Position numbers and translations under genes: made by a program. The notes beneath the pieces were generated by a model. The model had not been told where the DNA came from, made no database searches, and was given only the letters and a program-made list of their open reading frames with translations. From Planctomycetaceae bacterium (GTDB lineage Bacteria > Planctomycetota > Phycisphaerae > Phycisphaerales > UBA1924): a stretch of DNA of 64,000 nucleotides. Position 1 is the stretch's first letter. Every line of letters starts with the position of its first letter. Below are positions 1 to 64,000 of this stretch, one piece after another. The stretch lies in the NCBI GenBank assembly GCA_021294835.1, contig JAJTDF010000003.1:25662-89661 (forward strand). Reading direction: 5' to 3'.

Positions 1-2037
1 CGCCCGCCCCACGATCTGCTGGGCCACCGCCTCCATCCGCTCCGGGACGTCGTTGGCGGTCACCATCATCTCCACGCCGAACTGCCCGGCCCCCGGCAGC
101 GGCGGCGGAAGCACCGGAATCGCCCGCACCGCCGCCACCGACGACACCGCCCCGAACGCCTGCTGCTGCACCTGGAACGAGCTCGCCTCGCGGCTGCTCC
201 AGTTCTTCAGCAGAGCCCCGCCGAAGCCGAACGACGGCTGCAGGATGCTGAAGGTCTGCACCGTGTCCGGCAGCGCCAGCATCCGCTGCGAGACCTCGGT
301 CGCCGCCCGCCGCATCGCATCCAGCGAGGCGTCCGGCGGATTCTGCAGGATGAAGAACACGAAGCCCTCGTCCTCGGTTGGCGCCAGCTCCTTGCTGCTC
401 AGGCGGTACATCGGAATCGCCGCAATCGCCACCAGCACGGTGGCCAGAGCCATCGACCAGCGCATCTGCAGCGTCGTGTCCAGTACGCGGCCGTACAGCG
501 CCCGCAGCCGGTCGAACCGCCCATTCACCCAGCGGGCAAAGCCGCTTTCCCGCCCCTTCTCGCTGGCCAGATACGCGCTCATCACCGGTGAAAGGGTCAG
601 CGCCACCACGCCGCTCACGATCACCGCCGCCGCCAGCGTGAAGGCGAACTCCTTGAACAGCACGCCCGTCAGCCCGGCCTGAAAGCCGATGGGGGCGTAG
701 ACGGCCGCCAGCGTGATGGTCATCGAGATCACCGGCGAAAGCAGTTCCCTCGCGCCCGTCAGGGCCGCCTGCAGCCGCCCCATCCCGTCGCGGAGGTGCC
801 GCTCCACGTTCTCCACCATCACGATCGCGTCGTCCACCACCAGTCCCACGGCCAGCACGATCGCCAGGATCGTGAGCAGGTTCAGCGAAAAACCCAGCAC
901 CAGCATCACCAGACACGCCCCCACCAGCGACACCGGAATGGCGATCAGCGGGACCAGCACCGTCCGCAGCGAACCCATGAACAGGAAGACGATCAGCCCG
1001 ACAATGGCCACCGTCTCCGCCAGCGTTTTGGAGATCTCCTTGATGGCGTTGTTCATGTAGAACGTGCCGTCAAACGCCAGGATCATGTCGACGCCGGTCG
1101 GCAGCGCTGGCCGCACCCGCTCCATCGTCGCACGCAGCCGCTCGGCCACCTCCAGTTCGTTGGCGCTCGGCAGCGGCCAGACCGACAGGTAGATCGCCGG
1201 TCTGCCGTTCAGCCCCGTCTCTGAGATCGCCTCCTCGCTGCCCAGTTCCACCCGGGCCACGTCCCGCAGCCGCACGATCACCCCGTTCTCCTCCCGGATG
1301 ATCAATCGTTGGAAGTCCTCCACCGAGCGAAGGTCCGTGTCCGTCAGCAGGTCCACCTGCACATCCGCGTTCTTGCTGGTCCCCACCGAGGCCAGAAAGT
1401 TGTTCCGCGACAGCGCACGCTGCACCTCCAGCGGCGTGACGTCCAGCGCCGTCAGCCGCTCGCGATCCAGCCAGATCCGCATGGCCAGATTCCGCGGCCC
1501 TTCAATATCCACGCGCTGCACGCCCTCGATAGTCGAGAACGCCGGCTGAACCTGCCGCGAGAGCATGTCGGTCAGTTGCATCAGGTCCATGCGGTCGCTG
1601 GTGAAACTGACGTAGAACGTCGCGTACGGGCGGTCGGTCCGCTGGATGTTCACCACCGGCGATTCCGCCTCCTGGGGCAGTTCGCTGCGGACCTGGTTGA
1701 GCCGTGCGGATATCTCAGCCAGGGCCGCGTTGGACGGGTGGTTCAGCCGCAGGCGAACGGTGATGGTGCTCAGCCCGGCGATCGAGGTACTTTCGATGTA
1801 GTCGATGCCGTCGATGGCCGCCACCGCCCGCTCGATCGGCGTGGAGATGAAGCCCCGCACCGTTTCGGCCGAGGCGCCGATGTACGCGGTGGTGATCACC
1901 ACCGACGAACTCTCGATCCGCGGATACTGCCTCACCGGCAAGAGCGAGATGGCCCGGAACCCGATGGCCAGAATGACCAGGTTGACCACCACGGCCAGAA
2001 CCGGCTTGCGGATGAAGATGTCGGTGAGGGCTTTCAT
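1..2037 (-). CDS. Efflux RND transporter permease subunit (AcrB/MexF-like), C-terminus truncated by window edge
   Basis: - strand frame from ATG at 2037 reads MKALTDIFIRKPVLAVVVNLVILAIGFRAISLLPVRQYPRIESSSVVITTAYIGASAETVRGFISTPIERAVAAIDGIDYIESTS..., the typical RND N-terminus, and stays open to the window edge. It is missing from the ORF track because it has no stop in the window. Confidence 0.93.
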   Translation of the reverse strand, partial: MKALTDIFIRKPVLAVVVNLVILAIGFRAISLLPVRQYPRIESSSVVITTAYIGASAETVRGFISTPIERAVAAIDGIDYIESTSIAGLSTITVRLRLNHPSNAALAEISARLNQVRSELPQEAESPVVNIQRTDRPYATFYVSFTSDRMDLMQLTDMLSRQVQPAFSTIEGVQRVDIEGPRNLAMRIWLDRERLTALDVTPLEVQRALSRNNFLASVGTSKNADVQVDLLTDTDLRSVEDFQRLIIREENGVIVRLRDVARVELGSEEAISETGLNGRPAIYLSVWPLPSANELEVAERLRATMERVRPALPTGVDMILAFDGTFYMNNAIKEISKTLAETVAIVGLIVFLFMGSLRTVLVPLIAIPVSLVGACLVMLVLGFSLNLLTILAIVLAVGLVVDDAIVMVENVERHLRDGMGRLQAALTGARELLSPVISMTITLAAVYAPIGFQAGLTGVLFKEFAFTLAAAVIVSGVVALTLSPVMSAYLASEKGRESGFARWVNGRFDRLRALYGRVLDTTLQMRWSMALATVLVAIAAIPMYRLSSKELAPTEDEGFVFFILQNPPDASLDAMRRAATEVSQRMLALPDTVQTFSILQPSFGFGGALLKNWSSREASSFQVQQQAFGAVSSVAAVRAIPVLPPPLPGAGQFGVEMMVTANDVPERMEAVAQQIVGRA

Positions 2038-2219
2038 GGAGCTGTTCCGCGACCCCCGGGACCCATCCTGACACACGCCCGCCCCCGCACACCACCCTGC
2101 CGCAGTCTTCCCCCGCACGCCACCGCCCGACTCCACACCCTGCATCCACACCGCGTCACCGGTCCGCTGACAGCCGAAACACGGCCACCACGCTCACCGC
2201 CAGCCAGCCACGCCCGGGA

Positions 2220-3512
2220 TCATTTGCCGGCGGTCGGCTGCGGCTCGCCCGCGCCCGGGGCCGCTGATCCGGCCGGTCCGCCCGTGGCCCCGCCCGCGGG
2301 CACCTCCGCCACCAGCGCACCCTCGAACAGCTTGAAGCTGCCGTCGGCCGCCACCTTGTCCCCTTCGTTCAATCCGCTCAGCACGATGGTCCGGTTGCCC
2401 ACCGCCGGGCCGAGTTTCACCAGCCGCTGGCGGGCCCGCTGCTTGGCGGGGTCCTTCGGGTCCGGCCCGACCATGAAGACGTGGTCGCCGAACGAGGCCC
2501 GTCGCACCGCTGTGCTCGGCACCGTCAGCATTCTCTGCTCATCCCCCACTGGCACCGAGATGTCCACGAACATGCCCGGCTTCAGCCGCCCGGCCGAGTT
2601 GTCCACCACGCCCCGCACGCGAACGTTCCGCGTCCCGCTGTCCACTGTTGCATCAATCGCCGACACCGTGATGGTCACCGGTTCGGCCCCCAGCACCTCC
2701 GACACCGCCTGCACCGCATCGCCCACCTTCACCCGGCTGATCTGCTCCTGAGGGATGGCGAAGTCCAGGAAGATGTCCGGCGTGATCTCCTGCAGGGCCA
2801 CCACCTGAGAACCTTCGGCCAGATACTGCCCCGGATGCGTCGACCGGATGCCCGCTCTGGCCTGGAATGGCGCCCTGATGGTCTTCTTGGCGATCTGCGC
2901 CTGCACTTGGGTCACCCGCGCCCGCGACTGATCCAGTTCCGCCGACACCCGCTGTACCGTCGCCCGCTCGCGCTCCATGTCCGCTCTGGCCCGGTCCAGG
3001 TTCGCCGCAGCCCGGTCAACATCGCTGCGGGCCACTGCCGCCGATTGGCTGGCCTGCTGATTCCGCTCCAGTTCCGCCTGTGCAAAGCGAACATCCACCT
3101 CCGCCACCTTCACGTTCGCCTGCGCCACCTCCAGCGCCGCCTCGGCCAGCCGCACCGCCGCTTGTGCCGCCACCAGATCCGCCCGCTCGCTGGTGGCGTC
3201 CAGCCGCAGCAATTCCTCACCCGCATCCACCGTCACGCCGGAGTCAAAGCCGACATATTCAACCACGCCGGCCAGTTCATTGCTGACCATCACCGACCGC
3301 TTGGCCACCACATTGCCCACAAGCCTCGCCGTCGGCCGCCAGGCCGTCCGCTCCGCAGAGACCGTCACCACCGCCGTCGGCATCTCCGGCATCTGCTGCT
3401 GCACTGCCGACTGATTCATCCAATGCCGCCACCACGCCACACCGCCTGCAGTGACCGCCAGGAGGCCGAACATGACCCCAATCCCGACAACACGCTTGGT
3501 ATCCAACTGCAT
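2220..3512 (-). CDS. Efflux RND transporter periplasmic adaptor subunit (HlyD/MFP family)
   Basis: ORF 2220..3551; N-terminal TM then SVMVSNELAGVVEYVGFDSGVTVDAGEELLRLD lipoyl half, coiled-coil hairpin and GLKPGMFVDISVPV barrel. Start MQLDTKRVVG chosen. Directly upstream of the RND permease. Confidence 0.9.
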   Translation of the reverse strand: MQLDTKRVVGIGVMFGLLAVTAGGVAWWRHWMNQSAVQQQMPEMPTAVVTVSAERTAWRPTARLVGNVVAKRSVMVSNELAGVVEYVGFDSGVTVDAGEELLRLDATSERADLVAAQAAVRLAEAALEVAQANVKVAEVDVRFAQAELERNQQASQSAAVARSDVDRAAANLDRARADMERERATVQRVSAELDQSRARVTQVQAQIAKKTIRAPFQARAGIRSTHPGQYLAEGSQVVALQEITPDIFLDFAIPQEQISRVKVGDAVQAVSEVLGAEPVTITVSAIDATVDSGTRNVRVRGVVDNSAGRLKPGMFVDISVPVGDEQRMLTVPSTAVRRASFGDHVFMVGPDPKDPAKQRARQRLVKLGPAVGNRTIVLSGLNEGDKVAADGSFKLFEGALVAEVPAGGATGGPAGSAAPGAGEPQPTAGK

Positions 3513-3800
3513 GCTCCTCCCCGCCCGCAGGGCCTTGCCGGCCGCACGCACGGCCGTCGCAGCCCGTGCAGGGGAACATTCTTGACGGACCGAACCGAAC
3601 GGTCAACAAACAGCCGGCAGAAACCACGCCCCCCGCTGCCGCTCTTGCGCGGTCTTTACCCCAGACTCGGCTGATTTTGCCGCACAGCCCTCAAGTGTGC
3701 CGATTGCCCTTTCACGCCCGGGACGACGGCTGTGTAGCCAACGACCACGGGCGAACGTCCAACCAACGGTCAGAAGAGCCGTTTTTCAGGAGAGCCACGC

Positions 3801-4292
3801 ATGGCAGACAACAACACAGGCAAGGAAATGACCGTCATCGGCGCCGACACCCTGATCCGGGGCGAGATGACCTTCACCGGCTCGGCCCGCATCCTCGGCC
3901 GCTTTGAAGGCAAAATCCACTCCCAGGGCCGTGTCGAGATCGGTCAGACCGCTGAGTGCAAGGCCAGCGTCGAGGCCGGCACCATCATCGTCGACGGCGT
4001 CATCGAGGGCGACGTCATCGCCCACGAGCGACTGGAACTTCGAGGCACCTCCCAGATCCGCGGCGATCTCACCGCCGCCAAGCTCGTCGCCAGTGAGGGC
4101 GCCAGCTTCACCGGTCAGTGCTCCGTCGGCGCTGAGGCCGTCAAGAACGTCAAGAGCATGGGTGATGCCGCCCTTCGCGCCCCCGTCCGCACTTCGGTCA
4201 CCACCACCGCCGACGGCGACAACGTCATCGCCGGGCTGGAAAGCAAGCTCGCCGGCTTCGCCCGTTCCAAGGCCGTCGCCGCCGCCGAGTAA
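3801..4292 (+). CDS. Bactofilin (polymer-forming cytoskeletal protein)
   Basis: MTVIGADTLIRGEMTFTGSARILGRFEGKIHSQGRVEIGQTAECKASVEAGTIIVDGVIEGDVIAHERLEL: repeated short beta-solenoid rungs typical of bactofilins. Confidence 0.9.
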   Translation: MADNNTGKEMTVIGADTLIRGEMTFTGSARILGRFEGKIHSQGRVEIGQTAECKASVEAGTIIVDGVIEGDVIAHERLELRGTSQIRGDLTAAKLVASEGASFTGQCSVGAEAVKNVKSMGDAALRAPVRTSVTTTADGDNVIAGLESKLAGFARSKAVAAAE

Positions 4293-4479
4293 TCGCCGCT
4301 CGACCCGCTCTGCTGCGGGTTGAACACGTGACTTCTCTCTCCTCCTCGTCCCGATGCGGCCCCTGCCGCACGGGGACGGGGCGGCCGCCCCGGGCATTCC
4401 GCACGGAGCTTCCGCCCCGTTCCCGTGCCAGACACATCCGCACACGGCACGACCCGAGGCGCCCAAGGAGCCGTCCGCG

Positions 4480-4935
4480 ATGCCCTCCGGTGCACACTCA
4501 ATGACCAAGCCTCTCACCCGCGTGGTCCGGTGCCTGCACTGTGCCGCGGCGTTTCGGGTTCCCGACGCCGCCACCGTGCTCACCTGCCCGACGTGCTACC
4601 AGCGCGTTCGGGTTGAGGATGTCGTGGTTGAAAACGAGCTGGTGCTCCCCAGGCTCGAAACCTGCGGACGCATCGTCATCCGCCGACGCGGACGCCTCTA
4701 CACCCGGCTTGGTGTCCGTGCCAGCCTCGGCGTCGAGGTTCTGGGCGAACTTCAAGCCGAAACCGTCAACAGTTGCCGAGTCTACATAGGCCCGCAAGCC
4801 ACTTTCAGGGGCGACTGCCAGGCCGGAGGCATCACCGTAGAAACCGGAGCCACGATCCTCGGCGGCCGTTTTCAGATCGACCGCAACCTCCTGGACCCTT
4901 CCGAAACCCACACCGCCGCCTCCTGCAGGGCCTGA
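4480..4935 (+). CDS. Zinc-ribbon plus bactofilin-like beta-solenoid protein (start 4480 or 4501)
   Basis: RCLHCAAAFRVPDAATVLTCPTCYQRVRV (two CxxC) followed by RIVIRRRGRLYTRLGVRASLGVEVLGELQAETVNSCRVYIGPQATFRGDCQAGGITVETGATILGGRFQI. Confidence 0.7.
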   Translation: MPSGAHSMTKPLTRVVRCLHCAAAFRVPDAATVLTCPTCYQRVRVEDVVVENELVLPRLETCGRIVIRRRGRLYTRLGVRASLGVEVLGELQAETVNSCRVYIGPQATFRGDCQAGGITVETGATILGGRFQIDRNLLDPSETHTAASCRA

Positions 4936-5086
4936 TCCGCTGCAATCCGGGCAAACACCCCCCTTGGCTTGCACCGCTCCTGAGGAACCGCCGACCGATG
5001 CTCCTGCTTGACGGTGTCGCGCCGCTCCGCTGTGAGCCTTGCCATACGCCGGGCCTTCGTCCTGATCACCCTCACCACGATCACCC

Positions 5087-6499
5087 ATGCCTCCCATCTC
5101 CGCCCAGAATGCGACGAACCCGACCGGATCGGATGTGATCCGCGAGGTGTTCCTCTCCCCGCGGGTGGTGGACCGCGAGGCCTTCAACGAGTATGCCACT
5201 CAGCTCCGTCGGCTGATCGAGCAGACCGCCGAACACGCCGGCCAGCTCCGCAACGCCGCTGACGACGCCAACACCGCCCAGCAGAATCTGCTGGCTTCGG
5301 CCGCTCGCAACCAGCCGAAGGTCGAGGCCGCCCTGAAGACGCTCGCCGCCATTGAGGCCCGCAGCCTTGGCGTGGAGCGGCTGATCAAGCAAGCCGAGAC
5401 CCAAGCCGCCAGACTGGCCGAGCTCGAAGCTCATGCCGGAAGGGTGCTTGAGGATCGTCTGGGCGAAGTCGCCGCCACCGTGGAACGGCACGTTTCCGAC
5501 GGCCTGGAGCGCATCGCCGCTGCCGCGGAACAGAGCACTGCGTCGCTCACCGCTCAACGAGAGGCCGCTCAGACCCAGATCAAGCTGGCAGCTGAGGACT
5601 CCGCCGCCCTGATCAGCACTGCCGCCGCCGCCGCCGAGAGCCGCTACGCCGAGATTCGATCCGAGGCTGCCCGGGTGATGCAGGAGGCCCAGGCGAAAGC
5701 GGCCGAACTCAGCGCCCTTCACAGTGCAGCGCTGGCCGAGACCGAGCGTCGTCTCCTGACGCTGGCCGAGGTCGCCGACCGCAAGATGGCTCAGCTCAAC
5801 GCCACCGGCGACCGCATCAGCCAGCAATTCAACTCCCTGCTCGCCCGGGCGGAGGCCCTGCTGCTGGATGACCCGCAGACCGGCGCGCCTTCCCCTGCCT
5901 CCACACTGCCCGCCCTGGTCAAACAGGCCGAGCACCTCAGCGACGATGCCGGGTTCGCCACCCGCCAGCTCGCGGCCGTCCGCCAGCAGGCCGACCTCGC
6001 CCGCGAGCTGCTCGGCAAGAGCATCCTGACCGCCGCCGAACAACTCGACATGCTCGCCGCCGAAGCCGACAAACTCAAAGCCGGCGTCGGCGACCTTCGC
6101 CACGCCGCCGCCACCGCCGCCGAGAGCGCCGCTCACCGGAAAGCCGAGATCACCGCGGCCCTTCAGGGCCCGCTGGTCGAGATCGAATCGATTGGTGATG
6201 AACTGCGCCAGCGTCTGACCGACGCCATGCGACAGGTGCAGGAAGCCGAGGCCCGCTCGCGGCAACTGGGCGGAGACACCAAGACCGTTGTCGACATGCT
6301 CAGCGGTCTGGTCGACAAGCTCGAACCCTGGCGCCCGCTCCTGATCGAGCAGAAACCCGGCGAACTGCCCGCCCCGCTGGCCAAGCTCATTCAGGAAGTG
6401 CAGGGCAAACTCGCCGCAGACCTCGCCCGAGTTGCCGATGGGCTGGGCGGCATCTTCGGCCGCACCAGCGATCTGGCCAAGAGCCTCTCCAAGCCGTAA
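5087..6499 (+). CDS. Long coiled-coil protein of unknown function
   Basis: 470 aa Ala/Glu/Gln-rich heptad-like sequence; downstream of the bactofilin pair in the same orientation. Confidence 0.75.
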   Translation: MPPISAQNATNPTGSDVIREVFLSPRVVDREAFNEYATQLRRLIEQTAEHAGQLRNAADDANTAQQNLLASAARNQPKVEAALKTLAAIEARSLGVERLIKQAETQAARLAELEAHAGRVLEDRLGEVAATVERHVSDGLERIAAAAEQSTASLTAQREAAQTQIKLAAEDSAALISTAAAAAESRYAEIRSEAARVMQEAQAKAAELSALHSAALAETERRLLTLAEVADRKMAQLNATGDRISQQFNSLLARAEALLLDDPQTGAPSPASTLPALVKQAEHLSDDAGFATRQLAAVRQQADLARELLGKSILTAAEQLDMLAAEADKLKAGVGDLRHAAATAAESAAHRKAEITAALQGPLVEIESIGDELRQRLTDAMRQVQEAEARSRQLGGDTKTVVDMLSGLVDKLEPWRPLLIEQKPGELPAPLAKLIQEVQGKLAADLARVADGLGGIFGRTSDLAKSLSKP

Positions 6500-6648
6500 A
6501 CCGCCATCAGGCCGGCGGCCCTGCATCGCCGCCCCCACTCCCACCGTTGGCATGCATCGGCCGGCGTTTCTCGCCTCGCGCGACGATCAGCGCTCTGACC
6601 TGGCTCGCACATGTCCGGCCTCGGGGTACCATGGGCAAAGGAGAGTCC

Positions 6649-7239
6649 ATGGTCCCCTTCGCTCCGTCCGGCCACATCCTCATCACCGCCGCCCGCCTGA
6701 CCGCCTCAGCTGGTCTCGCCAGTGCCCTGCTGCTCTCGGCCTGCGCCTCAAACACCACCCCGACCCCGGCCGCCAGCACCTTCCAGATGCCCGCTTCCGC
6801 CAAGCCGATCGAGGCGATGTCTCCCCTGGCGTTCATGACCGGACGCTGGATGGCCGTGAACCCCAATGGCACGCTGAATGAGGAGCACTGGATGTCCCCG
6901 CGGGGCAACCACCTGCTGGGCACCTTCCGCCAGGTGCGCCGCGACGGCAAGCCTGCCCTCATTGAAATCTCGCTCATCACGGCCGAGGCCGATGGGGTCA
7001 AGCTTCGTCTCCGCCATCTGCACACCAATCTTGAGGTGCCCGAACGCCGCAAGGACGTGAACGTCTTCACCCTCATGTCAGCCGCCAACAACCGGGCCGA
7101 GTTTGCCGGCACTGGGGCCGCTCAGGATGTGCAGGCGGTGGTTTACGAGCTCACCGGTCCCAACCAGCTCACCATGTCCGTCCGGTTCGCCCCCACCAGC
7201 AAGGAAAAGGGCTACTCCACCGTCTACACCCGCGAGTAA
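6649..7239 (+). CDS. DUF6265-like secreted lipoprotein
   Basis: ATG at 6649 preceded by AAAGGAGAG; lipobox LLLSAC; SPLAFMTGRWMAVNPNGTLNEEHWMSPRGNHLLGTFRQVRRDGKPALIEISLI resembles DUF6265 proteins. Confidence 0.65.
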   Translation: MVPFAPSGHILITAARLTASAGLASALLLSACASNTTPTPAASTFQMPASAKPIEAMSPLAFMTGRWMAVNPNGTLNEEHWMSPRGNHLLGTFRQVRRDGKPALIEISLITAEADGVKLRLRHLHTNLEVPERRKDVNVFTLMSAANNRAEFAGTGAAQDVQAVVYELTGPNQLTMSVRFAPTSKEKGYSTVYTRE

Positions 7240-7403
7240 GCCGGACCGACCGCCATCGGGAACCAACCTGACCGGTCTGCGGGCCGCCCGGCTGCCTGCG
7301 GCCTTCAGTAGCTCCGCATCTGCCTTCAGGCGGCCCCGGGGCTGAAGCCGCTCGCTGCCCGTCCACGTTCACCCGAGCCTCCTGCCCACTGCTGTCAAAG
7401 AAA

Positions 7404-7431
7404 AAGCCCCGATCCCAAAGGACCGGGGCTT
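7404..7431 (-). terminator. Rho-independent terminator, 3' of the giant gene
   Basis: AAGCCCCGATCC-CAAA-GGACCGGGGCTT stem with one mismatch; on the - strand it is followed by TTTCTTTG. Confidence 0.75.
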
Positions 7432-7473
7432 GTTGATGCACGTAAGGACCGGGCCTGTCAGGGCCGGTCGGGA

Positions 7474-10400
7474 TTACCGCACGCCGAAGATGCGGCGGAG
7501 CAGCAGCTCGCTATTCTGCTGACCGAGGAAGAACTGCGTGCCGGAGTTCACCGAACCCTGGCCGGCCAGAGCGCGGCTGAGGTTCAGGTACCGCGGGCCG
7601 GTGCCCGCGACCGTCGTCGCCGGCGGCAGCGGCTGAGCGCCGACCTCGGGAATCGGCCGCAGGGCCGCCGCGTTGCCGGTGTCGCCCATCGTGTCGGTCA
7701 CAACGGCGTCCGGGGTGGCCGGGTTGCCGTCGGTGTCGATGGTGAACAACCCGGTCGGAGCGGTGATACGCAGACCCAGCAACTCGCCGACCTGACGGCC
7801 GACGATGTACGTGAGCTGACGGATGAACCGGTCAACGCCATCAGCCGAGGGCGAGTTGCCCAGAGCGTTCAGCGACGGCATGAACACCACGCCCTGATCG
7901 GTGCGACGGGCGTTGAACGGGTCGGAGCCCTCGGTGGCCCCGAACGTGCCGTTGTTGAAGAACGCCGGCGGCTCAAAGCTGCCGGACAGGATCACCGTGC
8001 TGGTCCGATCGCGTTCGGTCGAGAAGTCGGCGGCATTGGCGCTGAACCGCACGGTGTTGGCCGGCAGATTGGTCACACTGGTCGGCGTTCCGTTGAACAG
8101 TTGGTTCAGCGAGGCGATCAAGCCCGGCTGGTTGCGGTTGGCGTTGCCATTGAGGATGTAGTCCAGGATCGACTGCGACCCGATCAGGCCGGTGAACCCG
8201 TTGATCGACGGGTCATAGGCGGCCAGATTGGTGAGGCGACCGCCGGTCTCCAGCCAGTTGACGATGGCGCCGCGGGTCTCGATGAGGATGTTCTGCGGGC
8301 GGGTCTGCGGGACCGGGCTGATCGACGCCAGCTGCACGATCTCCACGCCGTAATCCGACTGGATGGCGCCCTGCACGTACACGGCGAACGAACCGGGGCG
8401 GGTGGCCGAGCCCTGCGACGGGGGCACAGTGAACTCGATGTAGTAGTCGCCGTTGGCGTCATAGCCGTACTTGGTCGTCTCGCTCTCACCCACCACGCGG
8501 TTGGGCGTGGGGTTGAGCAGGTCGATCTCCGAGGGCGAGGCCAGCAATTGGCCGTTGGCCAATTGATCCGCAACGGTGCGTTCGAACAGACCGAACTGGA
8601 CGAATCCCCGCAGGTCACGCAGCCGCAGACCGATCTGGTTGTTCAGTTCAAACTGCTCGGGAACCTGCGAGCCGAAGTTGCCGCCGTTCTGCTGCACCTT
8701 CAGAGTTACGCGATAGCGCGTGCCGGGCAGAATGGCCTGGCCGCCGTTGAGGTTGAACACATCCACATCGGGCCGGGTCTCGCGAGGTGCGCCCTTGCCG
8801 CCGATCTCGCCCGTCGCACCGTTGACGGTCAGGATGTCGCCGTTTGCCACACCGTCGAACCGCCCCGTGGTCGGGTTGGCCCGGTACTCGATGATCTGGC
8901 CGCCGGTGGAGACGCCCCGGACGATGTCGTCCGACCGGACGGTTCCGGCACCGTTGCCCTCGAACTTGCCGTTGGCGCCGGGGTCGAGCGTGAACCGCCA
9001 CTCACCAATGGTGATCGACGGAGTCGCCGTCGGTCCGGCGAGCACCGACGGCAACTGGGCCGTCGGCGTGCCGGCGGGAGCAAAGTCGTTCGGACGGGGC
9101 GGCGTGACCAGATCGATCCCCGAGGCCGAAGCCGAGGCGATCGTGATCACATCATCCCCGTTGCCGAACACACCGTCAACGCCGGGTGTTCGGACCACGT
9201 TCATGGTGCCGGTGGTGCCCACCACCGCCGTGTTGTGCTGCAACGCCACGGAGGTGATTACGTCGTCGTTGGTCCCCAGCACGTTGTCGATGCCCGCGGC
9301 ACGGGTGACGCGTGCCAAGCCGTTGTCACCAGTGATCGTGTCGTCGGCGCCCCCCGGACCGTTGAGGTTCAGCGTGAAATCGAAGTTCACGCCCACGGTG
9401 GCCGCACGCGTCACCACGCCGGCGCCGAAGTCCGCCGGAACCGGCAGATTCGCGACGGTGTTCCCGCCGGCGACCGAGGACGCCGGCACCGTGCCCTGTC
9501 GCAGCCGATACACCACCGAGGGTCCCAGCGGAGACGCCACCGTGATGCCGTTTGCCAGTTCGCCCGCGGTGTCAAAGTCCGCTGGCACAGGAACCGAGCC
9601 CGCCGGCACCGTACTCAGCACCTTGGTATCCGGCGTGATGATGTCATCGGCAGTGTTGAAGATCCGGTCCGGACCGGCCGTCCGGGTGACCACCACGTTG
9701 TTTGCGTTGGCGCCGATGATCACGTCGTCATTGACGCCGTTGTGAATACCGCGGATGCGATCCCCGCCCGCGTCCAAGAAGAAGTCGAACGGGGCGCCGA
9801 CCGACGAATTGACGTTGACGATGTTCCCGTCGGAGAACAAGTCGCTGTAAGGCAGCGGAGCCGCCACCACCGCGTCCCGCTCCGGCAGGCCGACGGTCGA
9901 CCGCGACACCAGAGCCCCCTCGACAAAGCTCAAGGAGAGCACGCCGTTGGTGCCGAACACGATATCGTCGCCCACCAGCGGGTCCGGCGCGTTGCGGATG
10001 CCGTCGGCACCCGGCAGCAGCGTCCACGTCCACACCGAGCCGTCGCTCGAGAGTGTCCGCACGGTGCTGCCCAAGCTCGGGAAGTTCGCCAGCGAGGCCT
10101 CAGGCGCATCGGTGATCGGCACCGCCGCCGGCTCGTTGACCGACGAGGTGATCACGTCGTCACCGTCGCCGAGGATGTTGTTGGCCCCGGCGGTGCGGGT
10201 GATGACCGTGCCGATATTGGTACCGCGGATGATGTCGTCGTTCACGCCGCCGTTCAGGCCGCGGACTCCATCGGCGCCGAGGTTCAGGACGAATTGGAAA
10301 TCCGGGCCGGTTGACGCGGTGCGGGTCACCACGCTGGCGGGCGTCGCAAAGTCTGCGTTCCCCGGCAGGTTCGCCGGCGTGTTACCGCCCGCCACCGTCG

Positions 10401-13400
10401 CCGCAGCCTGGAGCAGCGTCAGGGTGATCTGGTCATCGGCGGTGCCGAAGATCAGGTCAGCGCCCGCACGCCGCTCCACACGCACCAGCGCGGGGCCCGC
10501 GCCGCCGTCGCTGCTCTCGCCGATCAGCACGTCGTCGTTGCTGTCGTCGCCGGTGCCCACGATCCCGTCGGTGCCGGGGTTCAAGTTGGCGATGCCGTCC
10601 GGGCCGACGTTGTACGTGAAGGCGAAGAACGAGTCGCCCGCTATCGCCGGCATGAAGTGAGTCTGCGTGAGCGGGAACTGCGCTGCGCTGCTGATCGGTA
10701 CCGAGGCGGTCGGAGCGCCCAGGCCGTTAGCCAGCGGACGTCCGGCGAAGCCGCTGTTGCGGTCGTCGCTGATGGTGATGGAGAAGTCGTAGCTGCCCGT
10801 CGCCAGCGGCGCCGGAGCCACGTTCACCACGGCCACGTCCAGCAGTGGAGACGGCGTGAACTGCGTCGGCAGGAATGCCGGATTGACATCCGCGGAGGTG
10901 GTACCCAGCGGATCGCGTGAGCCCACGTACAGCACGTACTGACCGGTCTGCTGTACGAGGAAGATCTGGTCGCCGTTGACGTCGCCCGCTTCCGGGTCGC
11001 TCACCGGAAGTGCCTGAAGTGCGCCGGTCGCCGTCGCCAGCTGCCCCGGGCCCTGGCCCGTCGTGTCCATCTTCAGCAGGTTCACCGCTGCCGCCACCGC
11101 GTTGCCGCGGAGGGCGCCCAGCCGGATGATCTGGCCGGCCTGCAGCGTGATCGAATACAGGTCAACATCCGAACCACTCAGGTTCGTCGCGCTGGTGTCG
11201 GGATGATCACCCAGCACGCCTCGCAGCGTGTAAGTGCGGCCCACTGCCGGCAGGGCGCCGGCGCGACCCGAGTCGCTCATCATCACATCCAGGCTGGCCG
11301 GATCGGTGTACGTCACGAGCGTCGGGCCGGCGACCCCGGTGCCCGCGAAGAATCTGTCGCCGACGTCGCCCACCGGCGTCACGAACCGATACCCGTCACC
11401 CGGAAGGCCGTCGGAGTTGCCGTCAATCGTGCCGTCCTGGTTGACTGCTCGCAGAGATGTGGACAGCTCGAACCGGTAAATGCCGGGACCGGCTTGGCTG
11501 GGCCGAGTGTCGAAGCCCGGCGTGTTGTTGATGTTGTTGCGGCTGGTGACAGCCTGGTTGAACACGATGATCGCCGTCCGCGTCGCCTCGTCGTACGACA
11601 CGCGGTAGTCCGGGTCCGAACCGGTGTTGCTGAGCACAAACTCGCGACCGTCGGCACGCACGTCGATGATCGACAGGGCCGACGCCGACGGGTTGGCCGG
11701 ATCGAACAGGCTCAGCGGATTGATCTGCTGGTTGAAGGTGATGCGAGCTGTGTACACCCGGGCGAACTCGGTCACCGTCAGGCTGACCACCTGAATGCCC
11801 GTCGCCACGGTCTCCAGGCGGGTCACGCGGAAGTTGCCCACGCCCTGCCCGTTGGCCAGCGACGTCGAGCCGCTGATCACCGAGGTGACGGTGCCGTTGG
11901 AGATCACGCGGTAGCTCTCGCTCTGCAGCTGAGAGCCGACAATGCCACCGGTGACACGAACGGTGCCGATGGTCGAACGGCCGTCCGAGGCGATGTCGTC
12001 GCGTGTGCCGAGGAAGCCGTCCACGCCGCGGCGTACGCCGGCCGCAACGTCAGACTGGATCATCTGGCCGGTGACCGTCACCGTCGTGATGTTGCCGTTG
12101 GTGGTCACATCGTCAGAGTTGACCGACGTGAACAAGCCGTCCGGGCCAAGGTCGGTGCCGGCGAGGATCGACGACTCGCGCATCACGCCGTTGACCGTGG
12201 TGGTGCGGATGTCATTGCGGGCGGAGACAAGGGCGTTCTCCATGCCTGTCGTCGTGACCGTCGTGAACGACCCGCCGCTGCGCAGCTGCGAGAAGACCAT
12301 CGGACCGGCGATGTTCACCGTCGTCACGTCCCGCAGGATGCTCACCGTGGTGCGGGTCAGGCCGGCGGGCGTGCCGGTGGCCCCCGTGGTACGGATCGTG
12401 CCCGCCGAGCGAGCCTCGATGCGGGCGTTGCCGCCGGATGGAGCGGAAATGCCGCCGGTTGCGTTCAGCGTGCCCAGGTTGCCGCCCACCAGCAGGTTCA
12501 GCCGGTTGGTCGACAGGTTCGGTGCCGCGCGGCCCACGTTGGCCGTCGTCAGGTCACCGCCGACCCGGATGTCGCCGGTGGTCACGGCGCCCCCGGTCAG
12601 GCCCAGCGTGCCCACGTTGCCGTCGACGTAGATGCCCGAGTCGCCGACGAACGGCAGGGCCGTCGTCAGTGTCGTGATCGTCACGTCATCGGAAGTGACC
12701 ACGTCGAAGTTGCTCAACTGGCTCGCCGGGGTCACCGAGCCCGGCTCGATCACCAGACTGCTGACGGTCGCCAGACGGGTCTGGTTAGCGCCGGTGCCGG
12801 CCGGAGCAGTCAGGCTGTTGCGGACGATGATCCGGTTGGTGTTCTGGTCATAGACCGCCGCCACATTCGCACCGGTCAGGCGGATGCGGATCGTTCCGGC
12901 TCCGCCGGGCAGAGTGACCTGCGTGACGGTGCCGTTGATCGGCAGCGCTGTGACGCCCGCGCCCACCGGCAACGCGCCGTTGAAGGCCACCGGCGAGTTC
13001 ACTGTGTTGGTGAATGCCTGCAACACCGAGGCCGCCGCCGAACCCGTCACGTTGGTCAGGCTGGTATCGGCCGCGATCGACACCCGTGCGTTGACCGCGG
13101 TGGAAACCACACCCGACACGCTCACCGTGCCGACCGTCGAGAGCCCTGGCACTGACAGTTCGTTGCTGTCGCCGGACGCATAGACCCCGTCATCGCCCGC
13201 CGTGGTGCCGGCGGTGATCGTCACCGTGTTGGTGCTCAGCGGGGCGGTTGAGTTGCGTCCCGTGATCGTCACGTTGCCCACGCGGCCCGCCTGCAGCGAG
13301 TCCGCATTGGCCCCGGCGCCGCCGGGGCGGCTGTCGGCGCCGAAGTTGGGCGAGAAGTCCGCGTTGCGCGAAGCCACGCCGCCGATGATCGCCAGGCCCT

Positions 13401-16400
13401 GCGCCCGGCCGCCGATGGTCACGGTGTTCACGCCGTCGCCCGCCGCGATGTAGCTCGCGGTGTTTCGAAGAGCCGTCACCGCGTCAGTCTGACTGTCGCT
13501 GAGCAGGTTGCCGGTGATGTTCACGGTCGCCAGCGTGCGGCCGGCGTAGATGCCGACCTCGAACGCCGAACCGGACGCTGTCACCGAGGAAATGTCCAGC
13601 CCGGCCCAGATGCGGGGACCGTCAATACCCGCAGTCGCGACCACGCCCGGAGGCAGTTGGTTGCGGAACGAGTCGCCCGTTACCGGCGTGTTGGATGCCA
13701 AGGTCGGATCGACGCCCAGGTTGCCGAAGGCGCCGCTGCCGGTCACAGCGATAGTGCCGATCGATCCATCGCGGGCGACGACCGAGCCGAACAGGTTGCC
13801 GTTGGTCACACGGACGGTGGTGATGTCGCCGTCGCGGGCCTCAACAGAGTTGCCCAGCGCCGAACGCCGGATCGAGCCGTTGGTGACCGTAACCGTGCCG
13901 ATGCCGCCGGAGTGGCTGAGGATCGACCCGCCGAAGTCGCCCACCACCGTCACGGTGGTGATGCGGCCGAAGGCGACAATCTGCGGATCGCCGATCTGGT
14001 CGGCGGCGCTCGAGCCCGGCAGGGCAAACGGGCGACGCACCGATCCGATGTTCACCGTGCCGATCGTCGACGCCGAACGCACATCCGCATTCAGCTGGGC
14101 CCCCGCCTTGAGCGTGGTGATCTTCCCGTCAACGTCGATCGCGTCCGGCGTGGAAACCACGTCACCCGAAGTGATCAGACGGCGGCCGATGCTGCCCTTG
14201 GCGTCCACCGTGCCCAGGTCGCGGCGAATGCGCAACGTCGCCAGCATGTCGCGGCCGGACCGCAGCGTGTTCAGGTTGCCGTCTGCGGTGTCGGTGGTTT
14301 CGATGCGGCCGCTGATGTCGCCGCTGGTCGTCGAGATCGTGCCGATCGTGCCGGAGGAGAAGATGTTGGCGTCGATCGAGTTGGTCGCCGTGATCGAGCT
14401 GATCCGGCCGTCCGGGCCCTCGGCCGAGATCTGACCGTTGATGATCGACCCGCGCACGGTGATGGTCTCGATCGGACCGGCGATCGTCAGCGTGGAGGAA
14501 CGGATGCTGCCCGATGCCGTCAGCGACCGCAGGCCGCCGGAGATGACCACAGTCGACCGCATGTCATTGGTCACCGTCATCGAGGTGATGCGGTTGTCCA
14601 CGCGGAAGTTCGAGCGGATGATGTCGCGGGCCGACACCGTGCCGGTGATGAAGCCGCCGACGTCCACGATGGCGTCGGAGATCACGCCGACCGAGGAGTT
14701 GGTGACCTGCAGATTGGCCATGTTGCCCGTGGTCTGGATCAGCAACTGACGGAACTCCAGCGGCTCGCCGCCGAGCGTGGAGTTGCGGAAGTTGTCCGCC
14801 GTGATGGTGCCGATGGTGCCCTGCGTGCGGTCGTCCGCCACCGGCTCGATGCTGCGGGCCTCGATGCGCGACGCATCGATGTTGCCGCCCACACGCTGGC
14901 CGTTGGACAGCGCCGAGGTGAAGCGCACGGTGCCGATGTTCTGGCCGTAGATCGTCGATCGGGTCAGGCTCACGCCCGTGCCCGTCACCGTGCCGATGCG
15001 GCCCGCGGGGATCTCGCTGTCGCCGATGTTCAGGTTTGTCTGCGAAGCGCGGGCCGAACGCCACCAGGCGTCGAACGCCGAGGCGCCGATGAACGCGCCG
15101 TCGATCCGGCCCGAGGTGATGTTCACCGAGTTGATGCCCAGCGGAGCCGCCGGCGTGCCCACGCCCGCCGAGATGATCAGACCCGAGATCACCGGGTTGC
15201 GCACCCGCGTGCCGCCCACCACGCTGTTGATCAGCGTGCTGGCCGCGACCGACGCCACCGGGAACGGGCTGTCGCCCGGCCCGATCAGGCCGTCGCCCAC
15301 GTCCACCGTGGTGATGGCCGCCGCGTAGATGTTGCCCACCAGACCGTCGAACCGGTTCTCGGCGGTGGAGTTGTCCGTGTTGGCCACCACCGTGCCCAGC
15401 ACGCCCGTTGCGCCCTGCAGAATCACGTCGCCGATGCTGCCCGAGGCCCGCACCGACACCACGTTGCCGCTCCGGACCACCAGGCCGTCCAGGAACGGAT
15501 CCATCACCGAGCCGAGATCTTCCAGACTGTTGCTTGTCGTGCCGGAATCCCAGTTGATCGGCACCACCACGTCGCTGCCGAAGCGGTTGCCGCCGCCGGC
15601 CACGTTGAATCCGGCCGGATCCACCCCCAGCGCTCCGCCGATGGCGTTCACCAGCCCGCCCGCGTTGCCCACCCGCTGGCCGAAGCGACGGTCGCCGATG
15701 CCCGGCGTATTCGTGCCCTGGCCGGCGTATTCCGTGCTGCCCAGGTTGCCGCGGGTCACCTCAAGGGTGTCCAGCGAGCCCGCGTCGACCATCACAAAGT
15801 CGCCGTTGACGGTGTTGTTGACGATCCGGGCCGCCCCGGTCACGTTCATCCGCAGAACATCGAACTCGGTGCCGGCGGGGCCGGTGAAGGTGATCGTGCC
15901 GGCGCGGGCCGTGCCGCCACCGCCGCCGCCGTCGACCGTGATGTTGATCAGGCCCAGCGCGATCACGCCGGGGGCCACGCCCGTGAAGGTCACGTTGCCG
16001 CCGGCGGGAACCGTGATGTCGATCCGACCGACGGTGATGCCCTGGCTGACATTCACCGGCAGATACCGCAACTGACCGCTGCCGCCCGTCGGCAGCGTCA
16101 CCGTGAAGCTGGCGCCGCTGTCATCCAGGAACACCTGGCTGGTGCCCGAGGGCAGCGGAAGGAAGGCATTCTCGTTCGGCGTCGCACCGCCGGTGCCCAG
16201 CGTCACATTTCCGCCGATCTGCGTGAAGCGGATGTCCGAGCCCGCACCCATCTGGATGGTCGGCTGGAACAGCGCCACGCGGCCGCCGATGATGAACCGG
16301 TCGATCCGCGAGTTGGCGCTGGTGGTGATGGTCACCGCCGGGCCATTCATGTCGTTGGTCGCGGACAGTTCGCCGATGTGGCCCGGCGTGCCGTTGTTGC

Positions 16401-19400
16401 CCGTCCGGATAACCACCGGGCCCGATGCGCCTGGCGTCTTGCGGGGCGTGCCGTTGGTCTGCACGCCGATGCCGCCGGCGAACACCATCGCGCCGATCTG
16501 CCCGCCCACCACGATGTTGCCCGCGTTGAAGTCGCCGTTGCCGGCCGCGAACAGGCCGAAGGCGTTGGTCGCCAGCGTGCCCAGGTTGCCGCCGATGGTC
16601 AGCGAGCCGGACTCAAAGTCGGCGCCGATCAGCACGCCGTGCACGTTGCTCTGAACGTTCACCACCAGACCGCGCATGCTGGCCAGATCGCGGGCGGACT
16701 CGATGGACACCGAGGTGATGCCGTTGGAGAACGCCTGGCTGGAGTCGCCGGCGACAAAGCCCGCGCCCACGCGGATCAGGCCCACGTCGCCCGAGGGCAC
16801 TGTGACCTGCGAACCGACTCGCGAGGTCGAGCCCGAGGAGTACATGCCCAGCGTCGTGGGCAGGTTGCCCGAGATCGTCGCGGTGTAGTCGATCGCCGTG
16901 CCGGTCTGGCCGGTGGCGGTGTCATCGGGGCTGGAGAGCACCAGGAAGTACACGTCCGTCCGCGTCGGCGTGAAGCGGAACCGGGCCGTGGTGATCTCCT
17001 GCGGGGACTGCGCCTGCGGATTGGCGAACGGGAACTGGTGCGTCGCCACCACATTGCCGTTGCGGTCCACCACGCGGGCGTAAACCCGCTCGCGGCTCTG
17101 CGGCTGAGGCGTCGGCGGCGGCGGATCGCGGAACTCGACGTTCAGCACCACTTCCTGGCCGACCCCGGCGGCGAACGCGAACGCGTCAGAGTTGTCCTCG
17201 TCGGTGTTCACGCCGTCACGCAGGCCCAGTCGCCCGTTGATGATCACACCCCGGTTGCCGGCGCCGACGAACTCGGCCCCGGTCAGCAGGTCGTTGCGGT
17301 ACACGCCGGCGCCGAACCACGCCGCCTGTCCCGCCGAGCCGTTGGCCCCCACCACCGCCCCGATGACCTGCCGCTGAGGATCCTGATTCGGCGGATCGAA
17401 GTTGAAGACCTGCTCCAATTCGCCGTACCGCAGGAAGTCCAGCCTCGCCAGCGTCGGATCGTTGATGTTGCCCTCAACGGTGATCGGCGTCGTCGCACGG
17501 CCGCCGATGAGGATCTGGCCAACTGTGCGGCCCACCACAATGGTGTTGCCTGTGGCGACCACCGGGTCGGTCGTCGCCTGAGCACCGGGCAACTGCCAGT
17601 TGCCCAGATCGCCGGCAACCACCAGCGTGCCCAGGTCGCCCCGGACGTCAAGCGAGCCGAGCATCACGCCCACGTCAAAGCGCCGCAGCGTGCCCGCAAC
17701 GGCGCTGGAGCCGAACAGCATGCCGTGGATGGAGACCGAGCCGAGGTTCTGGCCCACGCCGTCCACCGTGCCGGCAAAGATGCCCATCCGCAGCCCCGAG
17801 GGCAGAGCCCGGTCGCCGGGGAGGCCGTCGGTGAAGCGGCCGAACTGGTCGCGGGCATCCTCCAGCAACTGCCCGTTGTAATCCAGCAGAGCCGGCGCCA
17901 CGGCGCGGGCGGTGCCCGTCGGCACCAGTCCGCCGCTGAAGCCGCCCGGGCCCTGGTCCACCCGCACCAGATTGGCGCCCTGACGCACTGACGGCATGAT
18001 CGACGCGAACGCGATCTGCGTGTTCACGTTCGGGTTGACGCCGTGATAGGTCACCGGTGTCCGCGGATCGCGGACATACGGCGAGCCGATGATCACCGAC
18101 CCGGTGCCGATCGGCAGCCCCCCGGGGTTGGTCCCGCCCTGGGCGCCCTGCCCGTTCGGGAAAGCCAGTCCGAAGCCGCCCTGCTGAATGTCCCCGTAGA
18201 TGCCCTGCACGCTGTCGGGCAGCACGAACACGATGTTCTGGTTGGCGTCCTCCTCGACGGTGCCGCCGATGAAGGTGATGCCGCTGGTCGAACTCACGCC
18301 CAGCAGATCCACCCGCCCGATGCCGTCGTTGAAGTCGGGCACGCCGTCGCCGTTGAGGTCGACATTGAGCACCTCGCCGTCACCGCCGTTGCCCAGCGTG
18401 AGGGTGTTCTGCAGGGCCCGTCCGTACGTGTCCTGAACGAACGCGTTGGCGAAGAAGCCGATGACGTTGTCGATCTGGATCTGGTCAGCCGTCGTCGTGA
18501 TCGCCGGCGCGTTGGGGGCCGCCGGGTTCACCGAGGGCTGACGCCGCAAGATCCGCACCGTGTCAAAGCCCTGGTCATTACGGATCATCAACTGCAGGCT
18601 GCCCGCATCACCCGTCGCCTGATTGATGAACTGTGCAGCGAGATTCGGGTCCTGCAGGAACACGTCATCGGTCAGTTCCAGCACCTGGCGACCGTCGGCA
18701 AGCTTGAACGGCACCAGCGTGCCGTTCCGGAACAACTGAATCGACGTGAACTGGTCGAGGCCGTCGGTGCCCGTATTCGGCAGGGTCAGGCCGAAGGCGG
18801 TCATGACGCGGGCCGTCTGCAACTGGCCCGCAGGGGGCATGAACTGCAGATCCACCGTCTGCGTGCCGCCCACGCTGAACGTCAGCGCCTGGTTCTGCGC
18901 TGCGCCGGCGAGCGGGGCAAGCTGGCTGGCGCTCAGACCGAGCGTCGGCACATCATCGGTGTTCCGACGCACCAACAGCCGCGAGCTCAGGCCGTTGCGA
19001 GTCGTCGCCGGGAAGGCGTACACGCCCGTCGAACTGCTCGTCAGGCTCGAGTTGTCGAACTGCTCAAGGCCGAACAGCGAGCGGCCCGAGACCGCCATCT
19101 GAGCGCCGAAGATGCGGGCGTCGACCGTCTGGTTGAACCGCGAGGGCGCAAACACGCCGGAGATGGCGTCGATGAAGATCGTGTCGGTGCCGGCCACCGC
19201 CGCGCCGCCGCCCAGGGTGTTGCGGGTGAACTCGATGGTGTCGAAGAACGCGAACTGATCCTCAGGAGCCCCGCCCTGCGCCGGCGTCGCCCGGCTGATC
19301 ACAATGTCCGACGTCGGCGGATCCGGCACCGGGTTGGCCGTCTGCCGGGCGAAGCGGAACTGCGAGGTGACATCCAGCCCGCGATACAACAGCCGGATGC

Positions 19401-20274
19401 GGGTGGCGCCCGTCTGGATGCCGTTCGCGTCGAAAGTCAGCTGGGCGTCCATGTTGGTGTCGGGCTGACCCGCCACCGTCGCCGTTGAGAGCGTGACCGT
19501 CGCACCGGCCATCGGCCGCTGCCGACCGATGCCGCTGGCGGTCTGCGCAGGGCTGTACCGGCTCGCACCGCCCCCGTTGAGCAGTTCCGGGTTGCTCGTC
19601 GCCGTGCCGTAGCTGAAGCTGACCACCGGCGCGATGTTCACGCCCCCCACGTTCTGCGCCGTCAGTGTGAACCGCACGCCCGCGCCGCTGGACGAGGTGC
19701 CGCCGCCGGCCGGCGGGTTGGTCACCAACGCCGGGGCGTTTCCGCCCGGAGCAGCCGCATAGTTGTAATACCGAAGCCGCAGACGCGACTCGCCCTCAAA
19801 CGCGCCCGCCGCCGGGCCGTTGCCCGACCGCAGGCCCCCCGCCGGCGCCGCGCCCAGCGTGTACTGCGTCACCACCGTGTTCGGCGTGGTCACACCCGCT
19901 GTGCCGGGCTCGTCGTTGAAATCCTCAGCCACGGACTGAAACGGCTGGAACGCCTGAATATCTCGCGACAGCATCGGCACCAGGTAGCCGAACTGCGTCG
20001 TCACACTGGCGCCGTTCGGCACACCCTGACGAGGCAGCGTCACCACGTTGTTGCCGCCGAACACCAGGTTCGTGCCCGGAATCGCCTGTCCGGCCGCCCC
20101 GATCGGCGGCAGGATCGTCGCACCGAACATCAGTTGCCGAGCCTCAAGCTGCTCCAGTGGAGTCGCCGCCTCATCCGTACCCCCCGCTCGGGACAGAAGC
20201 TCGCGTGCATTCGAGGCGGGCTGGGCAGATTGATTCTTCAGCAGATCACCCAGCAGCTTCACGATCGTCTTCAT
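7474..20274 (-). CDS. Giant (~4,266 aa) secreted/surface beta-solenoid-like protein with planctomycete LEPRxLL-like N-terminal motif
   Basis: ORF 7474..20301, start MKTIVKLLGDLL at 20274. N-term ATPLEQLEARQLMFGATILPP, hundreds of short rungs such as IGTVTVTNGSIRRSALG / ITTVRVTNGNLFGSVVA, EF-hand-like DLNGDGVPDFND and Asp-rich GxDxIxGTxDDxI repeats. Confidence 0.85.
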   Translation of the reverse strand: MKTIVKLLGDLLKNQSAQPASNARELLSRAGGTDEAATPLEQLEARQLMFGATILPPIGAAGQAIPGTNLVFGGNNVVTLPRQGVPNGASVTTQFGYLVPMLSRDIQAFQPFQSVAEDFNDEPGTAGVTTPNTVVTQYTLGAAPAGGLRSGNGPAAGAFEGESRLRLRYYNYAAAPGGNAPALVTNPPAGGGTSSSGAGVRFTLTAQNVGGVNIAPVVSFSYGTATSNPELLNGGGASRYSPAQTASGIGRQRPMAGATVTLSTATVAGQPDTNMDAQLTFDANGIQTGATRIRLLYRGLDVTSQFRFARQTANPVPDPPTSDIVISRATPAQGGAPEDQFAFFDTIEFTRNTLGGGAAVAGTDTIFIDAISGVFAPSRFNQTVDARIFGAQMAVSGRSLFGLEQFDNSSLTSSSTGVYAFPATTRNGLSSRLLVRRNTDDVPTLGLSASQLAPLAGAAQNQALTFSVGGTQTVDLQFMPPAGQLQTARVMTAFGLTLPNTGTDGLDQFTSIQLFRNGTLVPFKLADGRQVLELTDDVFLQDPNLAAQFINQATGDAGSLQLMIRNDQGFDTVRILRRQPSVNPAAPNAPAITTTADQIQIDNVIGFFANAFVQDTYGRALQNTLTLGNGGDGEVLNVDLNGDGVPDFNDGIGRVDLLGVSSTSGITFIGGTVEEDANQNIVFVLPDSVQGIYGDIQQGGFGLAFPNGQGAQGGTNPGGLPIGTGSVIIGSPYVRDPRTPVTYHGVNPNVNTQIAFASIMPSVRQGANLVRVDQGPGGFSGGLVPTGTARAVAPALLDYNGQLLEDARDQFGRFTDGLPGDRALPSGLRMGIFAGTVDGVGQNLGSVSIHGMLFGSSAVAGTLRRFDVGVMLGSLDVRGDLGTLVVAGDLGNWQLPGAQATTDPVVATGNTIVVGRTVGQILIGGRATTPITVEGNINDPTLARLDFLRYGELEQVFNFDPPNQDPQRQVIGAVVGANGSAGQAAWFGAGVYRNDLLTGAEFVGAGNRGVIINGRLGLRDGVNTDEDNSDAFAFAAGVGQEVVLNVEFRDPPPPTPQPQSRERVYARVVDRNGNVVATHQFPFANPQAQSPQEITTARFRFTPTRTDVYFLVLSSPDDTATGQTGTAIDYTATISGNLPTTLGMYSSGSTSRVGSQVTVPSGDVGLIRVGAGFVAGDSSQAFSNGITSVSIESARDLASMRGLVVNVQSNVHGVLIGADFESGSLTIGGNLGTLATNAFGLFAAGNGDFNAGNIVVGGQIGAMVFAGGIGVQTNGTPRKTPGASGPVVIRTGNNGTPGHIGELSATNDMNGPAVTITTSANSRIDRFIIGGRVALFQPTIQMGAGSDIRFTQIGGNVTLGTGGATPNENAFLPLPSGTSQVFLDDSGASFTVTLPTGGSGQLRYLPVNVSQGITVGRIDITVPAGGNVTFTGVAPGVIALGLINITVDGGGGGGTARAGTITFTGPAGTEFDVLRMNVTGAARIVNNTVNGDFVMVDAGSLDTLEVTRGNLGSTEYAGQGTNTPGIGDRRFGQRVGNAGGLVNAIGGALGVDPAGFNVAGGGNRFGSDVVVPINWDSGTTSNSLEDLGSVMDPFLDGLVVRSGNVVSVRASGSIGDVILQGATGVLGTVVANTDNSTAENRFDGLVGNIYAAAITTVDVGDGLIGPGDSPFPVASVAASTLINSVVGGTRVRNPVISGLIISAGVGTPAAPLGINSVNITSGRIDGAFIGASAFDAWWRSARASQTNLNIGDSEIPAGRIGTVTGTGVSLTRSTIYGQNIGTVRFTSALSNGQRVGGNIDASRIEARSIEPVADDRTQGTIGTITADNFRNSTLGGEPLEFRQLLIQTTGNMANLQVTNSSVGVISDAIVDVGGFITGTVSARDIIRSNFRVDNRITSMTVTNDMRSTVVISGGLRSLTASGSIRSSTLTIAGPIETITVRGSIINGQISAEGPDGRISSITATNSIDANIFSSGTIGTISTTSGDISGRIETTDTADGNLNTLRSGRDMLATLRIRRDLGTVDAKGSIGRRLITSGDVVSTPDAIDVDGKITTLKAGAQLNADVRSASTIGTVNIGSVRRPFALPGSSAADQIGDPQIVAFGRITTVTVVGDFGGSILSHSGGIGTVTVTNGSIRRSALGNSVEARDGDITTVRVTNGNLFGSVVARDGSIGTIAVTGSGAFGNLGVDPTLASNTPVTGDSFRNQLPPGVVATAGIDGPRIWAGLDISSVTASGSAFEVGIYAGRTLATVNITGNLLSDSQTDAVTALRNTASYIAAGDGVNTVTIGGRAQGLAIIGGVASRNADFSPNFGADSRPGGAGANADSLQAGRVGNVTITGRNSTAPLSTNTVTITAGTTAGDDGVYASGDSNELSVPGLSTVGTVSVSGVVSTAVNARVSIAADTSLTNVTGSAAASVLQAFTNTVNSPVAFNGALPVGAGVTALPINGTVTQVTLPGGAGTIRIRLTGANVAAVYDQNTNRIIVRNSLTAPAGTGANQTRLATVSSLVIEPGSVTPASQLSNFDVVTSDDVTITTLTTALPFVGDSGIYVDGNVGTLGLTGGAVTTGDIRVGGDLTTANVGRAAPNLSTNRLNLLVGGNLGTLNATGGISAPSGGNARIEARSAGTIRTTGATGTPAGLTRTTVSILRDVTTVNIAGPMVFSQLRSGGSFTTVTTTGMENALVSARNDIRTTTVNGVMRESSILAGTDLGPDGLFTSVNSDDVTTNGNITTVTVTGQMIQSDVAAGVRRGVDGFLGTRDDIASDGRSTIGTVRVTGGIVGSQLQSESYRVISNGTVTSVISGSTSLANGQGVGNFRVTRLETVATGIQVVSLTVTEFARVYTARITFNQQINPLSLFDPANPSASALSIIDVRADGREFVLSNTGSDPDYRVSYDEATRTAIIVFNQAVTSRNNINNTPGFDTRPSQAGPGIYRFELSTSLRAVNQDGTIDGNSDGLPGDGYRFVTPVGDVGDRFFAGTGVAGPTLVTYTDPASLDVMMSDSGRAGALPAVGRTYTLRGVLGDHPDTSATNLSGSDVDLYSITLQAGQIIRLGALRGNAVAAAVNLLKMDTTGQGPGQLATATGALQALPVSDPEAGDVNGDQIFLVQQTGQYVLYVGSRDPLGTTSADVNPAFLPTQFTPSPLLDVAVVNVAPAPLATGSYDFSITISDDRNSGFAGRPLANGLGAPTASVPISSAAQFPLTQTHFMPAIAGDSFFAFTYNVGPDGIANLNPGTDGIVGTGDDSNDDVLIGESSDGGAGPALVRVERRAGADLIFGTADDQITLTLLQAAATVAGGNTPANLPGNADFATPASVVTRTASTGPDFQFVLNLGADGVRGLNGGVNDDIIRGTNIGTVITRTAGANNILGDGDDVITSSVNEPAAVPITDAPEASLANFPSLGSTVRTLSSDGSVWTWTLLPGADGIRNAPDPLVGDDIVFGTNGVLSLSFVEGALVSRSTVGLPERDAVVAAPLPYSDLFSDGNIVNVNSSVGAPFDFFLDAGGDRIRGIHNGVNDDVIIGANANNVVVTRTAGPDRIFNTADDIITPDTKVLSTVPAGSVPVPADFDTAGELANGITVASPLGPSVVYRLRQGTVPASSVAGGNTVANLPVPADFGAGVVTRAATVGVNFDFTLNLNGPGGADDTITGDNGLARVTRAAGIDNVLGTNDDVITSVALQHNTAVVGTTGTMNVVRTPGVDGVFGNGDDVITIASASASGIDLVTPPRPNDFAPAGTPTAQLPSVLAGPTATPSITIGEWRFTLDPGANGKFEGNGAGTVRSDDIVRGVSTGGQIIEYRANPTTGRFDGVANGDILTVNGATGEIGGKGAPRETRPDVDVFNLNGGQAILPGTRYRVTLKVQQNGGNFGSQVPEQFELNNQIGLRLRDLRGFVQFGLFERTVADQLANGQLLASPSEIDLLNPTPNRVVGESETTKYGYDANGDYYIEFTVPPSQGSATRPGSFAVYVQGAIQSDYGVEIVQLASISPVPQTRPQNILIETRGAIVNWLETGGRLTNLAAYDPSINGFTGLIGSQSILDYILNGNANRNQPGLIASLNQLFNGTPTSVTNLPANTVRFSANAADFSTERDRTSTVILSGSFEPPAFFNNGTFGATEGSDPFNARRTDQGVVFMPSLNALGNSPSADGVDRFIRQLTYIVGRQVGELLGLRITAPTGLFTIDTDGNPATPDAVVTDTMGDTGNAAALRPIPEVGAQPLPPATTVAGTGPRYLNLSRALAGQGSVNSGTQFFLGQQNSELLLRRIFGVR

Positions 20275-20741
20275 GCCGGACTCCAAGTGCAAGCGAACCA
20301 CCCGGCGTGCGCCGGTCTATCCCACGAGCGAGCTTCACGGGACCCATGTCCCGACGCGAACAACTCCCGCCCCCACCCGTGCGGGAGGCAAACATAGCCG
20401 CCGGCGTTCATCCCTGCACGGGATCTCCACGCCCTTCCGGATTCCCCGCCTGTACCCATCCAGACGCCCCGCCGCCTGACGCACCGCCTGCCACCCTGCC
20501 CGCTCCACCCCCGCTGCCCGCCCGAAGTCCGCCGTGGCGCGGCACATACCCCCCGCCAACCCAGCGGACAGCCACAGGCTGGTTCGCCTCCAACCCAAAT
20601 CCGGTTCCCAAACCCCATCACTCATCATCTCAGATTCCCCAACAACACATCCACACCTACCGACACCCCCCGCCGCACGCGATCTCCTCCGCCTGCTTCT
20701 GCTGCCCAGCCACCCACCCTGCCGATGCATCTCAGTATTCC

Positions 20742-21833
20742 ATGTCCACCCCGATTGACCAGGCCGTTGAACCCCTCTCTCACGCCGTTGCCGGATTGCC
20801 CTGGGGCGTCCACGCCGCCGCCGCCGGCATGTTCGTCGCCGGGCTGATCCTCTGGCTCCTCGGCCGGCGGGTGCTCCAGCCGGCCACCGTGCTGCTGGGA
20901 GCCGCCATCAGTGCCGCAGTCGGCTATCTCCTCCTCCCCAGCATGGCCGGTCAGCAGGTCGGCCCACTCGCCCCCATCCTCGGCCTGGTGGTCGGGGCCA
21001 TCGCCGGCGCCTTGGCCGCCGCCCTGCTCTACCGCCCGCTGATCGCCGCCTTGTTCGGTATCGTTTTGGGTTGCGCTGTCGCGCTCACCGTCTCCGCAGT
21101 GCTCTCTGTCACCCGCGGAGGCCCCCTGCTCCCGGCCGCCGCCTTGAGCACCCCCGATCGCCCCTTTGCCCTCTCCCGTGTCGACCCCCCCGGCTCCGGC
21201 CTTGGCGGCGAAGAACTCCCGCCCAAGCCCACGGTCCCTCAGGACGGCCCGGAGGCCGAGCCCTCCGACGAGCCGCCCCCGGCACCGGCCTCTCCCGCCA
21301 TCACCCCCCCCGCCACCAGCCCCAAGGCCAAGCCGGCCCCGAACCCACCGGCCGAAGTTGCCGACTCCCGGCCCACCGCCGCCGCCGATCAGGCCGCTGA
21401 TCCGAACACTGCCGCCTCCTGGAAAGCCGCCGGCCAGGCCGTTGGCCGATTCACCCGCTCACTGAGCGACTGGTCGCGCCGGTGGTGGACCAGCCTGCCC
21501 GCGTCTGAACGCACGCTGGTCGGCATGGGCTGGCTTGCTGGCGCCGCCATCGGGCTGGTGGTCGGTCTGGTCTGGCCCGCTCGCGCCGCCGGAGTGATCA
21601 CCGCCGCTGTCGGCTCGGCCCTCTTCCTGGCCTGCGGGACCTGGCTCGCCCACGCCACCGCCATGCCCGGACGCCACGCGCTGGAGCTTCCCGCCGCCGC
21701 CTGGTCGCTGATCTGGCTGGTCGCCAGCCTGATCGGCATCGCCGTGCAGTGGCACGGCCTTCGCGCCGTGGACGAGCCTGACGAGCAGGCTCCGCCGCCC
21801 CGCGCCAAGCGAAAGAAGAAGGCCGCCGCCTGA
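20742..21833 (+). CDS. Multi-pass membrane protein of unknown function
   Basis: MSTPIDQAVEPLSHAVAGLPWGVHAAAAGMFVAGLILWLLGRRVLQPATVLLGAAISAAVGYLLLP...; several hydrophobic segments flanking a Pro/Ala-rich linker. Upstream extension of the track ORF rejected. Confidence 0.65.
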   Translation: MSTPIDQAVEPLSHAVAGLPWGVHAAAAGMFVAGLILWLLGRRVLQPATVLLGAAISAAVGYLLLPSMAGQQVGPLAPILGLVVGAIAGALAAALLYRPLIAALFGIVLGCAVALTVSAVLSVTRGGPLLPAAALSTPDRPFALSRVDPPGSGLGGEELPPKPTVPQDGPEAEPSDEPPPAPASPAITPPATSPKAKPAPNPPAEVADSRPTAAADQAADPNTAASWKAAGQAVGRFTRSLSDWSRRWWTSLPASERTLVGMGWLAGAAIGLVVGLVWPARAAGVITAAVGSALFLACGTWLAHATAMPGRHALELPAAAWSLIWLVASLIGIAVQWHGLRAVDEPDEQAPPPRAKRKKKAAA

Positions 21834-21877
21834 GCATCCCGGCCCGCCCTCCCCCGGGTCGGCGGCTCTGTCGGGCA

Positions 21878-23161
21878 TCAGCCCAGAATCCGCTGGCTCC
21901 GCGGATAGCTCCCCAGCACAATCAACTCGCGACAATGCCGCCTCGCCTTGGTGATGGCCGCGGCCACCGGCGCGTCGGATTGGTGCCCCTCGGCGTCGAT
22001 GAAGAACGTGTAGCTCCAGTTGTTCCGCCCGCTGGGCCGCTTGTCGATGTGCGTCAGGTTCACCCCAGCCTCCTGGAAGTCGGTCAGCACACGCACCAGC
22101 GCACCCGGCTTGTTCAGCGTGCTGAACATGATCGAGGTCTTGTCATGGCCCGTCCGCCCGGCCTCGTGCCGCCCCAGCACGAAAAACCGCGTGATGTTGT
22201 TCGGGTCATCCTCGATGCCATCGAACAGCACGCTCACGTCGTACAACTCCGCCGCCAACTGACTGCCGATCGCCGCGAGCCCCTCCTGTTCCAGCGTGCC
22301 CCGCTCCGCCGCCTCACGCACCATCTGCACCGCCCGGCTTGAACTGGCCACCGGCACCAGTTCCGCCTGCGGATACTGCGTCGCCAGCCACACCCGGCAC
22401 TGGCTGAACACCTCCGGCTTGCTGGCGATCCGCCGGATCTTCGAAGGCTCGCACGCCCCCAGCAGCGCGTGATGCACCTCCAACTGCACCTCGGCGCAGA
22501 TGTGGATGCCCTGAGGGCCCGACTTCACCCCGCGAGGCGCCGGACGAGACGCCCCCGCCCCGCTCCCGCCATCACCGGGCATCGCACGCTTGGCAAATGC
22601 GTCCAGCGTCTCCACGATCCCCCCCATGATCGAGTTTTCAATCGGCACCAGCCCGTAGTCCACATGCCCCCGCTGCACCTCCGTGAACACCCCGGCGATC
22701 TCGCGCAGATCCTCAAACCCCACCGAACTGCCAAAGTGCTTCACCGCCGCCATGTGGCTGAAGCTCCCCTTCGGACCCAGGAAACCGATCGTCAAGGGCT
22801 TCTCCAACGCGAAGCTCCCGCTCATCAGTTCGCGATAGATCCCCTCAATCGTCCGCCCCGGCAGCGGGCCGTTATTCATCGACAGCACCCGTGCCAGCAC
22901 CTCCGCTTCCCGATGCGGCGCGTAGATCGGCGTACCCGTCGCCCGCTTCACCTTCCCCACTTCCACCACCAGTTCACTTCGCGCGTTGAGCAGTTCCACC
23001 AGCCGGCGGTCCACCTCGTCGATCCGCTCCCGCAATGCCGCCAGTGTCAGCGCAGCCGATGGCGCCACAGACCCCCCCAAAAAGGTGGTATTTGAGTTCG
23101 TGCTCACCCGATTGCGGGATGCGGAGCGGCCAGTTCGGGACTTACGCGGTTGCCGTGCCAT
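21878..23161 (-). CDS. pheA: Bifunctional chorismate mutase/prephenate dehydratase (P-protein)
   Basis: LAALRERIDEVDRRLVELLNARSELVVEVGKVKRATGTPIYAPHREAEVL (CM); IGFLGPKGSFSHMAA, VDYGLVPIENSIMGGIVETLD (PDT); KPGALVRVLTDFQEAGVNLTHIDKRPS (ACT). Confidence 0.95.
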   Translation of the reverse strand: MARQPRKSRTGRSASRNRVSTNSNTTFLGGSVAPSAALTLAALRERIDEVDRRLVELLNARSELVVEVGKVKRATGTPIYAPHREAEVLARVLSMNNGPLPGRTIEGIYRELMSGSFALEKPLTIGFLGPKGSFSHMAAVKHFGSSVGFEDLREIAGVFTEVQRGHVDYGLVPIENSIMGGIVETLDAFAKRAMPGDGGSGAGASRPAPRGVKSGPQGIHICAEVQLEVHHALLGACEPSKIRRIASKPEVFSQCRVWLATQYPQAELVPVASSSRAVQMVREAAERGTLEQEGLAAIGSQLAAELYDVSVLFDGIEDDPNNITRFFVLGRHEAGRTGHDKTSIMFSTLNKPGALVRVLTDFQEAGVNLTHIDKRPSGRNNWSYTFFIDAEGHQSDAPVAAAITKARRHCRELIVLGSYPRSQRILG

Positions 23162-23397
23162 GCAGCAGCCAACATAGCACACGCCCACCTCCCCCACCAG
23201 ATGCCGCCGTCGACAACCTTGACCGAACCTCCGCCCCGTCCGGTTCGTTCGATTACAATGCCCGAGAACCCCCCAGGCGTTTCCAAAGCGTCAGGGGGTG
23301 GCCCGCCCGTCGTCCGGACCGCAACCGCAACCCCGCAGACCGGTCTTGTCGTCAGGCAGGCCTCGCCCCACTCACCCATCGGTCAGGAGCACACACC

Positions 23398-23598
23398 ATG
23401 GACCATCTGGCGACCCTCAAGCAGCTCATCGCGGACGCAGAGGAAGACGTCAAGAAGGGCTTCGGTGGCAACAAGGCCGCCAAGGTTCGGGCCCGCAAGA
23501 AGATGCAGGAGATCAAGAAGGCAGCGCAGGATCTCCGCGAAGCCATGCTCGAGCAGGGCGAGCAGGGCGAGCAGGGCGAGCCCGAGAAGCCTGAATAA
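23398..23598 (+). CDS. Small Hc1/histone H1-like protein
   Basis: 66 aa: MDHLATLKQLIADAEEDVKKGFGGNKAAKVRARKKMQEIKKAAQDLREAMLEQ...; resembles Chlamydia/planctomycete Hc1-family N-termini (GNKAA..R.RK.MQ.IK...). Confidence 0.65.
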   Translation: MDHLATLKQLIADAEEDVKKGFGGNKAAKVRARKKMQEIKKAAQDLREAMLEQGEQGEQGEPEKPE

Positions 23599-23795
23599 GC
23601 CGTTCGTCCGTTCCGGCCGGGCGCTGCGTCGCAGCGGCAACCCCAGCGTGAGTTCGCCGCTGCAGCCGGTCAGGGTCGCTCCGGCGGTCCGCCGGTGTCG
23701 GTCCATACCAACCGGGGAGCCGTCCTTGGCCGCGTGCGTTGGCACGCCCGCCTATCAAAGCTCCCCATTCGCGTCTCTCCCGGATCTTCTCACGT

Positions 23796-24359
23796 ATGAG
23801 CAGCCCCTCCCTCACCACCGACGCTTCCGCCCAGCCGGCCCTCCCCGCCGGTCAGGTCGCCTTCAACCCGGCCAGCACCCCGGCGGCCAAAACCCCCATC
23901 TTCGACCTCTCGAAGATCGATCTGACCGCCTGCGCCGTCTCCAAGCACGAGCTCGAGAAAACCAACGCCCATCGCGACAAGCTCGCGCTGCTCGACAAGA
24001 TCGTCTGGTACACGCCCAACTTCCAGCAGGGCGTCGCCGTCTGGCATGTCCGACCCGATGAGTTCTGGGTGCCCGGCCACTTCCCCGGTCGCCCCATCCT
24101 CCCCGGTGTGCTCCAGGTCGAGGCCTCCGCCCAGCTGGGCGTCTTCCTGTTCAACGCCCGCTGGCCTGCCCCCAAGCTCTGCGCCTTCACCCACATCAGC
24201 GACTGCGTCTTCCGAGGCCAGGTCGTTCCCGGTGACGACCTCTACCTGCTCTGCCAGGAAATCCGCGTCACCGAGCGCCGCTTCGAGAGCTTCGTTCAGG
24301 GCGTCGTCAAGGGCAAGGTCGTCTTCTCCGCCACCATCAACGGCATGACCATCGGCTGA
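23796..24359 (+). CDS. 3-hydroxyacyl-ACP dehydratase, FabZ/FabA family (hotdog fold)
   Basis: FWVPGHFPGRPILPGVLQVEASAQLGVFLF catalytic His/Glu region; KLCAFTHISDCVFRGQVVPGDDLYL. Confidence 0.85.
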   Translation: MSSPSLTTDASAQPALPAGQVAFNPASTPAAKTPIFDLSKIDLTACAVSKHELEKTNAHRDKLALLDKIVWYTPNFQQGVAVWHVRPDEFWVPGHFPGRPILPGVLQVEASAQLGVFLFNARWPAPKLCAFTHISDCVFRGQVVPGDDLYLLCQEIRVTERRFESFVQGVVKGKVVFSATINGMTIG

Positions 24360-24543
24360 AGCCAACCGGCCCGATCGCCCCCAAACACACGCCGATAGGG
24401 CTTTGTTCGCAATCCGAGCGGCTTGCCTCGTTCTATTATTTTGGCCGGTTGTTTCGGGGCCACCCGCCGCCGGGGCAAGGGGGGTGGTTCTGATTGGTTT
24501 GCCCGACTCTGTTGCGCCACACCGCTTGCCAAGGTCCACGTTC

Positions 24544-27480
24544 ATGACCTCCTCCACACTCGCCGCCGTCCGTCCCGCCATCAACGGTTGGAACGCCGCA
24601 TACCTCGACGAGCAGTATGCCGCCTTCAAGGCCGATCCCTCGTCGATTTCTCCCGATCTCGTCGCCTTCTTCCAGGGATTCGATCTGGCCCTCAGCCAGT
24701 CCGAAACCGCCGGCGGCGCGTCCACCGCTTCCCCTGACACCCTCCGCCTGCACGCCGGCGTCACATCGCTCATCGCTGCCTACCGCAGCCACGGCCACTT
24801 CGCCGCCAAACTCGATGCCTTCGGTCGCTCCAGCACCCGCCCGATCGAGCTTGAGCCCGGCACCCACGGCCTCCGTTCAGCCGACCTCTCCACCATCATC
24901 TCCCCCGTTGGCGAACCCCACCTGGCCGGTCTGGCCGTCAGCGCCGTCATCCAGCGTCTGGAATCCGCCTACTGCTCCACCCTCACCATCCAGCTCGCCC
25001 ACATCACCGACACCGCCCGCCGCCGATGGCTCATCGAGAAGCTCGAATCCGGCTCACCACTGGTTGCTCTGAGCCCCAAGGACAAGCTCGGCATCTTCGA
25101 CAGCCTCCTGCGCTCCGAGCAGTTCGAGCGTTTCCTCGCCAAGCGGTACCCCGGCGACAAGCGCTTCAGCCTTGAAGGCGGCGAAGCCCTGATCCCCCTG
25201 CTGGATCGCCTGCTCGACACCGCCGTTGATACCGGCGTCGCCGAGGCCGTCATCGGCATGCCCCACCGCGGCCGCCTGAACGTCCTGAACAACATCCTCG
25301 GAAAGACCTACGAGCAGATCTTCACCGAATTCGAAGAGTCCTTCGAGGAGGACTTCGCCGACGGCGGCGGCGACGTGAAGTACCACCGCGGCTACTCCTC
25401 CGATCGCACGCTCCGCTCCGGCCGAACCCTCAAGGTCGTTCTCGCCAGCAATCCCAGCCACCTTGAGTCCGTCGCCCCCGTCGTCTGCGGCCGCGTTCGC
25501 GCCAAGCAGCGTCTCCGCAACGACGTGACCGAACGCTCCTCCGTCGTGCCCATCATCCTCCACGGCGACGCCGCCGCCATCGGCCAGGGCGTCGTCCACG
25601 AGACCAACAACCTCGCCCAGCTCGAGGGGTACCGCGTCGGCGGCTCCGTGCACGTCGTCGTCAACAACATGATCGGCTTCACCACCGTCCCAGAGGACGG
25701 CCGCTCCGGCGACTACTGCACCGACGCCGCGCTGGCCTTCTCCTGCCCCGTCTTCCACGTCAACGGCGAGGACCCCGAAGCCGTCGTCGCCGCCGCCCAC
25801 CTGGCCATGCTCTACCGCCAGCAGTTCAAGCGCGACGTCTGGATCGACATGTGGTGCTTCCGCAAGTACGGCCACAACGAGCAGGACGAGCCCACCTTCA
25901 CCAACCCCGTCCTCGCCAAGCTCATCGCCGGTATGCCCGGCGTGGTCACCACCTATACCCGCCGCCTCACCGCCGAGGGTGTCATCACCGAAGCCAAGCT
26001 CGAGGCCCACCGCGCCGAGCTCGACGCCGTCCTTGAAAAGGCCCAGAACGCCGCCAAGGGCAAGCCCCACGACCCCACCATCGATCCCGCTCTGGGCCGC
26101 TGGGCCGGCATGGGCTGGGACTACTCCCACGCACCCGCCAAGACCGCCATCTCCAAGCAAACCCTCAACGAGATCTGTACCGCCCTCGCCAAGGCCCCCG
26201 ACGGCTTCAACGTCAACCCCAAGCTCAAGAAGCTCCTCGGCGAACGCGCCGCGCTCTCCCAGCCCGGCGCGCCCCTCACCCACGCCGACGGTGAACTCCT
26301 CGCCGTCGGCTCCCTCCTGCTCGACGGCGTCGCCGTCCGACTCTCCGGCCAGGACTGCCGCCGCGGCACCTTCAGCCAGCGTCAGATCGTGCTCCGCGAC
26401 GTGGGCACCGGTGAGGCCTTCAACCCGCTGAACCACATGCGTCCGCTGGCCGAGAGCCCCGACGACGCCGGCAAGCCCGGCTCCGACGGCGTCACCCGCC
26501 AGGCCAAGTTCTGCGTCTACGACTCCCCCCTGAGCGAGTTCGCCGTCATGGCCTTTGACTACGGCTATTCGCTGGCCGACCCCAACATGCTGGTGATGTG
26601 GGAGGGCCAGTTCGGCGACTTCGCCAACGGCGCCCAGACCACCATCGATCAGTACATCGCCTCCGCCGAAATCAAATGGGAACGCTGGAGCGGCATGGTG
26701 CTCCTGCTGCCCCACGGCTACGAGGGCGCCGGCCCCGAGCACTCCTCCGCCCGCCTCGAGCGTTTCCTCCAGTTGTGCGCCAACGAGAACATGCAGGTCT
26801 GCTACCCCACCACCGGCGCCCAGATGTTCCATCTGCTCCGCCGCCAGCAGGCCCGCAAGTTCCGCAAGCCGCTGATCGTCATGACGCCCAAGAGCATGCT
26901 CCGCATCCCCACCAGCACGGTGGACGAGGTGCTCACCGGCCACTTCATGGACATCCTCGACGACCCCCACTTCGCCTCCGGCAAGGAGAAGACCGCCAGC
27001 GTGAAGAAGGTCGTCCTCTGCTCCGGCAAGGTCTATCACGAACTGGCCGAGCGTCGTGCCGCCCTCAAGGCCTTCGATACCGCTCTGGTCCGCATCGAGC
27101 AGTTCTACCCGTTCAACTACGACCTCTTCAAGACCACCCTCGCCCGTTACCCCAAGAACGTTCAGGTCGTCTACGTGCAGGAAGAGCCCCGCAACGCCGG
27201 CGGCTACCAGTTCCTCTCCGACCTGCTCACCAACCAGCCCGACCCCACCGGCACCGGCGACGCCCCCGTGCTCACCCGCCTGCCCTACATCGGCCGCCCC
27301 ACCAGCGCCACCCCCGCCGTGGGCAGCAAGAAGAAGAGCAAGAAGGAGCAGGAGGCCATCCTCACCGCCGCCATCGGCCCGCTGGCCAAGGACGGCGCTG
27401 ACCCCAAGGCCGCCGGCGACGCCAAGGCCCACGTCAACGGCGCACCCAAGACCTCGGCCGCCAGCAGCAAGCGGGCCTGA
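24544..27480 (+). CDS. sucA: 2-oxoglutarate dehydrogenase E1 component
   Basis: AYLDEQYAAFKADPSSISPDLVAFFQGF; RFSLEGGEALIPLLDRLLDTAV; VIGMPHRGRLNVLNNILGK; CFRKYGHNEQDEPTFTNP; VYVQEEPRNAGGYQF. Confidence 0.96.
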   Translation: MTSSTLAAVRPAINGWNAAYLDEQYAAFKADPSSISPDLVAFFQGFDLALSQSETAGGASTASPDTLRLHAGVTSLIAAYRSHGHFAAKLDAFGRSSTRPIELEPGTHGLRSADLSTIISPVGEPHLAGLAVSAVIQRLESAYCSTLTIQLAHITDTARRRWLIEKLESGSPLVALSPKDKLGIFDSLLRSEQFERFLAKRYPGDKRFSLEGGEALIPLLDRLLDTAVDTGVAEAVIGMPHRGRLNVLNNILGKTYEQIFTEFEESFEEDFADGGGDVKYHRGYSSDRTLRSGRTLKVVLASNPSHLESVAPVVCGRVRAKQRLRNDVTERSSVVPIILHGDAAAIGQGVVHETNNLAQLEGYRVGGSVHVVVNNMIGFTTVPEDGRSGDYCTDAALAFSCPVFHVNGEDPEAVVAAAHLAMLYRQQFKRDVWIDMWCFRKYGHNEQDEPTFTNPVLAKLIAGMPGVVTTYTRRLTAEGVITEAKLEAHRAELDAVLEKAQNAAKGKPHDPTIDPALGRWAGMGWDYSHAPAKTAISKQTLNEICTALAKAPDGFNVNPKLKKLLGERAALSQPGAPLTHADGELLAVGSLLLDGVAVRLSGQDCRRGTFSQRQIVLRDVGTGEAFNPLNHMRPLAESPDDAGKPGSDGVTRQAKFCVYDSPLSEFAVMAFDYGYSLADPNMLVMWEGQFGDFANGAQTTIDQYIASAEIKWERWSGMVLLLPHGYEGAGPEHSSARLERFLQLCANENMQVCYPTTGAQMFHLLRRQQARKFRKPLIVMTPKSMLRIPTSTVDEVLTGHFMDILDDPHFASGKEKTASVKKVVLCSGKVYHELAERRAALKAFDTALVRIEQFYPFNYDLFKTTLARYPKNVQVVYVQEEPRNAGGYQFLSDLLTNQPDPTGTGDAPVLTRLPYIGRPTSATPAVGSKKKSKKEQEAILTAAIGPLAKDGADPKAAGDAKAHVNGAPKTSAASSKRA

Positions 27481-27530
27481 GGACCGGCCCTCGGTCAGCC
27501 GTCGCACGGTCAGGCAGCACACAACCACCA

Positions 27531-27563
27531 ACGGGCCGGCCGCGCAACCGCGGACCGGCCCGT
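27531..27563 (+). terminator. Terminator hairpin after sucA
   Basis: ACGGGCCGG CCGCG CAAC CGCGG A CCGGCCCGT then TTTG; near-continuous 14-bp stem with one bulge. Confidence 0.7.
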
Positions 27564-27610
27564 TTGTCATCACGCTGCAAAATCGCTCCACCGGACCGCT
27601 CTGCGCCGCC

Positions 27611-28606
27611 TCAAAAACGCAGCAGTACGTTGCACCCCGCCACCGGCCCGTGGGTCACCACATCCCAGGTCAGCGATGCCGACTCGTACCGCTGCCCGAG
27701 CGCCCGGTAGCCGGCGAACACTCCAAACGTCCATCCGTCCAGCCGCCACCGATACCCCGCCAGCCCGATCGCCTGCCAGGCGAACTGCGAATCGTCCACA
27801 TCAAACCCGCCAATATCACCCCGCACGCTCAGCACCAGCGAGCCGTTCAGATCTACCGCCGCACGCAGCCCCACCAGCGGTTCCAGCCATTCGGTGTTCG
27901 AGTTCAGTTCGCGGGCGATCCCCGCCGTCAGCACCTCGCCCCCCGGAAGCGTCACATTGGCCTCCGCCGTGGCGTCAATCCGCACATCCATCGCGGTCAC
28001 CCGCAGTCCGCCCAGTGCGTCCAGCGTCCAGCGATGCTCACCCCGGTCGCCGAACCGCTGATCGATCAGCCGGTACCCAGCCGCCGCCTCCGCCCACAGG
28101 TTCTTCAGCGTGGTCTGCGTCTCCGCCGAGACCGTTACTCCGCCGCCAAGCGGGCCGCTTCTGGCACGCCCTCGACCGCCCTCAAGTTCCGCCTTGGCGA
28201 ACGCCCCGTTGAAGTTCAGCACCACCCGACCCAGTTCCACGTCAACCGCCCCCATCAGCCCGAGTACCGAGTCCGACCGCTCCAGCACATCCGCGAACGA
28301 GGCCGCCACCTTGGTTTCTATCCCGCGCGACACCAGATCGCCGTCGTACCCGGTCAGCCACGCGTACGGCGAGATCGCCACCGCCACGCCCGATCCGCCC
28401 TCGGCCCCATCCGCCGGCCAGGCCGTCTGCGTTGTCGGAGTTGAAGTTGCCGTCGCTGCAGAACAAGGTGCAGCGCCGGGCGCCACCTGGCCGTCGGCCG
28501 CCGTCGCCCCGGGGCCGAACAACACACCCCAGCAAAGAACCACCGCGCAACCCGCCGCCCCCATACGCGCACAATCCATAAGCATCAGATGCGTCTCCCG
28601 GGTCAC
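27611..28606 (-). CDS. Putative outer-membrane beta-barrel protein of unknown function
   Basis: Alternating amphipathic strands (VAVAISPYAWLTGYDGDLVS..., LGGLRVTAMDVRIDATAEANVTLPG..., LSVRGDIGGFDVDDSQFAWQAIGLAGYRWRLDGWTFGVFAGYRAL) ending ...NVLLRF with terminal Phe. An internal start is possible. Confidence 0.65.
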   Translation of the reverse strand: MTRETHLMLMDCARMGAAGCAVVLCWGVLFGPGATAADGQVAPGAAPCSAATATSTPTTQTAWPADGAEGGSGVAVAISPYAWLTGYDGDLVSRGIETKVAASFADVLERSDSVLGLMGAVDVELGRVVLNFNGAFAKAELEGGRGRARSGPLGGGVTVSAETQTTLKNLWAEAAAGYRLIDQRFGDRGEHRWTLDALGGLRVTAMDVRIDATAEANVTLPGGEVLTAGIARELNSNTEWLEPLVGLRAAVDLNGSLVLSVRGDIGGFDVDDSQFAWQAIGLAGYRWRLDGWTFGVFAGYRALGQRYESASLTWDVVTHGPVAGCNVLLRF

Positions 28607-28622
28607 AGCACACCCACCCTCG

Positions 28623-30119
28623 TCACTTCACCCGCCTGATCGCCGGCGGAGCCCACCGACCGTCAACGACCTCCGGCCGCGGCGAGTACAACCGCATCGT
28701 CACACCAAGCAAGCCGCTCGTCGGAGACGGCAGCCAGTTGGACTCTCTCTCAGCGCCCGGGCTCTGGTTCTGGATGAACAGCGTCAGCGAACCGTCCGAA
28801 TTGTACTTCAGCGCGTCGCGATCGCCGATGGCAAAGCGGTTCAGGCGGTTAGCCGCCTGGAAGCCCTCCGCGTCGTACATGGTCACCGACCAGAATGCGT
28901 CCACCGGCGGCAACTGCTGCTTGCTGAAGTGCAGTTCATACCCGCCTTCGCCGACAAGCGGCTTGCCGTCCGCATCTGCAACACACAGCGGATAGATCGC
29001 ATCTTCCGGCTGATTGGCGCCAAGCCCCATCATCGCCACAATCGCCCGCTTGAGGTACGCGTTTCCGTACACGCCCATCGTGTCGGTGTTCATCTGCCAC
29101 CCGTTCACGATCCGCGCCATCGTCGGAGCCTTCTCCTGCATCTGCCGCAGAGCCAGCGCCGGTGCCCGCTTCAGGGCCGCCTGCACCGCCCCCGCAGCTT
29201 TCGACAGGTCGAACGACTCACCGGGCCGGATCCCGATCCGCTCAAGCCTCGCCAGAGTTGACCAGTCCGTGATCTGCGGCGGGTTCACCTTCAGCAGCTC
29301 CGCCGCATACGCGAAATACCGCTCCGCCGGCATGGTGTTCACCTGCGTCAGAGGCGGTGTCTTCATGTCCACCGTCGGGTCCGGCACAAACGCCGCCGGC
29401 TCCGTGCTCTTGCCCCACCTCGACAGCGGCGTCACCCGATACCCCTTCTGCACCGCATGAACCGCCCGATAGTCCGCCGGACCGTTGGTCTGCGTCCGCC
29501 CGATCACCCACACCTGCGGAGTCGGCGCCTCGATTCGCTCCACCCCGCCGGGCAGGCTGCCGGTCCATCCTTTGGGAACCACGGCCCAGTTCCCCGCCTT
29601 CGTGCCGCTGGTGCGCTTGCCCGGCGACGCAAAGACGTTGGACCACATGTCCAGCATCGGCAGCAGGTAGTACCGTCCGCCGGTGTCCGGCGCCGACACG
29701 ATCATCGGCTCGGAGTTCAGGTCCAGCCAGCAGATCGAGTACAGCGTGTCGAAGTTCGGCCGCACCACCTCGCGAAAATCCGCCGTCGGGAACGCGCTCA
29801 TGTGGTGAAACTGGTTCATCGGCCCCATTGCCGGCTTCGCACCCGCTGAGTAGTTGGTGGTCACCCGCCGCGTCACGTCCATCGAGATCAGCGGATAGAA
29901 GTACACGTATGCCTCGATGCCGATCGCCAGCGCCTCCTCCTCGCTGATCTCGCCCGCTCCGGCGGAGACCGCCGCAGCCGAAGGCGCTGCCCCCCCGCCC
30001 TGCGCCCAGGCATGGTTCATGCAAGTCGCCGCCAGCGCCAACGCCGCCGCAGCGCCGACCACAGCGTGAACACAACGCCGACCCGCTCCCGCGAGCATCC
30101 AATCAGTGCGGTCCGTCAT
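28623..30119 (-). CDS. DUF1254/DUF1214 domain-containing secreted protein
   Basis: ALAIGIEAYVYFYPLISMDVTRRVTTN...PNFDTLYSICWLDLNSEPMIVSAPDTGGRYYLLPMLDMWSNVFASPGKRT...; C-term FWSVTMYDAEGF. Confidence 0.88.
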   Translation of the reverse strand: MTDRTDWMLAGAGRRCVHAVVGAAAALALAATCMNHAWAQGGGAAPSAAAVSAGAGEISEEEALAIGIEAYVYFYPLISMDVTRRVTTNYSAGAKPAMGPMNQFHHMSAFPTADFREVVRPNFDTLYSICWLDLNSEPMIVSAPDTGGRYYLLPMLDMWSNVFASPGKRTSGTKAGNWAVVPKGWTGSLPGGVERIEAPTPQVWVIGRTQTNGPADYRAVHAVQKGYRVTPLSRWGKSTEPAAFVPDPTVDMKTPPLTQVNTMPAERYFAYAAELLKVNPPQITDWSTLARLERIGIRPGESFDLSKAAGAVQAALKRAPALALRQMQEKAPTMARIVNGWQMNTDTMGVYGNAYLKRAIVAMMGLGANQPEDAIYPLCVADADGKPLVGEGGYELHFSKQQLPPVDAFWSVTMYDAEGFQAANRLNRFAIGDRDALKYNSDGSLTLFIQNQSPGAERESNWLPSPTSGLLGVTMRLYSPRPEVVDGRWAPPAIRRVK

Positions 30120-30340
30120 GGGGTGTCTCCTTCCTGGTGATTGCTGCACCACGTCCTCGTCCCGAGCCCTGCGCCGACTGCGCAGACACCGCTTCGGAAC
30201 GAACCTTCGGAAGACACTGCATTATTGCCCGCACCCCCCCGCTGCCGCGATCCGTTGCACGCCGCTCCCCTTCAAACTGCCTCATAGGGGGGAGATGTCG
30301 GCCCCTCACCCGGCTTCGGCTGGCGGATGGGCTGCTTGCG

Positions 30341-32212
30341 TCACGCCGGCGTGCCGGTGCCGCCGCCCTCGCCGCCGCCGTTGCGGGGCATCTGGTGCTC
30401 CACCAGACTGCGGTACAGCGGGCACCGCCCCAGCAGTTCGCCGTGCGTCCCGCTGTCCACCATCCGCCCCGCCTCCATCACCACAATCCGGTCCGCATTG
30501 ATCACCGTGCTCAGCCGGTGCGCCACCACCAGGCACGTCCGCCCCTTGGAGAACTCGGTGATCGCCTCGGCGATCCGCGCCTCGCTCTCCGAGTCGATCA
30601 TGCTCGTCGCTTCGTCCAGGATCAAAATCGCCGGATCCCGCAGCACCGCCCGCGCGATGGCGATGCGTTGCCGCTGACCGCCCGAAAGCCCCGAGCCCCC
30701 TTCCCCCACCGGATCGTCATACCCCTTCGGCTTCTGCAGGATGAACTCCTCCGCCCTGGCCTTGCGCGCCGCCGAGCGAACCTGCTCGTCGCTGGCCGTC
30801 TCCACCGCGTACGCGATGTTGCTGCGGATCGTCCCCTTGAACAGCACCGTCTCCTGCGTCACCACGCCGATCTGCTGCCGCAGCCCCACCCGCGACACCG
30901 TGCGGATGTCCACCCCGTCGACATACACCCCGCCCGAGCCCGCGTCCGGCTCCAGCAGCCGCGGAATCAGCGACAGCAGCGTCGTCTTCCCGCACCCGTT
31001 GGGCCCCACGAACGCCACCGTCTGCCCGTGCCTGATCTCCAGCGACAACTCCCGCACCGCCGGCCGCTCCGCCCCCGGATACGTCAGCGTCACCCGGTCA
31101 AACCGGATGCTCTCGCGGTGCCTGGCCAGCGTCGGCAACGCCTCGTCGCCCGTCAGTTCTTCAGGCAGGGCCAGCATCGCCGCCAGTTCCTGCGCCGCCG
31201 CCGAGGAGGTCTGCAGGTCGTGCCACATCCCCATCAGCGGCTTGAGCGACGCCGCCGCGATCCCCAGCGACGCCAGCGTGACAAAGAACTCCGCCGGCTG
31301 CAGCGACCCACGGATGATCGCATTGGCCGCCACCAGCGAAAGCCCGCCCAGCGCGAAGATCGTCAGCGACTCCACCAGCGGCGTGCCGATCGCCCGCGCC
31401 GTCCGGATCTTCATCTCAATCGCCAGCAGTTCCCGCGAGATGGCCGCGAACCGGGCCTGCTCCCGCTTCTCGCTGGTCGACGACTTGACCACCCGCAGGT
31501 TGCTCCCCACCTCCACCAGCGCCGCCATCAGCCCACCGGTGGTGTTCAGCCCCGCCCGCGAACCCCGACGGATGATCTTCCCCGTCCGCCGAACCACCGT
31601 GTACAGAATCGGCGCCGCCACCATCGCCGACAGCGCCAGCCAGAAGTTGGTGTAAAACGCCGCCAGCCCCGCAGCGACACCCTTGGTCAGCTGCGCAAAG
31701 CTCCGGCTCAACAGCGTGTTGAAACCCGCCGCCAGCATCCCCGTGTCGCTGCTCACCCGCCGCACCAGCGTCATGTGCCCCATCCGCACCACCGTCGCCA
31801 GCGGCAGCCGAACCAGATGCGTAAACGTCCGCTCGCGAAGATCCGCGATCGTCTTGGCCACCACCGTCATCGACAAATACGCATGCATGAAGTTGCAGAA
31901 CGCCCCGAACAGCGTCAGCAACCCGAGCGCACCGACCACCCACACCACCGCCGTGAACTGCCCCGTCGGCAACGCATCGATCCACGCCTGCGGCACATGT
32001 CCGCCCAGGAACTTCGTGTTCGCCTCCTCCGCCAGCTTTGGCAGGTCCTTGGCCTTGGCCGGGTCACGCTGCAGAATGATCTCCAGCACCGGCGTCGCCG
32101 CCAGCAGGCCGGCCCCCAGCCCGCCGGCCGACAGCAGGCCGAACGTCAAGGCCGCCACCACCCGCCCCCGGTGTTCCAGCAGCAGTTTGGCAAATCTCCA
32201 GAAGTCCTTCAT
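30341..32212 (-). CDS. ABC transporter, fused permease and ATP-binding protein (MsbA/lipid exporter type)
   Basis: Walker A VAFVGPNGCGKTTLLSLIPRLL; signature GEGGSGLSGGQRQRIAIARAVLRDPAILILDEATSMID; six-TM N-terminal half. Confidence 0.92.
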   Translation of the reverse strand: MKDFWRFAKLLLEHRGRVVAALTFGLLSAGGLGAGLLAATPVLEIILQRDPAKAKDLPKLAEEANTKFLGGHVPQAWIDALPTGQFTAVVWVVGALGLLTLFGAFCNFMHAYLSMTVVAKTIADLRERTFTHLVRLPLATVVRMGHMTLVRRVSSDTGMLAAGFNTLLSRSFAQLTKGVAAGLAAFYTNFWLALSAMVAAPILYTVVRRTGKIIRRGSRAGLNTTGGLMAALVEVGSNLRVVKSSTSEKREQARFAAISRELLAIEMKIRTARAIGTPLVESLTIFALGGLSLVAANAIIRGSLQPAEFFVTLASLGIAAASLKPLMGMWHDLQTSSAAAQELAAMLALPEELTGDEALPTLARHRESIRFDRVTLTYPGAERPAVRELSLEIRHGQTVAFVGPNGCGKTTLLSLIPRLLEPDAGSGGVYVDGVDIRTVSRVGLRQQIGVVTQETVLFKGTIRSNIAYAVETASDEQVRSAARKARAEEFILQKPKGYDDPVGEGGSGLSGGQRQRIAIARAVLRDPAILILDEATSMIDSESEARIAEAITEFSKGRTCLVVAHRLSTVINADRIVVMEAGRMVDSGTHGELLGRCPLYRSLVEHQMPRNGGGEGGGTGTPA

Positions 32213-32307
32213 CGCATCCCGTTGGTCCTGCCATCCCCCGCCACGCCCCCGCTGAACTCCGCCCCCTGTGCCGCAGTTCGCTGCCGGAATCATCCCGGAT
32301 GCCCAGT

Positions 32308-32937
32308 CTAGCGAGCGTCCGCCGCACCCGGGCGGGGGCGATTGTCCGCCCCGGGCAGCATCGGCAGCCGCACGGCCACCGCCGGGTCCGCCTCCGGTCC
32401 GCCCCCCTCAGCCAGCCCGTCCGCACCCGCCTCCGCAAACATCCCCAGCATCCCCCGCCACTCCCCATAGCGGTACGCAATCCCGTACCGCTCGTGCAGC
32501 TCCCGCAGCATCCCCAGCCCCCGCTCGGTCAGGTCATGCTGCCACCCCTGCGCCGCCCGGTCACAGAAATAGACCCGGCACCCCAAAGGCTTGATCGCGT
32601 GCACCCCGCACAGGTTGCCGTTCTGAAACGGGCACCCGCCCGCCGCCCTGGCCGCCTCCACCGCCCCGCTGCTCAGCCGCCCCCGCCCGGCACCAGCCAG
32701 CCGCCGCACGCAATACGCCGCCTCCAGCCCCGTCACATACAGCAGGTGCCCCGTCTCCCGAAAGTTGCAGCACCGCCCCGAGGCCCAGCACGCCGGACCA
32801 CGACGACCGATCTCCTGCGCCGCCATCGCATAGATCGCTTCCAGTTCAGCGACCACGGCCGGCGTGTCCACCGCCGTCAGCCACGCCGCCGCAAGATCCT
32901 CCGGGCTGTCCGGCGTCCTCGCCGTCTCGCTCGCCAT
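32308..32937 (-). CDS. YkgJ-family-like cysteine cluster (CxxCxxCC-type) protein
   Basis: GPACWASGRCCNFRETGHLLYVTGLEA...GGCPFQNGNLCGVHAIKPLGCRVYFCD. Confidence 0.75.
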   Translation of the reverse strand: MASETARTPDSPEDLAAAWLTAVDTPAVVAELEAIYAMAAQEIGRRGPACWASGRCCNFRETGHLLYVTGLEAAYCVRRLAGAGRGRLSSGAVEAARAAGGCPFQNGNLCGVHAIKPLGCRVYFCDRAAQGWQHDLTERGLGMLRELHERYGIAYRYGEWRGMLGMFAEAGADGLAEGGGPEADPAVAVRLPMLPGADNRPRPGAADAR

Positions 32938-32961
32938 CCACAGCCCCTCACGCAAAGAGGT

Positions 32962-33465
32962 TCAGATCTCGCAACTGTCCCGCATGATCCGCACCTGCAC
33001 CACGCTGTGCAGCGTCCCCTTGTCAATCCCCGGGCACGTGTTCCGTGCCGAGGCCCAGGTCCGCTCGTTCCGCACCAGGCTCGGCCAGAACGGCCAGCTC
33101 CGGCACTGCCGGGGCCGGTCCTCATACACCCCGCACACCGCCTTGCCGGGGATCTTCTCGCGATCCAGAAACACGCAATCCAGCCCGTACGGCCCCGACC
33201 GCTCATTCAGCGACCGCCCCAGTTCCATCATGTGCGTGTACCGCGCCATGAACTCCTCGGTGCTGATCCCCAGCCGCTTCGCCAGCGCTGCGCACTCAGC
33301 GTCGTTCACCAGCACATACCCCGAAGGCCCGCTGCAGCAGTTCCCGCACATCGTGCACGAGAACCGCAGCCCCAGCCCGCCCTCCGGGCCGCTCGGCTGC
33401 GCGAACCACTCCAAAGGCCCGATGTTGCCGCCGGAGTTACCCGTTTCCGCCATGCCCTGGCTCAT
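32962..33465 (-). CDS. YkgJ family cysteine cluster protein
   Basis: FSCTMCGNCCSGPSGYVLVNDAECAALAKRLGIS...CVFLDREKIPGKAVCGVYEDRPRQCRSWPFWP; ATGA overlap with upstream gene. Confidence 0.85.
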   Translation of the reverse strand: MSQGMAETGNSGGNIGPLEWFAQPSGPEGGLGLRFSCTMCGNCCSGPSGYVLVNDAECAALAKRLGISTEEFMARYTHMMELGRSLNERSGPYGLDCVFLDREKIPGKAVCGVYEDRPRQCRSWPFWPSLVRNERTWASARNTCPGIDKGTLHSVVQVRIMRDSCEI

Positions 33466-34070
33466 CCGCACGCCCTCACCACCGCCGCCTGCCGGCTCGC
33501 CGCCCCCGCCAGCATCTCCGCCACCGCCGCCGCCTTGGCCGCCCGCTGGGCGTCGTCGGTCAGCAGCGGCAGGTTGATCTTCACGTTCTCCGCCGCCGCC
33601 CGCGCCGCCGTCTCCGCCAGCATCGCCGCGATCGCCAGATCGCTCCGCAGAAACTTGTTCGTCTTCGGCGGCAGCGGCTCAAACAGCCGCAGCAGATCGC
33701 ACGCCGCCGCCAGGCACGCCATCGGCGCCCCGATGCTCGCCTCCACCGCCTTGCCCATCTCCGCCTTGCGCCGCGCATCCTCTGCCGGCAGCCGCTGCAA
33801 CTCGTTCAGCAGCCGATACGCCGCCGCATCCTCCTCAGCCAGGGCCAGAAACAGCCCCCGCGCCCGCTGCAACTGCCCCCGGTCCGCCTCCAGCGCCGGC
33901 TGGTGCTCGGCCAGGTCCTTCTTGCCGATCGAGTACGCCAGCACCATCTGCCCCAGCGCCGCCGCCGTCGCGCCTGTCAGCGCTGCCACCGCCCCGCCGC
34001 CCGGCGTCGGGGTCTTGGCCGCCAATCCGTCAAGAAACGCGCCGATCGGCGCCGTCGCAAGGTCGTTCAT
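33462..34070 (-). CDS. Cyclodeaminase/cyclohydrolase family protein (FTCD C-terminal-like)
   Basis: GAFLDGLAAKTPTPGGGAVAALTGATAAALGQMVLAYSIGKK; four-helix FTCD_C-type pattern. Confidence 0.87.
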   Translation of the reverse strand: MNDLATAPIGAFLDGLAAKTPTPGGGAVAALTGATAAALGQMVLAYSIGKKDLAEHQPALEADRGQLQRARGLFLALAEEDAAAYRLLNELQRLPAEDARRKAEMGKAVEASIGAPMACLAAACDLLRLFEPLPPKTNKFLRSDLAIAAMLAETAARAAAENVKINLPLLTDDAQRAAKAAAVAEMLAGAASRQAAVVRACG

Positions 34071-34125
34071 CGCCGCATCCTACCCCCACTCACCCCAGCA
34101 CTCCCCCCCCTACTCGCCCCCCCGC

Positions 34126-34821
34126 TCACCCCACCGCCCGCACCAGCAGCACCACCGCGTGCGCCTCCACCGCCAGCCCCTCGCCCACCGCGTCCACCTT
34201 CTCGTGCGTCTTGCCCTTGATGTTCACCCGCTCCGCCGGCACCCCCAGCAGCCTGGCCAGGTTCGCCCGCACCCGCTGCTTCACCGGCCCGATCTTCGGC
34301 TTCTCCAAGATCACCGTCGCATCCAGGTTCCCCACCACATACCCCCGCTGCGCCACCGCCTGCACCGCCGCCACCAGAAACTCCGCTGAATCGCGCCCGT
34401 CGTTCTCCGGAGCCTTGTCCGGGAACAACTGCCCGATGTCCGGCAGCCCCAGCGCCCCCAGCAGCGCATCGGTCACCGCGTGATACAGCACATCGCCGTC
34501 GCTGTGCGCCACCGGACCGAAGTTCACCGCCGCCGAGTCCCACGTCACCCCGCCGATGATCATCGGCCGACCCCGTCCGTGCGGCGGCCTGGGCTCCAGC
34601 CGGTGCAGGTCATACCCGTGCCCCACCCGAAACGGCAAGTCCGGCCCCGCCGCCGTCGTGTCCGCCGCAGGAGCGGCCGCCGGCGTCGCCGTGCCGCCCG
34701 CCCGCTTGGGCGGCAGGTTCACCCGTCGGCGGGCCTGCTGGCCATGGTGCCGCTTGGACGGGCCGCCGCCCGGCACAAGGGGTTCTCCTGCGGATCGGCG
34801 ACGGGTCGGACGCTTGGCCAT
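34126..34821 (-). CDS. ispF: 2-C-methyl-D-erythritol 2,4-cyclodiphosphate synthase with basic N-terminal extension
   Basis: FRVGHGYDLHRLEP...MIIGGVTWDSAAVNFGPVAHSDGDVLYHAVTDALLGALGLPDIGQLFPD...DATVILEKPKIGP...VNIKGKTHEKVD.VGEGLAVEAHAVVLL. Confidence 0.94.
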   Translation of the reverse strand: MAKRPTRRRSAGEPLVPGGGPSKRHHGQQARRRVNLPPKRAGGTATPAAAPAADTTAAGPDLPFRVGHGYDLHRLEPRPPHGRGRPMIIGGVTWDSAAVNFGPVAHSDGDVLYHAVTDALLGALGLPDIGQLFPDKAPENDGRDSAEFLVAAVQAVAQRGYVVGNLDATVILEKPKIGPVKQRVRANLARLLGVPAERVNIKGKTHEKVDAVGEGLAVEAHAVVLLVRAVG

Positions 34822-35073
34822 GGGGTTCTCGTGTGCTCGTGGTCTTCCTCGTGCCCCTGCCCGATATCGCTCCCGCCCTTGCCCCGCCCGCTCAGCCTCC
34901 GGCCCTCGGGCCGACTCTGCCCCCAGCCTCCCCGCCAGAATCGCCCCGCACCTCACCCCTCCCGGACAAACCTCCCCGGCTTATCCTATTTCCCCGTGTT
35001 GACGGCCGACGGCTCATGTCCGACGCCCTCGCCACCCGAACTCTGACCTTCCAGCACTTTGGAGTTTGCACCG

Positions 35074-35844
35074 ATGACCCGCCGCCTCTCCCTCCGCGTC
35101 CCCGCTCGGCTCGCCCTCCTCACGCTGCTCGCCGCCGGCGCATCGCTCACCGGCGGCTGCTGGACCCCCGGCGGCCTGGCCATGTCGCTTGATCGCTACA
35201 CCTACGAGAGCCACCCCATGACCCCGCAGACTGTCACGGTGGTCGACGCCCGCACCGAGCAGGAGCTCTGGTCCGTCGACATCCCCGTTGGCGACAAGCT
35301 CGTCGTCGAGTTCTTCCGCGATCAGGGCGACGGCTCCGCCGACCGCCCCGACCGCATGGTCTGGGACGTTTGGCCCATCAGCCAGAACTGGGGCGAGCCG
35401 CAGAACCAGATCAACGTGCCCCCCGCCAGCAGCCGCAAGCTCGTGGTGTCCGTCCGCAAGGCCCCCGAACTGCCCGGCCAGATGAAGCTCCCGCCCGTTG
35501 AGCCCATCAAGGTCGAGGACACCGTCCTCACCGCCGCCGCCGGCCTGGAAGTCGGCCGCTTCTACATCGTCGCCGCCCGCCTGAGCAAGGTCGACGCCGC
35601 CAAGGCCCGCTCCTTCCTCGAGAGCCAGAACATCAGCGCCGTCGTCGTCGACCGCCCCACCGGCGCCTGGGTCGTCGTCAACGACCCGTCATTCAACCAG
35701 ACCGACTTCAACGCCCCCGGCTCCGCCGCCGACCGCCAGCAGGCCCTCCAGCGCGTCCTCGAAGCCGGCAAGGCCTGGATGCAGGCCGACCGCGGCGCCC
35801 CGACTAACTTCTCCATGGCCGCCTGGGAGCAGGTCGTCCGCTGA
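35074..35844 (+). CDS. Lipoprotein of unknown function
   Basis: MTRRLSLRVPARLALLTLLAAGASLTGGCWTPGG lipobox; 256 aa, good codon structure. Confidence 0.65.
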   Translation: MTRRLSLRVPARLALLTLLAAGASLTGGCWTPGGLAMSLDRYTYESHPMTPQTVTVVDARTEQELWSVDIPVGDKLVVEFFRDQGDGSADRPDRMVWDVWPISQNWGEPQNQINVPPASSRKLVVSVRKAPELPGQMKLPPVEPIKVEDTVLTAAAGLEVGRFYIVAARLSKVDAAKARSFLESQNISAVVVDRPTGAWVVVNDPSFNQTDFNAPGSAADRQQALQRVLEAGKAWMQADRGAPTNFSMAAWEQVVR

Positions 35845-35987
35845 GCCGCCCCGGGTCCCCAGCCCGCCCGCATCGATAGACCACCCCGTTCCGGGCAGCC
35901 CTTCACCGCTTCTTCAACACCGCTGCCGGCGGTGTGCCGCGCCCGCACTGCAGCCGATCCGGCCTGCAGTCCGGTATACCCCACACC

Positions 35988-36764
35988 ATGCCCCTCCACC
36001 GCCCACGCCCCGCCTTCACGCTCATCGAACTCCTCGTCGTCATCGCCATCATCGCCCTGCTCATCGGCATCCTCCTGCCCGCCCTCGCCTCCGCACGTGC
36101 CGCCGCCCGCACCACCAGTTGCCTCAGTTCCCAGCGGCAGATCTCCACCGGCATGACGCTCTATGCCAACGACTACCGCGACTTCATCCCCCGCGAAGGC
36201 GCCGTCATGCCCCCGCCCAGCCACCGCCGGGCCCGCCTCGCCTTCTGCATGGCCCTGCGTCCGTACCTTGACGACCGCGCCAGCCCCAACGCCGACATCA
36301 ACGACCTCTACGCCTCCGCCCCCTACTACCGCTGCGCTGCCCGCCGCGCCGGCAGCCACCCCGTGCACTACGTCGCCAACGCCATGGTCTTCCTCGGCCC
36401 CAATCAGCCCGCACCCAACCCCGCTTCAGACATGACCGCCCGCCGCGGCCCCACCGCCCTCTTCAAGCACCCCTTCCCCGCCAAGACCATCTACCTCGCC
36501 GAACTCGCCGAGGACCGGGGCGACAACCTCTTCCGCCAGTGGGCCCCGCCTCCCTCCAGTCCCGAGGCCGACTTCCTCCTCGCCCAGTTCTACGACTTCT
36601 GGGACACCGCCCACTTCCAAGGCAACACGCTCGTCCGCCGCATCGAGGGCGACCGCCACGGCACCTCCTCCAACGCCCTCTACCTCGACGGCCACGCCGC
36701 CACCCGGCCCAAAGCCGTCTTCACCACCCTCTCCAGCTACGACGACGGCCTCTACCGCCGCTGA
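35988..36764 (+). CDS. Type II secretion/pseudopilin-like protein with prepilin N-terminal methylation motif
   Basis: [64 protein letters not shown]; typical planctomycete H-X9-DG-type pseudopilin. Confidence 0.88.
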
Positions 36765-36814
36765 ACCCGCCAACCGCCGGCCGCTGGCGTGGCGCGACGC
36801 GCCCAAAAACAAAC

Positions 36815-36838
36815 CGGCCCGACGCTGCCGTCGGGCCG
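36815..36838 (-). terminator. Rho-independent terminator 3' of nuoB
   Basis: CGGCCCGACG-CTGC-CGTCGGGCCG perfect 10-bp stem; - strand tail GTTTGTTTTT. Confidence 0.85.
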
Positions 36839-36872
36839 ATGTTCACAGTGCTCGCTGATTCAAACCGTCGCC

Positions 36873-37442
36873 TCAGTTAGCGCCAACCGTCAACCCCACC
36901 GGCTGCGGACGGGGCACGTAGTTGCCCGCGACCGTCAGGCCCAGCGGAACCCGCTTGCCCGAACCCGGGGGCGGCATGCCCTCCTGGTCAATGTGCCGCT
37001 GAATCGCCATGATGCCCTCGATCAACTGCTCCGGGCGGGGCGGGCAACCGGGGATATACACGTCCACCGGAATGAACTGGTCAACGCCCTGCACCACCGC
37101 GTAGGTGTCAAACACGCCACCCGTGCTGGCGCACGCGCCCATGCTGATCACCCACTTCGGCTCGGTCATCTGCAGATAGATCCGCTGCAGCACCGGCATG
37201 GTCTTGATGCTCACGCGACCGGCCACGATCAGCAGGTCGCTCTGCCGGGGCGAAAACCGCACCGCCTCAGAGCCGAACCGCGCCACGTCGTACCGGCTGC
37301 ACGCGGTCGCCATCAATTCGATCCCGCAGCACGCGGTGGCGAACGGCATCGGCCACAGCGAAGACCGGCGGGCCCAGTTGATCACCCGGCGAAGCTGGGT
37401 GGTCATGAACGTATCGGCGGGAAGTGCTGCTTCAAGACCCAT
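36873..37442 (-). CDS. nuoB: NADH-quinone oxidoreductase subunit B
   Basis: [45 protein letters not shown]...[44 protein letters not shown]; all four cluster cysteines present. Confidence 0.95.
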
Positions 37443-37710
37443 GACGACTCCTGAGCCGTGCTCACTCAACGGCATCCACCTTACAGCCAACAAACAACCT
37501 GTCGCCCGAAGGTGGTCCCCAGATAGTAGCCGACCCGCTCCGCCACCAGTCCGCCCACCCGGCCCGGCCACCACCCCGCACCCGCCGCACCCTCCTTTCG
37601 GCACGCAGCCGCTGCCCGGCCAGTCCTTCGAACACAATCCAAACAAAATCCGCCAGGGTTTCCACGAATCTCGTCCGAAAATCAGCGCGCTTTCTGCTAT
37701 GCTGGGCGAC

Positions 37711-38949
<1,239 letters not shown>

Positions 38950-39005
38950 CCCCGATCTTCGTCGTCACACTGCCTCACCCACTCACCTCCCCGCGAGACC
39001 CCATC

Positions 39006-40568
39006 ATGCTCAGCCCATCCGTCCAGTCCTTGCCCGGCCTGCTGCTCACGCTGATCGCGCTGAGCGTGCTGGCCCCGCTGACCGCTGCCGCCCAGACACA
39101 GGACAAGCCCAACATCGTCGTCATCTGGGGCGACGACATCGGCCAGTTCAACATCAGCGCGTACAACATGGGCATGATGGGCTACCGCACGCCCAACATC
39201 GATCGCATCGCGCGTGAAGGCGCCCTGTTCACCGACTGGTACGGCCAGCAGAGTTGCACCGCCGGTCGCGCCGCATTCATCACCGGCCAGGCCCCCATCC
39301 GCACCGGCCTCACCAAGGTCGGCCTCCCCGGCACCCCCGAGGGCATGAAGAAGGAGGACCCCACCGTCGCCACGCTCCTCCGCGCCCGCGGCTACGCCAC
39401 CGGCCAGTTCGGCAAGAACCACCTGGGCGACCGGGACGACATGCTCCCCACCGCCCACGGCTTTGATGAGTTCTTCGGCAACCTCTACCACCTCAACGCC
39501 GAGGAGGAGCCGGAGAACCCCGACTACCCCAAGGACCCCGAGTTCAAGAAGCGCTTCGGCCCCCGGGGCGTCATCCACTCCTTCGCCGACGGCCGCATTA
39601 CCGACACCGGCCCGCTCACCCGCAAGCGCATGGAGACCATCGACGAGGAGGTGACCGCCAAGGCGCTCGACTTCGTCGACCGCGCCGTGAAGGCCAAGAA
39701 GCCCTTCTTCCTCTGGTGGAACTCCACCCGCATGCACGTCTTCACCCACCTCAAGCCCGAATCAGAGGGCAAGACCGGCCTGGGCGTCTACGCCGACGGC
39801 ATGGTCGAGCATGACGGCCACGTCGGCCGGGTCCTGGACAAGCTCAAGGAACTGGGCATCGAGGACAACACCATCGTCATGTACTCCACCGACAACGGAG
39901 CCGAGACCTTCACCTGGCCCGACGGCGGCACCACCATGTTCCGGGGCGAGAAGAACACCAACTGGGAGGGCGGCTACCGCGTCCCCTGCGTCATCCGCTG
40001 GCCCGGCGTCATCAAGCCCGGCACCATCATCAACGAGATCGGCGCCCACGAGGACATGCTCCCCACCCTGCTCGCCGCCGCCGGCAACGGCTCGGTCAAG
40101 GCCGACCTCCTCAAGGGCCTGGATGTGGGCGGCACCAACTACAAGGTCCACCTCGACGGCTACGACCTCGGCCCTGCCCTCCGCAGCGGCGCCGCCTGGC
40201 CCCGCAAGGAGTTCATCTACTGGACCGACGACGGCAGCGTCGCCGCCCTGCGCTACGGCAACTGGAAGATCACCTTCCTCATCCAGGAGGCCGAAGGCCT
40301 CCGCGTCTGGCAGCAGCCGTTCGTTGAACTGCGAGCCCCGCTGATCACCAACCTCCGCATGGACCCCTTCGAGCGGGCCGAGCACGAGAACGCCATGGGC
40401 TACCAGCGCTGGTACATGGACCGCATGTTCCTGATCGCCCCCGCCGGCGCCTACGTCGGCCAGTGGCTCCAGAGCTTCCGCGAGTTCCCGCCCCGCCAGA
40501 AGCCCGGCAGTTTCAACCTCGAGCGCGTCATGGAAGCCGTCACCAGCCAGCAGGGCGGCGGTCGCTGA
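39006..40568 (+). CDS. Sulfatase (arylsulfatase family), secreted
   Basis: Signal peptide then DKPNIVVIWGDDIGQFNISAYNMGMMGYRTPNIDRIAREGALFTDWYGQQSCTAGRAAFITGQ; C-x-A-x-R formylglycine motif. Confidence 0.93.
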   Translation: MLSPSVQSLPGLLLTLIALSVLAPLTAAAQTQDKPNIVVIWGDDIGQFNISAYNMGMMGYRTPNIDRIAREGALFTDWYGQQSCTAGRAAFITGQAPIRTGLTKVGLPGTPEGMKKEDPTVATLLRARGYATGQFGKNHLGDRDDMLPTAHGFDEFFGNLYHLNAEEEPENPDYPKDPEFKKRFGPRGVIHSFADGRITDTGPLTRKRMETIDEEVTAKALDFVDRAVKAKKPFFLWWNSTRMHVFTHLKPESEGKTGLGVYADGMVEHDGHVGRVLDKLKELGIEDNTIVMYSTDNGAETFTWPDGGTTMFRGEKNTNWEGGYRVPCVIRWPGVIKPGTIINEIGAHEDMLPTLLAAAGNGSVKADLLKGLDVGGTNYKVHLDGYDLGPALRSGAAWPRKEFIYWTDDGSVAALRYGNWKITFLIQEAEGLRVWQQPFVELRAPLITNLRMDPFERAEHENAMGYQRWYMDRMFLIAPAGAYVGQWLQSFREFPPRQKPGSFNLERVMEAVTSQQGGGR

Positions 40569-40600
40569 TCCCGGCCACATCAACAAGCCTCATTTCCCGC

Positions 40601-40628
40601 AACCCCCGGGCCCCTCGGCCCGGGGGTT
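40601..40628 (+). terminator. Terminator-like hairpin after sulfatase gene
   Basis: AACCCCCGGGCC-CCTC-GGCCCGGGGGTT perfect 12-bp stem followed by CTTTCC. Confidence 0.7.
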
Positions 40629-40681
40629 CTTTCCGCGCCCCTGCCCCTCGTTCTTCACACCTGCACAACGGAGTTCCTCCC

Positions 40682-41701
40682 GTGTACAGCGCCACTCGCC
40701 GCCGCGCTTCGCGACTGCTCGGCTGGACCATCGCCCTCTCACTCGCCTGCATCAACTTCGGCTGCACGTCGGCCGCCCTGCCCTCCTGGCGCGACGGCCA
40801 GGCCCGCTCCGCCGTTCTCCAGTTCATCGAACGCACCACCGACGCTGACAGCCCCGACTTCGTTCCCCCGGCCGACCGCATCGCTGTCTTCGACAACGAC
40901 GGCACCCTCTGGGCTGAGCAACCCGCGTACTTCCAGCTCCTCTTCGCCATCCACCGCGTACGCGAATTGGCGCCTCAGCGTCCGGAGTGGAGCACCACCG
41001 AGCCCTTCCGAACCGTTCTTCATGGCGACATGCACGCGCTCGCCCGACAGGGCGAAGAGGCTCTGGCCAAACTCGTCGCCGCATCCCACTCCGGCATGAC
41101 CACTGACGAATTTGCCGAGTCCGTCCGCCGATGGCTCGCCTCCGCACGCCACCCCACGCTCGACAGGCCCTTCACCGCCTGCGTCTACCAGCCCATGCTC
41201 GAACTCCTGGATCATCTCCGAGACAACGGATATCGCACCTTCATCGTCTCCGGCGGCGGCATCGAGTTCATGCGCGTCTTCGCCCAGGAGGTGTACGGCG
41301 TCCCGCCCGAGCAGGTCATCGGCTCCCGCGCTGCCGTTGCCCTGGAGACCCGCGACGGCGTACCCGTCCTGGTCAAACGCCCCGCCATCGAGTTCATCGA
41401 CGACAAAGCCGGCAAGCCCATCGCCATCAACCTCCACATCGGACGACGTCCGGTCATGGCCTTCGGCAACTCCGACGGCGACCTGGACATGCTGCTCTGG
41501 ACCACCTCCCGCACCGGCCCCTCTTTCGCCGCCCTCATCCACCATGATGACGCCGATCGCGAGTGGGCCTACGACCGCGCCTCCCACATCGGAAGGCTCG
41601 ACGCCGCCCTGAATCAGGCACCCGCTCGAGGCTGGACCATCGTGAGCATGCGCCGCGACTGGGAGAGCGTCTTCCCGCCCCAGTCCGCCCCGCAGCCCTG
41701 A
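40682..41701 (+). CDS. HAD family hydrolase/phosphatase, predicted lipoprotein (GTG start)
   Basis: LACINFGC lipobox-like; DRIAVFDNDGTLWAEQPAYFQLLFA motif I; TFIVSGGGIEFMRVFAQEVYG motif II; GRRPVMAFGNSDGDLDML motif IV. Confidence 0.85.
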   Translation: MYSATRRRASRLLGWTIALSLACINFGCTSAALPSWRDGQARSAVLQFIERTTDADSPDFVPPADRIAVFDNDGTLWAEQPAYFQLLFAIHRVRELAPQRPEWSTTEPFRTVLHGDMHALARQGEEALAKLVAASHSGMTTDEFAESVRRWLASARHPTLDRPFTACVYQPMLELLDHLRDNGYRTFIVSGGGIEFMRVFAQEVYGVPPEQVIGSRAAVALETRDGVPVLVKRPAIEFIDDKAGKPIAINLHIGRRPVMAFGNSDGDLDMLLWTTSRTGPSFAALIHHDDADREWAYDRASHIGRLDAALNQAPARGWTIVSMRRDWESVFPPQSAPQP

Positions 41702-41751
41702 CCACCCCCGACCCGCTCCTCCCTCGCCGACTTCCCGCGTTCCCCAAAGCA

Positions 41752-41781
41752 AAGCGGCCCCGGAGCAATCCGGGGCCGCTT
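41752..41781. terminator. Bidirectional terminator hairpin between HAD gene and rplI
   Basis: AAGCGGCCCCGGA-GCAA-TCCGGGGCCGCTT perfect 13-bp stem. Confidence 0.85.
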
Positions 41782-41823
41782 GTCGTTTCTGGTTCTGCCC
41801 GGCGGCCCATGCCGCCGACCGGC

Positions 41824-42468
41824 TTACTTGGCCTTCTTCTCGCCCTTGGCCGGCTTCTCAGCCTTGGCCTCGGCCTTCTCAGACTTCTCAGCCTTGGACG
41901 GCTTGTCCTTGCCCTTCTTCTCGCCCGCAGAGGCCTCGACGCCAGCCGCGCCCTCAGCCGCAGGAGCCGCGGCCGCCGCCTCCTCCTCATCGCGGCGCAG
42001 GTCCAGCTTGCGGTCCGGCTTCACGTCCAGCTTCACGAGCGCCTCCAGATCGGAGGCGAACTTCACGTGGATCTCATAGCTGTCCACACGCTTAATGGCG
42101 TTGCCGATCCGCACCTCGCGGTCCTTGATGCCCGCGAAGCCCGCCTTGGCCAAGGCCTCGGAGATCTCGTGCTGCGTCACCGCGCCGTACAGAATGCCCA
42201 GGTCGTTGCACGACCGGATCATCTCGATCTTCTGGCCTTCCAGACGCTTGATCAGTTCCTCGCGCTGCTTGCGCAGCTCGGCCAGCTGACGCTCCGCGTC
42301 CGCACGCTTGCCCGCCAGTTCCTTGATCTTCTCCTGGCTCGGCGTCGTCGCCATGCTGCGGGGGAGCAGGTAGTTGCGAGCAAAGCCCTTGCGGACCTTC
42401 ACCACATCACCGACAATCCCGGTGCCTTCCACGTTCTCCGTCAGCAGCAATTCAATCGTCTTCGCCAT
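41824..42468 (-). CDS. rplI: 50S ribosomal protein L9 with long Lys/Ala/Glu-rich C-terminal tail
   Basis: IELLLTENVEGTGIVGDVVKVRKGFARNYLLPRSMA...; tail GEKKGKDKPSKAEKSEKAEAKAEKPAKGEKKAK. Confidence 0.95.
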   Translation of the reverse strand: MAKTIELLLTENVEGTGIVGDVVKVRKGFARNYLLPRSMATTPSQEKIKELAGKRADAERQLAELRKQREELIKRLEGQKIEMIRSCNDLGILYGAVTQHEISEALAKAGFAGIKDREVRIGNAIKRVDSYEIHVKFASDLEALVKLDVKPDRKLDLRRDEEEAAAAAPAAEGAAGVEASAGEKKGKDKPSKAEKSEKAEAKAEKPAKGEKKAK

Positions 42469-42682
42469 TGTCGCTGTCCTTTCTGGCCCGTCGCTTCAAG
42501 CGGCGACCAAAGAGTTAGGAGTGCCGCGCCGGCCACATGCCGAACGGCACCCCAACCAAGCAGGGTCGAGATTCTACGCCCGCGCGGCCTCCCAAGCCAG
42601 CCCGGAACACGCCCCAACGTCACCGCCGGGACGGTCCGACCGCCGGCCACGCCGTCCCAACCCCCTGCCGATCAGCAGGTTA

Positions 42683-43189
42683 TCAGAACGGGATGTCGTC
42701 TTCCTGCACCGTCTCCACCGGCTGCACCGGACCACGCGACCGCACCTGCGGACGCGGGCTGGGTGCCGGCGCCGGCTCCTCGCCACCCTCCGACGCGTAC
42801 TCCCCGCCGCCCGCGTACCCGCCGGCCGCGCCACCGCCCCCGCCGCCCGGCTTGGAGTCCATGAAGCGGAAGTCCTCCACCACCACCTTGAGCTTGGACC
42901 GCTTGGACTGGTCGGTCTTGTCCGTCCACGTGTCCAGCTTCAGCCGCCCCATGATGAACACCGGCCGCCCCTTGGCCAGGTACTGCTTCATCACCTCCGC
43001 CTGCTTGCCCCACACCTCGCAGTCCACAAAGGTCACTTCCTCGCGGGTCTCACCCTCGGGCGTCCGCCACTGCCGGTTCACCGCAATGCCGAAGTTCCCC
43101 ACCGCCTGGTTGCCGTTGGGCAGAAACCGGACCTCGATGTCGCGGGTCAGGTTCCCCATCAGAATGACCTGGTTGAATCCACGTGCCAT
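42683..43189 (-). CDS. ssb: Single-stranded DNA-binding protein
   Basis: MARGFNQVILMGNLTRDIEVRFLPNGNQAVGNFGIAVNRQW...; acidic C-terminal tip EDDIPF. Confidence 0.96.
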   Translation of the reverse strand: MARGFNQVILMGNLTRDIEVRFLPNGNQAVGNFGIAVNRQWRTPEGETREEVTFVDCEVWGKQAEVMKQYLAKGRPVFIMGRLKLDTWTDKTDQSKRSKLKVVVEDFRFMDSKPGGGGGGAAGGYAGGGEYASEGGEEPAPAPSPRPQVRSRGPVQPVETVQEDDIPF

Positions 43190-43371
43190 GTTCAAATCTC
43201 CGTGACAGGATGATGCTTGCGTCTTGGTTGAGGAGACGGCCCCGGCCAGCCCAACCAGCCACCACGGCTGGCCCCGACCCGGACAACTTCATGCTATCAC
43301 CAACCCGCCGCTCCGCCACCCCTCGCCCGGGCGCGACTGACACCCTGTTGTCAGTCCCGGCCAAAAAAAGT

Positions 43372-43396
43372 GACGCCCCGGAATGACCGGGGCGTC
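43372..43396 (-). terminator. Rho-independent terminator between rpsF and ssb
   Basis: GACGCCCCGG-AATGA-CCGGGGCGTC perfect 10-bp stem; - strand tail ACTTTTTTT (plus-strand A7 at 43363-43369). Confidence 0.9.
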
Positions 43397-43510
43397 GCAA
43401 GTGTGGAAAACATGTTGAATGACCCCCCATCCAAGGGGTCAGTCCAGCCCCGTGACCGGGGCCGACCACCCTCCCTGCCCCCCACCCTCGCCCCCCACCC
43501 CCCCGCGCAA

Positions 43511-43951
43511 TCAGGCCTCGTCCTCTTCCTCAACGCCGGCCGGAACACGGGCCGTGTCCGTCGGCGGGGGCGTCGGCTGGGCCGCCGCACGCAGGTTGGC
43601 CTCGATCAGCAGGTCCAACTGGCCGTCGTGGTTCTTCACCTCTTCCATCGTCAGGTGATCCGCACGCGTGATCAGGAAACGCAGCAGCTGCTCAGACAGG
43701 TTGAACGACCGCTCCATCGCCGCGAGCTTGTCCGTGCTCGCCTTGAAGTAGCACAGGATGTACACGCCCCGCTTCTGCTTGTTGATGGGGTACGCCAGCG
43801 GCCGGTCGCCCCACTTCTTGATCGCCAGGATCTCCGCACCGCCCTTGCCGACCACGTCCTTGATGTGCTCCACCGCCGCCTTCATGTCCGAAAGGGCCGA
43901 CTGGGGGAACAGGAACATCGCCTCGTACTGAGCAACCGGAAGCTTGCGCAT
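43511..43951 (-). CDS. rpsF: 30S ribosomal protein S6
   Basis: MRKLPVAQYEAMFLFPQSALSDMKAAVEHIKDVVGKGGAEILAIKKWGDRPLAYPINKQKRGVYILCYFKA. Confidence 0.93.
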   Translation of the reverse strand: MRKLPVAQYEAMFLFPQSALSDMKAAVEHIKDVVGKGGAEILAIKKWGDRPLAYPINKQKRGVYILCYFKASTDKLAAMERSFNLSEQLLRFLITRADHLTMEEVKNHDGQLDLLIEANLRAAAQPTPPPTDTARVPAGVEEEDEA

Positions 43952-44100
43952 GCTGCGCTCCTCATATGAGCCCCGATGCACGGACCCTGCAAAGGGCCGG
44001 CGCACCGGGCATGTCGGACGGCAAACTCGCCCCGCGTGCCCGACAGTGGGCCCGCATGGCCGGTGGCGGCCGTCCGCCGCCACCGTGATCCGTCCCCCCA

Positions 44101-44784
44101 TCACCCCTTCCCGCCCTCGCCCCCACCCGGCCCCGTCGCCGCCTGGCCCGGGCCAACCGCCCCGCCGGCGCCACCCTGAGGCCGGGCCTTGGGCGGACGC
44201 GCCGCCTGCTGCGGCCCCCGCCCGTTGAAGCGGTTCATCGCCGTCGTCAGCCCCTCGCTGACAAACACCCCCACCGCCTCCACCACCTTGTCAAGCGCCG
44301 GCGCGAGGTTCGCCAGTTGCTCCTCGCTGAACCGCCCCAGCACCCAGTCCGCCGGATCGCCATACGTCGCCGGGGGCGGATCGATGCCGATCCGCAGCCG
44401 CGGATACACCGTCGTGCCCAGCGCCCGTTGAATGTCCGACAGGCCGTTGTGCCCGCCCGCCGAGCCTTCCCCCCGCAGCCGCAACTGCCCCAGCGCCAGG
44501 GCATAGTCGTCCACCAGCACCAGCAGGTCCTCCGCCGGGCTCAGCTTGTGGAACCCCACCGCTTCGGCCACCGAGGTGCCCGAGCAGTTCATAAACCGCA
44601 TCGGCCGCAGCACCAGCGCCCGCTCCCCGTTGATCACCACGTCGTGCAGTTCGCCGCTGAATTTCTGCCGCGCCAGCCCGGCGCCGTGCTTGGCCAGCAG
44701 GCGGTCAACCGCCAGAAAGCCCGCGTTGTGCCGCGTCTTGGCGTAGTCGCTTCCCGGATTGCCAAGGCCGACGATCAGCTTCAT
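44101..44784 (-). CDS. pth: Peptidyl-tRNA hydrolase
   Basis: MKLIVGLGNPGSDYAKTRHNAGFLAVDRL...KPMRFMN-like LVLRPMRFMNCSG...LVLVDDYALALGQLRLRGEGSAGGHNGLSDI. Confidence 0.95.
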   Translation of the reverse strand: MKLIVGLGNPGSDYAKTRHNAGFLAVDRLLAKHGAGLARQKFSGELHDVVINGERALVLRPMRFMNCSGTSVAEAVGFHKLSPAEDLLVLVDDYALALGQLRLRGEGSAGGHNGLSDIQRALGTTVYPRLRIGIDPPPATYGDPADWVLGRFSEEQLANLAPALDKVVEAVGVFVSEGLTTAMNRFNGRGPQQAARPPKARPQGGAGGAVGPGQAATGPGGGEGGKG

Positions 44785-44901
44785 GACGCTTCACACTCCG
44801 TTGCCGCCCGCCGGACCATCCGGCGGAATCTCCGCGGACCGCACCGCTTCGCAAAGAACACGGCCCGGCTTTCGCCCGGCCGTGCTGAACGCACTGGAAA
44901 C

Positions 44902-45642
44902 TTACTTCTTGGCCGCCGGCTTGGCGGCGCCCGCCGCCGGAGCCTTGGCCGCGCCACCCTTGCCCGCCGGCGCCGCAGCAGCGGCCTTCTCGGCGCGCTC
45001 CTTCTCGCCGATGACCTCGGGCTCGGCAGCGCCCTCGGCGGCAACCACCGAGGCCTCGGCCGTAACCACTTCCTTCTGCTCAACGATCTGCGCGATCACC
45101 GCGTGGCTGTCGGTGATCATCCGCATGTCGCTGCCCGGCAGCTTCACCTTGTCCGCCGTGATCACCCCACCCACGTCAAGGTCCGCAATGTCCACCGCGA
45201 TCGACTCGGGAATGTCGCGCACGCGGCACTCCAGCACGATCTCGTTGGTCGGGTGGATCAGGATGGCGCCGGCGATCTTCAGGCCCTTGGCCTCGCCGGT
45301 CAGGTCGATGCGCACACGGGTGCGGACCTTCTCATCCAGGTCCACGCGCTCCAGGTCGGCGTGAATGATGTTCGTGCCCAGATAGTCGAACTGCAGGTCC
45401 TTCAGCAGGACCATCTGGTTCTCGTCCTTGTTGCTGGTGCCCGGGAAGTCCATCCGGAACACCTTCTCGCCCGCCTCGAACAGATCAATGGCCTCCTTGG
45501 CCTCCAGATTGATCGCGACGGGCTCCTGCTTGTGCCCGTACACCACCGCCGGCAGCTTGCCGGCGCTGCGGGCCCGCTTGGAATAGCGGCTGCCCAGCTT
45601 GGGACGGATCTCGGCCTTGAGCATCGGTGCCTTCTCGTGCAT
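44902..45642 (-). CDS. rplY: 50S ribosomal protein L25/general stress protein Ctc
   Basis: KAEIRPKLGSRYSKRARSAGKLPAVVYGHKQEPVAI...QFDYLGTNIIHADLERVDLDEKVRTRVRIDLTGEAKGLKIAGAIL; Ctc C-domain and AK-rich tail. Confidence 0.94.
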   Translation of the reverse strand: MHEKAPMLKAEIRPKLGSRYSKRARSAGKLPAVVYGHKQEPVAINLEAKEAIDLFEAGEKVFRMDFPGTSNKDENQMVLLKDLQFDYLGTNIIHADLERVDLDEKVRTRVRIDLTGEAKGLKIAGAILIHPTNEIVLECRVRDIPESIAVDIADLDVGGVITADKVKLPGSDMRMITDSHAVIAQIVEQKEVVTAEASVVAAEGAAEPEVIGEKERAEKAAAAAPAGKGGAAKAPAAGAAKPAAKK

Positions 45643-45718
45643 ATTTGCTTCCTTTCTCGTATCGCTTCGTGTGTGTGAACTGGGTTGATGAAAACCGAAC
45701 CTCTCTCCGCACCGCCTC

Positions 45719-46717
45719 TCAGGCCGGCGCGTCCGGCGAGCGCTTCACGCCGGCAGCTCTGAACAGAGCGCTGATCGACTTGTTGAAGTGGATGTTGTGG
45801 ATCGCGTCCCCCAGCAGGTCCCCCACGCACAGCTCCACCAGCTTGGACCGGATCGGATCCAGCCGCGGGCCCCCGGGGATGGTGTTGGTCACCACCACGC
45901 TGGAAATCCGGCTCGCCGCGATCTTCTCCACCGCCTTGCCCGCGAACACCCCGTGCGTCGCCGCAACGTGCACCTCGCGGGCCCCCATCCGCAGCACCAG
46001 GTCCGCCGCCTCGCACACCGTGCCCCCGGTGGAGATCATGTCGTCGATCATCAGCACCGTCTTGCCCTTCACGTTGCCGATGATGTTGTCGGTCGTCACC
46101 TCGCTGCCCGAGATCCGCCGCTTGTTGATGATCGCCAGCTCACCCCCCAGAATGTTCGCGAAGCTCTCGGCCACCTTCACATTGCCCACGTCCGGGCTCA
46201 CCAGACACAGATCCGGCAGCTTCTCCCGGATCGACATGAAGTACCGCGCGAACACCGGCGTCGCCGTCAGGTGGTCCACCGGCAGGTCGAAGAACCCCTG
46301 AATCTGCGCCGCGTGCAGGTCCACCGCCAGCACCCGGTCCGCGCCCGCCGCCGTGATCAGGTTCGCCACCAGCTTCGCCGTGATCGGCACCCGTCCGGCG
46401 TCCTTGCGGTCCTGACGAGCGTACCCGAAGTACGGAATCACGCACGTCACCCGCTTGGCGCTCGCACGCTTCAGGCAGTCCATGAAGATAAGCAGTTCCA
46501 GGATGTTCTCGTTCACCGGGGCGCTCGTCCCCAGCACCACGAAGCAGTCCCGGCCCCGAACGTCCTCCTCCACCTTCACCAGCAGTTCCCCGTCAGGGAA
46601 CTCCTCCGTCCGCGACGCCGCCAGCGGGATCTTCAGGTGATCGCACACCCGTGCCGTCAGCACCGCCGTGTTCCGGCCCGCGAAGATCTTCAGCTCGCTC
46701 GTGTTCGTCTCGGTCAT
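45719..46717 (-). CDS. prs: Ribose-phosphate diphosphokinase
   Basis: LKIFAGRNTAVLTARVCDHLKIPLAASRTEEFPDGELLVKVEEDVRGRDCFVV...RQDRKDAGRVPITAKLVANLI...VLMIDDMISTGGTVCEAADLV. Confidence 0.96.
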   Translation of the reverse strand: MTETNTSELKIFAGRNTAVLTARVCDHLKIPLAASRTEEFPDGELLVKVEEDVRGRDCFVVLGTSAPVNENILELLIFMDCLKRASAKRVTCVIPYFGYARQDRKDAGRVPITAKLVANLITAAGADRVLAVDLHAAQIQGFFDLPVDHLTATPVFARYFMSIREKLPDLCLVSPDVGNVKVAESFANILGGELAIINKRRISGSEVTTDNIIGNVKGKTVLMIDDMISTGGTVCEAADLVLRMGAREVHVAATHGVFAGKAVEKIAASRISSVVVTNTIPGGPRLDPIRSKLVELCVGDLLGDAIHNIHFNKSISALFRAAGVKRSPDAPA

Positions 46718-47553
46718 CGCCCCGCCCCCTTCCCCCCGCGAGAGCGGTAGATCGCATCGACCTCGGCCAGCTGCTCCGGCGTGTTGATCGACAGCACGTC
46801 CTCCGGCGGAACCGCGTCGATCACCTCCACCACCTTGCTCCCCCCCGCCGGGCTCATCAGCATCGACGGCACGTCGGTGATGTAGTACTCCCCGCTCGCC
46901 GGGTTCCGCTTCACCTCCGCCAACGTCTTGAACAGCAGTGCCAGGTCAAAGCAGTAATACGACGGGTTCACCTCGCGGATCGCCAACTGCTCCGGCGTGC
47001 ACTCCTTGTGCTCCACGATCCCCTTCAGCCGCCCGTCCGAGCCCCGCACGATCCGCCCGTACCCCGTCGGGTCCGCGATCACGCTCGTCGCCAGCGTCGC
47101 AGCGGCCCCCGTGCTCCGGTGCCGCTGCAGCAGCGCCGCCAGCGTCTCACCGCGGATCAGCGGACCATCCCCCGCCAGCACAAAGCACGGCCGGCCCGCC
47201 GCCGCCCCGCTGGCGATGTCCTTCTCAAACAGCCCCTGGGCGCACCGCACCGCGTGCCCCGTCCCCAACTGCTCCGCTTGCACGGCGTACTCCAGCCCCG
47301 CGTTCCACGCCGGGCCCTGCTGCGCCATCAGCTCCCGCACCACTTCCTGCTTGTACCCCACCACCAGCACCACCCGCTGGCACCCCGCCGCGCGGCACGC
47401 GTCCACCACCGCGCACACCATCGGCCGACCGCCCACCGGGTGCACCACCTTCGGCAGGTCGCTCCGCATCCGCGTGCCCTTGCCCGCCGCAAGAATGATC
47501 GCCACCGGCGCCTGGCCGGACGTGCCGCTGTGTTGTGCCTGGGTGCCGGACAT
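46714..47553 (-). CDS. NTP transferase, GlmU N-terminal uridylyltransferase-like (no LbH acetyltransferase domain)
   Basis: VAIILAAGKGTRMRSDLPKVVHPVGGRPMV...EQLGTGHAVRCA...LAGDGPLIRGETL...VNPSYYCFD; stops after ~280 aa, ATGA overlap with prs. Confidence 0.88.
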   Translation of the reverse strand: MSGTQAQHSGTSGQAPVAIILAAGKGTRMRSDLPKVVHPVGGRPMVCAVVDACRAAGCQRVVLVVGYKQEVVRELMAQQGPAWNAGLEYAVQAEQLGTGHAVRCAQGLFEKDIASGAAAGRPCFVLAGDGPLIRGETLAALLQRHRSTGAAATLATSVIADPTGYGRIVRGSDGRLKGIVEHKECTPEQLAIREVNPSYYCFDLALLFKTLAEVKRNPASGEYYITDVPSMLMSPAGGSKVVEVIDAVPPEDVLSINTPEQLAEVDAIYRSRGGKGAGR

Positions 47554-47608
47554 GCGTGCACCGCTCGCTCGCTGATCACTGTTGCCTGATTTCGCCGGGC
47601 GGAAGAAG

Positions 47609-47680
47609 CTGGCCGACCAGGATTCGAACCTGGACAAGCAGAACCAAAATCTGCTGTGCTAGCCGTTACACCATCGGCCA
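47609..47680 (-). tRNA. tRNA-Gln (anticodon TTG), CCA not encoded
   Basis: TGGCCGATGGTGTAACGGCTAGCACAGCAGATTTTGGTTCTGCTTGTCCAGGTTCGAATCCTGGTCGGCCAG on - strand; 7-bp acceptor TGGCCGA/TCGGCCA, anticodon stem CAGA/TCTG, loop TTTTGGT, GTTCGAATC T-arm. Confidence 0.96.
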
Positions 47681-47985
47681 GTGATGGCCGCCCGACACCC
47701 ATCCGCTCTCACGGACAGGCAACTCACTGCTCAACAAGCTCGCGGAACTTCTCCTGATGCTGCTGCCCGCGACGGGTCATCGCTGGCCGGACCGGTACGA
47801 CATGCGGTCCTTGCCCACCCCGGCCACGCATCCGTGACCACGAGAAGCATCAGGCCGCGGCAAGGCAACCAAGTTCCCTTGATTGCGGGAGCGGAACGGC
47901 GAATCGGCCGCGATTCACGCCGCACCTGGTCACGCCTCGGCACCCCGATACCCACGGGCTGCGTCCGTCATGACCGGCTCTGGAC

Positions 47986-49047
47986 CTAGTTTAGCCACCA
48001 CCCCAGCCCCCGTCCCACTCCACGCCTCCCCACCCTATCCATACGCATAAATACTTGCCCTTCGCATCCGGCCGCAAAGGCATTGACAAACGCCAAGAAG
48101 TCGTCCCCCGTCAGCACCCCGTCCGGCCCCACCGGCGTCCCGCCCACTGCCCCGCCCACACCGGTGATGTCCGCAAGCGGTTCCCCGGCCGCAAACGCCC
48201 CGATGAACGCGACAAAGTCATCCCCCGTCAGCAGACCATCCGGCACTGCCGGCGGCCCACCCACCCCCGTCACATCCGCCCAGCACACCGCCGGCGCCGG
48301 GCGAACCACCTCCACCCGCCCGAGCCGAAACCTCGCCGCCCCGCGGCTCGTGTTGTCACCGATGAACACGAAGTTCGGCGTCGTGTACGGGTTGAACGGC
48401 AAACCCGAGGGCACAAACGCCGTGTAGTCCCGCACCGCCCCGCCCAGCACCGGCCGCCCATTGGCCAGCACCACCACGCCCTCCCCCTTCACCACCACCT
48501 TCAGACGCAGCGTCGTGTTCACCACCGGCATCGCCCACGTCTCGCCACGCGTGAACAGCGTCGGAGCCGTGCCCCCGTTCTGCATCCACACCGCCCCCTC
48601 CCACAGCCCGATCTCCACGCCCCGCCGGTCTGACGACAGCACAATCACGCTCAGCCCGGCCCGCTCCTCCCCGGTGTGCTGCTCGGCCAGCAGTTCCACC
48701 TCCGCCCGCAACGCAAACCCTGCCACCCGATCCAGCACCGGCCAAGTCGCGATCACCGGCCGCACCGGAAACACCGGCGGCAGCCCGATGTGGCTGAAGT
48801 ACCCGGCTGCGCCGGCCTGCCCGCCGCCGGTGGTGTCCAGCACCACCCCCGGCGCCAGCGGCGGCACCGCATCGCTCTCCACCCCCGCATCCTCCGGGTT
48901 GATCAGCAGCACCCGCCCCTGAGCCGAAGGCCGCCCGCCCGCCGCCGGGTCGTACACCACCGTGGTCTGCGCCACCGCCGCTCCCGCTGTCGCCATCAGC
49001 ACGCCACCCACCAGTCCCCAGACCGCAACCGGATGTCCCAGGCTCAT
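47986..49047 (-). CDS. Secreted protein with C-terminal GC-type dockerin-like duplicated motif
   Basis: Signal peptide MSLGHPVAVWGLVGGVLMATAGAAVAQ; C-term CWADVTGVGGPPAVPDGLLTGDDFVAFIGAFAAGEPLADITGVGGAVGGTPVGPDGVLTGDDFLAFVNAFAAGC. Confidence 0.85.
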   Translation of the reverse strand: MSLGHPVAVWGLVGGVLMATAGAAVAQTTVVYDPAAGGRPSAQGRVLLINPEDAGVESDAVPPLAPGVVLDTTGGGQAGAAGYFSHIGLPPVFPVRPVIATWPVLDRVAGFALRAEVELLAEQHTGEERAGLSVIVLSSDRRGVEIGLWEGAVWMQNGGTAPTLFTRGETWAMPVVNTTLRLKVVVKGEGVVVLANGRPVLGGAVRDYTAFVPSGLPFNPYTTPNFVFIGDNTSRGAARFRLGRVEVVRPAPAVCWADVTGVGGPPAVPDGLLTGDDFVAFIGAFAAGEPLADITGVGGAVGGTPVGPDGVLTGDDFLAFVNAFAAGCEGQVFMRMDRVGRRGVGRGLGWWLN

Positions 49048-49104
49048 CACGCCGCAAGTATGCCACACCACCCGCCCGCCGCCCACCACTCTCTACCCTC
49101 CGGC

Positions 49105-50208
49105 ATGACCACCCTCCACCCGGCGACCTCCCGCCCCCTTCCCATCTCCCGATTGCTCAGCGCTGCCCTCATCGTCGCCTGCTCCGCGCTGCCCGCCTGG
49201 GCCCAACTCACGCCCGAGAAACTCTACAACGGCGTCAACCGCCCGCTGAAGGTGCAGGTCACCTTTCCCGCTGACACCAAGGCCGCAACCAAAGACGCCG
49301 CCGACGCCGCCGCCGAAGCGACCAAGGCCGCCGGCATGGGGGTCATCCGCCTGCTCGAGCCCGGCACCGCCAAGCCCCTGGCCGAGGCCCAGGCCCCCGC
49401 CGGCACGGTCGATCTCGCCGCCCTCTTCCCCGACCTCTGGAAGCACTCCGCCGCCGCCCCCGCCCGCCTCACCTACGCCCAACTGTTCGTCGGTGAACAA
49501 GCCATCGGCCCCGCGCTGGTCCTCCAGCCGATGCTGAGCCCGGCCCGCGCCGCGCTCGACGACCGCGACCCCAAACTCCCGCTGGTCGTCTTCCCGCCCG
49601 CCCGCCAGCCCTCCGCCCGCGTACTGGCCGGCTACCGCGTCTATGTTGACAAGGACGTGCTGCTGAATACCGAAGCCGGCGAGATCCGCGTCCGCCTCCG
49701 GCCCGATGTCGCCCCCAACACCGCGTGGAACTTCCGCCACCTCGTTGAAGGCGGCTACTACGACGGCACCGACTTCTTCCGCATCATCGCCACCGGCTCG
49801 GTCGCCGGCCGGGGCTTTGTCATCCAGGGTGGCGACCCCTCCGCCTCCAGCCCGCGCGACGGCGGCCCCGGCTACGAGATCCCCTTCGAGTCCAGCACCC
49901 TCCCGCACGATTACGGCGTGCTCTCCATGGCCCGGGGCCGCGAGCCCAACTCCGCCGGCTCGCAGTTTTTCATCTGCCTCTCCCGCGAAGAAACCGCCCG
50001 GCTTGACGGCCAATACACCACCTTCGCCGAAGCGGTCAGCGGAGCCGAAGTCATCGCCAAGCTCGCCTCCGCACCCCTGGCCGCCGGCCGACGCGACCAG
50101 CCCATCCGCCCACCGGTCCTCACCTCCGCCATCCTCGTCGACGCCCCGCCATACGGCACCGGCCCCAAGCCCCTCTCCAGCCTTGTCGGCCAGCCCGGCG
50201 GGCGTTAA
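49105..50208 (+). CDS. Secreted peptidyl-prolyl cis-trans isomerase (cyclophilin type)
   Basis: Signal peptide; GEIRVRLRPDVAPNTAWNFRHLVEGGYYDGTDFFRII...FVIQGGDPSASSPRDGGPGYEIPFE...GVLSMARGREPNSAGSQFFICL. Confidence 0.92.
   Translation: MTTLHPATSRPLPISRLLSAALIVACSALPAWAQLTPEKLYNGVNRPLKVQVTFPADTKAATKDAADAAAEATKAAGMGVIRLLEPGTAKPLAEAQAPAGTVDLAALFPDLWKHSAAAPARLTYAQLFVGEQAIGPALVLQPMLSPARAALDDRDPKLPLVVFPPARQPSARVLAGYRVYVDKDVLLNTEAGEIRVRLRPDVAPNTAWNFRHLVEGGYYDGTDFFRIIATGSVAGRGFVIQGGDPSASSPRDGGPGYEIPFESSTLPHDYGVLSMARGREPNSAGSQFFICLSREETARLDGQYTTFAEAVSGAEVIAKLASAPLAAGRRDQPIRPPVLTSAILVDAPPYGTGPKPLSSLVGQPGGR
50157..50204. repeat. 48-bp direct repeat, copy 1 (3' end of cyclophilin gene)
   Basis: CACCGGCCCCAAGCCCCTCTCCAGCCTTGTCGGCCAGCCCGGCGGGCG; identical to 51842-51889. 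Confidence 0.97.
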
Positions 50209-50229
50209 AGCCGACCAGCCCTCCTCCGC

Positions 50230-51156
50230 TCAACGCCAGCCGGCCGCCCCATCCCATTTCTTGGCCCGAGCCGTCCCTCGCATCGCCGGGACGGCAAATG
50301 CCGCCACCAACCGCCCCGCGGTTGCCAGATCGACCTCCACGCCACCGGCCACCGCGCGCCCACCGCTCCGCTCCACCCGTCCCAGCAGCGCACGCCACTG
50401 TCGCACTTTCGCCGCATCGAGGAAGAACGCGTCCGTCAAGCCGACCGGAACGTCCTGCGGGATCGGCGTCTGCCGTCGCGAGAACGTCGCCGCAAGTGCA
50501 TCGCACAACAGGTCGCCGTCAAAGGCTCGTCCGGTCGCAAGGGTCCACAGGTCGAAGTAGTCCTTCATGCGACTGTTGGCCATGCCCAGGGTGACCACCG
50601 CGTGCAGTTTCTCCGCCGTCATCGTCTCCGGCGGATACACCGCGAGCACCGGCGCCGCCTGACCCAGCAAGGTCGTAAACGTGTGCTCCCGCGCAGCAGG
50701 CGTGACCGCGTCACCAAAGCCGACGTCCACCTGCAACGCGATCCGTGCCGTTCCCAGCCTCGCCCGCATCACCACCCGCTGCCCCTGATAGATCGCGTCC
50801 TTGCGAATCGGCTCCACCGACACCGACGCCGGATCGAATGTCACGCCGTCCGGCTCGACTTGCGTCGCGCACACGTGCCGGAACACCTCAGCCAGCGATT
50901 CCGCGTCCGGAGAACCATGGCCCAGCAGATCGACATCCTGCGTCGGCCGGTGCATGCGGCCAGTCCACACCGCCAGCCCCGTCGCCCCCTTCACCACAAA
51001 TCTTCCGCCGTGTCGGCTTCGCGCCAGCCGGTACAGCAGCCGCTCGATGCCATATCGCACCAGCATCGTGTTGAACGGCTCCCCTGTCGCCTGCGCCAGG
51101 TTCAGCAACCGCTGCTTGACCGACTGTGCCTCCGCATCCGCGCCCCGCTCCCTCAT
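50230..51156 (-). CDS. AbiEii/AbiGii-type nucleotidyltransferase toxin
   Basis: GGRFVVKGATGLAVWTGRMHRPTQDVDLLGHG (NTase motif) and VYPPETMTAEKLHAVVTLGMANSRMKDYFDLWTL; start overlaps the abiEi stop (ATGA). Confidence 0.9.
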   Translation of the reverse strand: MRERGADAEAQSVKQRLLNLAQATGEPFNTMLVRYGIERLLYRLARSRHGGRFVVKGATGLAVWTGRMHRPTQDVDLLGHGSPDAESLAEVFRHVCATQVEPDGVTFDPASVSVEPIRKDAIYQGQRVVMRARLGTARIALQVDVGFGDAVTPAAREHTFTTLLGQAAPVLAVYPPETMTAEKLHAVVTLGMANSRMKDYFDLWTLATGRAFDGDLLCDALAATFSRRQTPIPQDVPVGLTDAFFLDAAKVRQWRALLGRVERSGGRAVAGGVEVDLATAGRLVAAFAVPAMRGTARAKKWDGAAGWR

Positions 51157-51758
51157 GACATCGCCTCCAGGTAAGGGCGAACCACCGTCCAGCAACGCAG
51201 CGCTCGCGCGTGCTCGGCCACCTGCCCCGCCGTAAACCTCCGCCCCTCAAGCCCCGCTCGCAGCGCCTCGATCGCCACCTCCACACCCACCACGCTCCGC
51301 CGGCGAAAGCAGTCCACCACCGTGCGCGACGCACCGGTCACGCGTGTCTTCACGCCGTCAACCACCATCTCTTCAATCCCCACACGAAGGCTCGCCCCAC
51401 TCGCTCGCCACACCCGCAACTCCGGCCACGCGCTCCGCGGTCGGCCGGCGCTGCGCGGCACCAGCACCCACACCTCGCCCGGCAGATGCGTACCCAACCC
51501 ATGCAGCCGCAACGCCGTGAGCAAACACAGCACGCCCCGCGGCACACGGCTCGCCACCGCCGCCGCGTCCGCGTGCGGGCCGAGCGGCGAGCCGGCCAGC
51601 CGATACCGCCCACGCCCAAGCCGCTGCAGCACACCCGACCGAACCAGGCGACCCAGCGTCTGCGGATGCACCCCCGCCCGCGCGGCGTCCGATGCCCGCA
51701 CCAGCCCGTGCTGGCGGGCGAGCCGACGAAGCACCGACAGTGTGGGGGTACTGGCCAT
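51153..51758 (-). CDS. AbiEi-type antitoxin (type IV TA, N-terminal winged helix)
   Basis: LSVLRRLARQHGLVRASDAARAGVHPQTLGRLVRSGVLQRLGRGRYRLAG...; directly upstream of and overlapping AbiEii. Confidence 0.88.
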   Translation of the reverse strand: MASTPTLSVLRRLARQHGLVRASDAARAGVHPQTLGRLVRSGVLQRLGRGRYRLAGSPLGPHADAAAVASRVPRGVLCLLTALRLHGLGTHLPGEVWVLVPRSAGRPRSAWPELRVWRASGASLRVGIEEMVVDGVKTRVTGASRTVVDCFRRRSVVGVEVAIEALRAGLEGRRFTAGQVAEHARALRCWTVVRPYLEAMS

Positions 51759-51776
51759 GTGATAAACTATATCCAT

Positions 51777-51790
51777 CCACATTCATGTGG
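51777..51790. promoter_or_regulatory. Candidate AbiEi operator: perfect dyad CCACAT-TC-ATGTGG
   Basis: 6-bp perfect arms, 2-bp spacer, 19 bp upstream of abiEi ATG, beside a - strand TATAGT hexamer. Confidence 0.6.
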
Positions 51791-51841
51791 TACATATTTC
51801 TCACACCCCTGCTCGCCGATCCCCGCTTGCCCTCGCTTCGC

Positions 51842-51889
51842 CACCGGCCCCAAGCCCCTCTCCAGCCTTGTCGGCCAGCCCGGCGGGCG
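51842..51889. repeat. 48-bp direct repeat, copy 2
   Basis: Identical 48 bp to 50157-50204; flanks the abiE operon on the other side. Confidence 0.97.
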
Positions 51890-51969
51890 CTGAAACTGCC
51901 CAGCTTCTCACAACGCCCCCCAAGGCCACCCCACGCCCCCAAATCCGCACCCATCGGGCGGATTCCCCC

Positions 51970-51998
51970 TTGACAGCCCAAGCCGCTTCCGTTAGCTT
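51970..51998 (+). promoter_or_regulatory. Candidate sigma70-type promoter for the 52119 gene
   Basis: TTGACA - 17 bp - TAGCTT. Confidence 0.45.
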
Positions 51999-52118
51999 CA
52001 CACCAGTTCGCCGTGTGCTGCGCTGTGCGTTCTGTCCGCGCCTCCCGGCCGTCCACGTTCTGTACCCGGCCGCACGCCACCCGTCGGCCGTCCATTCATC
52101 TCACTCAGAGAGAGAGTT

Positions 52119-52943
52119 ATGTCCCGCGCCCGCTCACTGTGTCTCTGCGCCCTCGCCGCCGCCGGCCTCACCGCACCCGCTCACGCCCAACTGGTCTTCA
52201 GCGGCTTCAACACCGGCACCAACCTGGTCAACAACGGCATCGCCACCGTGCCGCTGGCCTCCGGCAGCCTCGACGACGGCCGCTGGACCCGCACCGTCTC
52301 CGGCGGCGTCAACTTCTACGCGTCACCCAACACCTCGGTCTCGGTGAACACCAACGGCATGATCAACTTCGCCGGTGTCACCTCCACCTCCTTCTCCAAC
52401 ACCGCCCTGAACGCCGGTACGCTCAACAACTTCGCCGCCCTGCTCTGGGACGACCTGGACCTCCGCCCCGCCGCCTCCCCCCAGGCCCAACTCTGGGAGA
52501 GCGACACGGCCGACTTCTATGGCCTCACTTGGCTGAACGCCCGCCGCTTCGGCGCCGCCGGCGGTGACACCGGCTGGGACATGCAAGCCCTGTTCTTCAA
52601 GTCCGCCGTCAACATCGGCGGCTTCGCCTTCCTCCCCGGCGACATCGCTTTCAGCTACGCCAACATCGGCACCGTCTCCTCCGATGCCACCGTCGGCCTC
52701 CGGGGCGTCTCCGCCACCGTGTTCGTCCCGGCCCCCGGCGGCAACGCCACCGGCCAGTTCGCCCCGGCCGCGTTGGCCAACCTGCCGCTGTTCCCCACCT
52801 CCAGCCAGTTCATCCTCTTCCGCGCCGCCAGCAACCCCGCCGGCCCGGACTACGCCGTCTCCGTGCAGACCATCCCCGCGCCCGGCGCAGCGATCAGCCT
52901 CGGCCTGGCCGGCCTGCTCGCCGCCCGTCGCCGCCGTCGCTGA
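52119..52943 (+). CDS. Secreted protein with PEP-CTERM-like (PAPG...RRRRR) C-terminal sorting signal
   Basis: Signal peptide MSRARSLCLCALAAAGLTAPAHAQ; C-term IPAPGAAISLGLAGLLAARRRRR; purine-rich RBS AGAGAGAGAG. Confidence 0.8.
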   Translation: MSRARSLCLCALAAAGLTAPAHAQLVFSGFNTGTNLVNNGIATVPLASGSLDDGRWTRTVSGGVNFYASPNTSVSVNTNGMINFAGVTSTSFSNTALNAGTLNNFAALLWDDLDLRPAASPQAQLWESDTADFYGLTWLNARRFGAAGGDTGWDMQALFFKSAVNIGGFAFLPGDIAFSYANIGTVSSDATVGLRGVSATVFVPAPGGNATGQFAPAALANLPLFPTSSQFILFRAASNPAGPDYAVSVQTIPAPGAAISLGLAGLLAARRRRR

Positions 52944-53016
52944 ACCGGCCCGGCTGGTCACCACCGGCCTTGAACCACGCACCACCCCCGCTCCCGCCCA
53001 CCGGCGACAGCCGGGC

Positions 53017-54597
53017 TTAATACACCCGCTGCAACTGCGCCCCCGGAAAGAACACCGGCACGATCTGCTGCCACGTCTTCCCCCGGTCGGCCATCTCCTT
53101 GGCGCTCCACTGGCACAGCCCCACACCGTGCCCGAAGCCCCGCCCGGCGATCGTGAACACATCCCCCACCAGCCGGAACTCCACGTCCCCGCTCCGCACC
53201 ATCGTCTCCGCGTTCACCGCCGCAAAGCCCGCCGCCGGTTCGTTGCACGCCCGCCGCAACTCCTCCGCCGTCACCCGCGTCGTAAACCCGCCCCGCGCTG
53301 CCACCAGATACCGCGTCGGCCGCCCTACCGCGTTGCTCGCCTCCACCCGCACGCTCTCCACCGGCGTGCTCGCCGTCAGCGTCTTCAGCGGGTGACCGTT
53401 CACACGCCCCCACGCCGCGAACCGCGCCGTGAGCTCCCCGCGGCTCCGGCTCACCGTCCACCGATACCACTTGGCCGTACGCCCCATCTCCTCCCGTGCC
53501 GCCGCCTGCAGCGGCACCACCAGGTTGTACTCAAACCCCCGCCCCGTCGGCCACGTGTCCCGGGCCGAGGCCGGCCGCCCCCCGCTGGTGCTGCTGAAGT
53601 ACGCCCGCAGCACCTCACCCGCCCACGTCAGCACCACACCCCGCGTGTCCCGCACCGCCGCCACCGCCCTGGCCGCATCCACCGCGCCGCGATACGCCTG
53701 GTCGCTCACCCCCGCCTCCACGTCAAACGCCGCGCCCGCCGCACGCGACCGCGCCCGCTCGTGCAGGGCGTAACTCCGCGCCGCCACCGCCTGGGCCTGA
53801 TACGCCCCCAGCGGCCAGTCCGCGAACAACTCCGCCGCCACCACCCCTTCCAGATACGACTCCAGCCCGGCGATCTCGATCACATCAAACACCCCGCCCG
53901 CACCGCTGCTGCCCTTGGCCATCAGCCGCAGCCGCCCGCCATACGGCCGGCCCTCAATCAGCAGCCGCGCCGGCACCGCCCCGCCCGCACGCACCCGCCC
54001 CGCCACCGCGTTGCCCCCGCCCCCCGGATTGCCCCCACCCCCCGCGCCCGCCAGCAGCGGCGCGCCCGACAACCCCGCCTCCTCCGCCCCGATCTCCAGA
54101 TCCGCCGTCCTGGCAAACCGCCCCAGCAGCCCCGCCCGGTCCCGCACCTCCCACTGTGTCGCCGTCAGCCGCACCGTCACCGGCGCCGTCATCCGCGCCG
54201 GCAGCATCGCCGACCCCACCGGCGAGAGGTACACCATCACCCCGCCGGTCGCCCCGCCCGTCCCCGCCACCGCGCCCACCGTCAGCGCCGGCCGGTTGGT
54301 CATCAGCCGCACCCGGATGTCCGGCTCCCCCACAATCCCCGGCAGCGTCCCGCGCGTCACCACGCCCGACGCACCACCCCCGCCCGCACCGCCACCCGTC
54401 GCCCCCGCGCCCGCCGCCGGTCGCGTCGCCGCTCCATCACCCTCGCCCGACAACCCCCAACTCGCACAGCCCGACAGCGCCACCGCCGCCACCAGCCCCG
54501 CGGTGCGCAGCACACACCCCCACCGCCCCAGCCCGCCGCCCCAACGCCAACCCGTTTGCACTCCGTCGGTCCGCACCCGCTGCACTCCTTGCCTCAT
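53017..54597 (-). CDS. SpoIID/LytB domain-containing lipoprotein
   Basis: Lipobox VALSGC; IAGLESYLEGVVAAELFADWPLGAYQAQAVAARSYAL...DTRGVVLTWAGEVLRAYFSSTSGGRPASA...IAGRGFGHGVGLCQWSAKEMADRG. Confidence 0.93.
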   Translation of the reverse strand: MRQGVQRVRTDGVQTGWRWGGGLGRWGCVLRTAGLVAAVALSGCASWGLSGEGDGAATRPAAGAGATGGGAGGGGASGVVTRGTLPGIVGEPDIRVRLMTNRPALTVGAVAGTGGATGGVMVYLSPVGSAMLPARMTAPVTVRLTATQWEVRDRAGLLGRFARTADLEIGAEEAGLSGAPLLAGAGGGGNPGGGGNAVAGRVRAGGAVPARLLIEGRPYGGRLRLMAKGSSGAGGVFDVIEIAGLESYLEGVVAAELFADWPLGAYQAQAVAARSYALHERARSRAAGAAFDVEAGVSDQAYRGAVDAARAVAAVRDTRGVVLTWAGEVLRAYFSSTSGGRPASARDTWPTGRGFEYNLVVPLQAAAREEMGRTAKWYRWTVSRSRGELTARFAAWGRVNGHPLKTLTASTPVESVRVEASNAVGRPTRYLVAARGGFTTRVTAEELRRACNEPAAGFAAVNAETMVRSGDVEFRLVGDVFTIAGRGFGHGVGLCQWSAKEMADRGKTWQQIVPVFFPGAQLQRVY

Positions 54598-54731
54598 CGC
54601 GCACCTCGCTCGCCGGCGTCCCTGCCCGCGTTCGGCCAAGTGTAGAGCGGCCCCTCTCCCGATTCGGTGCCCCTGTTCTGCCCCCACCACACACAATCCA
54701 CTTTCTGGTACACTCACCTCACCCAACCCCC

Positions 54732-55997
54732 ATGCACCAACCCAACCCCAGCCCGTCCCCCTCCCCCGCCGACGACACGCTCGACCTCCTCGCCCTGCTC
54801 TGCGCCCCCGGCCTCGGTCCCGTGCTCATCTCGCGGCTCCTCCAGCACTTCTCCTCCCCCACATCCGTGCTCAAGGCCGAGGCCGCCGCGCTCGCCGCCG
54901 TCAAAGGCATCGGCCCCCAACGCGCCGCCTCCATCGCCCGCAACCGCGCCGCCAACCTCCAGGCCGCCAAAGACGAAGCCCGTCGCGCCGCCGACGCCGG
55001 CGTCACCCTCCTGCCCATCCACTCCCCGCTCTACCCGCCCCTGCTCGCCACCATCGCCGACCCGCCCCCCATCCTCTACGTCCGAGGCGAACTCCGCCCG
55101 CTCGACGCCGACCGCTACCCCATCGCCCTGGTCGGCTCCCGCGCCTGCTCCGCGTACGGCCGCGAACAGGCCGAACGCTTCGCCGGCCAGCTCGCCTCCG
55201 CCGGCATCACCGTCATCTCCGGCGGCGCCCGAGGCATCGACTCCGCCGCCCACCTCGCCGCCATGCGCTGCGCCGGCCGCACCATCGCCGTCCTCGGCTG
55301 CGGCCTCCAGCACATCTACCCGCGCGAGAACGCCGAGCTGTTCGACCAGATCGCCCAGCCCGCCGCCGCCCGCGGAGCCATCGTCAGCGAACTGCCCATG
55401 GCGACCGCGCCGACCGCTGAGAACTTCCCCGCCCGCAACCGCATCATCTCCGGCCTCGCCCTGGGCACCCTGGTCATCGAGGCCGGCAAAGGCTCCGGCT
55501 CCCTGATCACCGCCCGCCTCGCCGCTGAGGATCACGGCCGCGAAGTCTTCGCCGTCCCCGGCCGGGTCGACTCCGCCGCCTCGGAAGGCACGCACGAGCT
55601 CATCAAGTCCGGCGGTGCCGCCCTGGTCACCTCCCCAGCCGACGTCATCGCCGGGCTCGAATCCGCCGCGCGGCACCTCCACGCCGGCTCCCATGCCGCC
55701 CGCTTTGGCCCCCCGCCGCCTTCGGACCTGTTCTCCGCCTCCACCCTCTCAGCCGATCAGCATCCGCCCGCCCCCGACTCCCCCCCAGCCCACCTCACCC
55801 CCACGCAGGTCCAGATCTACGCCGCACTGAAGGACGAAGGCACCTTCGATGATCTGGTGGCTCACACCGGCCTCCCACCCGGCCAACTCCGCTCCGACCT
55901 CACCCTGCTAGAACTCCAACGGCTCGTCATTCGACGCGGCTCGGCTTACGCCCGCCGCCCGGCCTCCCCCCCCTCTTCCGGTTCCGGCCGCCCCTGA
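54732..55997 (+). CDS. dprA: DNA-processing protein DprA
   Basis: LLALLCAPGLGPVLISRLLQHF...YPIALVGSRACSAYGREQAERFAGQLASAGITVISGGARGIDSAAHLAAM...FPARNRIISGLALGTLVIEAGKGSGSLITARLA; C-terminal winged helix. Confidence 0.95.
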   Translation: MHQPNPSPSPSPADDTLDLLALLCAPGLGPVLISRLLQHFSSPTSVLKAEAAALAAVKGIGPQRAASIARNRAANLQAAKDEARRAADAGVTLLPIHSPLYPPLLATIADPPPILYVRGELRPLDADRYPIALVGSRACSAYGREQAERFAGQLASAGITVISGGARGIDSAAHLAAMRCAGRTIAVLGCGLQHIYPRENAELFDQIAQPAAARGAIVSELPMATAPTAENFPARNRIISGLALGTLVIEAGKGSGSLITARLAAEDHGREVFAVPGRVDSAASEGTHELIKSGGAALVTSPADVIAGLESAARHLHAGSHAARFGPPPPSDLFSASTLSADQHPPAPDSPPAHLTPTQVQIYAALKDEGTFDDLVAHTGLPPGQLRSDLTLLELQRLVIRRGSAYARRPASPPSSGSGRP

Positions 55998-56149
55998 CCC
56001 CGTCTGCCTGCTGGCCGGAACGACCTTTCTCCGAACCCAATCCCACCCACCGGTCGTAGCACCGCCACAGGTCACCCACAACGTCTGGGGGTCGATCTGT
56101 AAGGTGTTCACACGTACCGTACTTTTTTATAAAAACCGAAATCTTCTCC

Positions 56150-56178
56150 TTGCCGATTGGTCGATGATTGGGTAGTAT
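56150..56178 (+). promoter_or_regulatory. Candidate sigma70-type promoter with upstream A/T tract
   Basis: TTGCCG - 17 bp - TAGTAT, preceded by TTTTTTATAAAAA (UP-element-like). Confidence 0.5.
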
Positions 56179-56524
56179 CAACCGAACAGATTATCGTGTT
56201 GGTGGTTCGCACGGGCATGCTGGCCATCACCGATCACCCTCTTCCTCCTGACGACAGCTTGTCCAGATGCCCGTCTCTCGTGCAGCAGTGCAGCGTCGAG
56301 ACTGCCTTTGGTTCGCCGGGTTTGTGCTCCAGCCGCGCGTCGGCTTCAGCGGGGTTCATGCAGCCAAGCCCTCATCGTTGGTCATCGCTCGAAGCCGTCC
56401 CGTGTCCTCGACCCATTGCGGTCCTGCCACCGGTCTTTCCGCTTCCTGGTCGCCCCAACACCGTCGCTTCGCCCCATCAGCCCGTTCCCACCGCCCATTC
56501 CCTCCGCCCCATGCCCGCCGCCCC

Positions 56525-57511
56525 ATGCCCGCCGCCCTGAACATCCTGCTCCGCTCGCTGGCCGAGCACGCCGCAGGGCTTCGCCACCTTCTGGCGACCG
56601 GCGATGGTCAGGACGGCTCCCCCCTCTGTCTGGTGGGTCCCGGCGGCGAGTACGAACGGGCCTTCTTGGGCAGCCCCACCGGCGGCCTGCTGGTCGAAGC
56701 CTTCACCGCAGCCACCGCCCCGGCTCCCGTCCGCCCCGCCAACCGGGCCGACCGCCACGCCGACCCTTCCAGCCCCGCCCGCCCGCTCGACAGCCGATCT
56801 GCCGCCATGCGCCGCCGCGTCCACAGCTTGGTCCTCCGCATGATCGGCATCGCATCGGTCACGCAGGCCTCCGCCAGCCGCGGCTCAGTGCCGTCGCCCC
56901 TTCCCGCTGCTGACGTGGGCCCCCTCTTCCTCACCGCCGCCCCCAAGCCCCAGCACGCCGCCCTCGCCGCTCACGTTGCCGCCCTGGCCGCCAGCGAGTC
57001 CATGCTCGATCAGCAGGCCCAGTGCCTGGAACGGACCCAGGCCCTGCTGGCCAAACTGCTCCACGTCGCCAACACCGCGCCCGCAGCGGGTGCTGCAGGC
57101 CGTGTCATCCGCCGTCGCGGTCCTCGGCCGGCCCAGCCCGTCGATGTCGTCCGTACGCCATCTTCACCGTTCCCGAGCCCCTCAAACGTCCCGGCCTCGG
57201 TTCCGCCTCCGCCGCCCGGCGGCGGGGCAACGCCGTCGCCCGCCCACCGCACAAACCCACACGCAGGCCGAGACTTCCCGTCTTCGGCCGTTCCGGAGAA
57301 GGCACACCATGAACCTGACCCCCAAGCAGCTCCGCATTCTCTCCCTGATCCGCGACTGGCGAGTCCGGCACGGCTATTCGCCGACGATGCAGGAACTCGC
57401 CGACGAGATCGGCGTCAGCAAGGTCACGGTCTTCGAACACGTCGAAGCCCTGATCAAGAAGGGAGCACTGGTCCGCGAGGCGAACAAGGCTCGCTCTTTG
57501 TCGATCGCTGA
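56525..57511 (+). CDS. Uncertain hypothetical protein upstream of and overlapping lexA; 3' boundary unreliable
   Basis: MPAALNILLRSLAEHAAGLRHLLATGDGQDG...LAAHVAALAASESMLDQQAQCLERTQALLAKLLHVANTA looks protein-like to ~57090; the reading then becomes low-complexity and overlaps lexA by ~200 bp. Confidence 0.35.
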   Translation: MPAALNILLRSLAEHAAGLRHLLATGDGQDGSPLCLVGPGGEYERAFLGSPTGGLLVEAFTAATAPAPVRPANRADRHADPSSPARPLDSRSAAMRRRVHSLVLRMIGIASVTQASASRGSVPSPLPAADVGPLFLTAAPKPQHAALAAHVAALAASESMLDQQAQCLERTQALLAKLLHVANTAPAAGAAGRVIRRRGPRPAQPVDVVRTPSSPFPSPSNVPASVPPPPPGGGATPSPAHRTNPHAGRDFPSSAVPEKAHHEPDPQAAPHSLPDPRLASPARLFADDAGTRRRDRRQQGHGLRTRRSPDQEGSTGPRGEQGSLFVDR

Positions 57512-57926
57512 GGGCATCGCCGTTCCCGACGAAGCCCGGCCCCTTCGCTTCCCCCTGGTCGGCAAGATCGCCGCCGGCTACCCCATCGAGAAAGTCGCCG
57601 AGCAGGATGAACTCGACATCATCGCCCTGCTCGGCCCCCGCTCCACCAACAAGCAGGCCACCACCTTCGCGTTGAAGGTTCAAGGCGACAGCATGAAGGA
57701 AGAGGGCATCATGGACGGCGACTTCGTTCTTGTTGAACGCAGCGACACCGCCGCCAACGGCGACCGCGTCGTCGCCCTCCTCCCCGACGGCCAGACCACC
57801 CTCAAGACCTTCTACCGCGAAGCCGACCACATCCGCCTCCAGCCCGCCAACCCCTCCTTCGCCCCCATCATCGTCCGCGATTGCCGCGTCCAGGGCATCG
57901 TCCGGGGCATTGTCCGCAAGTACTGA
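57309..57926 (+). CDS. lexA: LexA repressor
   Basis: MNLTPKQLRILSLIRDWRVRHGYSPTMQELADEIGVSKVTVFEHVEALIKKGALVR; AG cleavage site AAGYPIE; catalytic Ser GDSMKEEGIMDGD and Lys TTLKTF. Confidence 0.96.
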   Translation: MNLTPKQLRILSLIRDWRVRHGYSPTMQELADEIGVSKVTVFEHVEALIKKGALVREANKARSLSIAEGIAVPDEARPLRFPLVGKIAAGYPIEKVAEQDELDIIALLGPRSTNKQATTFALKVQGDSMKEEGIMDGDFVLVERSDTAANGDRVVALLPDGQTTLKTFYREADHIRLQPANPSFAPIIVRDCRVQGIVRGIVRKY

Positions 57927-57970
57927 TCGCCCCGGGCCAACTCGCACCCGACAACACGCACCTCATCAAT

Positions 57971-58008
57971 AAAAAGACCCCTCCGATCATCTCCGGAGGG
58001 GTCTTTTT
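57971..58008. terminator. Bidirectional Rho-independent terminator between lexA and the LuxR-type gene
   Basis: AAAAAGACCCCTCCG-ATCATCTC-CGGAGGGGTCTTTTT, perfect 15-bp arms. Confidence 0.95.
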
Positions 58009-58064
58009 CATGGCTCATCCGGCCGCAGCCGCGGCGTGTCTTACCCGTCGCCCCGACCGAGCGC

Positions 58065-58745
58065 TCACTTCGACGTGTGAGGCCCGCCCTCCGACACCCG
58101 CCGCTGATACCGCCGGCCGGTCCGGTGCTGCACTTCGCTCGGCGCCGCCGCCAGCAAGCCCGCCTCCACCGCGATGCGGGCCAGTTCCACGCGGTTTCGC
58201 ACGCCCAGCTTGGCGCCCAGCGCCAATCGGTGCGCTTCGATCGTCTTCCGGCTGCGGTACAGAGCCTCGGCGATCTGCGCCGTGGTCAGCCCCTGCGCGA
58301 TCATGCTCAGGATCTGCAATTCGCGAGGCGTCAGAATCCCCAACTTGCCATGGTCCACCGCCTTGGCGTCCACCCGCTCGTATTCCGGCCGCTCAGGACG
58401 CTTGACGTCCACCGCCTGCTGACCGCGACCGGTCAGCAGCACCACCGGACGCCCGTGCGGGTCCGTCGTCGGCCGCATCACCGTGCGAATCCGAACGCCG
58501 CGCCAGATCTCATGCAGCACCACCACACGCCCCGTCCGCAACGCCCGCTGAACGAGCTCCAGCCGCTCGGCCGCCACATCCGCCGGCATCAGATCGCCCA
58601 GCTTCTTTCCCACCACCGCCGCCCCCGCCAGCCCCTCAGCCCACCACGCCGCCCAACCGCCCGCCCACAGCACCTCCCCTTCTCCTGACACCACTGCAAG
58701 GTCCGCTCCCGAGTCTTCCAGCAAGGCTGCCCACAATGCGTTCAT
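58065..58745 (-). CDS. LuxR-type response regulator/transcription factor with PAS-like N-terminus
   Basis: LGILTPRELQILSMIAQGLTTAQIAEALYRSRKTIEAHRLALGAKLGVRNRVELARIAVEAGLL; PAS-like SGADLAVVSGEGEVLWAGGWAA. Start MNALWAALLED at 58745. Confidence 0.85.
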   Translation of the reverse strand: MNALWAALLEDSGADLAVVSGEGEVLWAGGWAAWWAEGLAGAAVVGKKLGDLMPADVAAERLELVQRALRTGRVVVLHEIWRGVRIRTVMRPTTDPHGRPVVLLTGRGQQAVDVKRPERPEYERVDAKAVDHGKLGILTPRELQILSMIAQGLTTAQIAEALYRSRKTIEAHRLALGAKLGVRNRVELARIAVEAGLLAAAPSEVQHRTGRRYQRRVSEGGPHTSK

Positions 58746-59100
58746 AGCGACAGGGGCGGGTGTAGATTCGATAACTCCGTTCACTGCGGGCTCCTGATGC
58801 CCCGCCCCGTCGTCGTTCCCCACGCTCCCTGTTCTCGCCCTCCCGCTGCATCTGTTCCCCCGTCTTCCATCGTCTCCCCCCGCATCAATCGCCGACGTGC
58901 CGTGAACGGACCAACCGAACCCAAGCCCGCTGGCACCATATGCCAACGCCGCAGCTGAACACATCGAAACGTCGTCTCGCCCCTGCTCCTGCGAAGAATA
59001 CGACCATGCACCGTCCACGCTGATCAGAAAACGTACGGAAGCAGGGAAATAAGTACTTCCACGCACAACTCAAGCGTGACCACCTCGCATCGGGGCGGAT

Positions 59101-59116
59101 CGATTTGAACAAATCG
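59101..59116. promoter_or_regulatory. Candidate operator dyad CGATTTG-AA-CAAATCG
   Basis: Perfect 7-bp arms with 2-bp spacer in the intergenic region upstream of the LuxR-type gene. Confidence 0.45.
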
Positions 59117-59228
59117 CTGGATCGCGGACTGTTACGGTGTCATGTAACACCCGCCACCAACCCTCCGACGCACACCCCAGCCACCCTCACCGCAACTGCG
59201 GCGGACACCGATTCTTCGCGCTGCCGCG

Positions 59229-60512
59229 TCACAGCCCCAGCAGCAACCGCTCCGGCCGCTCCAGACCGTTCTTGATCGCCACCAGGAACTGCACCGCGTC
59301 CGACCCATCCAGCAGCCGGTGGTCGTAGCTCAGCGCCAGGTACATCATCGGCCGCAGCGCAATCTGCCCGGGCTTATCCGGGTCTTCCACCGGACGGTTC
59401 TTGATCGCGTGCATGCCCAGAATGGCGCTCTGCGGCGAGTTGAGGATCGGCGTGGAGATCAGCGAGCCGAACACCCCGCCGTTGGTGATCGTGAACGTGC
59501 CGCCCTGCAGATCGTCCAGCGTCAGCTTGCCGTCGCGGGCCTTGGTCGCCAGCTCCTTGATGCCCGACTCGATCCCCGCGAAGCTCAGCGCTGCGCAGTT
59601 CCGCAGCACCGGCACCGTCAGGCCCTTGGGCGTGCTCACCGCCACAGCAATGTTCACCGCCTCGTGGTGCTCCACTTCCAGCCCGCCCGAAGCACCCTTG
59701 ACGATCTGGCTGTTCACCGCCGGGAACTGCTTGAGCGCCACCGTCGCCGCCCGCACGAAGAACGACATGAAGCCCAGCCCCACCGCGTTCTTCTTCTCAA
59801 ACTCTTCCTTGTACCGCTTGCGCATCTCCATCACCGCCGTCATGTCCACCTCGTTGAAGGTGGTCAGCATGGCCGCCGTGTGCTGCGCCTCCACCAGCCG
59901 CTGCGCGATTCGCTGCCGCAGGGGCGTCATCGGCGTCCGCTTCACCCCGCCCACCGCCGCCGGTGCTGCGACAGCCGCCGGGGCCGCAGCCGCCCGGGGG
60001 GGCGTCGCAACCGCCACCGCCGTCCCGCCGCCCTTGCCCGCCACCGCCTCCAGCACATCCTGCTCACGCACCCGCCCGCCCGGCCCCGTCCCCGCCACCT
60101 TGGCCAGGTCCACCCCGTGCTCATCGGCCAGCTTCTTGGCCAAGGGGGTCGCCCGCACATCCGCCCCGTTGGCTGCGTGCCCGTTGCTCGCCGGCGCCGC
60201 CGCGGCAGGAGCAGCCGCCACCGCCGCGGGCGCAGCAGGCGTTGCCGCCGGTGCACTGGCCGCGGCACTCGCGCTCTCGTCCACCGTCCCCACGCTCGAA
60301 CCCACCTCCACCGTCTGCCCCACCGCCGCCCCATGGCTCAGCCGCCCGGCCGCCGGAGCGGTGATCTCCGCGGTGATCTTGTCGGTCTCCAGATCCATCA
60401 CCACTTCGTCGCGCTTGACCATCGCCCCGTCCGGCTTGTGCCACTTGGCCACAACGCCCGTCCGCACCGACTCGCCCATTTCCGGAATCACGATCTTCAC
60501 CGCCATGGCCAT
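59229..60512 (-). CDS. sucB: 2-oxoglutarate dehydrogenase E2, dihydrolipoyllysine-residue succinyltransferase
   Basis: [45 protein letters not shown] lipoyl domain; [48 protein letters not shown]. Confidence 0.94.
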
Positions 60513-60555
60513 GCGCTCCAACCCCCCTCGGGTTGTCACCCGCCGCCCCGCTCGG

Positions 60556-61305
60556 TCACTTCTCCCCCAGTGTAGCGATCGCCCCCGCCGACCACGCGCG
60601 GGCCAGCCCCACCACCTGCTCATGGCTCTCCGCGATCCACCCCGCGCCCGCCTCCCGCAGCACATCCGCCCACTCACCCCGCCCCCGCAGGTGCGATCCC
60701 CCCAGAAACCCCACCACCCGCATCCCCGCCCCCGACGCCGCCCGCACCCCCAAGGGCGTGTCCTCCACCGCCATGCACGCCCGTGCCGCCACCCCCAGCC
60801 CGCCCGCCGCCTTCAGATACACATCCGGCGCCGGCTTCGGCTGGGGCACTTCCGCCCCGGAATGCAGCCGCCCTTCCCACCACCCACGCCCCGCCGGCCC
60901 CTCCCCCGCGTCCATCAGCCCCGTCAGCCCCAGCGTGAACCGCATGTACTCCGGCCCGCTGTTGCTCGCCACCGCCACCGCCAGCCCCGCGCTCGCCAGC
61001 CCTCGCACCGCCTCCCCCGCCCCAGCCACCATCGCCAGCCGCCCCGGAAAGTGCTCTCGCACCCGCCGGTCCAGCTCGGCCCCAAACTCCGCCGGCAACT
61101 CCCGCCCCGTCTCCGCCAGCACAATCCGCCGCACCCCCGTCACCCCGTGCCCCAGGAACTTCCGCCCGCACGCCTCCGGCGAGATGTCATACCCCCACGC
61201 CGACAGCGCACCGGCCACCAATTCGTCGCTCAGGTGCTCCGAGTCGATCAGCACGCCATCCAGGTCAAACACCACCGCCCGTAGCGCCGGCCACTGGTCC
61301 GCCAT
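60556..61305 (-). CDS. HAD family phosphatase (beta-phosphoglucomutase/phosphoglycolate phosphatase-like)
   Basis: [23 protein letters not shown]...[17 protein letters not shown]...[44 protein letters not shown]. Confidence 0.9.
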
Positions 61306-61370
61306 GGAATCACCACCTGACGCCACGCCGGCGCTCCTCGTTCACCCACACACCGCGCCCGCGCTCCGCC

Positions 61371-62711
61371 TTACACCAGCAGGCTCGCCGGCTTCTCCAG
61401 CATCTCCTTCACCGTCGCCAGATACGCCGCCGCCATGGCGCCGTCGATGATCCGGTGGTCGCTGCTCATGGTCATCTGCATCTCATGCCCGACCACGATC
61501 TCGTCCTTCCCGTTCACCGTCCGCACCACCGGCTTCTTCACCGCAGCGCCCACCGCGAGGATCGCCGCGTTGGGCGGGTTGATGATCGCCGTGAAGTGCT
61601 CCACGCCGAACATGCCCAGGTTGCTGATGGTGAAGGTGCTGTCGGACATGTCCTCCACGCTCAGGCCCTTGCTGCGGGCCTTGTCGGCCAGCGCCTTGGT
61701 CTCGCCGGAGATCTGCCGCAGGCCCTTGCCATCCGCGTTGCGGATCGTCGCCACCACCAGCCCGCCGCCCTTCTCCATCGGCAGGCTCACCGCCACGCCC
61801 ACGTTCACCGTGTCCAGCAGCTCGATGGCCTCGGCGCCCTTGGCCCCGCTCCAGCGGCTGTTGATGTGCGGGTGCTGGTGCATCGCCAGGGCGCACGCCC
61901 GCACGATGAAGTCGTTCACCGACAGCTTCACGCCCTGCCCGGCCAGCTGCTCGTTCAGTTGCCCGCGCAGCCCCAGCAGCGTGTCCATCGCCACCGCCAC
62001 CGTCACCTGATAGTGCGGGATCGTCGTCTTGCTCTCCACCAGCCGCGTCGCGATCGTCCGCCGCATGGTGCTCAGGCTCACCGTCTGCCGCTTCAGCCCG
62101 CCCACCACCGGCATCGGCGCCGGAGCCGGCCGGCTTGCTGCAACCGGGGTCGCGGCAGGTGCCGGAGCGGCCGAAGCCGCCCGCGCCGCCGCCACCGTCG
62201 CGCCGCCCGAGGCCAGCACAGCCTCCACGTCACGACGCGTGATGCGGCCCGACGGGCCCGTGCCCGTCACGCTGCTCAGGTCCACCCCGCTGTCCGCCGC
62301 AATCTTCCGCGCCAGGGGCGACGCGAACACCCGCTCGCTGCTCTGCCCGCCGCCCATCGTCGCCGTCGCCGTGGCGCCCGCGCTGTGCACGCCGTTGGCG
62401 CTCCCGCCGGCGGTCGCCGCCGCCGGCTCAGCCTTCTTCCCGCCCGCCGCCCCTGCTGCCGCCGGCGCATCGGTCCCGCCCTCCCACCGCAGAATCACCG
62501 TCCCCACCGGCGAGGCTTGGCCTTCCTTCACCGCCAGTTCACCCACCACCCCGTCCTCAAACGTCTGCAGCTCCATGGTGGCTTTGTCGGTCTCAATGTC
62601 CGCGATCACATCGCCGGACTTGACCTTCTGGCCCTGCTTCACGTGCCACTTCACAATCGTGCCCACTTCCATGGTGTCCGAAAGCCGGGGCATCGTCAGG
62701 TTCTTCGCCAT
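61371..62711 (-). CDS. Pyruvate dehydrogenase complex E2 (dihydrolipoamide acetyltransferase)
   Basis: MAKNLTMPRLSDTMEVGTIVKWHVKQGQKVKSGDVIADIETDKATMELQ; peripheral subunit-binding FASPLARKIAADSGVDLSSVTGTGPSGRITRRDVE; SSDHRIIDGAMAAAYL. Confidence 0.94.
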   Translation of the reverse strand: MAKNLTMPRLSDTMEVGTIVKWHVKQGQKVKSGDVIADIETDKATMELQTFEDGVVGELAVKEGQASPVGTVILRWEGGTDAPAAAGAAGGKKAEPAAATAGGSANGVHSAGATATATMGGGQSSERVFASPLARKIAADSGVDLSSVTGTGPSGRITRRDVEAVLASGGATVAAARAASAAPAPAATPVAASRPAPAPMPVVGGLKRQTVSLSTMRRTIATRLVESKTTIPHYQVTVAVAMDTLLGLRGQLNEQLAGQGVKLSVNDFIVRACALAMHQHPHINSRWSGAKGAEAIELLDTVNVGVAVSLPMEKGGGLVVATIRNADGKGLRQISGETKALADKARSKGLSVEDMSDSTFTISNLGMFGVEHFTAIINPPNAAILAVGAAVKKPVVRTVNGKDEIVVGHEMQMTMSSDHRIIDGAMAAAYLATVKEMLEKPASLLV

Positions 62712-62793
62712 CGCCGCGCTCCAATCCCCCCCGGGTTCCGCCCCACCCCGTGCCGCCCGCCGCCGCCGATCATCACCCCCGCCCCGGCCGTGC

Positions 62794-63831
62794 CTACAGC
62801 CGGTGCAACGCCGCCTTCACCGCCGTGATGATCTTCCCCTTGTGCGGCAGATACTCCGCCTCCAGGTTCTTCGCATACGGCGTCGGCACATCATCGCTGT
62901 TCACCCGCAGCGGCTGGTGGTCCAGGTAGTCAAAGCCCTTCTCCACCACCTGCGCAATCACCTCGCTGGCCACGCTGGCAAACGGCCAGCTCTGGTCCAC
63001 CACCACAATCCGGTTCGTCTTCTTCAAACTCCGGATGATGCTCTCGGTGTCCAGCGGACGCACCGTCCGCATGTCCAGCACGTCGCAGGTGATCCCGTCC
63101 TTCTCCAGCTCCTTCACCGCCTCAAGGCAGAAGTTCACCGGCCGGCCGAACGACACCAGCGTGCAGTCCGTCCCCTCGCTCCGCAACGCCGCCTGCCCGA
63201 ACGGGATGTAGTACTCCTCCGCCGGCACGTGCCCCTTGTCGCTGAGCATCCGCTCAGACTCAAGGAAGAACACCGGGTCATCATCCACGATCGACGTCTT
63301 CATCAACCCCTTGGCGTCGTACGGACAGCTCGGAATCGCGATCTTCAGCCCCGGCACGTTGCTGTACAGCGCCTCCACGCACCAGCTGTGCGTGCTGCCC
63401 AGCTGCCCGCCCGCCCCATTGTTCCCCCGGAACACCACCGGACAGCCCCACTGCCCGCCGCTCATATACAGCATCTTCGGCACGTTGTTCAGCAACTGGT
63501 CCGCCGCCACCAGGCTGAACGACCACGACATGAACTCGATGATCGGCCGCAGCCCGTACATCGCCGCGCCCACCGCCAAGCCCGCAAACCCGTTCTCGCT
63601 GATCGGCGAGTCGATGATCCGCGACGGCCCGAACTCCTCCAGCATCCCCTGGCTGACCTTGTACGCGCCGCTGTAGTACGCGACCTCCTCACCCATGAGG
63701 AACACGCGGTCGTCGCGCCGCATCTCTTCGCTCATCGCCTCGCGCAGGGCCTCGCGGAACTGCAACTGGCGGTCCCCCTCGCGGCTCGGGAGGGGCTTGA
63801 ACAAGTCGCTGCGAAGCGTGCCGGTGACCAT
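62794..63831 (-). CDS. Pyruvate dehydrogenase E1 component, beta subunit
   Basis: QFREALREAMSEEMRRDDRVFLMGEEVAYYSGAYKVSQGMLEEFGPSRIIDSPISENGFAGLAVGAAMYGLRPIIEFM... Confidence 0.95.
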   Translation of the reverse strand: MVTGTLRSDLFKPLPSREGDRQLQFREALREAMSEEMRRDDRVFLMGEEVAYYSGAYKVSQGMLEEFGPSRIIDSPISENGFAGLAVGAAMYGLRPIIEFMSWSFSLVAADQLLNNVPKMLYMSGGQWGCPVVFRGNNGAGGQLGSTHSWCVEALYSNVPGLKIAIPSCPYDAKGLMKTSIVDDDPVFFLESERMLSDKGHVPAEEYYIPFGQAALRSEGTDCTLVSFGRPVNFCLEAVKELEKDGITCDVLDMRTVRPLDTESIIRSLKKTNRIVVVDQSWPFASVASEVIAQVVEKGFDYLDHQPLRVNSDDVPTPYAKNLEAEYLPHKGKIITAVKAALHRL

Positions 63832-64000
63832 CGGAGTGATACCTTCCAAAGTGCGAACACATCAACGTGGACAGGGAACCGCCATGATAGCGGGGGCAGC
63901 CGCGCCCTGCACCGCCCCTCTCCCCTGCACGGGGCCCCAGAACCCCAATCCCCGCCCGCCACCCCCCACAAAATCGCATATGCACGCAAACCGCCCCCCC

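Follow-up and report, generated by a model that had tools for sequence, protein, structure and literature searches.

A giant gene in the 64,000-nucleotide stretch of planctomycete DNA analyzed here (the window) likely encodes an exported surface rod bearing a pseudoprotease, a domain that binds or assembles and does not cut. Homology places its product in an orthologous family that has so far gone unrecognized. Searches of Pfam, NCBIfam, and PDB sequences with the whole protein gave no reliable match. We judged beta-lactamase matches (E 0.03 over 75 residues) to be chance, and in NCBIfam neither the window protein nor the N-termini of three homologues gave anything save one chance match at E 0.077. 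Among planctomycete papers on LEPR-XLL, giant proteins, pseudoproteases, and metzincins, those searched provide general background and do not describe this family. Table 1 lists the features of the locus.

Table 1. Features of the giant gene and its product, in window coordinates.
Feature	Residues	Window position	Strand	Basis or remark
Whole coding sequence	4,266 aa from ATG	7474..20274	-	Open reading frame; single orthologue in each of 83 genomes
Intrinsic terminator 3' of the gene		7404..7431	-	12-bp stem, then T run
LEPR-type N-terminal motif, PLEQLEARQLMF	48-59	20125..20160	-	Family alignment and known planctomycete export motif (PMC8567305)
EF-hand-like loop, VDLNGDGVPDFNDGIG	646-662	18316..18366	-	Conserved positions in family
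Predicted beta-solenoid (rung region)	~933-2830	11812..17505	-	Sequence and AF2 model of a segment inside
AF2-modeled segment, all-beta solenoid	1860-2240	13582..14724	-	pLDDT 85.2, pTM 0.83
Calcium-loop-like segment, DLGPDG / RGVDGFLGTRDD	2715-2770	11992..12159	-	Near-invariant G/D positions
PPC-like domain (approximate)	~3040-3175	10777..11184	-	Pfam PPC match in relative L054, E 1.5e-4, short of the curated cut-off
Genus-specific repeat expansion	3226-3760	9022..10626	-	Length comparison and internal repeats
C-terminal pseudo-metzincin domain	4000-4275	7477..8304	-	Profile-profile match to intact zincins
Lost zinc site, GRQVGELLGLRIT, replacing xHExxHxxGxxHx	4168-4180	7762..7800	-	0/83 family copies keep HExxH

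The frame opens with an ATG at 20274 and closes with a stop at 7474-7476. An in-frame GTG at 20301 is an alternative start that would give 4,275 residues, and residue numbers here count from this GTG. The protein contains no cysteine and 0.3% lysine. The initial annotation had placed the frame exactly; the strand, which it left unstated, is minus. It had also raised the worry that the frame might be an assembly artifact. Antisense frames are long in the GC-rich DNA of the window, as shown by one of 1,444 aa on the plus strand, and the assembly to which the window belongs is a draft in 170 contigs, so a chance open frame or an artifact deserved consideration. Because antisense frames can be this long, we used homology and not length to judge whether the gene is real. 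Same-frame homologues are present in 83 genomes, several on single-contig chromosomes, with internal stops in none of the 83 copies, and close pairs show dN/dS values well below 1. A same-genus genome that was assembled independently conserves the same frame (4,213 aa, 49% identity). Orthologues in independent assemblies refute the artifact concern, and we consider a chance or artifactual origin next to inconceivable. By these comparisons, the frame is a real single-copy planctomycete gene with a product of ~4,270 residues.

Whole-genome searches identified a homologue in 83 of the 163 genomes of f1, our label for the window's bacterial family (Phycisphaerales; f3, f4, f5, and so on denote other bacterial families). 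Each of these genomes has one copy. The gene is present in 59 of 112 good-quality f1 genomes and in 37 of 74 genera. One f1 copy is divided between two contigs, and some frames end at contig edges. Most complete f1 copies have frames of 3,000-3,700 aa, and lengths of 4,200 aa occur only in the window's genus. Across the full length, 40 aligned sequences have ~3,200 residues in common, and 350 columns are conserved at 90% or above.

The family extends beyond f1. Profile searches detected the solenoid core in several families of the class besides f1 (f4, f10, f13, f15, f16, and f25), where core-bearing giants are mostly 2,500-4,300 aa long and many carry a C-terminal zincin. Full-length relatives with an intact protease site were found in f4 and further families of the class. 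The pheA locus of 17 f1 genomes without the gene held no diverged copy, three of these stretches being short. When presence and absence were mapped onto a pheA tree, the label changed 3 times, compared with 12.8 times when labels were shuffled. This pattern and the orthologues in sister families fit vertical inheritance of the gene, with ancestral presence followed by a few losses. Its absence from half of the f1 genomes suggests that the giant protein is not essential to the lineage.

In many genomes, the giant gene lies downstream of pheA and the nuo cluster, with bactofilin genes on its opposite side; a bactofilin is found downstream in 14 of the loci examined. The window itself has a bactofilin on the plus strand at 3801-4292 (PF04519, E 2.8e-26) and a second bactofilin-like frame with a weaker match at 4354-4935 on the same strand. 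Between the giant gene and pheA, a divergent plus-strand gene at 20742-21833 encodes a protein of 363 aa that is probably a membrane protein and matches no Pfam family. When we looked beside the giant gene for one that might encode a dedicated partner, only housekeeping and bactofilin synteny emerged.

The N-terminus resembles a motif associated with export in planctomycetes. The sequence LEQLEARQLMF (residues 49-59) matches ExLExRxLL within the first ~60 residues, in agreement with the planctomycete N-terminal motif that had been suggested earlier. L52, E53, and R55 each show at least 90% conservation within the family, and in an alignment of 24 sequences ExLExRxL[LM]F is near-constant, with the L, E, and R of LExR invariant. 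The planctomycete motif RRLxxExLExRxLLA is regarded as an export signal (Studholme et al. 2004, as cited in PMC8567305). Eight of the 10 longest proteins in Tuwongella immobilis bear this motif and are considered probably surface exposed (PMC8567305). The window's genome encodes five further proteins with a LEPR-type N-terminus. Based on these proteins and on the likeness to the planctomycete motif, we infer that the giant protein is exported and located at the surface. It resembles other motif-bearing planctomycete giants in its type of N-terminal motif, its very large size, and its repetitive beta-rich sequence, but differs from them at large in that its orthologues form a family with one copy per genome, a constant architecture, and a pseudo-metzincin at the C-terminal end. 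Pfam searches detected no C-terminal beta-barrel or RTX/T1SS domain of the kind found in autotransporter or RTX type I adhesin families.

The middle ~1,900 residues are predicted to form a long beta-solenoid rod. The array of short rungs described in the initial annotation is present, and strands recur every ~9-10 residues in its regular part. The annotation's suggestion of a beta-helix was supported by structure prediction, which gave a confident beta-solenoid for a segment within the array (Table 1) from an alignment of only three sequences. Comparing this model with the PDB using Foldseek produced nothing significant (best E 0.22), and a comparison with a viral library gave a best E of 0.0056 with a very low, unconvincing TM-score. 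The top PDB matches were an ice-binding protein (5uyt), a Ca-dependent antifreeze protein (3p4g), CsgA (8c50), and a hemopexin-binding protein (4rm6). Like the modeled segment, these are all-beta solenoids of short repeats, but none reached an E below 0.2 and TM-scores were at most ~0.3-0.4, so we do not claim a relation.

Two segments of the protein may bind calcium. The EF-hand-like loop noted earlier, DLNGDGVPDFND, maps to residues 648-659, and D648, G653, P655, N658, and G660 each reach 90% conservation or more among family members. The DLGPDG segment near the end of the rung region is the other candidate. Beyond the rod, the assignment of a PPC-like domain (PF04151) draws on matches of relatives (E 1.5e-4 and 0.031) that both fall short of the Pfam cut-off, and the window protein itself has no match.

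The extra length of the window copy comes mainly from a ~520-aa repeat expansion seen only in the window's genus. This region spans 535 aa in the window protein and 487 aa in its same-genus relative, compared with 81-118 aa in five other sequences and 3-21 aa in most relatives. Its internal repeats are degenerate, with local alignment scores of 177-181 against a shuffled maximum of 67. Residues 451-600 form a second stretch with poor occupancy in relatives.

The "distinct C-terminal module" of the initial annotation is real, and its profile identifies it as a decayed metzincin. We compared an f1-only alignment, chosen to avoid bias, with 14 zincin domains that have intact sites, most of them from ~400-aa proteins of the class. 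The two profiles aligned with their sites in register (hhalign probability 98.75%, E 1.4e-16, 197 columns). All 14 of the intact domains match Matrixin, and fragilysin and MMP structures were also matched. When the last ~270 aa of the giant protein are aligned with a sister-family orthologue, VVAHEAAHTLGLRHA in the orthologue stands opposite IVGRQVGELLGLRIT in the window protein. The annotation had reported no obvious catalytic domain and so missed the homology of these residues to metzincins with an intact HExxHxxGxxH. An AF2 model of the C-terminal 436 aa built from three sequences reached a pLDDT of 40, and the assignment of a metzincin fold thus rests on sequence profiles. Querying the PDB with a profile built for the dead domain returned only a spidroin match that we judged to be chance.

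The active site has been replaced in a consistent manner. HExxH is found in none of the 83 f1 copies, whereas all 12 giants compared from other families have HExxHxxGxxH. In f1, the site reads [RQ][RQHT]xx[EQ]xxGxxx, with a conserved R-x-x-x-E. The position of the first histidine is occupied by R in 80 copies and Q in 3, that of the catalytic glutamate by R in 70, Q in 6, H in 5, and T in 2, and that of the second histidine by E in 78 and Q in 5; the third histidine is kept in only one copy. Though homologous by profile to metzincins of the matrixin, fragilysin, and archaemetzincin-like types (PF00413, NF033823), the domain differs from them in the replacement of its zinc ligands and catalytic glutamate in all 83 f1 copies. 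With these residues substituted, it should be unable to cut by the metzincin mechanism. The Met-turn motif xMAxNS is absent from the window copy and was found in 22 of 83 f1 copies by a rough motif count. The D and N of the SDPFN scaffold are retained in all 83 dead copies; in the other copies, D is present in 13/13 and N in 12/13. dN/dS for the dead domain is 0.15-0.28 in the eight closest pairs, with 0.41 for one pair farther apart, and these values resemble those of the remaining gene. Substitution patterns thus indicate that the dead domain is maintained by purifying selection and is not decaying.

Elsewhere in the class, the zinc site is commonly intact. Twelve more distant core-bearing loci comprised five with the full motif, one with HExxH but Asn at the position of the third His, and others that either lack the domain or are themselves incomplete. 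Together with the comparison giants, this survey suggests that most domain-bearing relatives outside f1 and f3 keep the site. One f3 locus (L069, G003:C119) has a zincin site that decayed differently, AKELAKTFGLREI, and may represent an independent loss of catalysis. We also observed a 12,094-aa open frame in the same order (L124 and L123, G015:C13, family f5) with an N-terminal LEPRILL and two intact HExxHxxGxxH sites at offsets 6025 and 11997, which is a still larger relative in kind. Frames of 6,318-7,175 aa with intact C-terminal zincins occur at L132, L133, and L134 (G010, G039, and G016), and the stretches fetched for these loci gave no match to the f1 full-length profile. Frames of ~300-500 aa that have intact zincin sites and lie in neighboring pairs (L092, L094, L095, L098, L102, and L104), often as two adjacent copies, are common across Phycisphaerae.

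We propose the following model for the family. The LEPR-type motif would take the giant protein out of the cytoplasm. The solenoid would form a rod with calcium-loop-like segments, followed at its C-terminal end by PPC-like/beta domains and the metzincin fold. Because the core is found across families and many giants end in a zincin, the ancestor was probably an exported giant, a rod tipped with an active zinc protease. Catalysis was probably lost once or twice, in f1 and f3. In the f1 lineage, substitution of the zinc ligands and catalytic glutamate would have left a dead domain that was retained as a stable binding or assembly module on the surface rod. The Arg...Glu pair, spaced i, i+4, would probably form a helix salt bridge at the former zinc position, and the domain may bind a ligand. 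A more specific version, in which f1 turned the terminal protease into a neofunctionalized capture domain that binds its former substrate, or else a partner, and leaves it uncut, with the fixed Arg...Glu pair replacing zinc, seems to us possible but short of probable.

Two other readings of the C-terminal domain were considered. The protein could be a plain structural giant, an adhesin or envelope rod whose C-terminal domain has no ligand and serves the solenoid merely as a cap for folding or as a passenger in export. An adhesin or envelope function, as proposed in the initial annotation, is plausible; the solenoid makes up most of the protein, and the C-terminal domain is conserved for fold and not for catalysis. 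A mere cap, however, would not need Arg in 80 of 83 and Glu in 78 of 83 copies at former ligand positions, and the related giants L193-L195 do without the domain. We regard this reading as unlikely. Still less credible is continued enzyme activity of the domain through an unconventional active site that has been rebuilt. Such an enzyme could account for the near-fixed R/E replacement and the purifying selection, but none of the three zinc ligands remains, the general base is also lost, and most copies lack the Met-turn. We favor the model of a surface rod whose terminal pseudoprotease binds or assembles.

Giant genes of planctomycetes have been tallied by size (e.g., PMC5177795), and their products have rarely been grouped by orthology and given a proposed function. 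A pseudo-metzincin fixed over dozens of bacterial genera looks unusual. The family described here has a defined architecture, is conserved across its class, and allows the change from protease to pseudoprotease to be traced, with active sister copies as a reference; these properties make the role of such giants testable.
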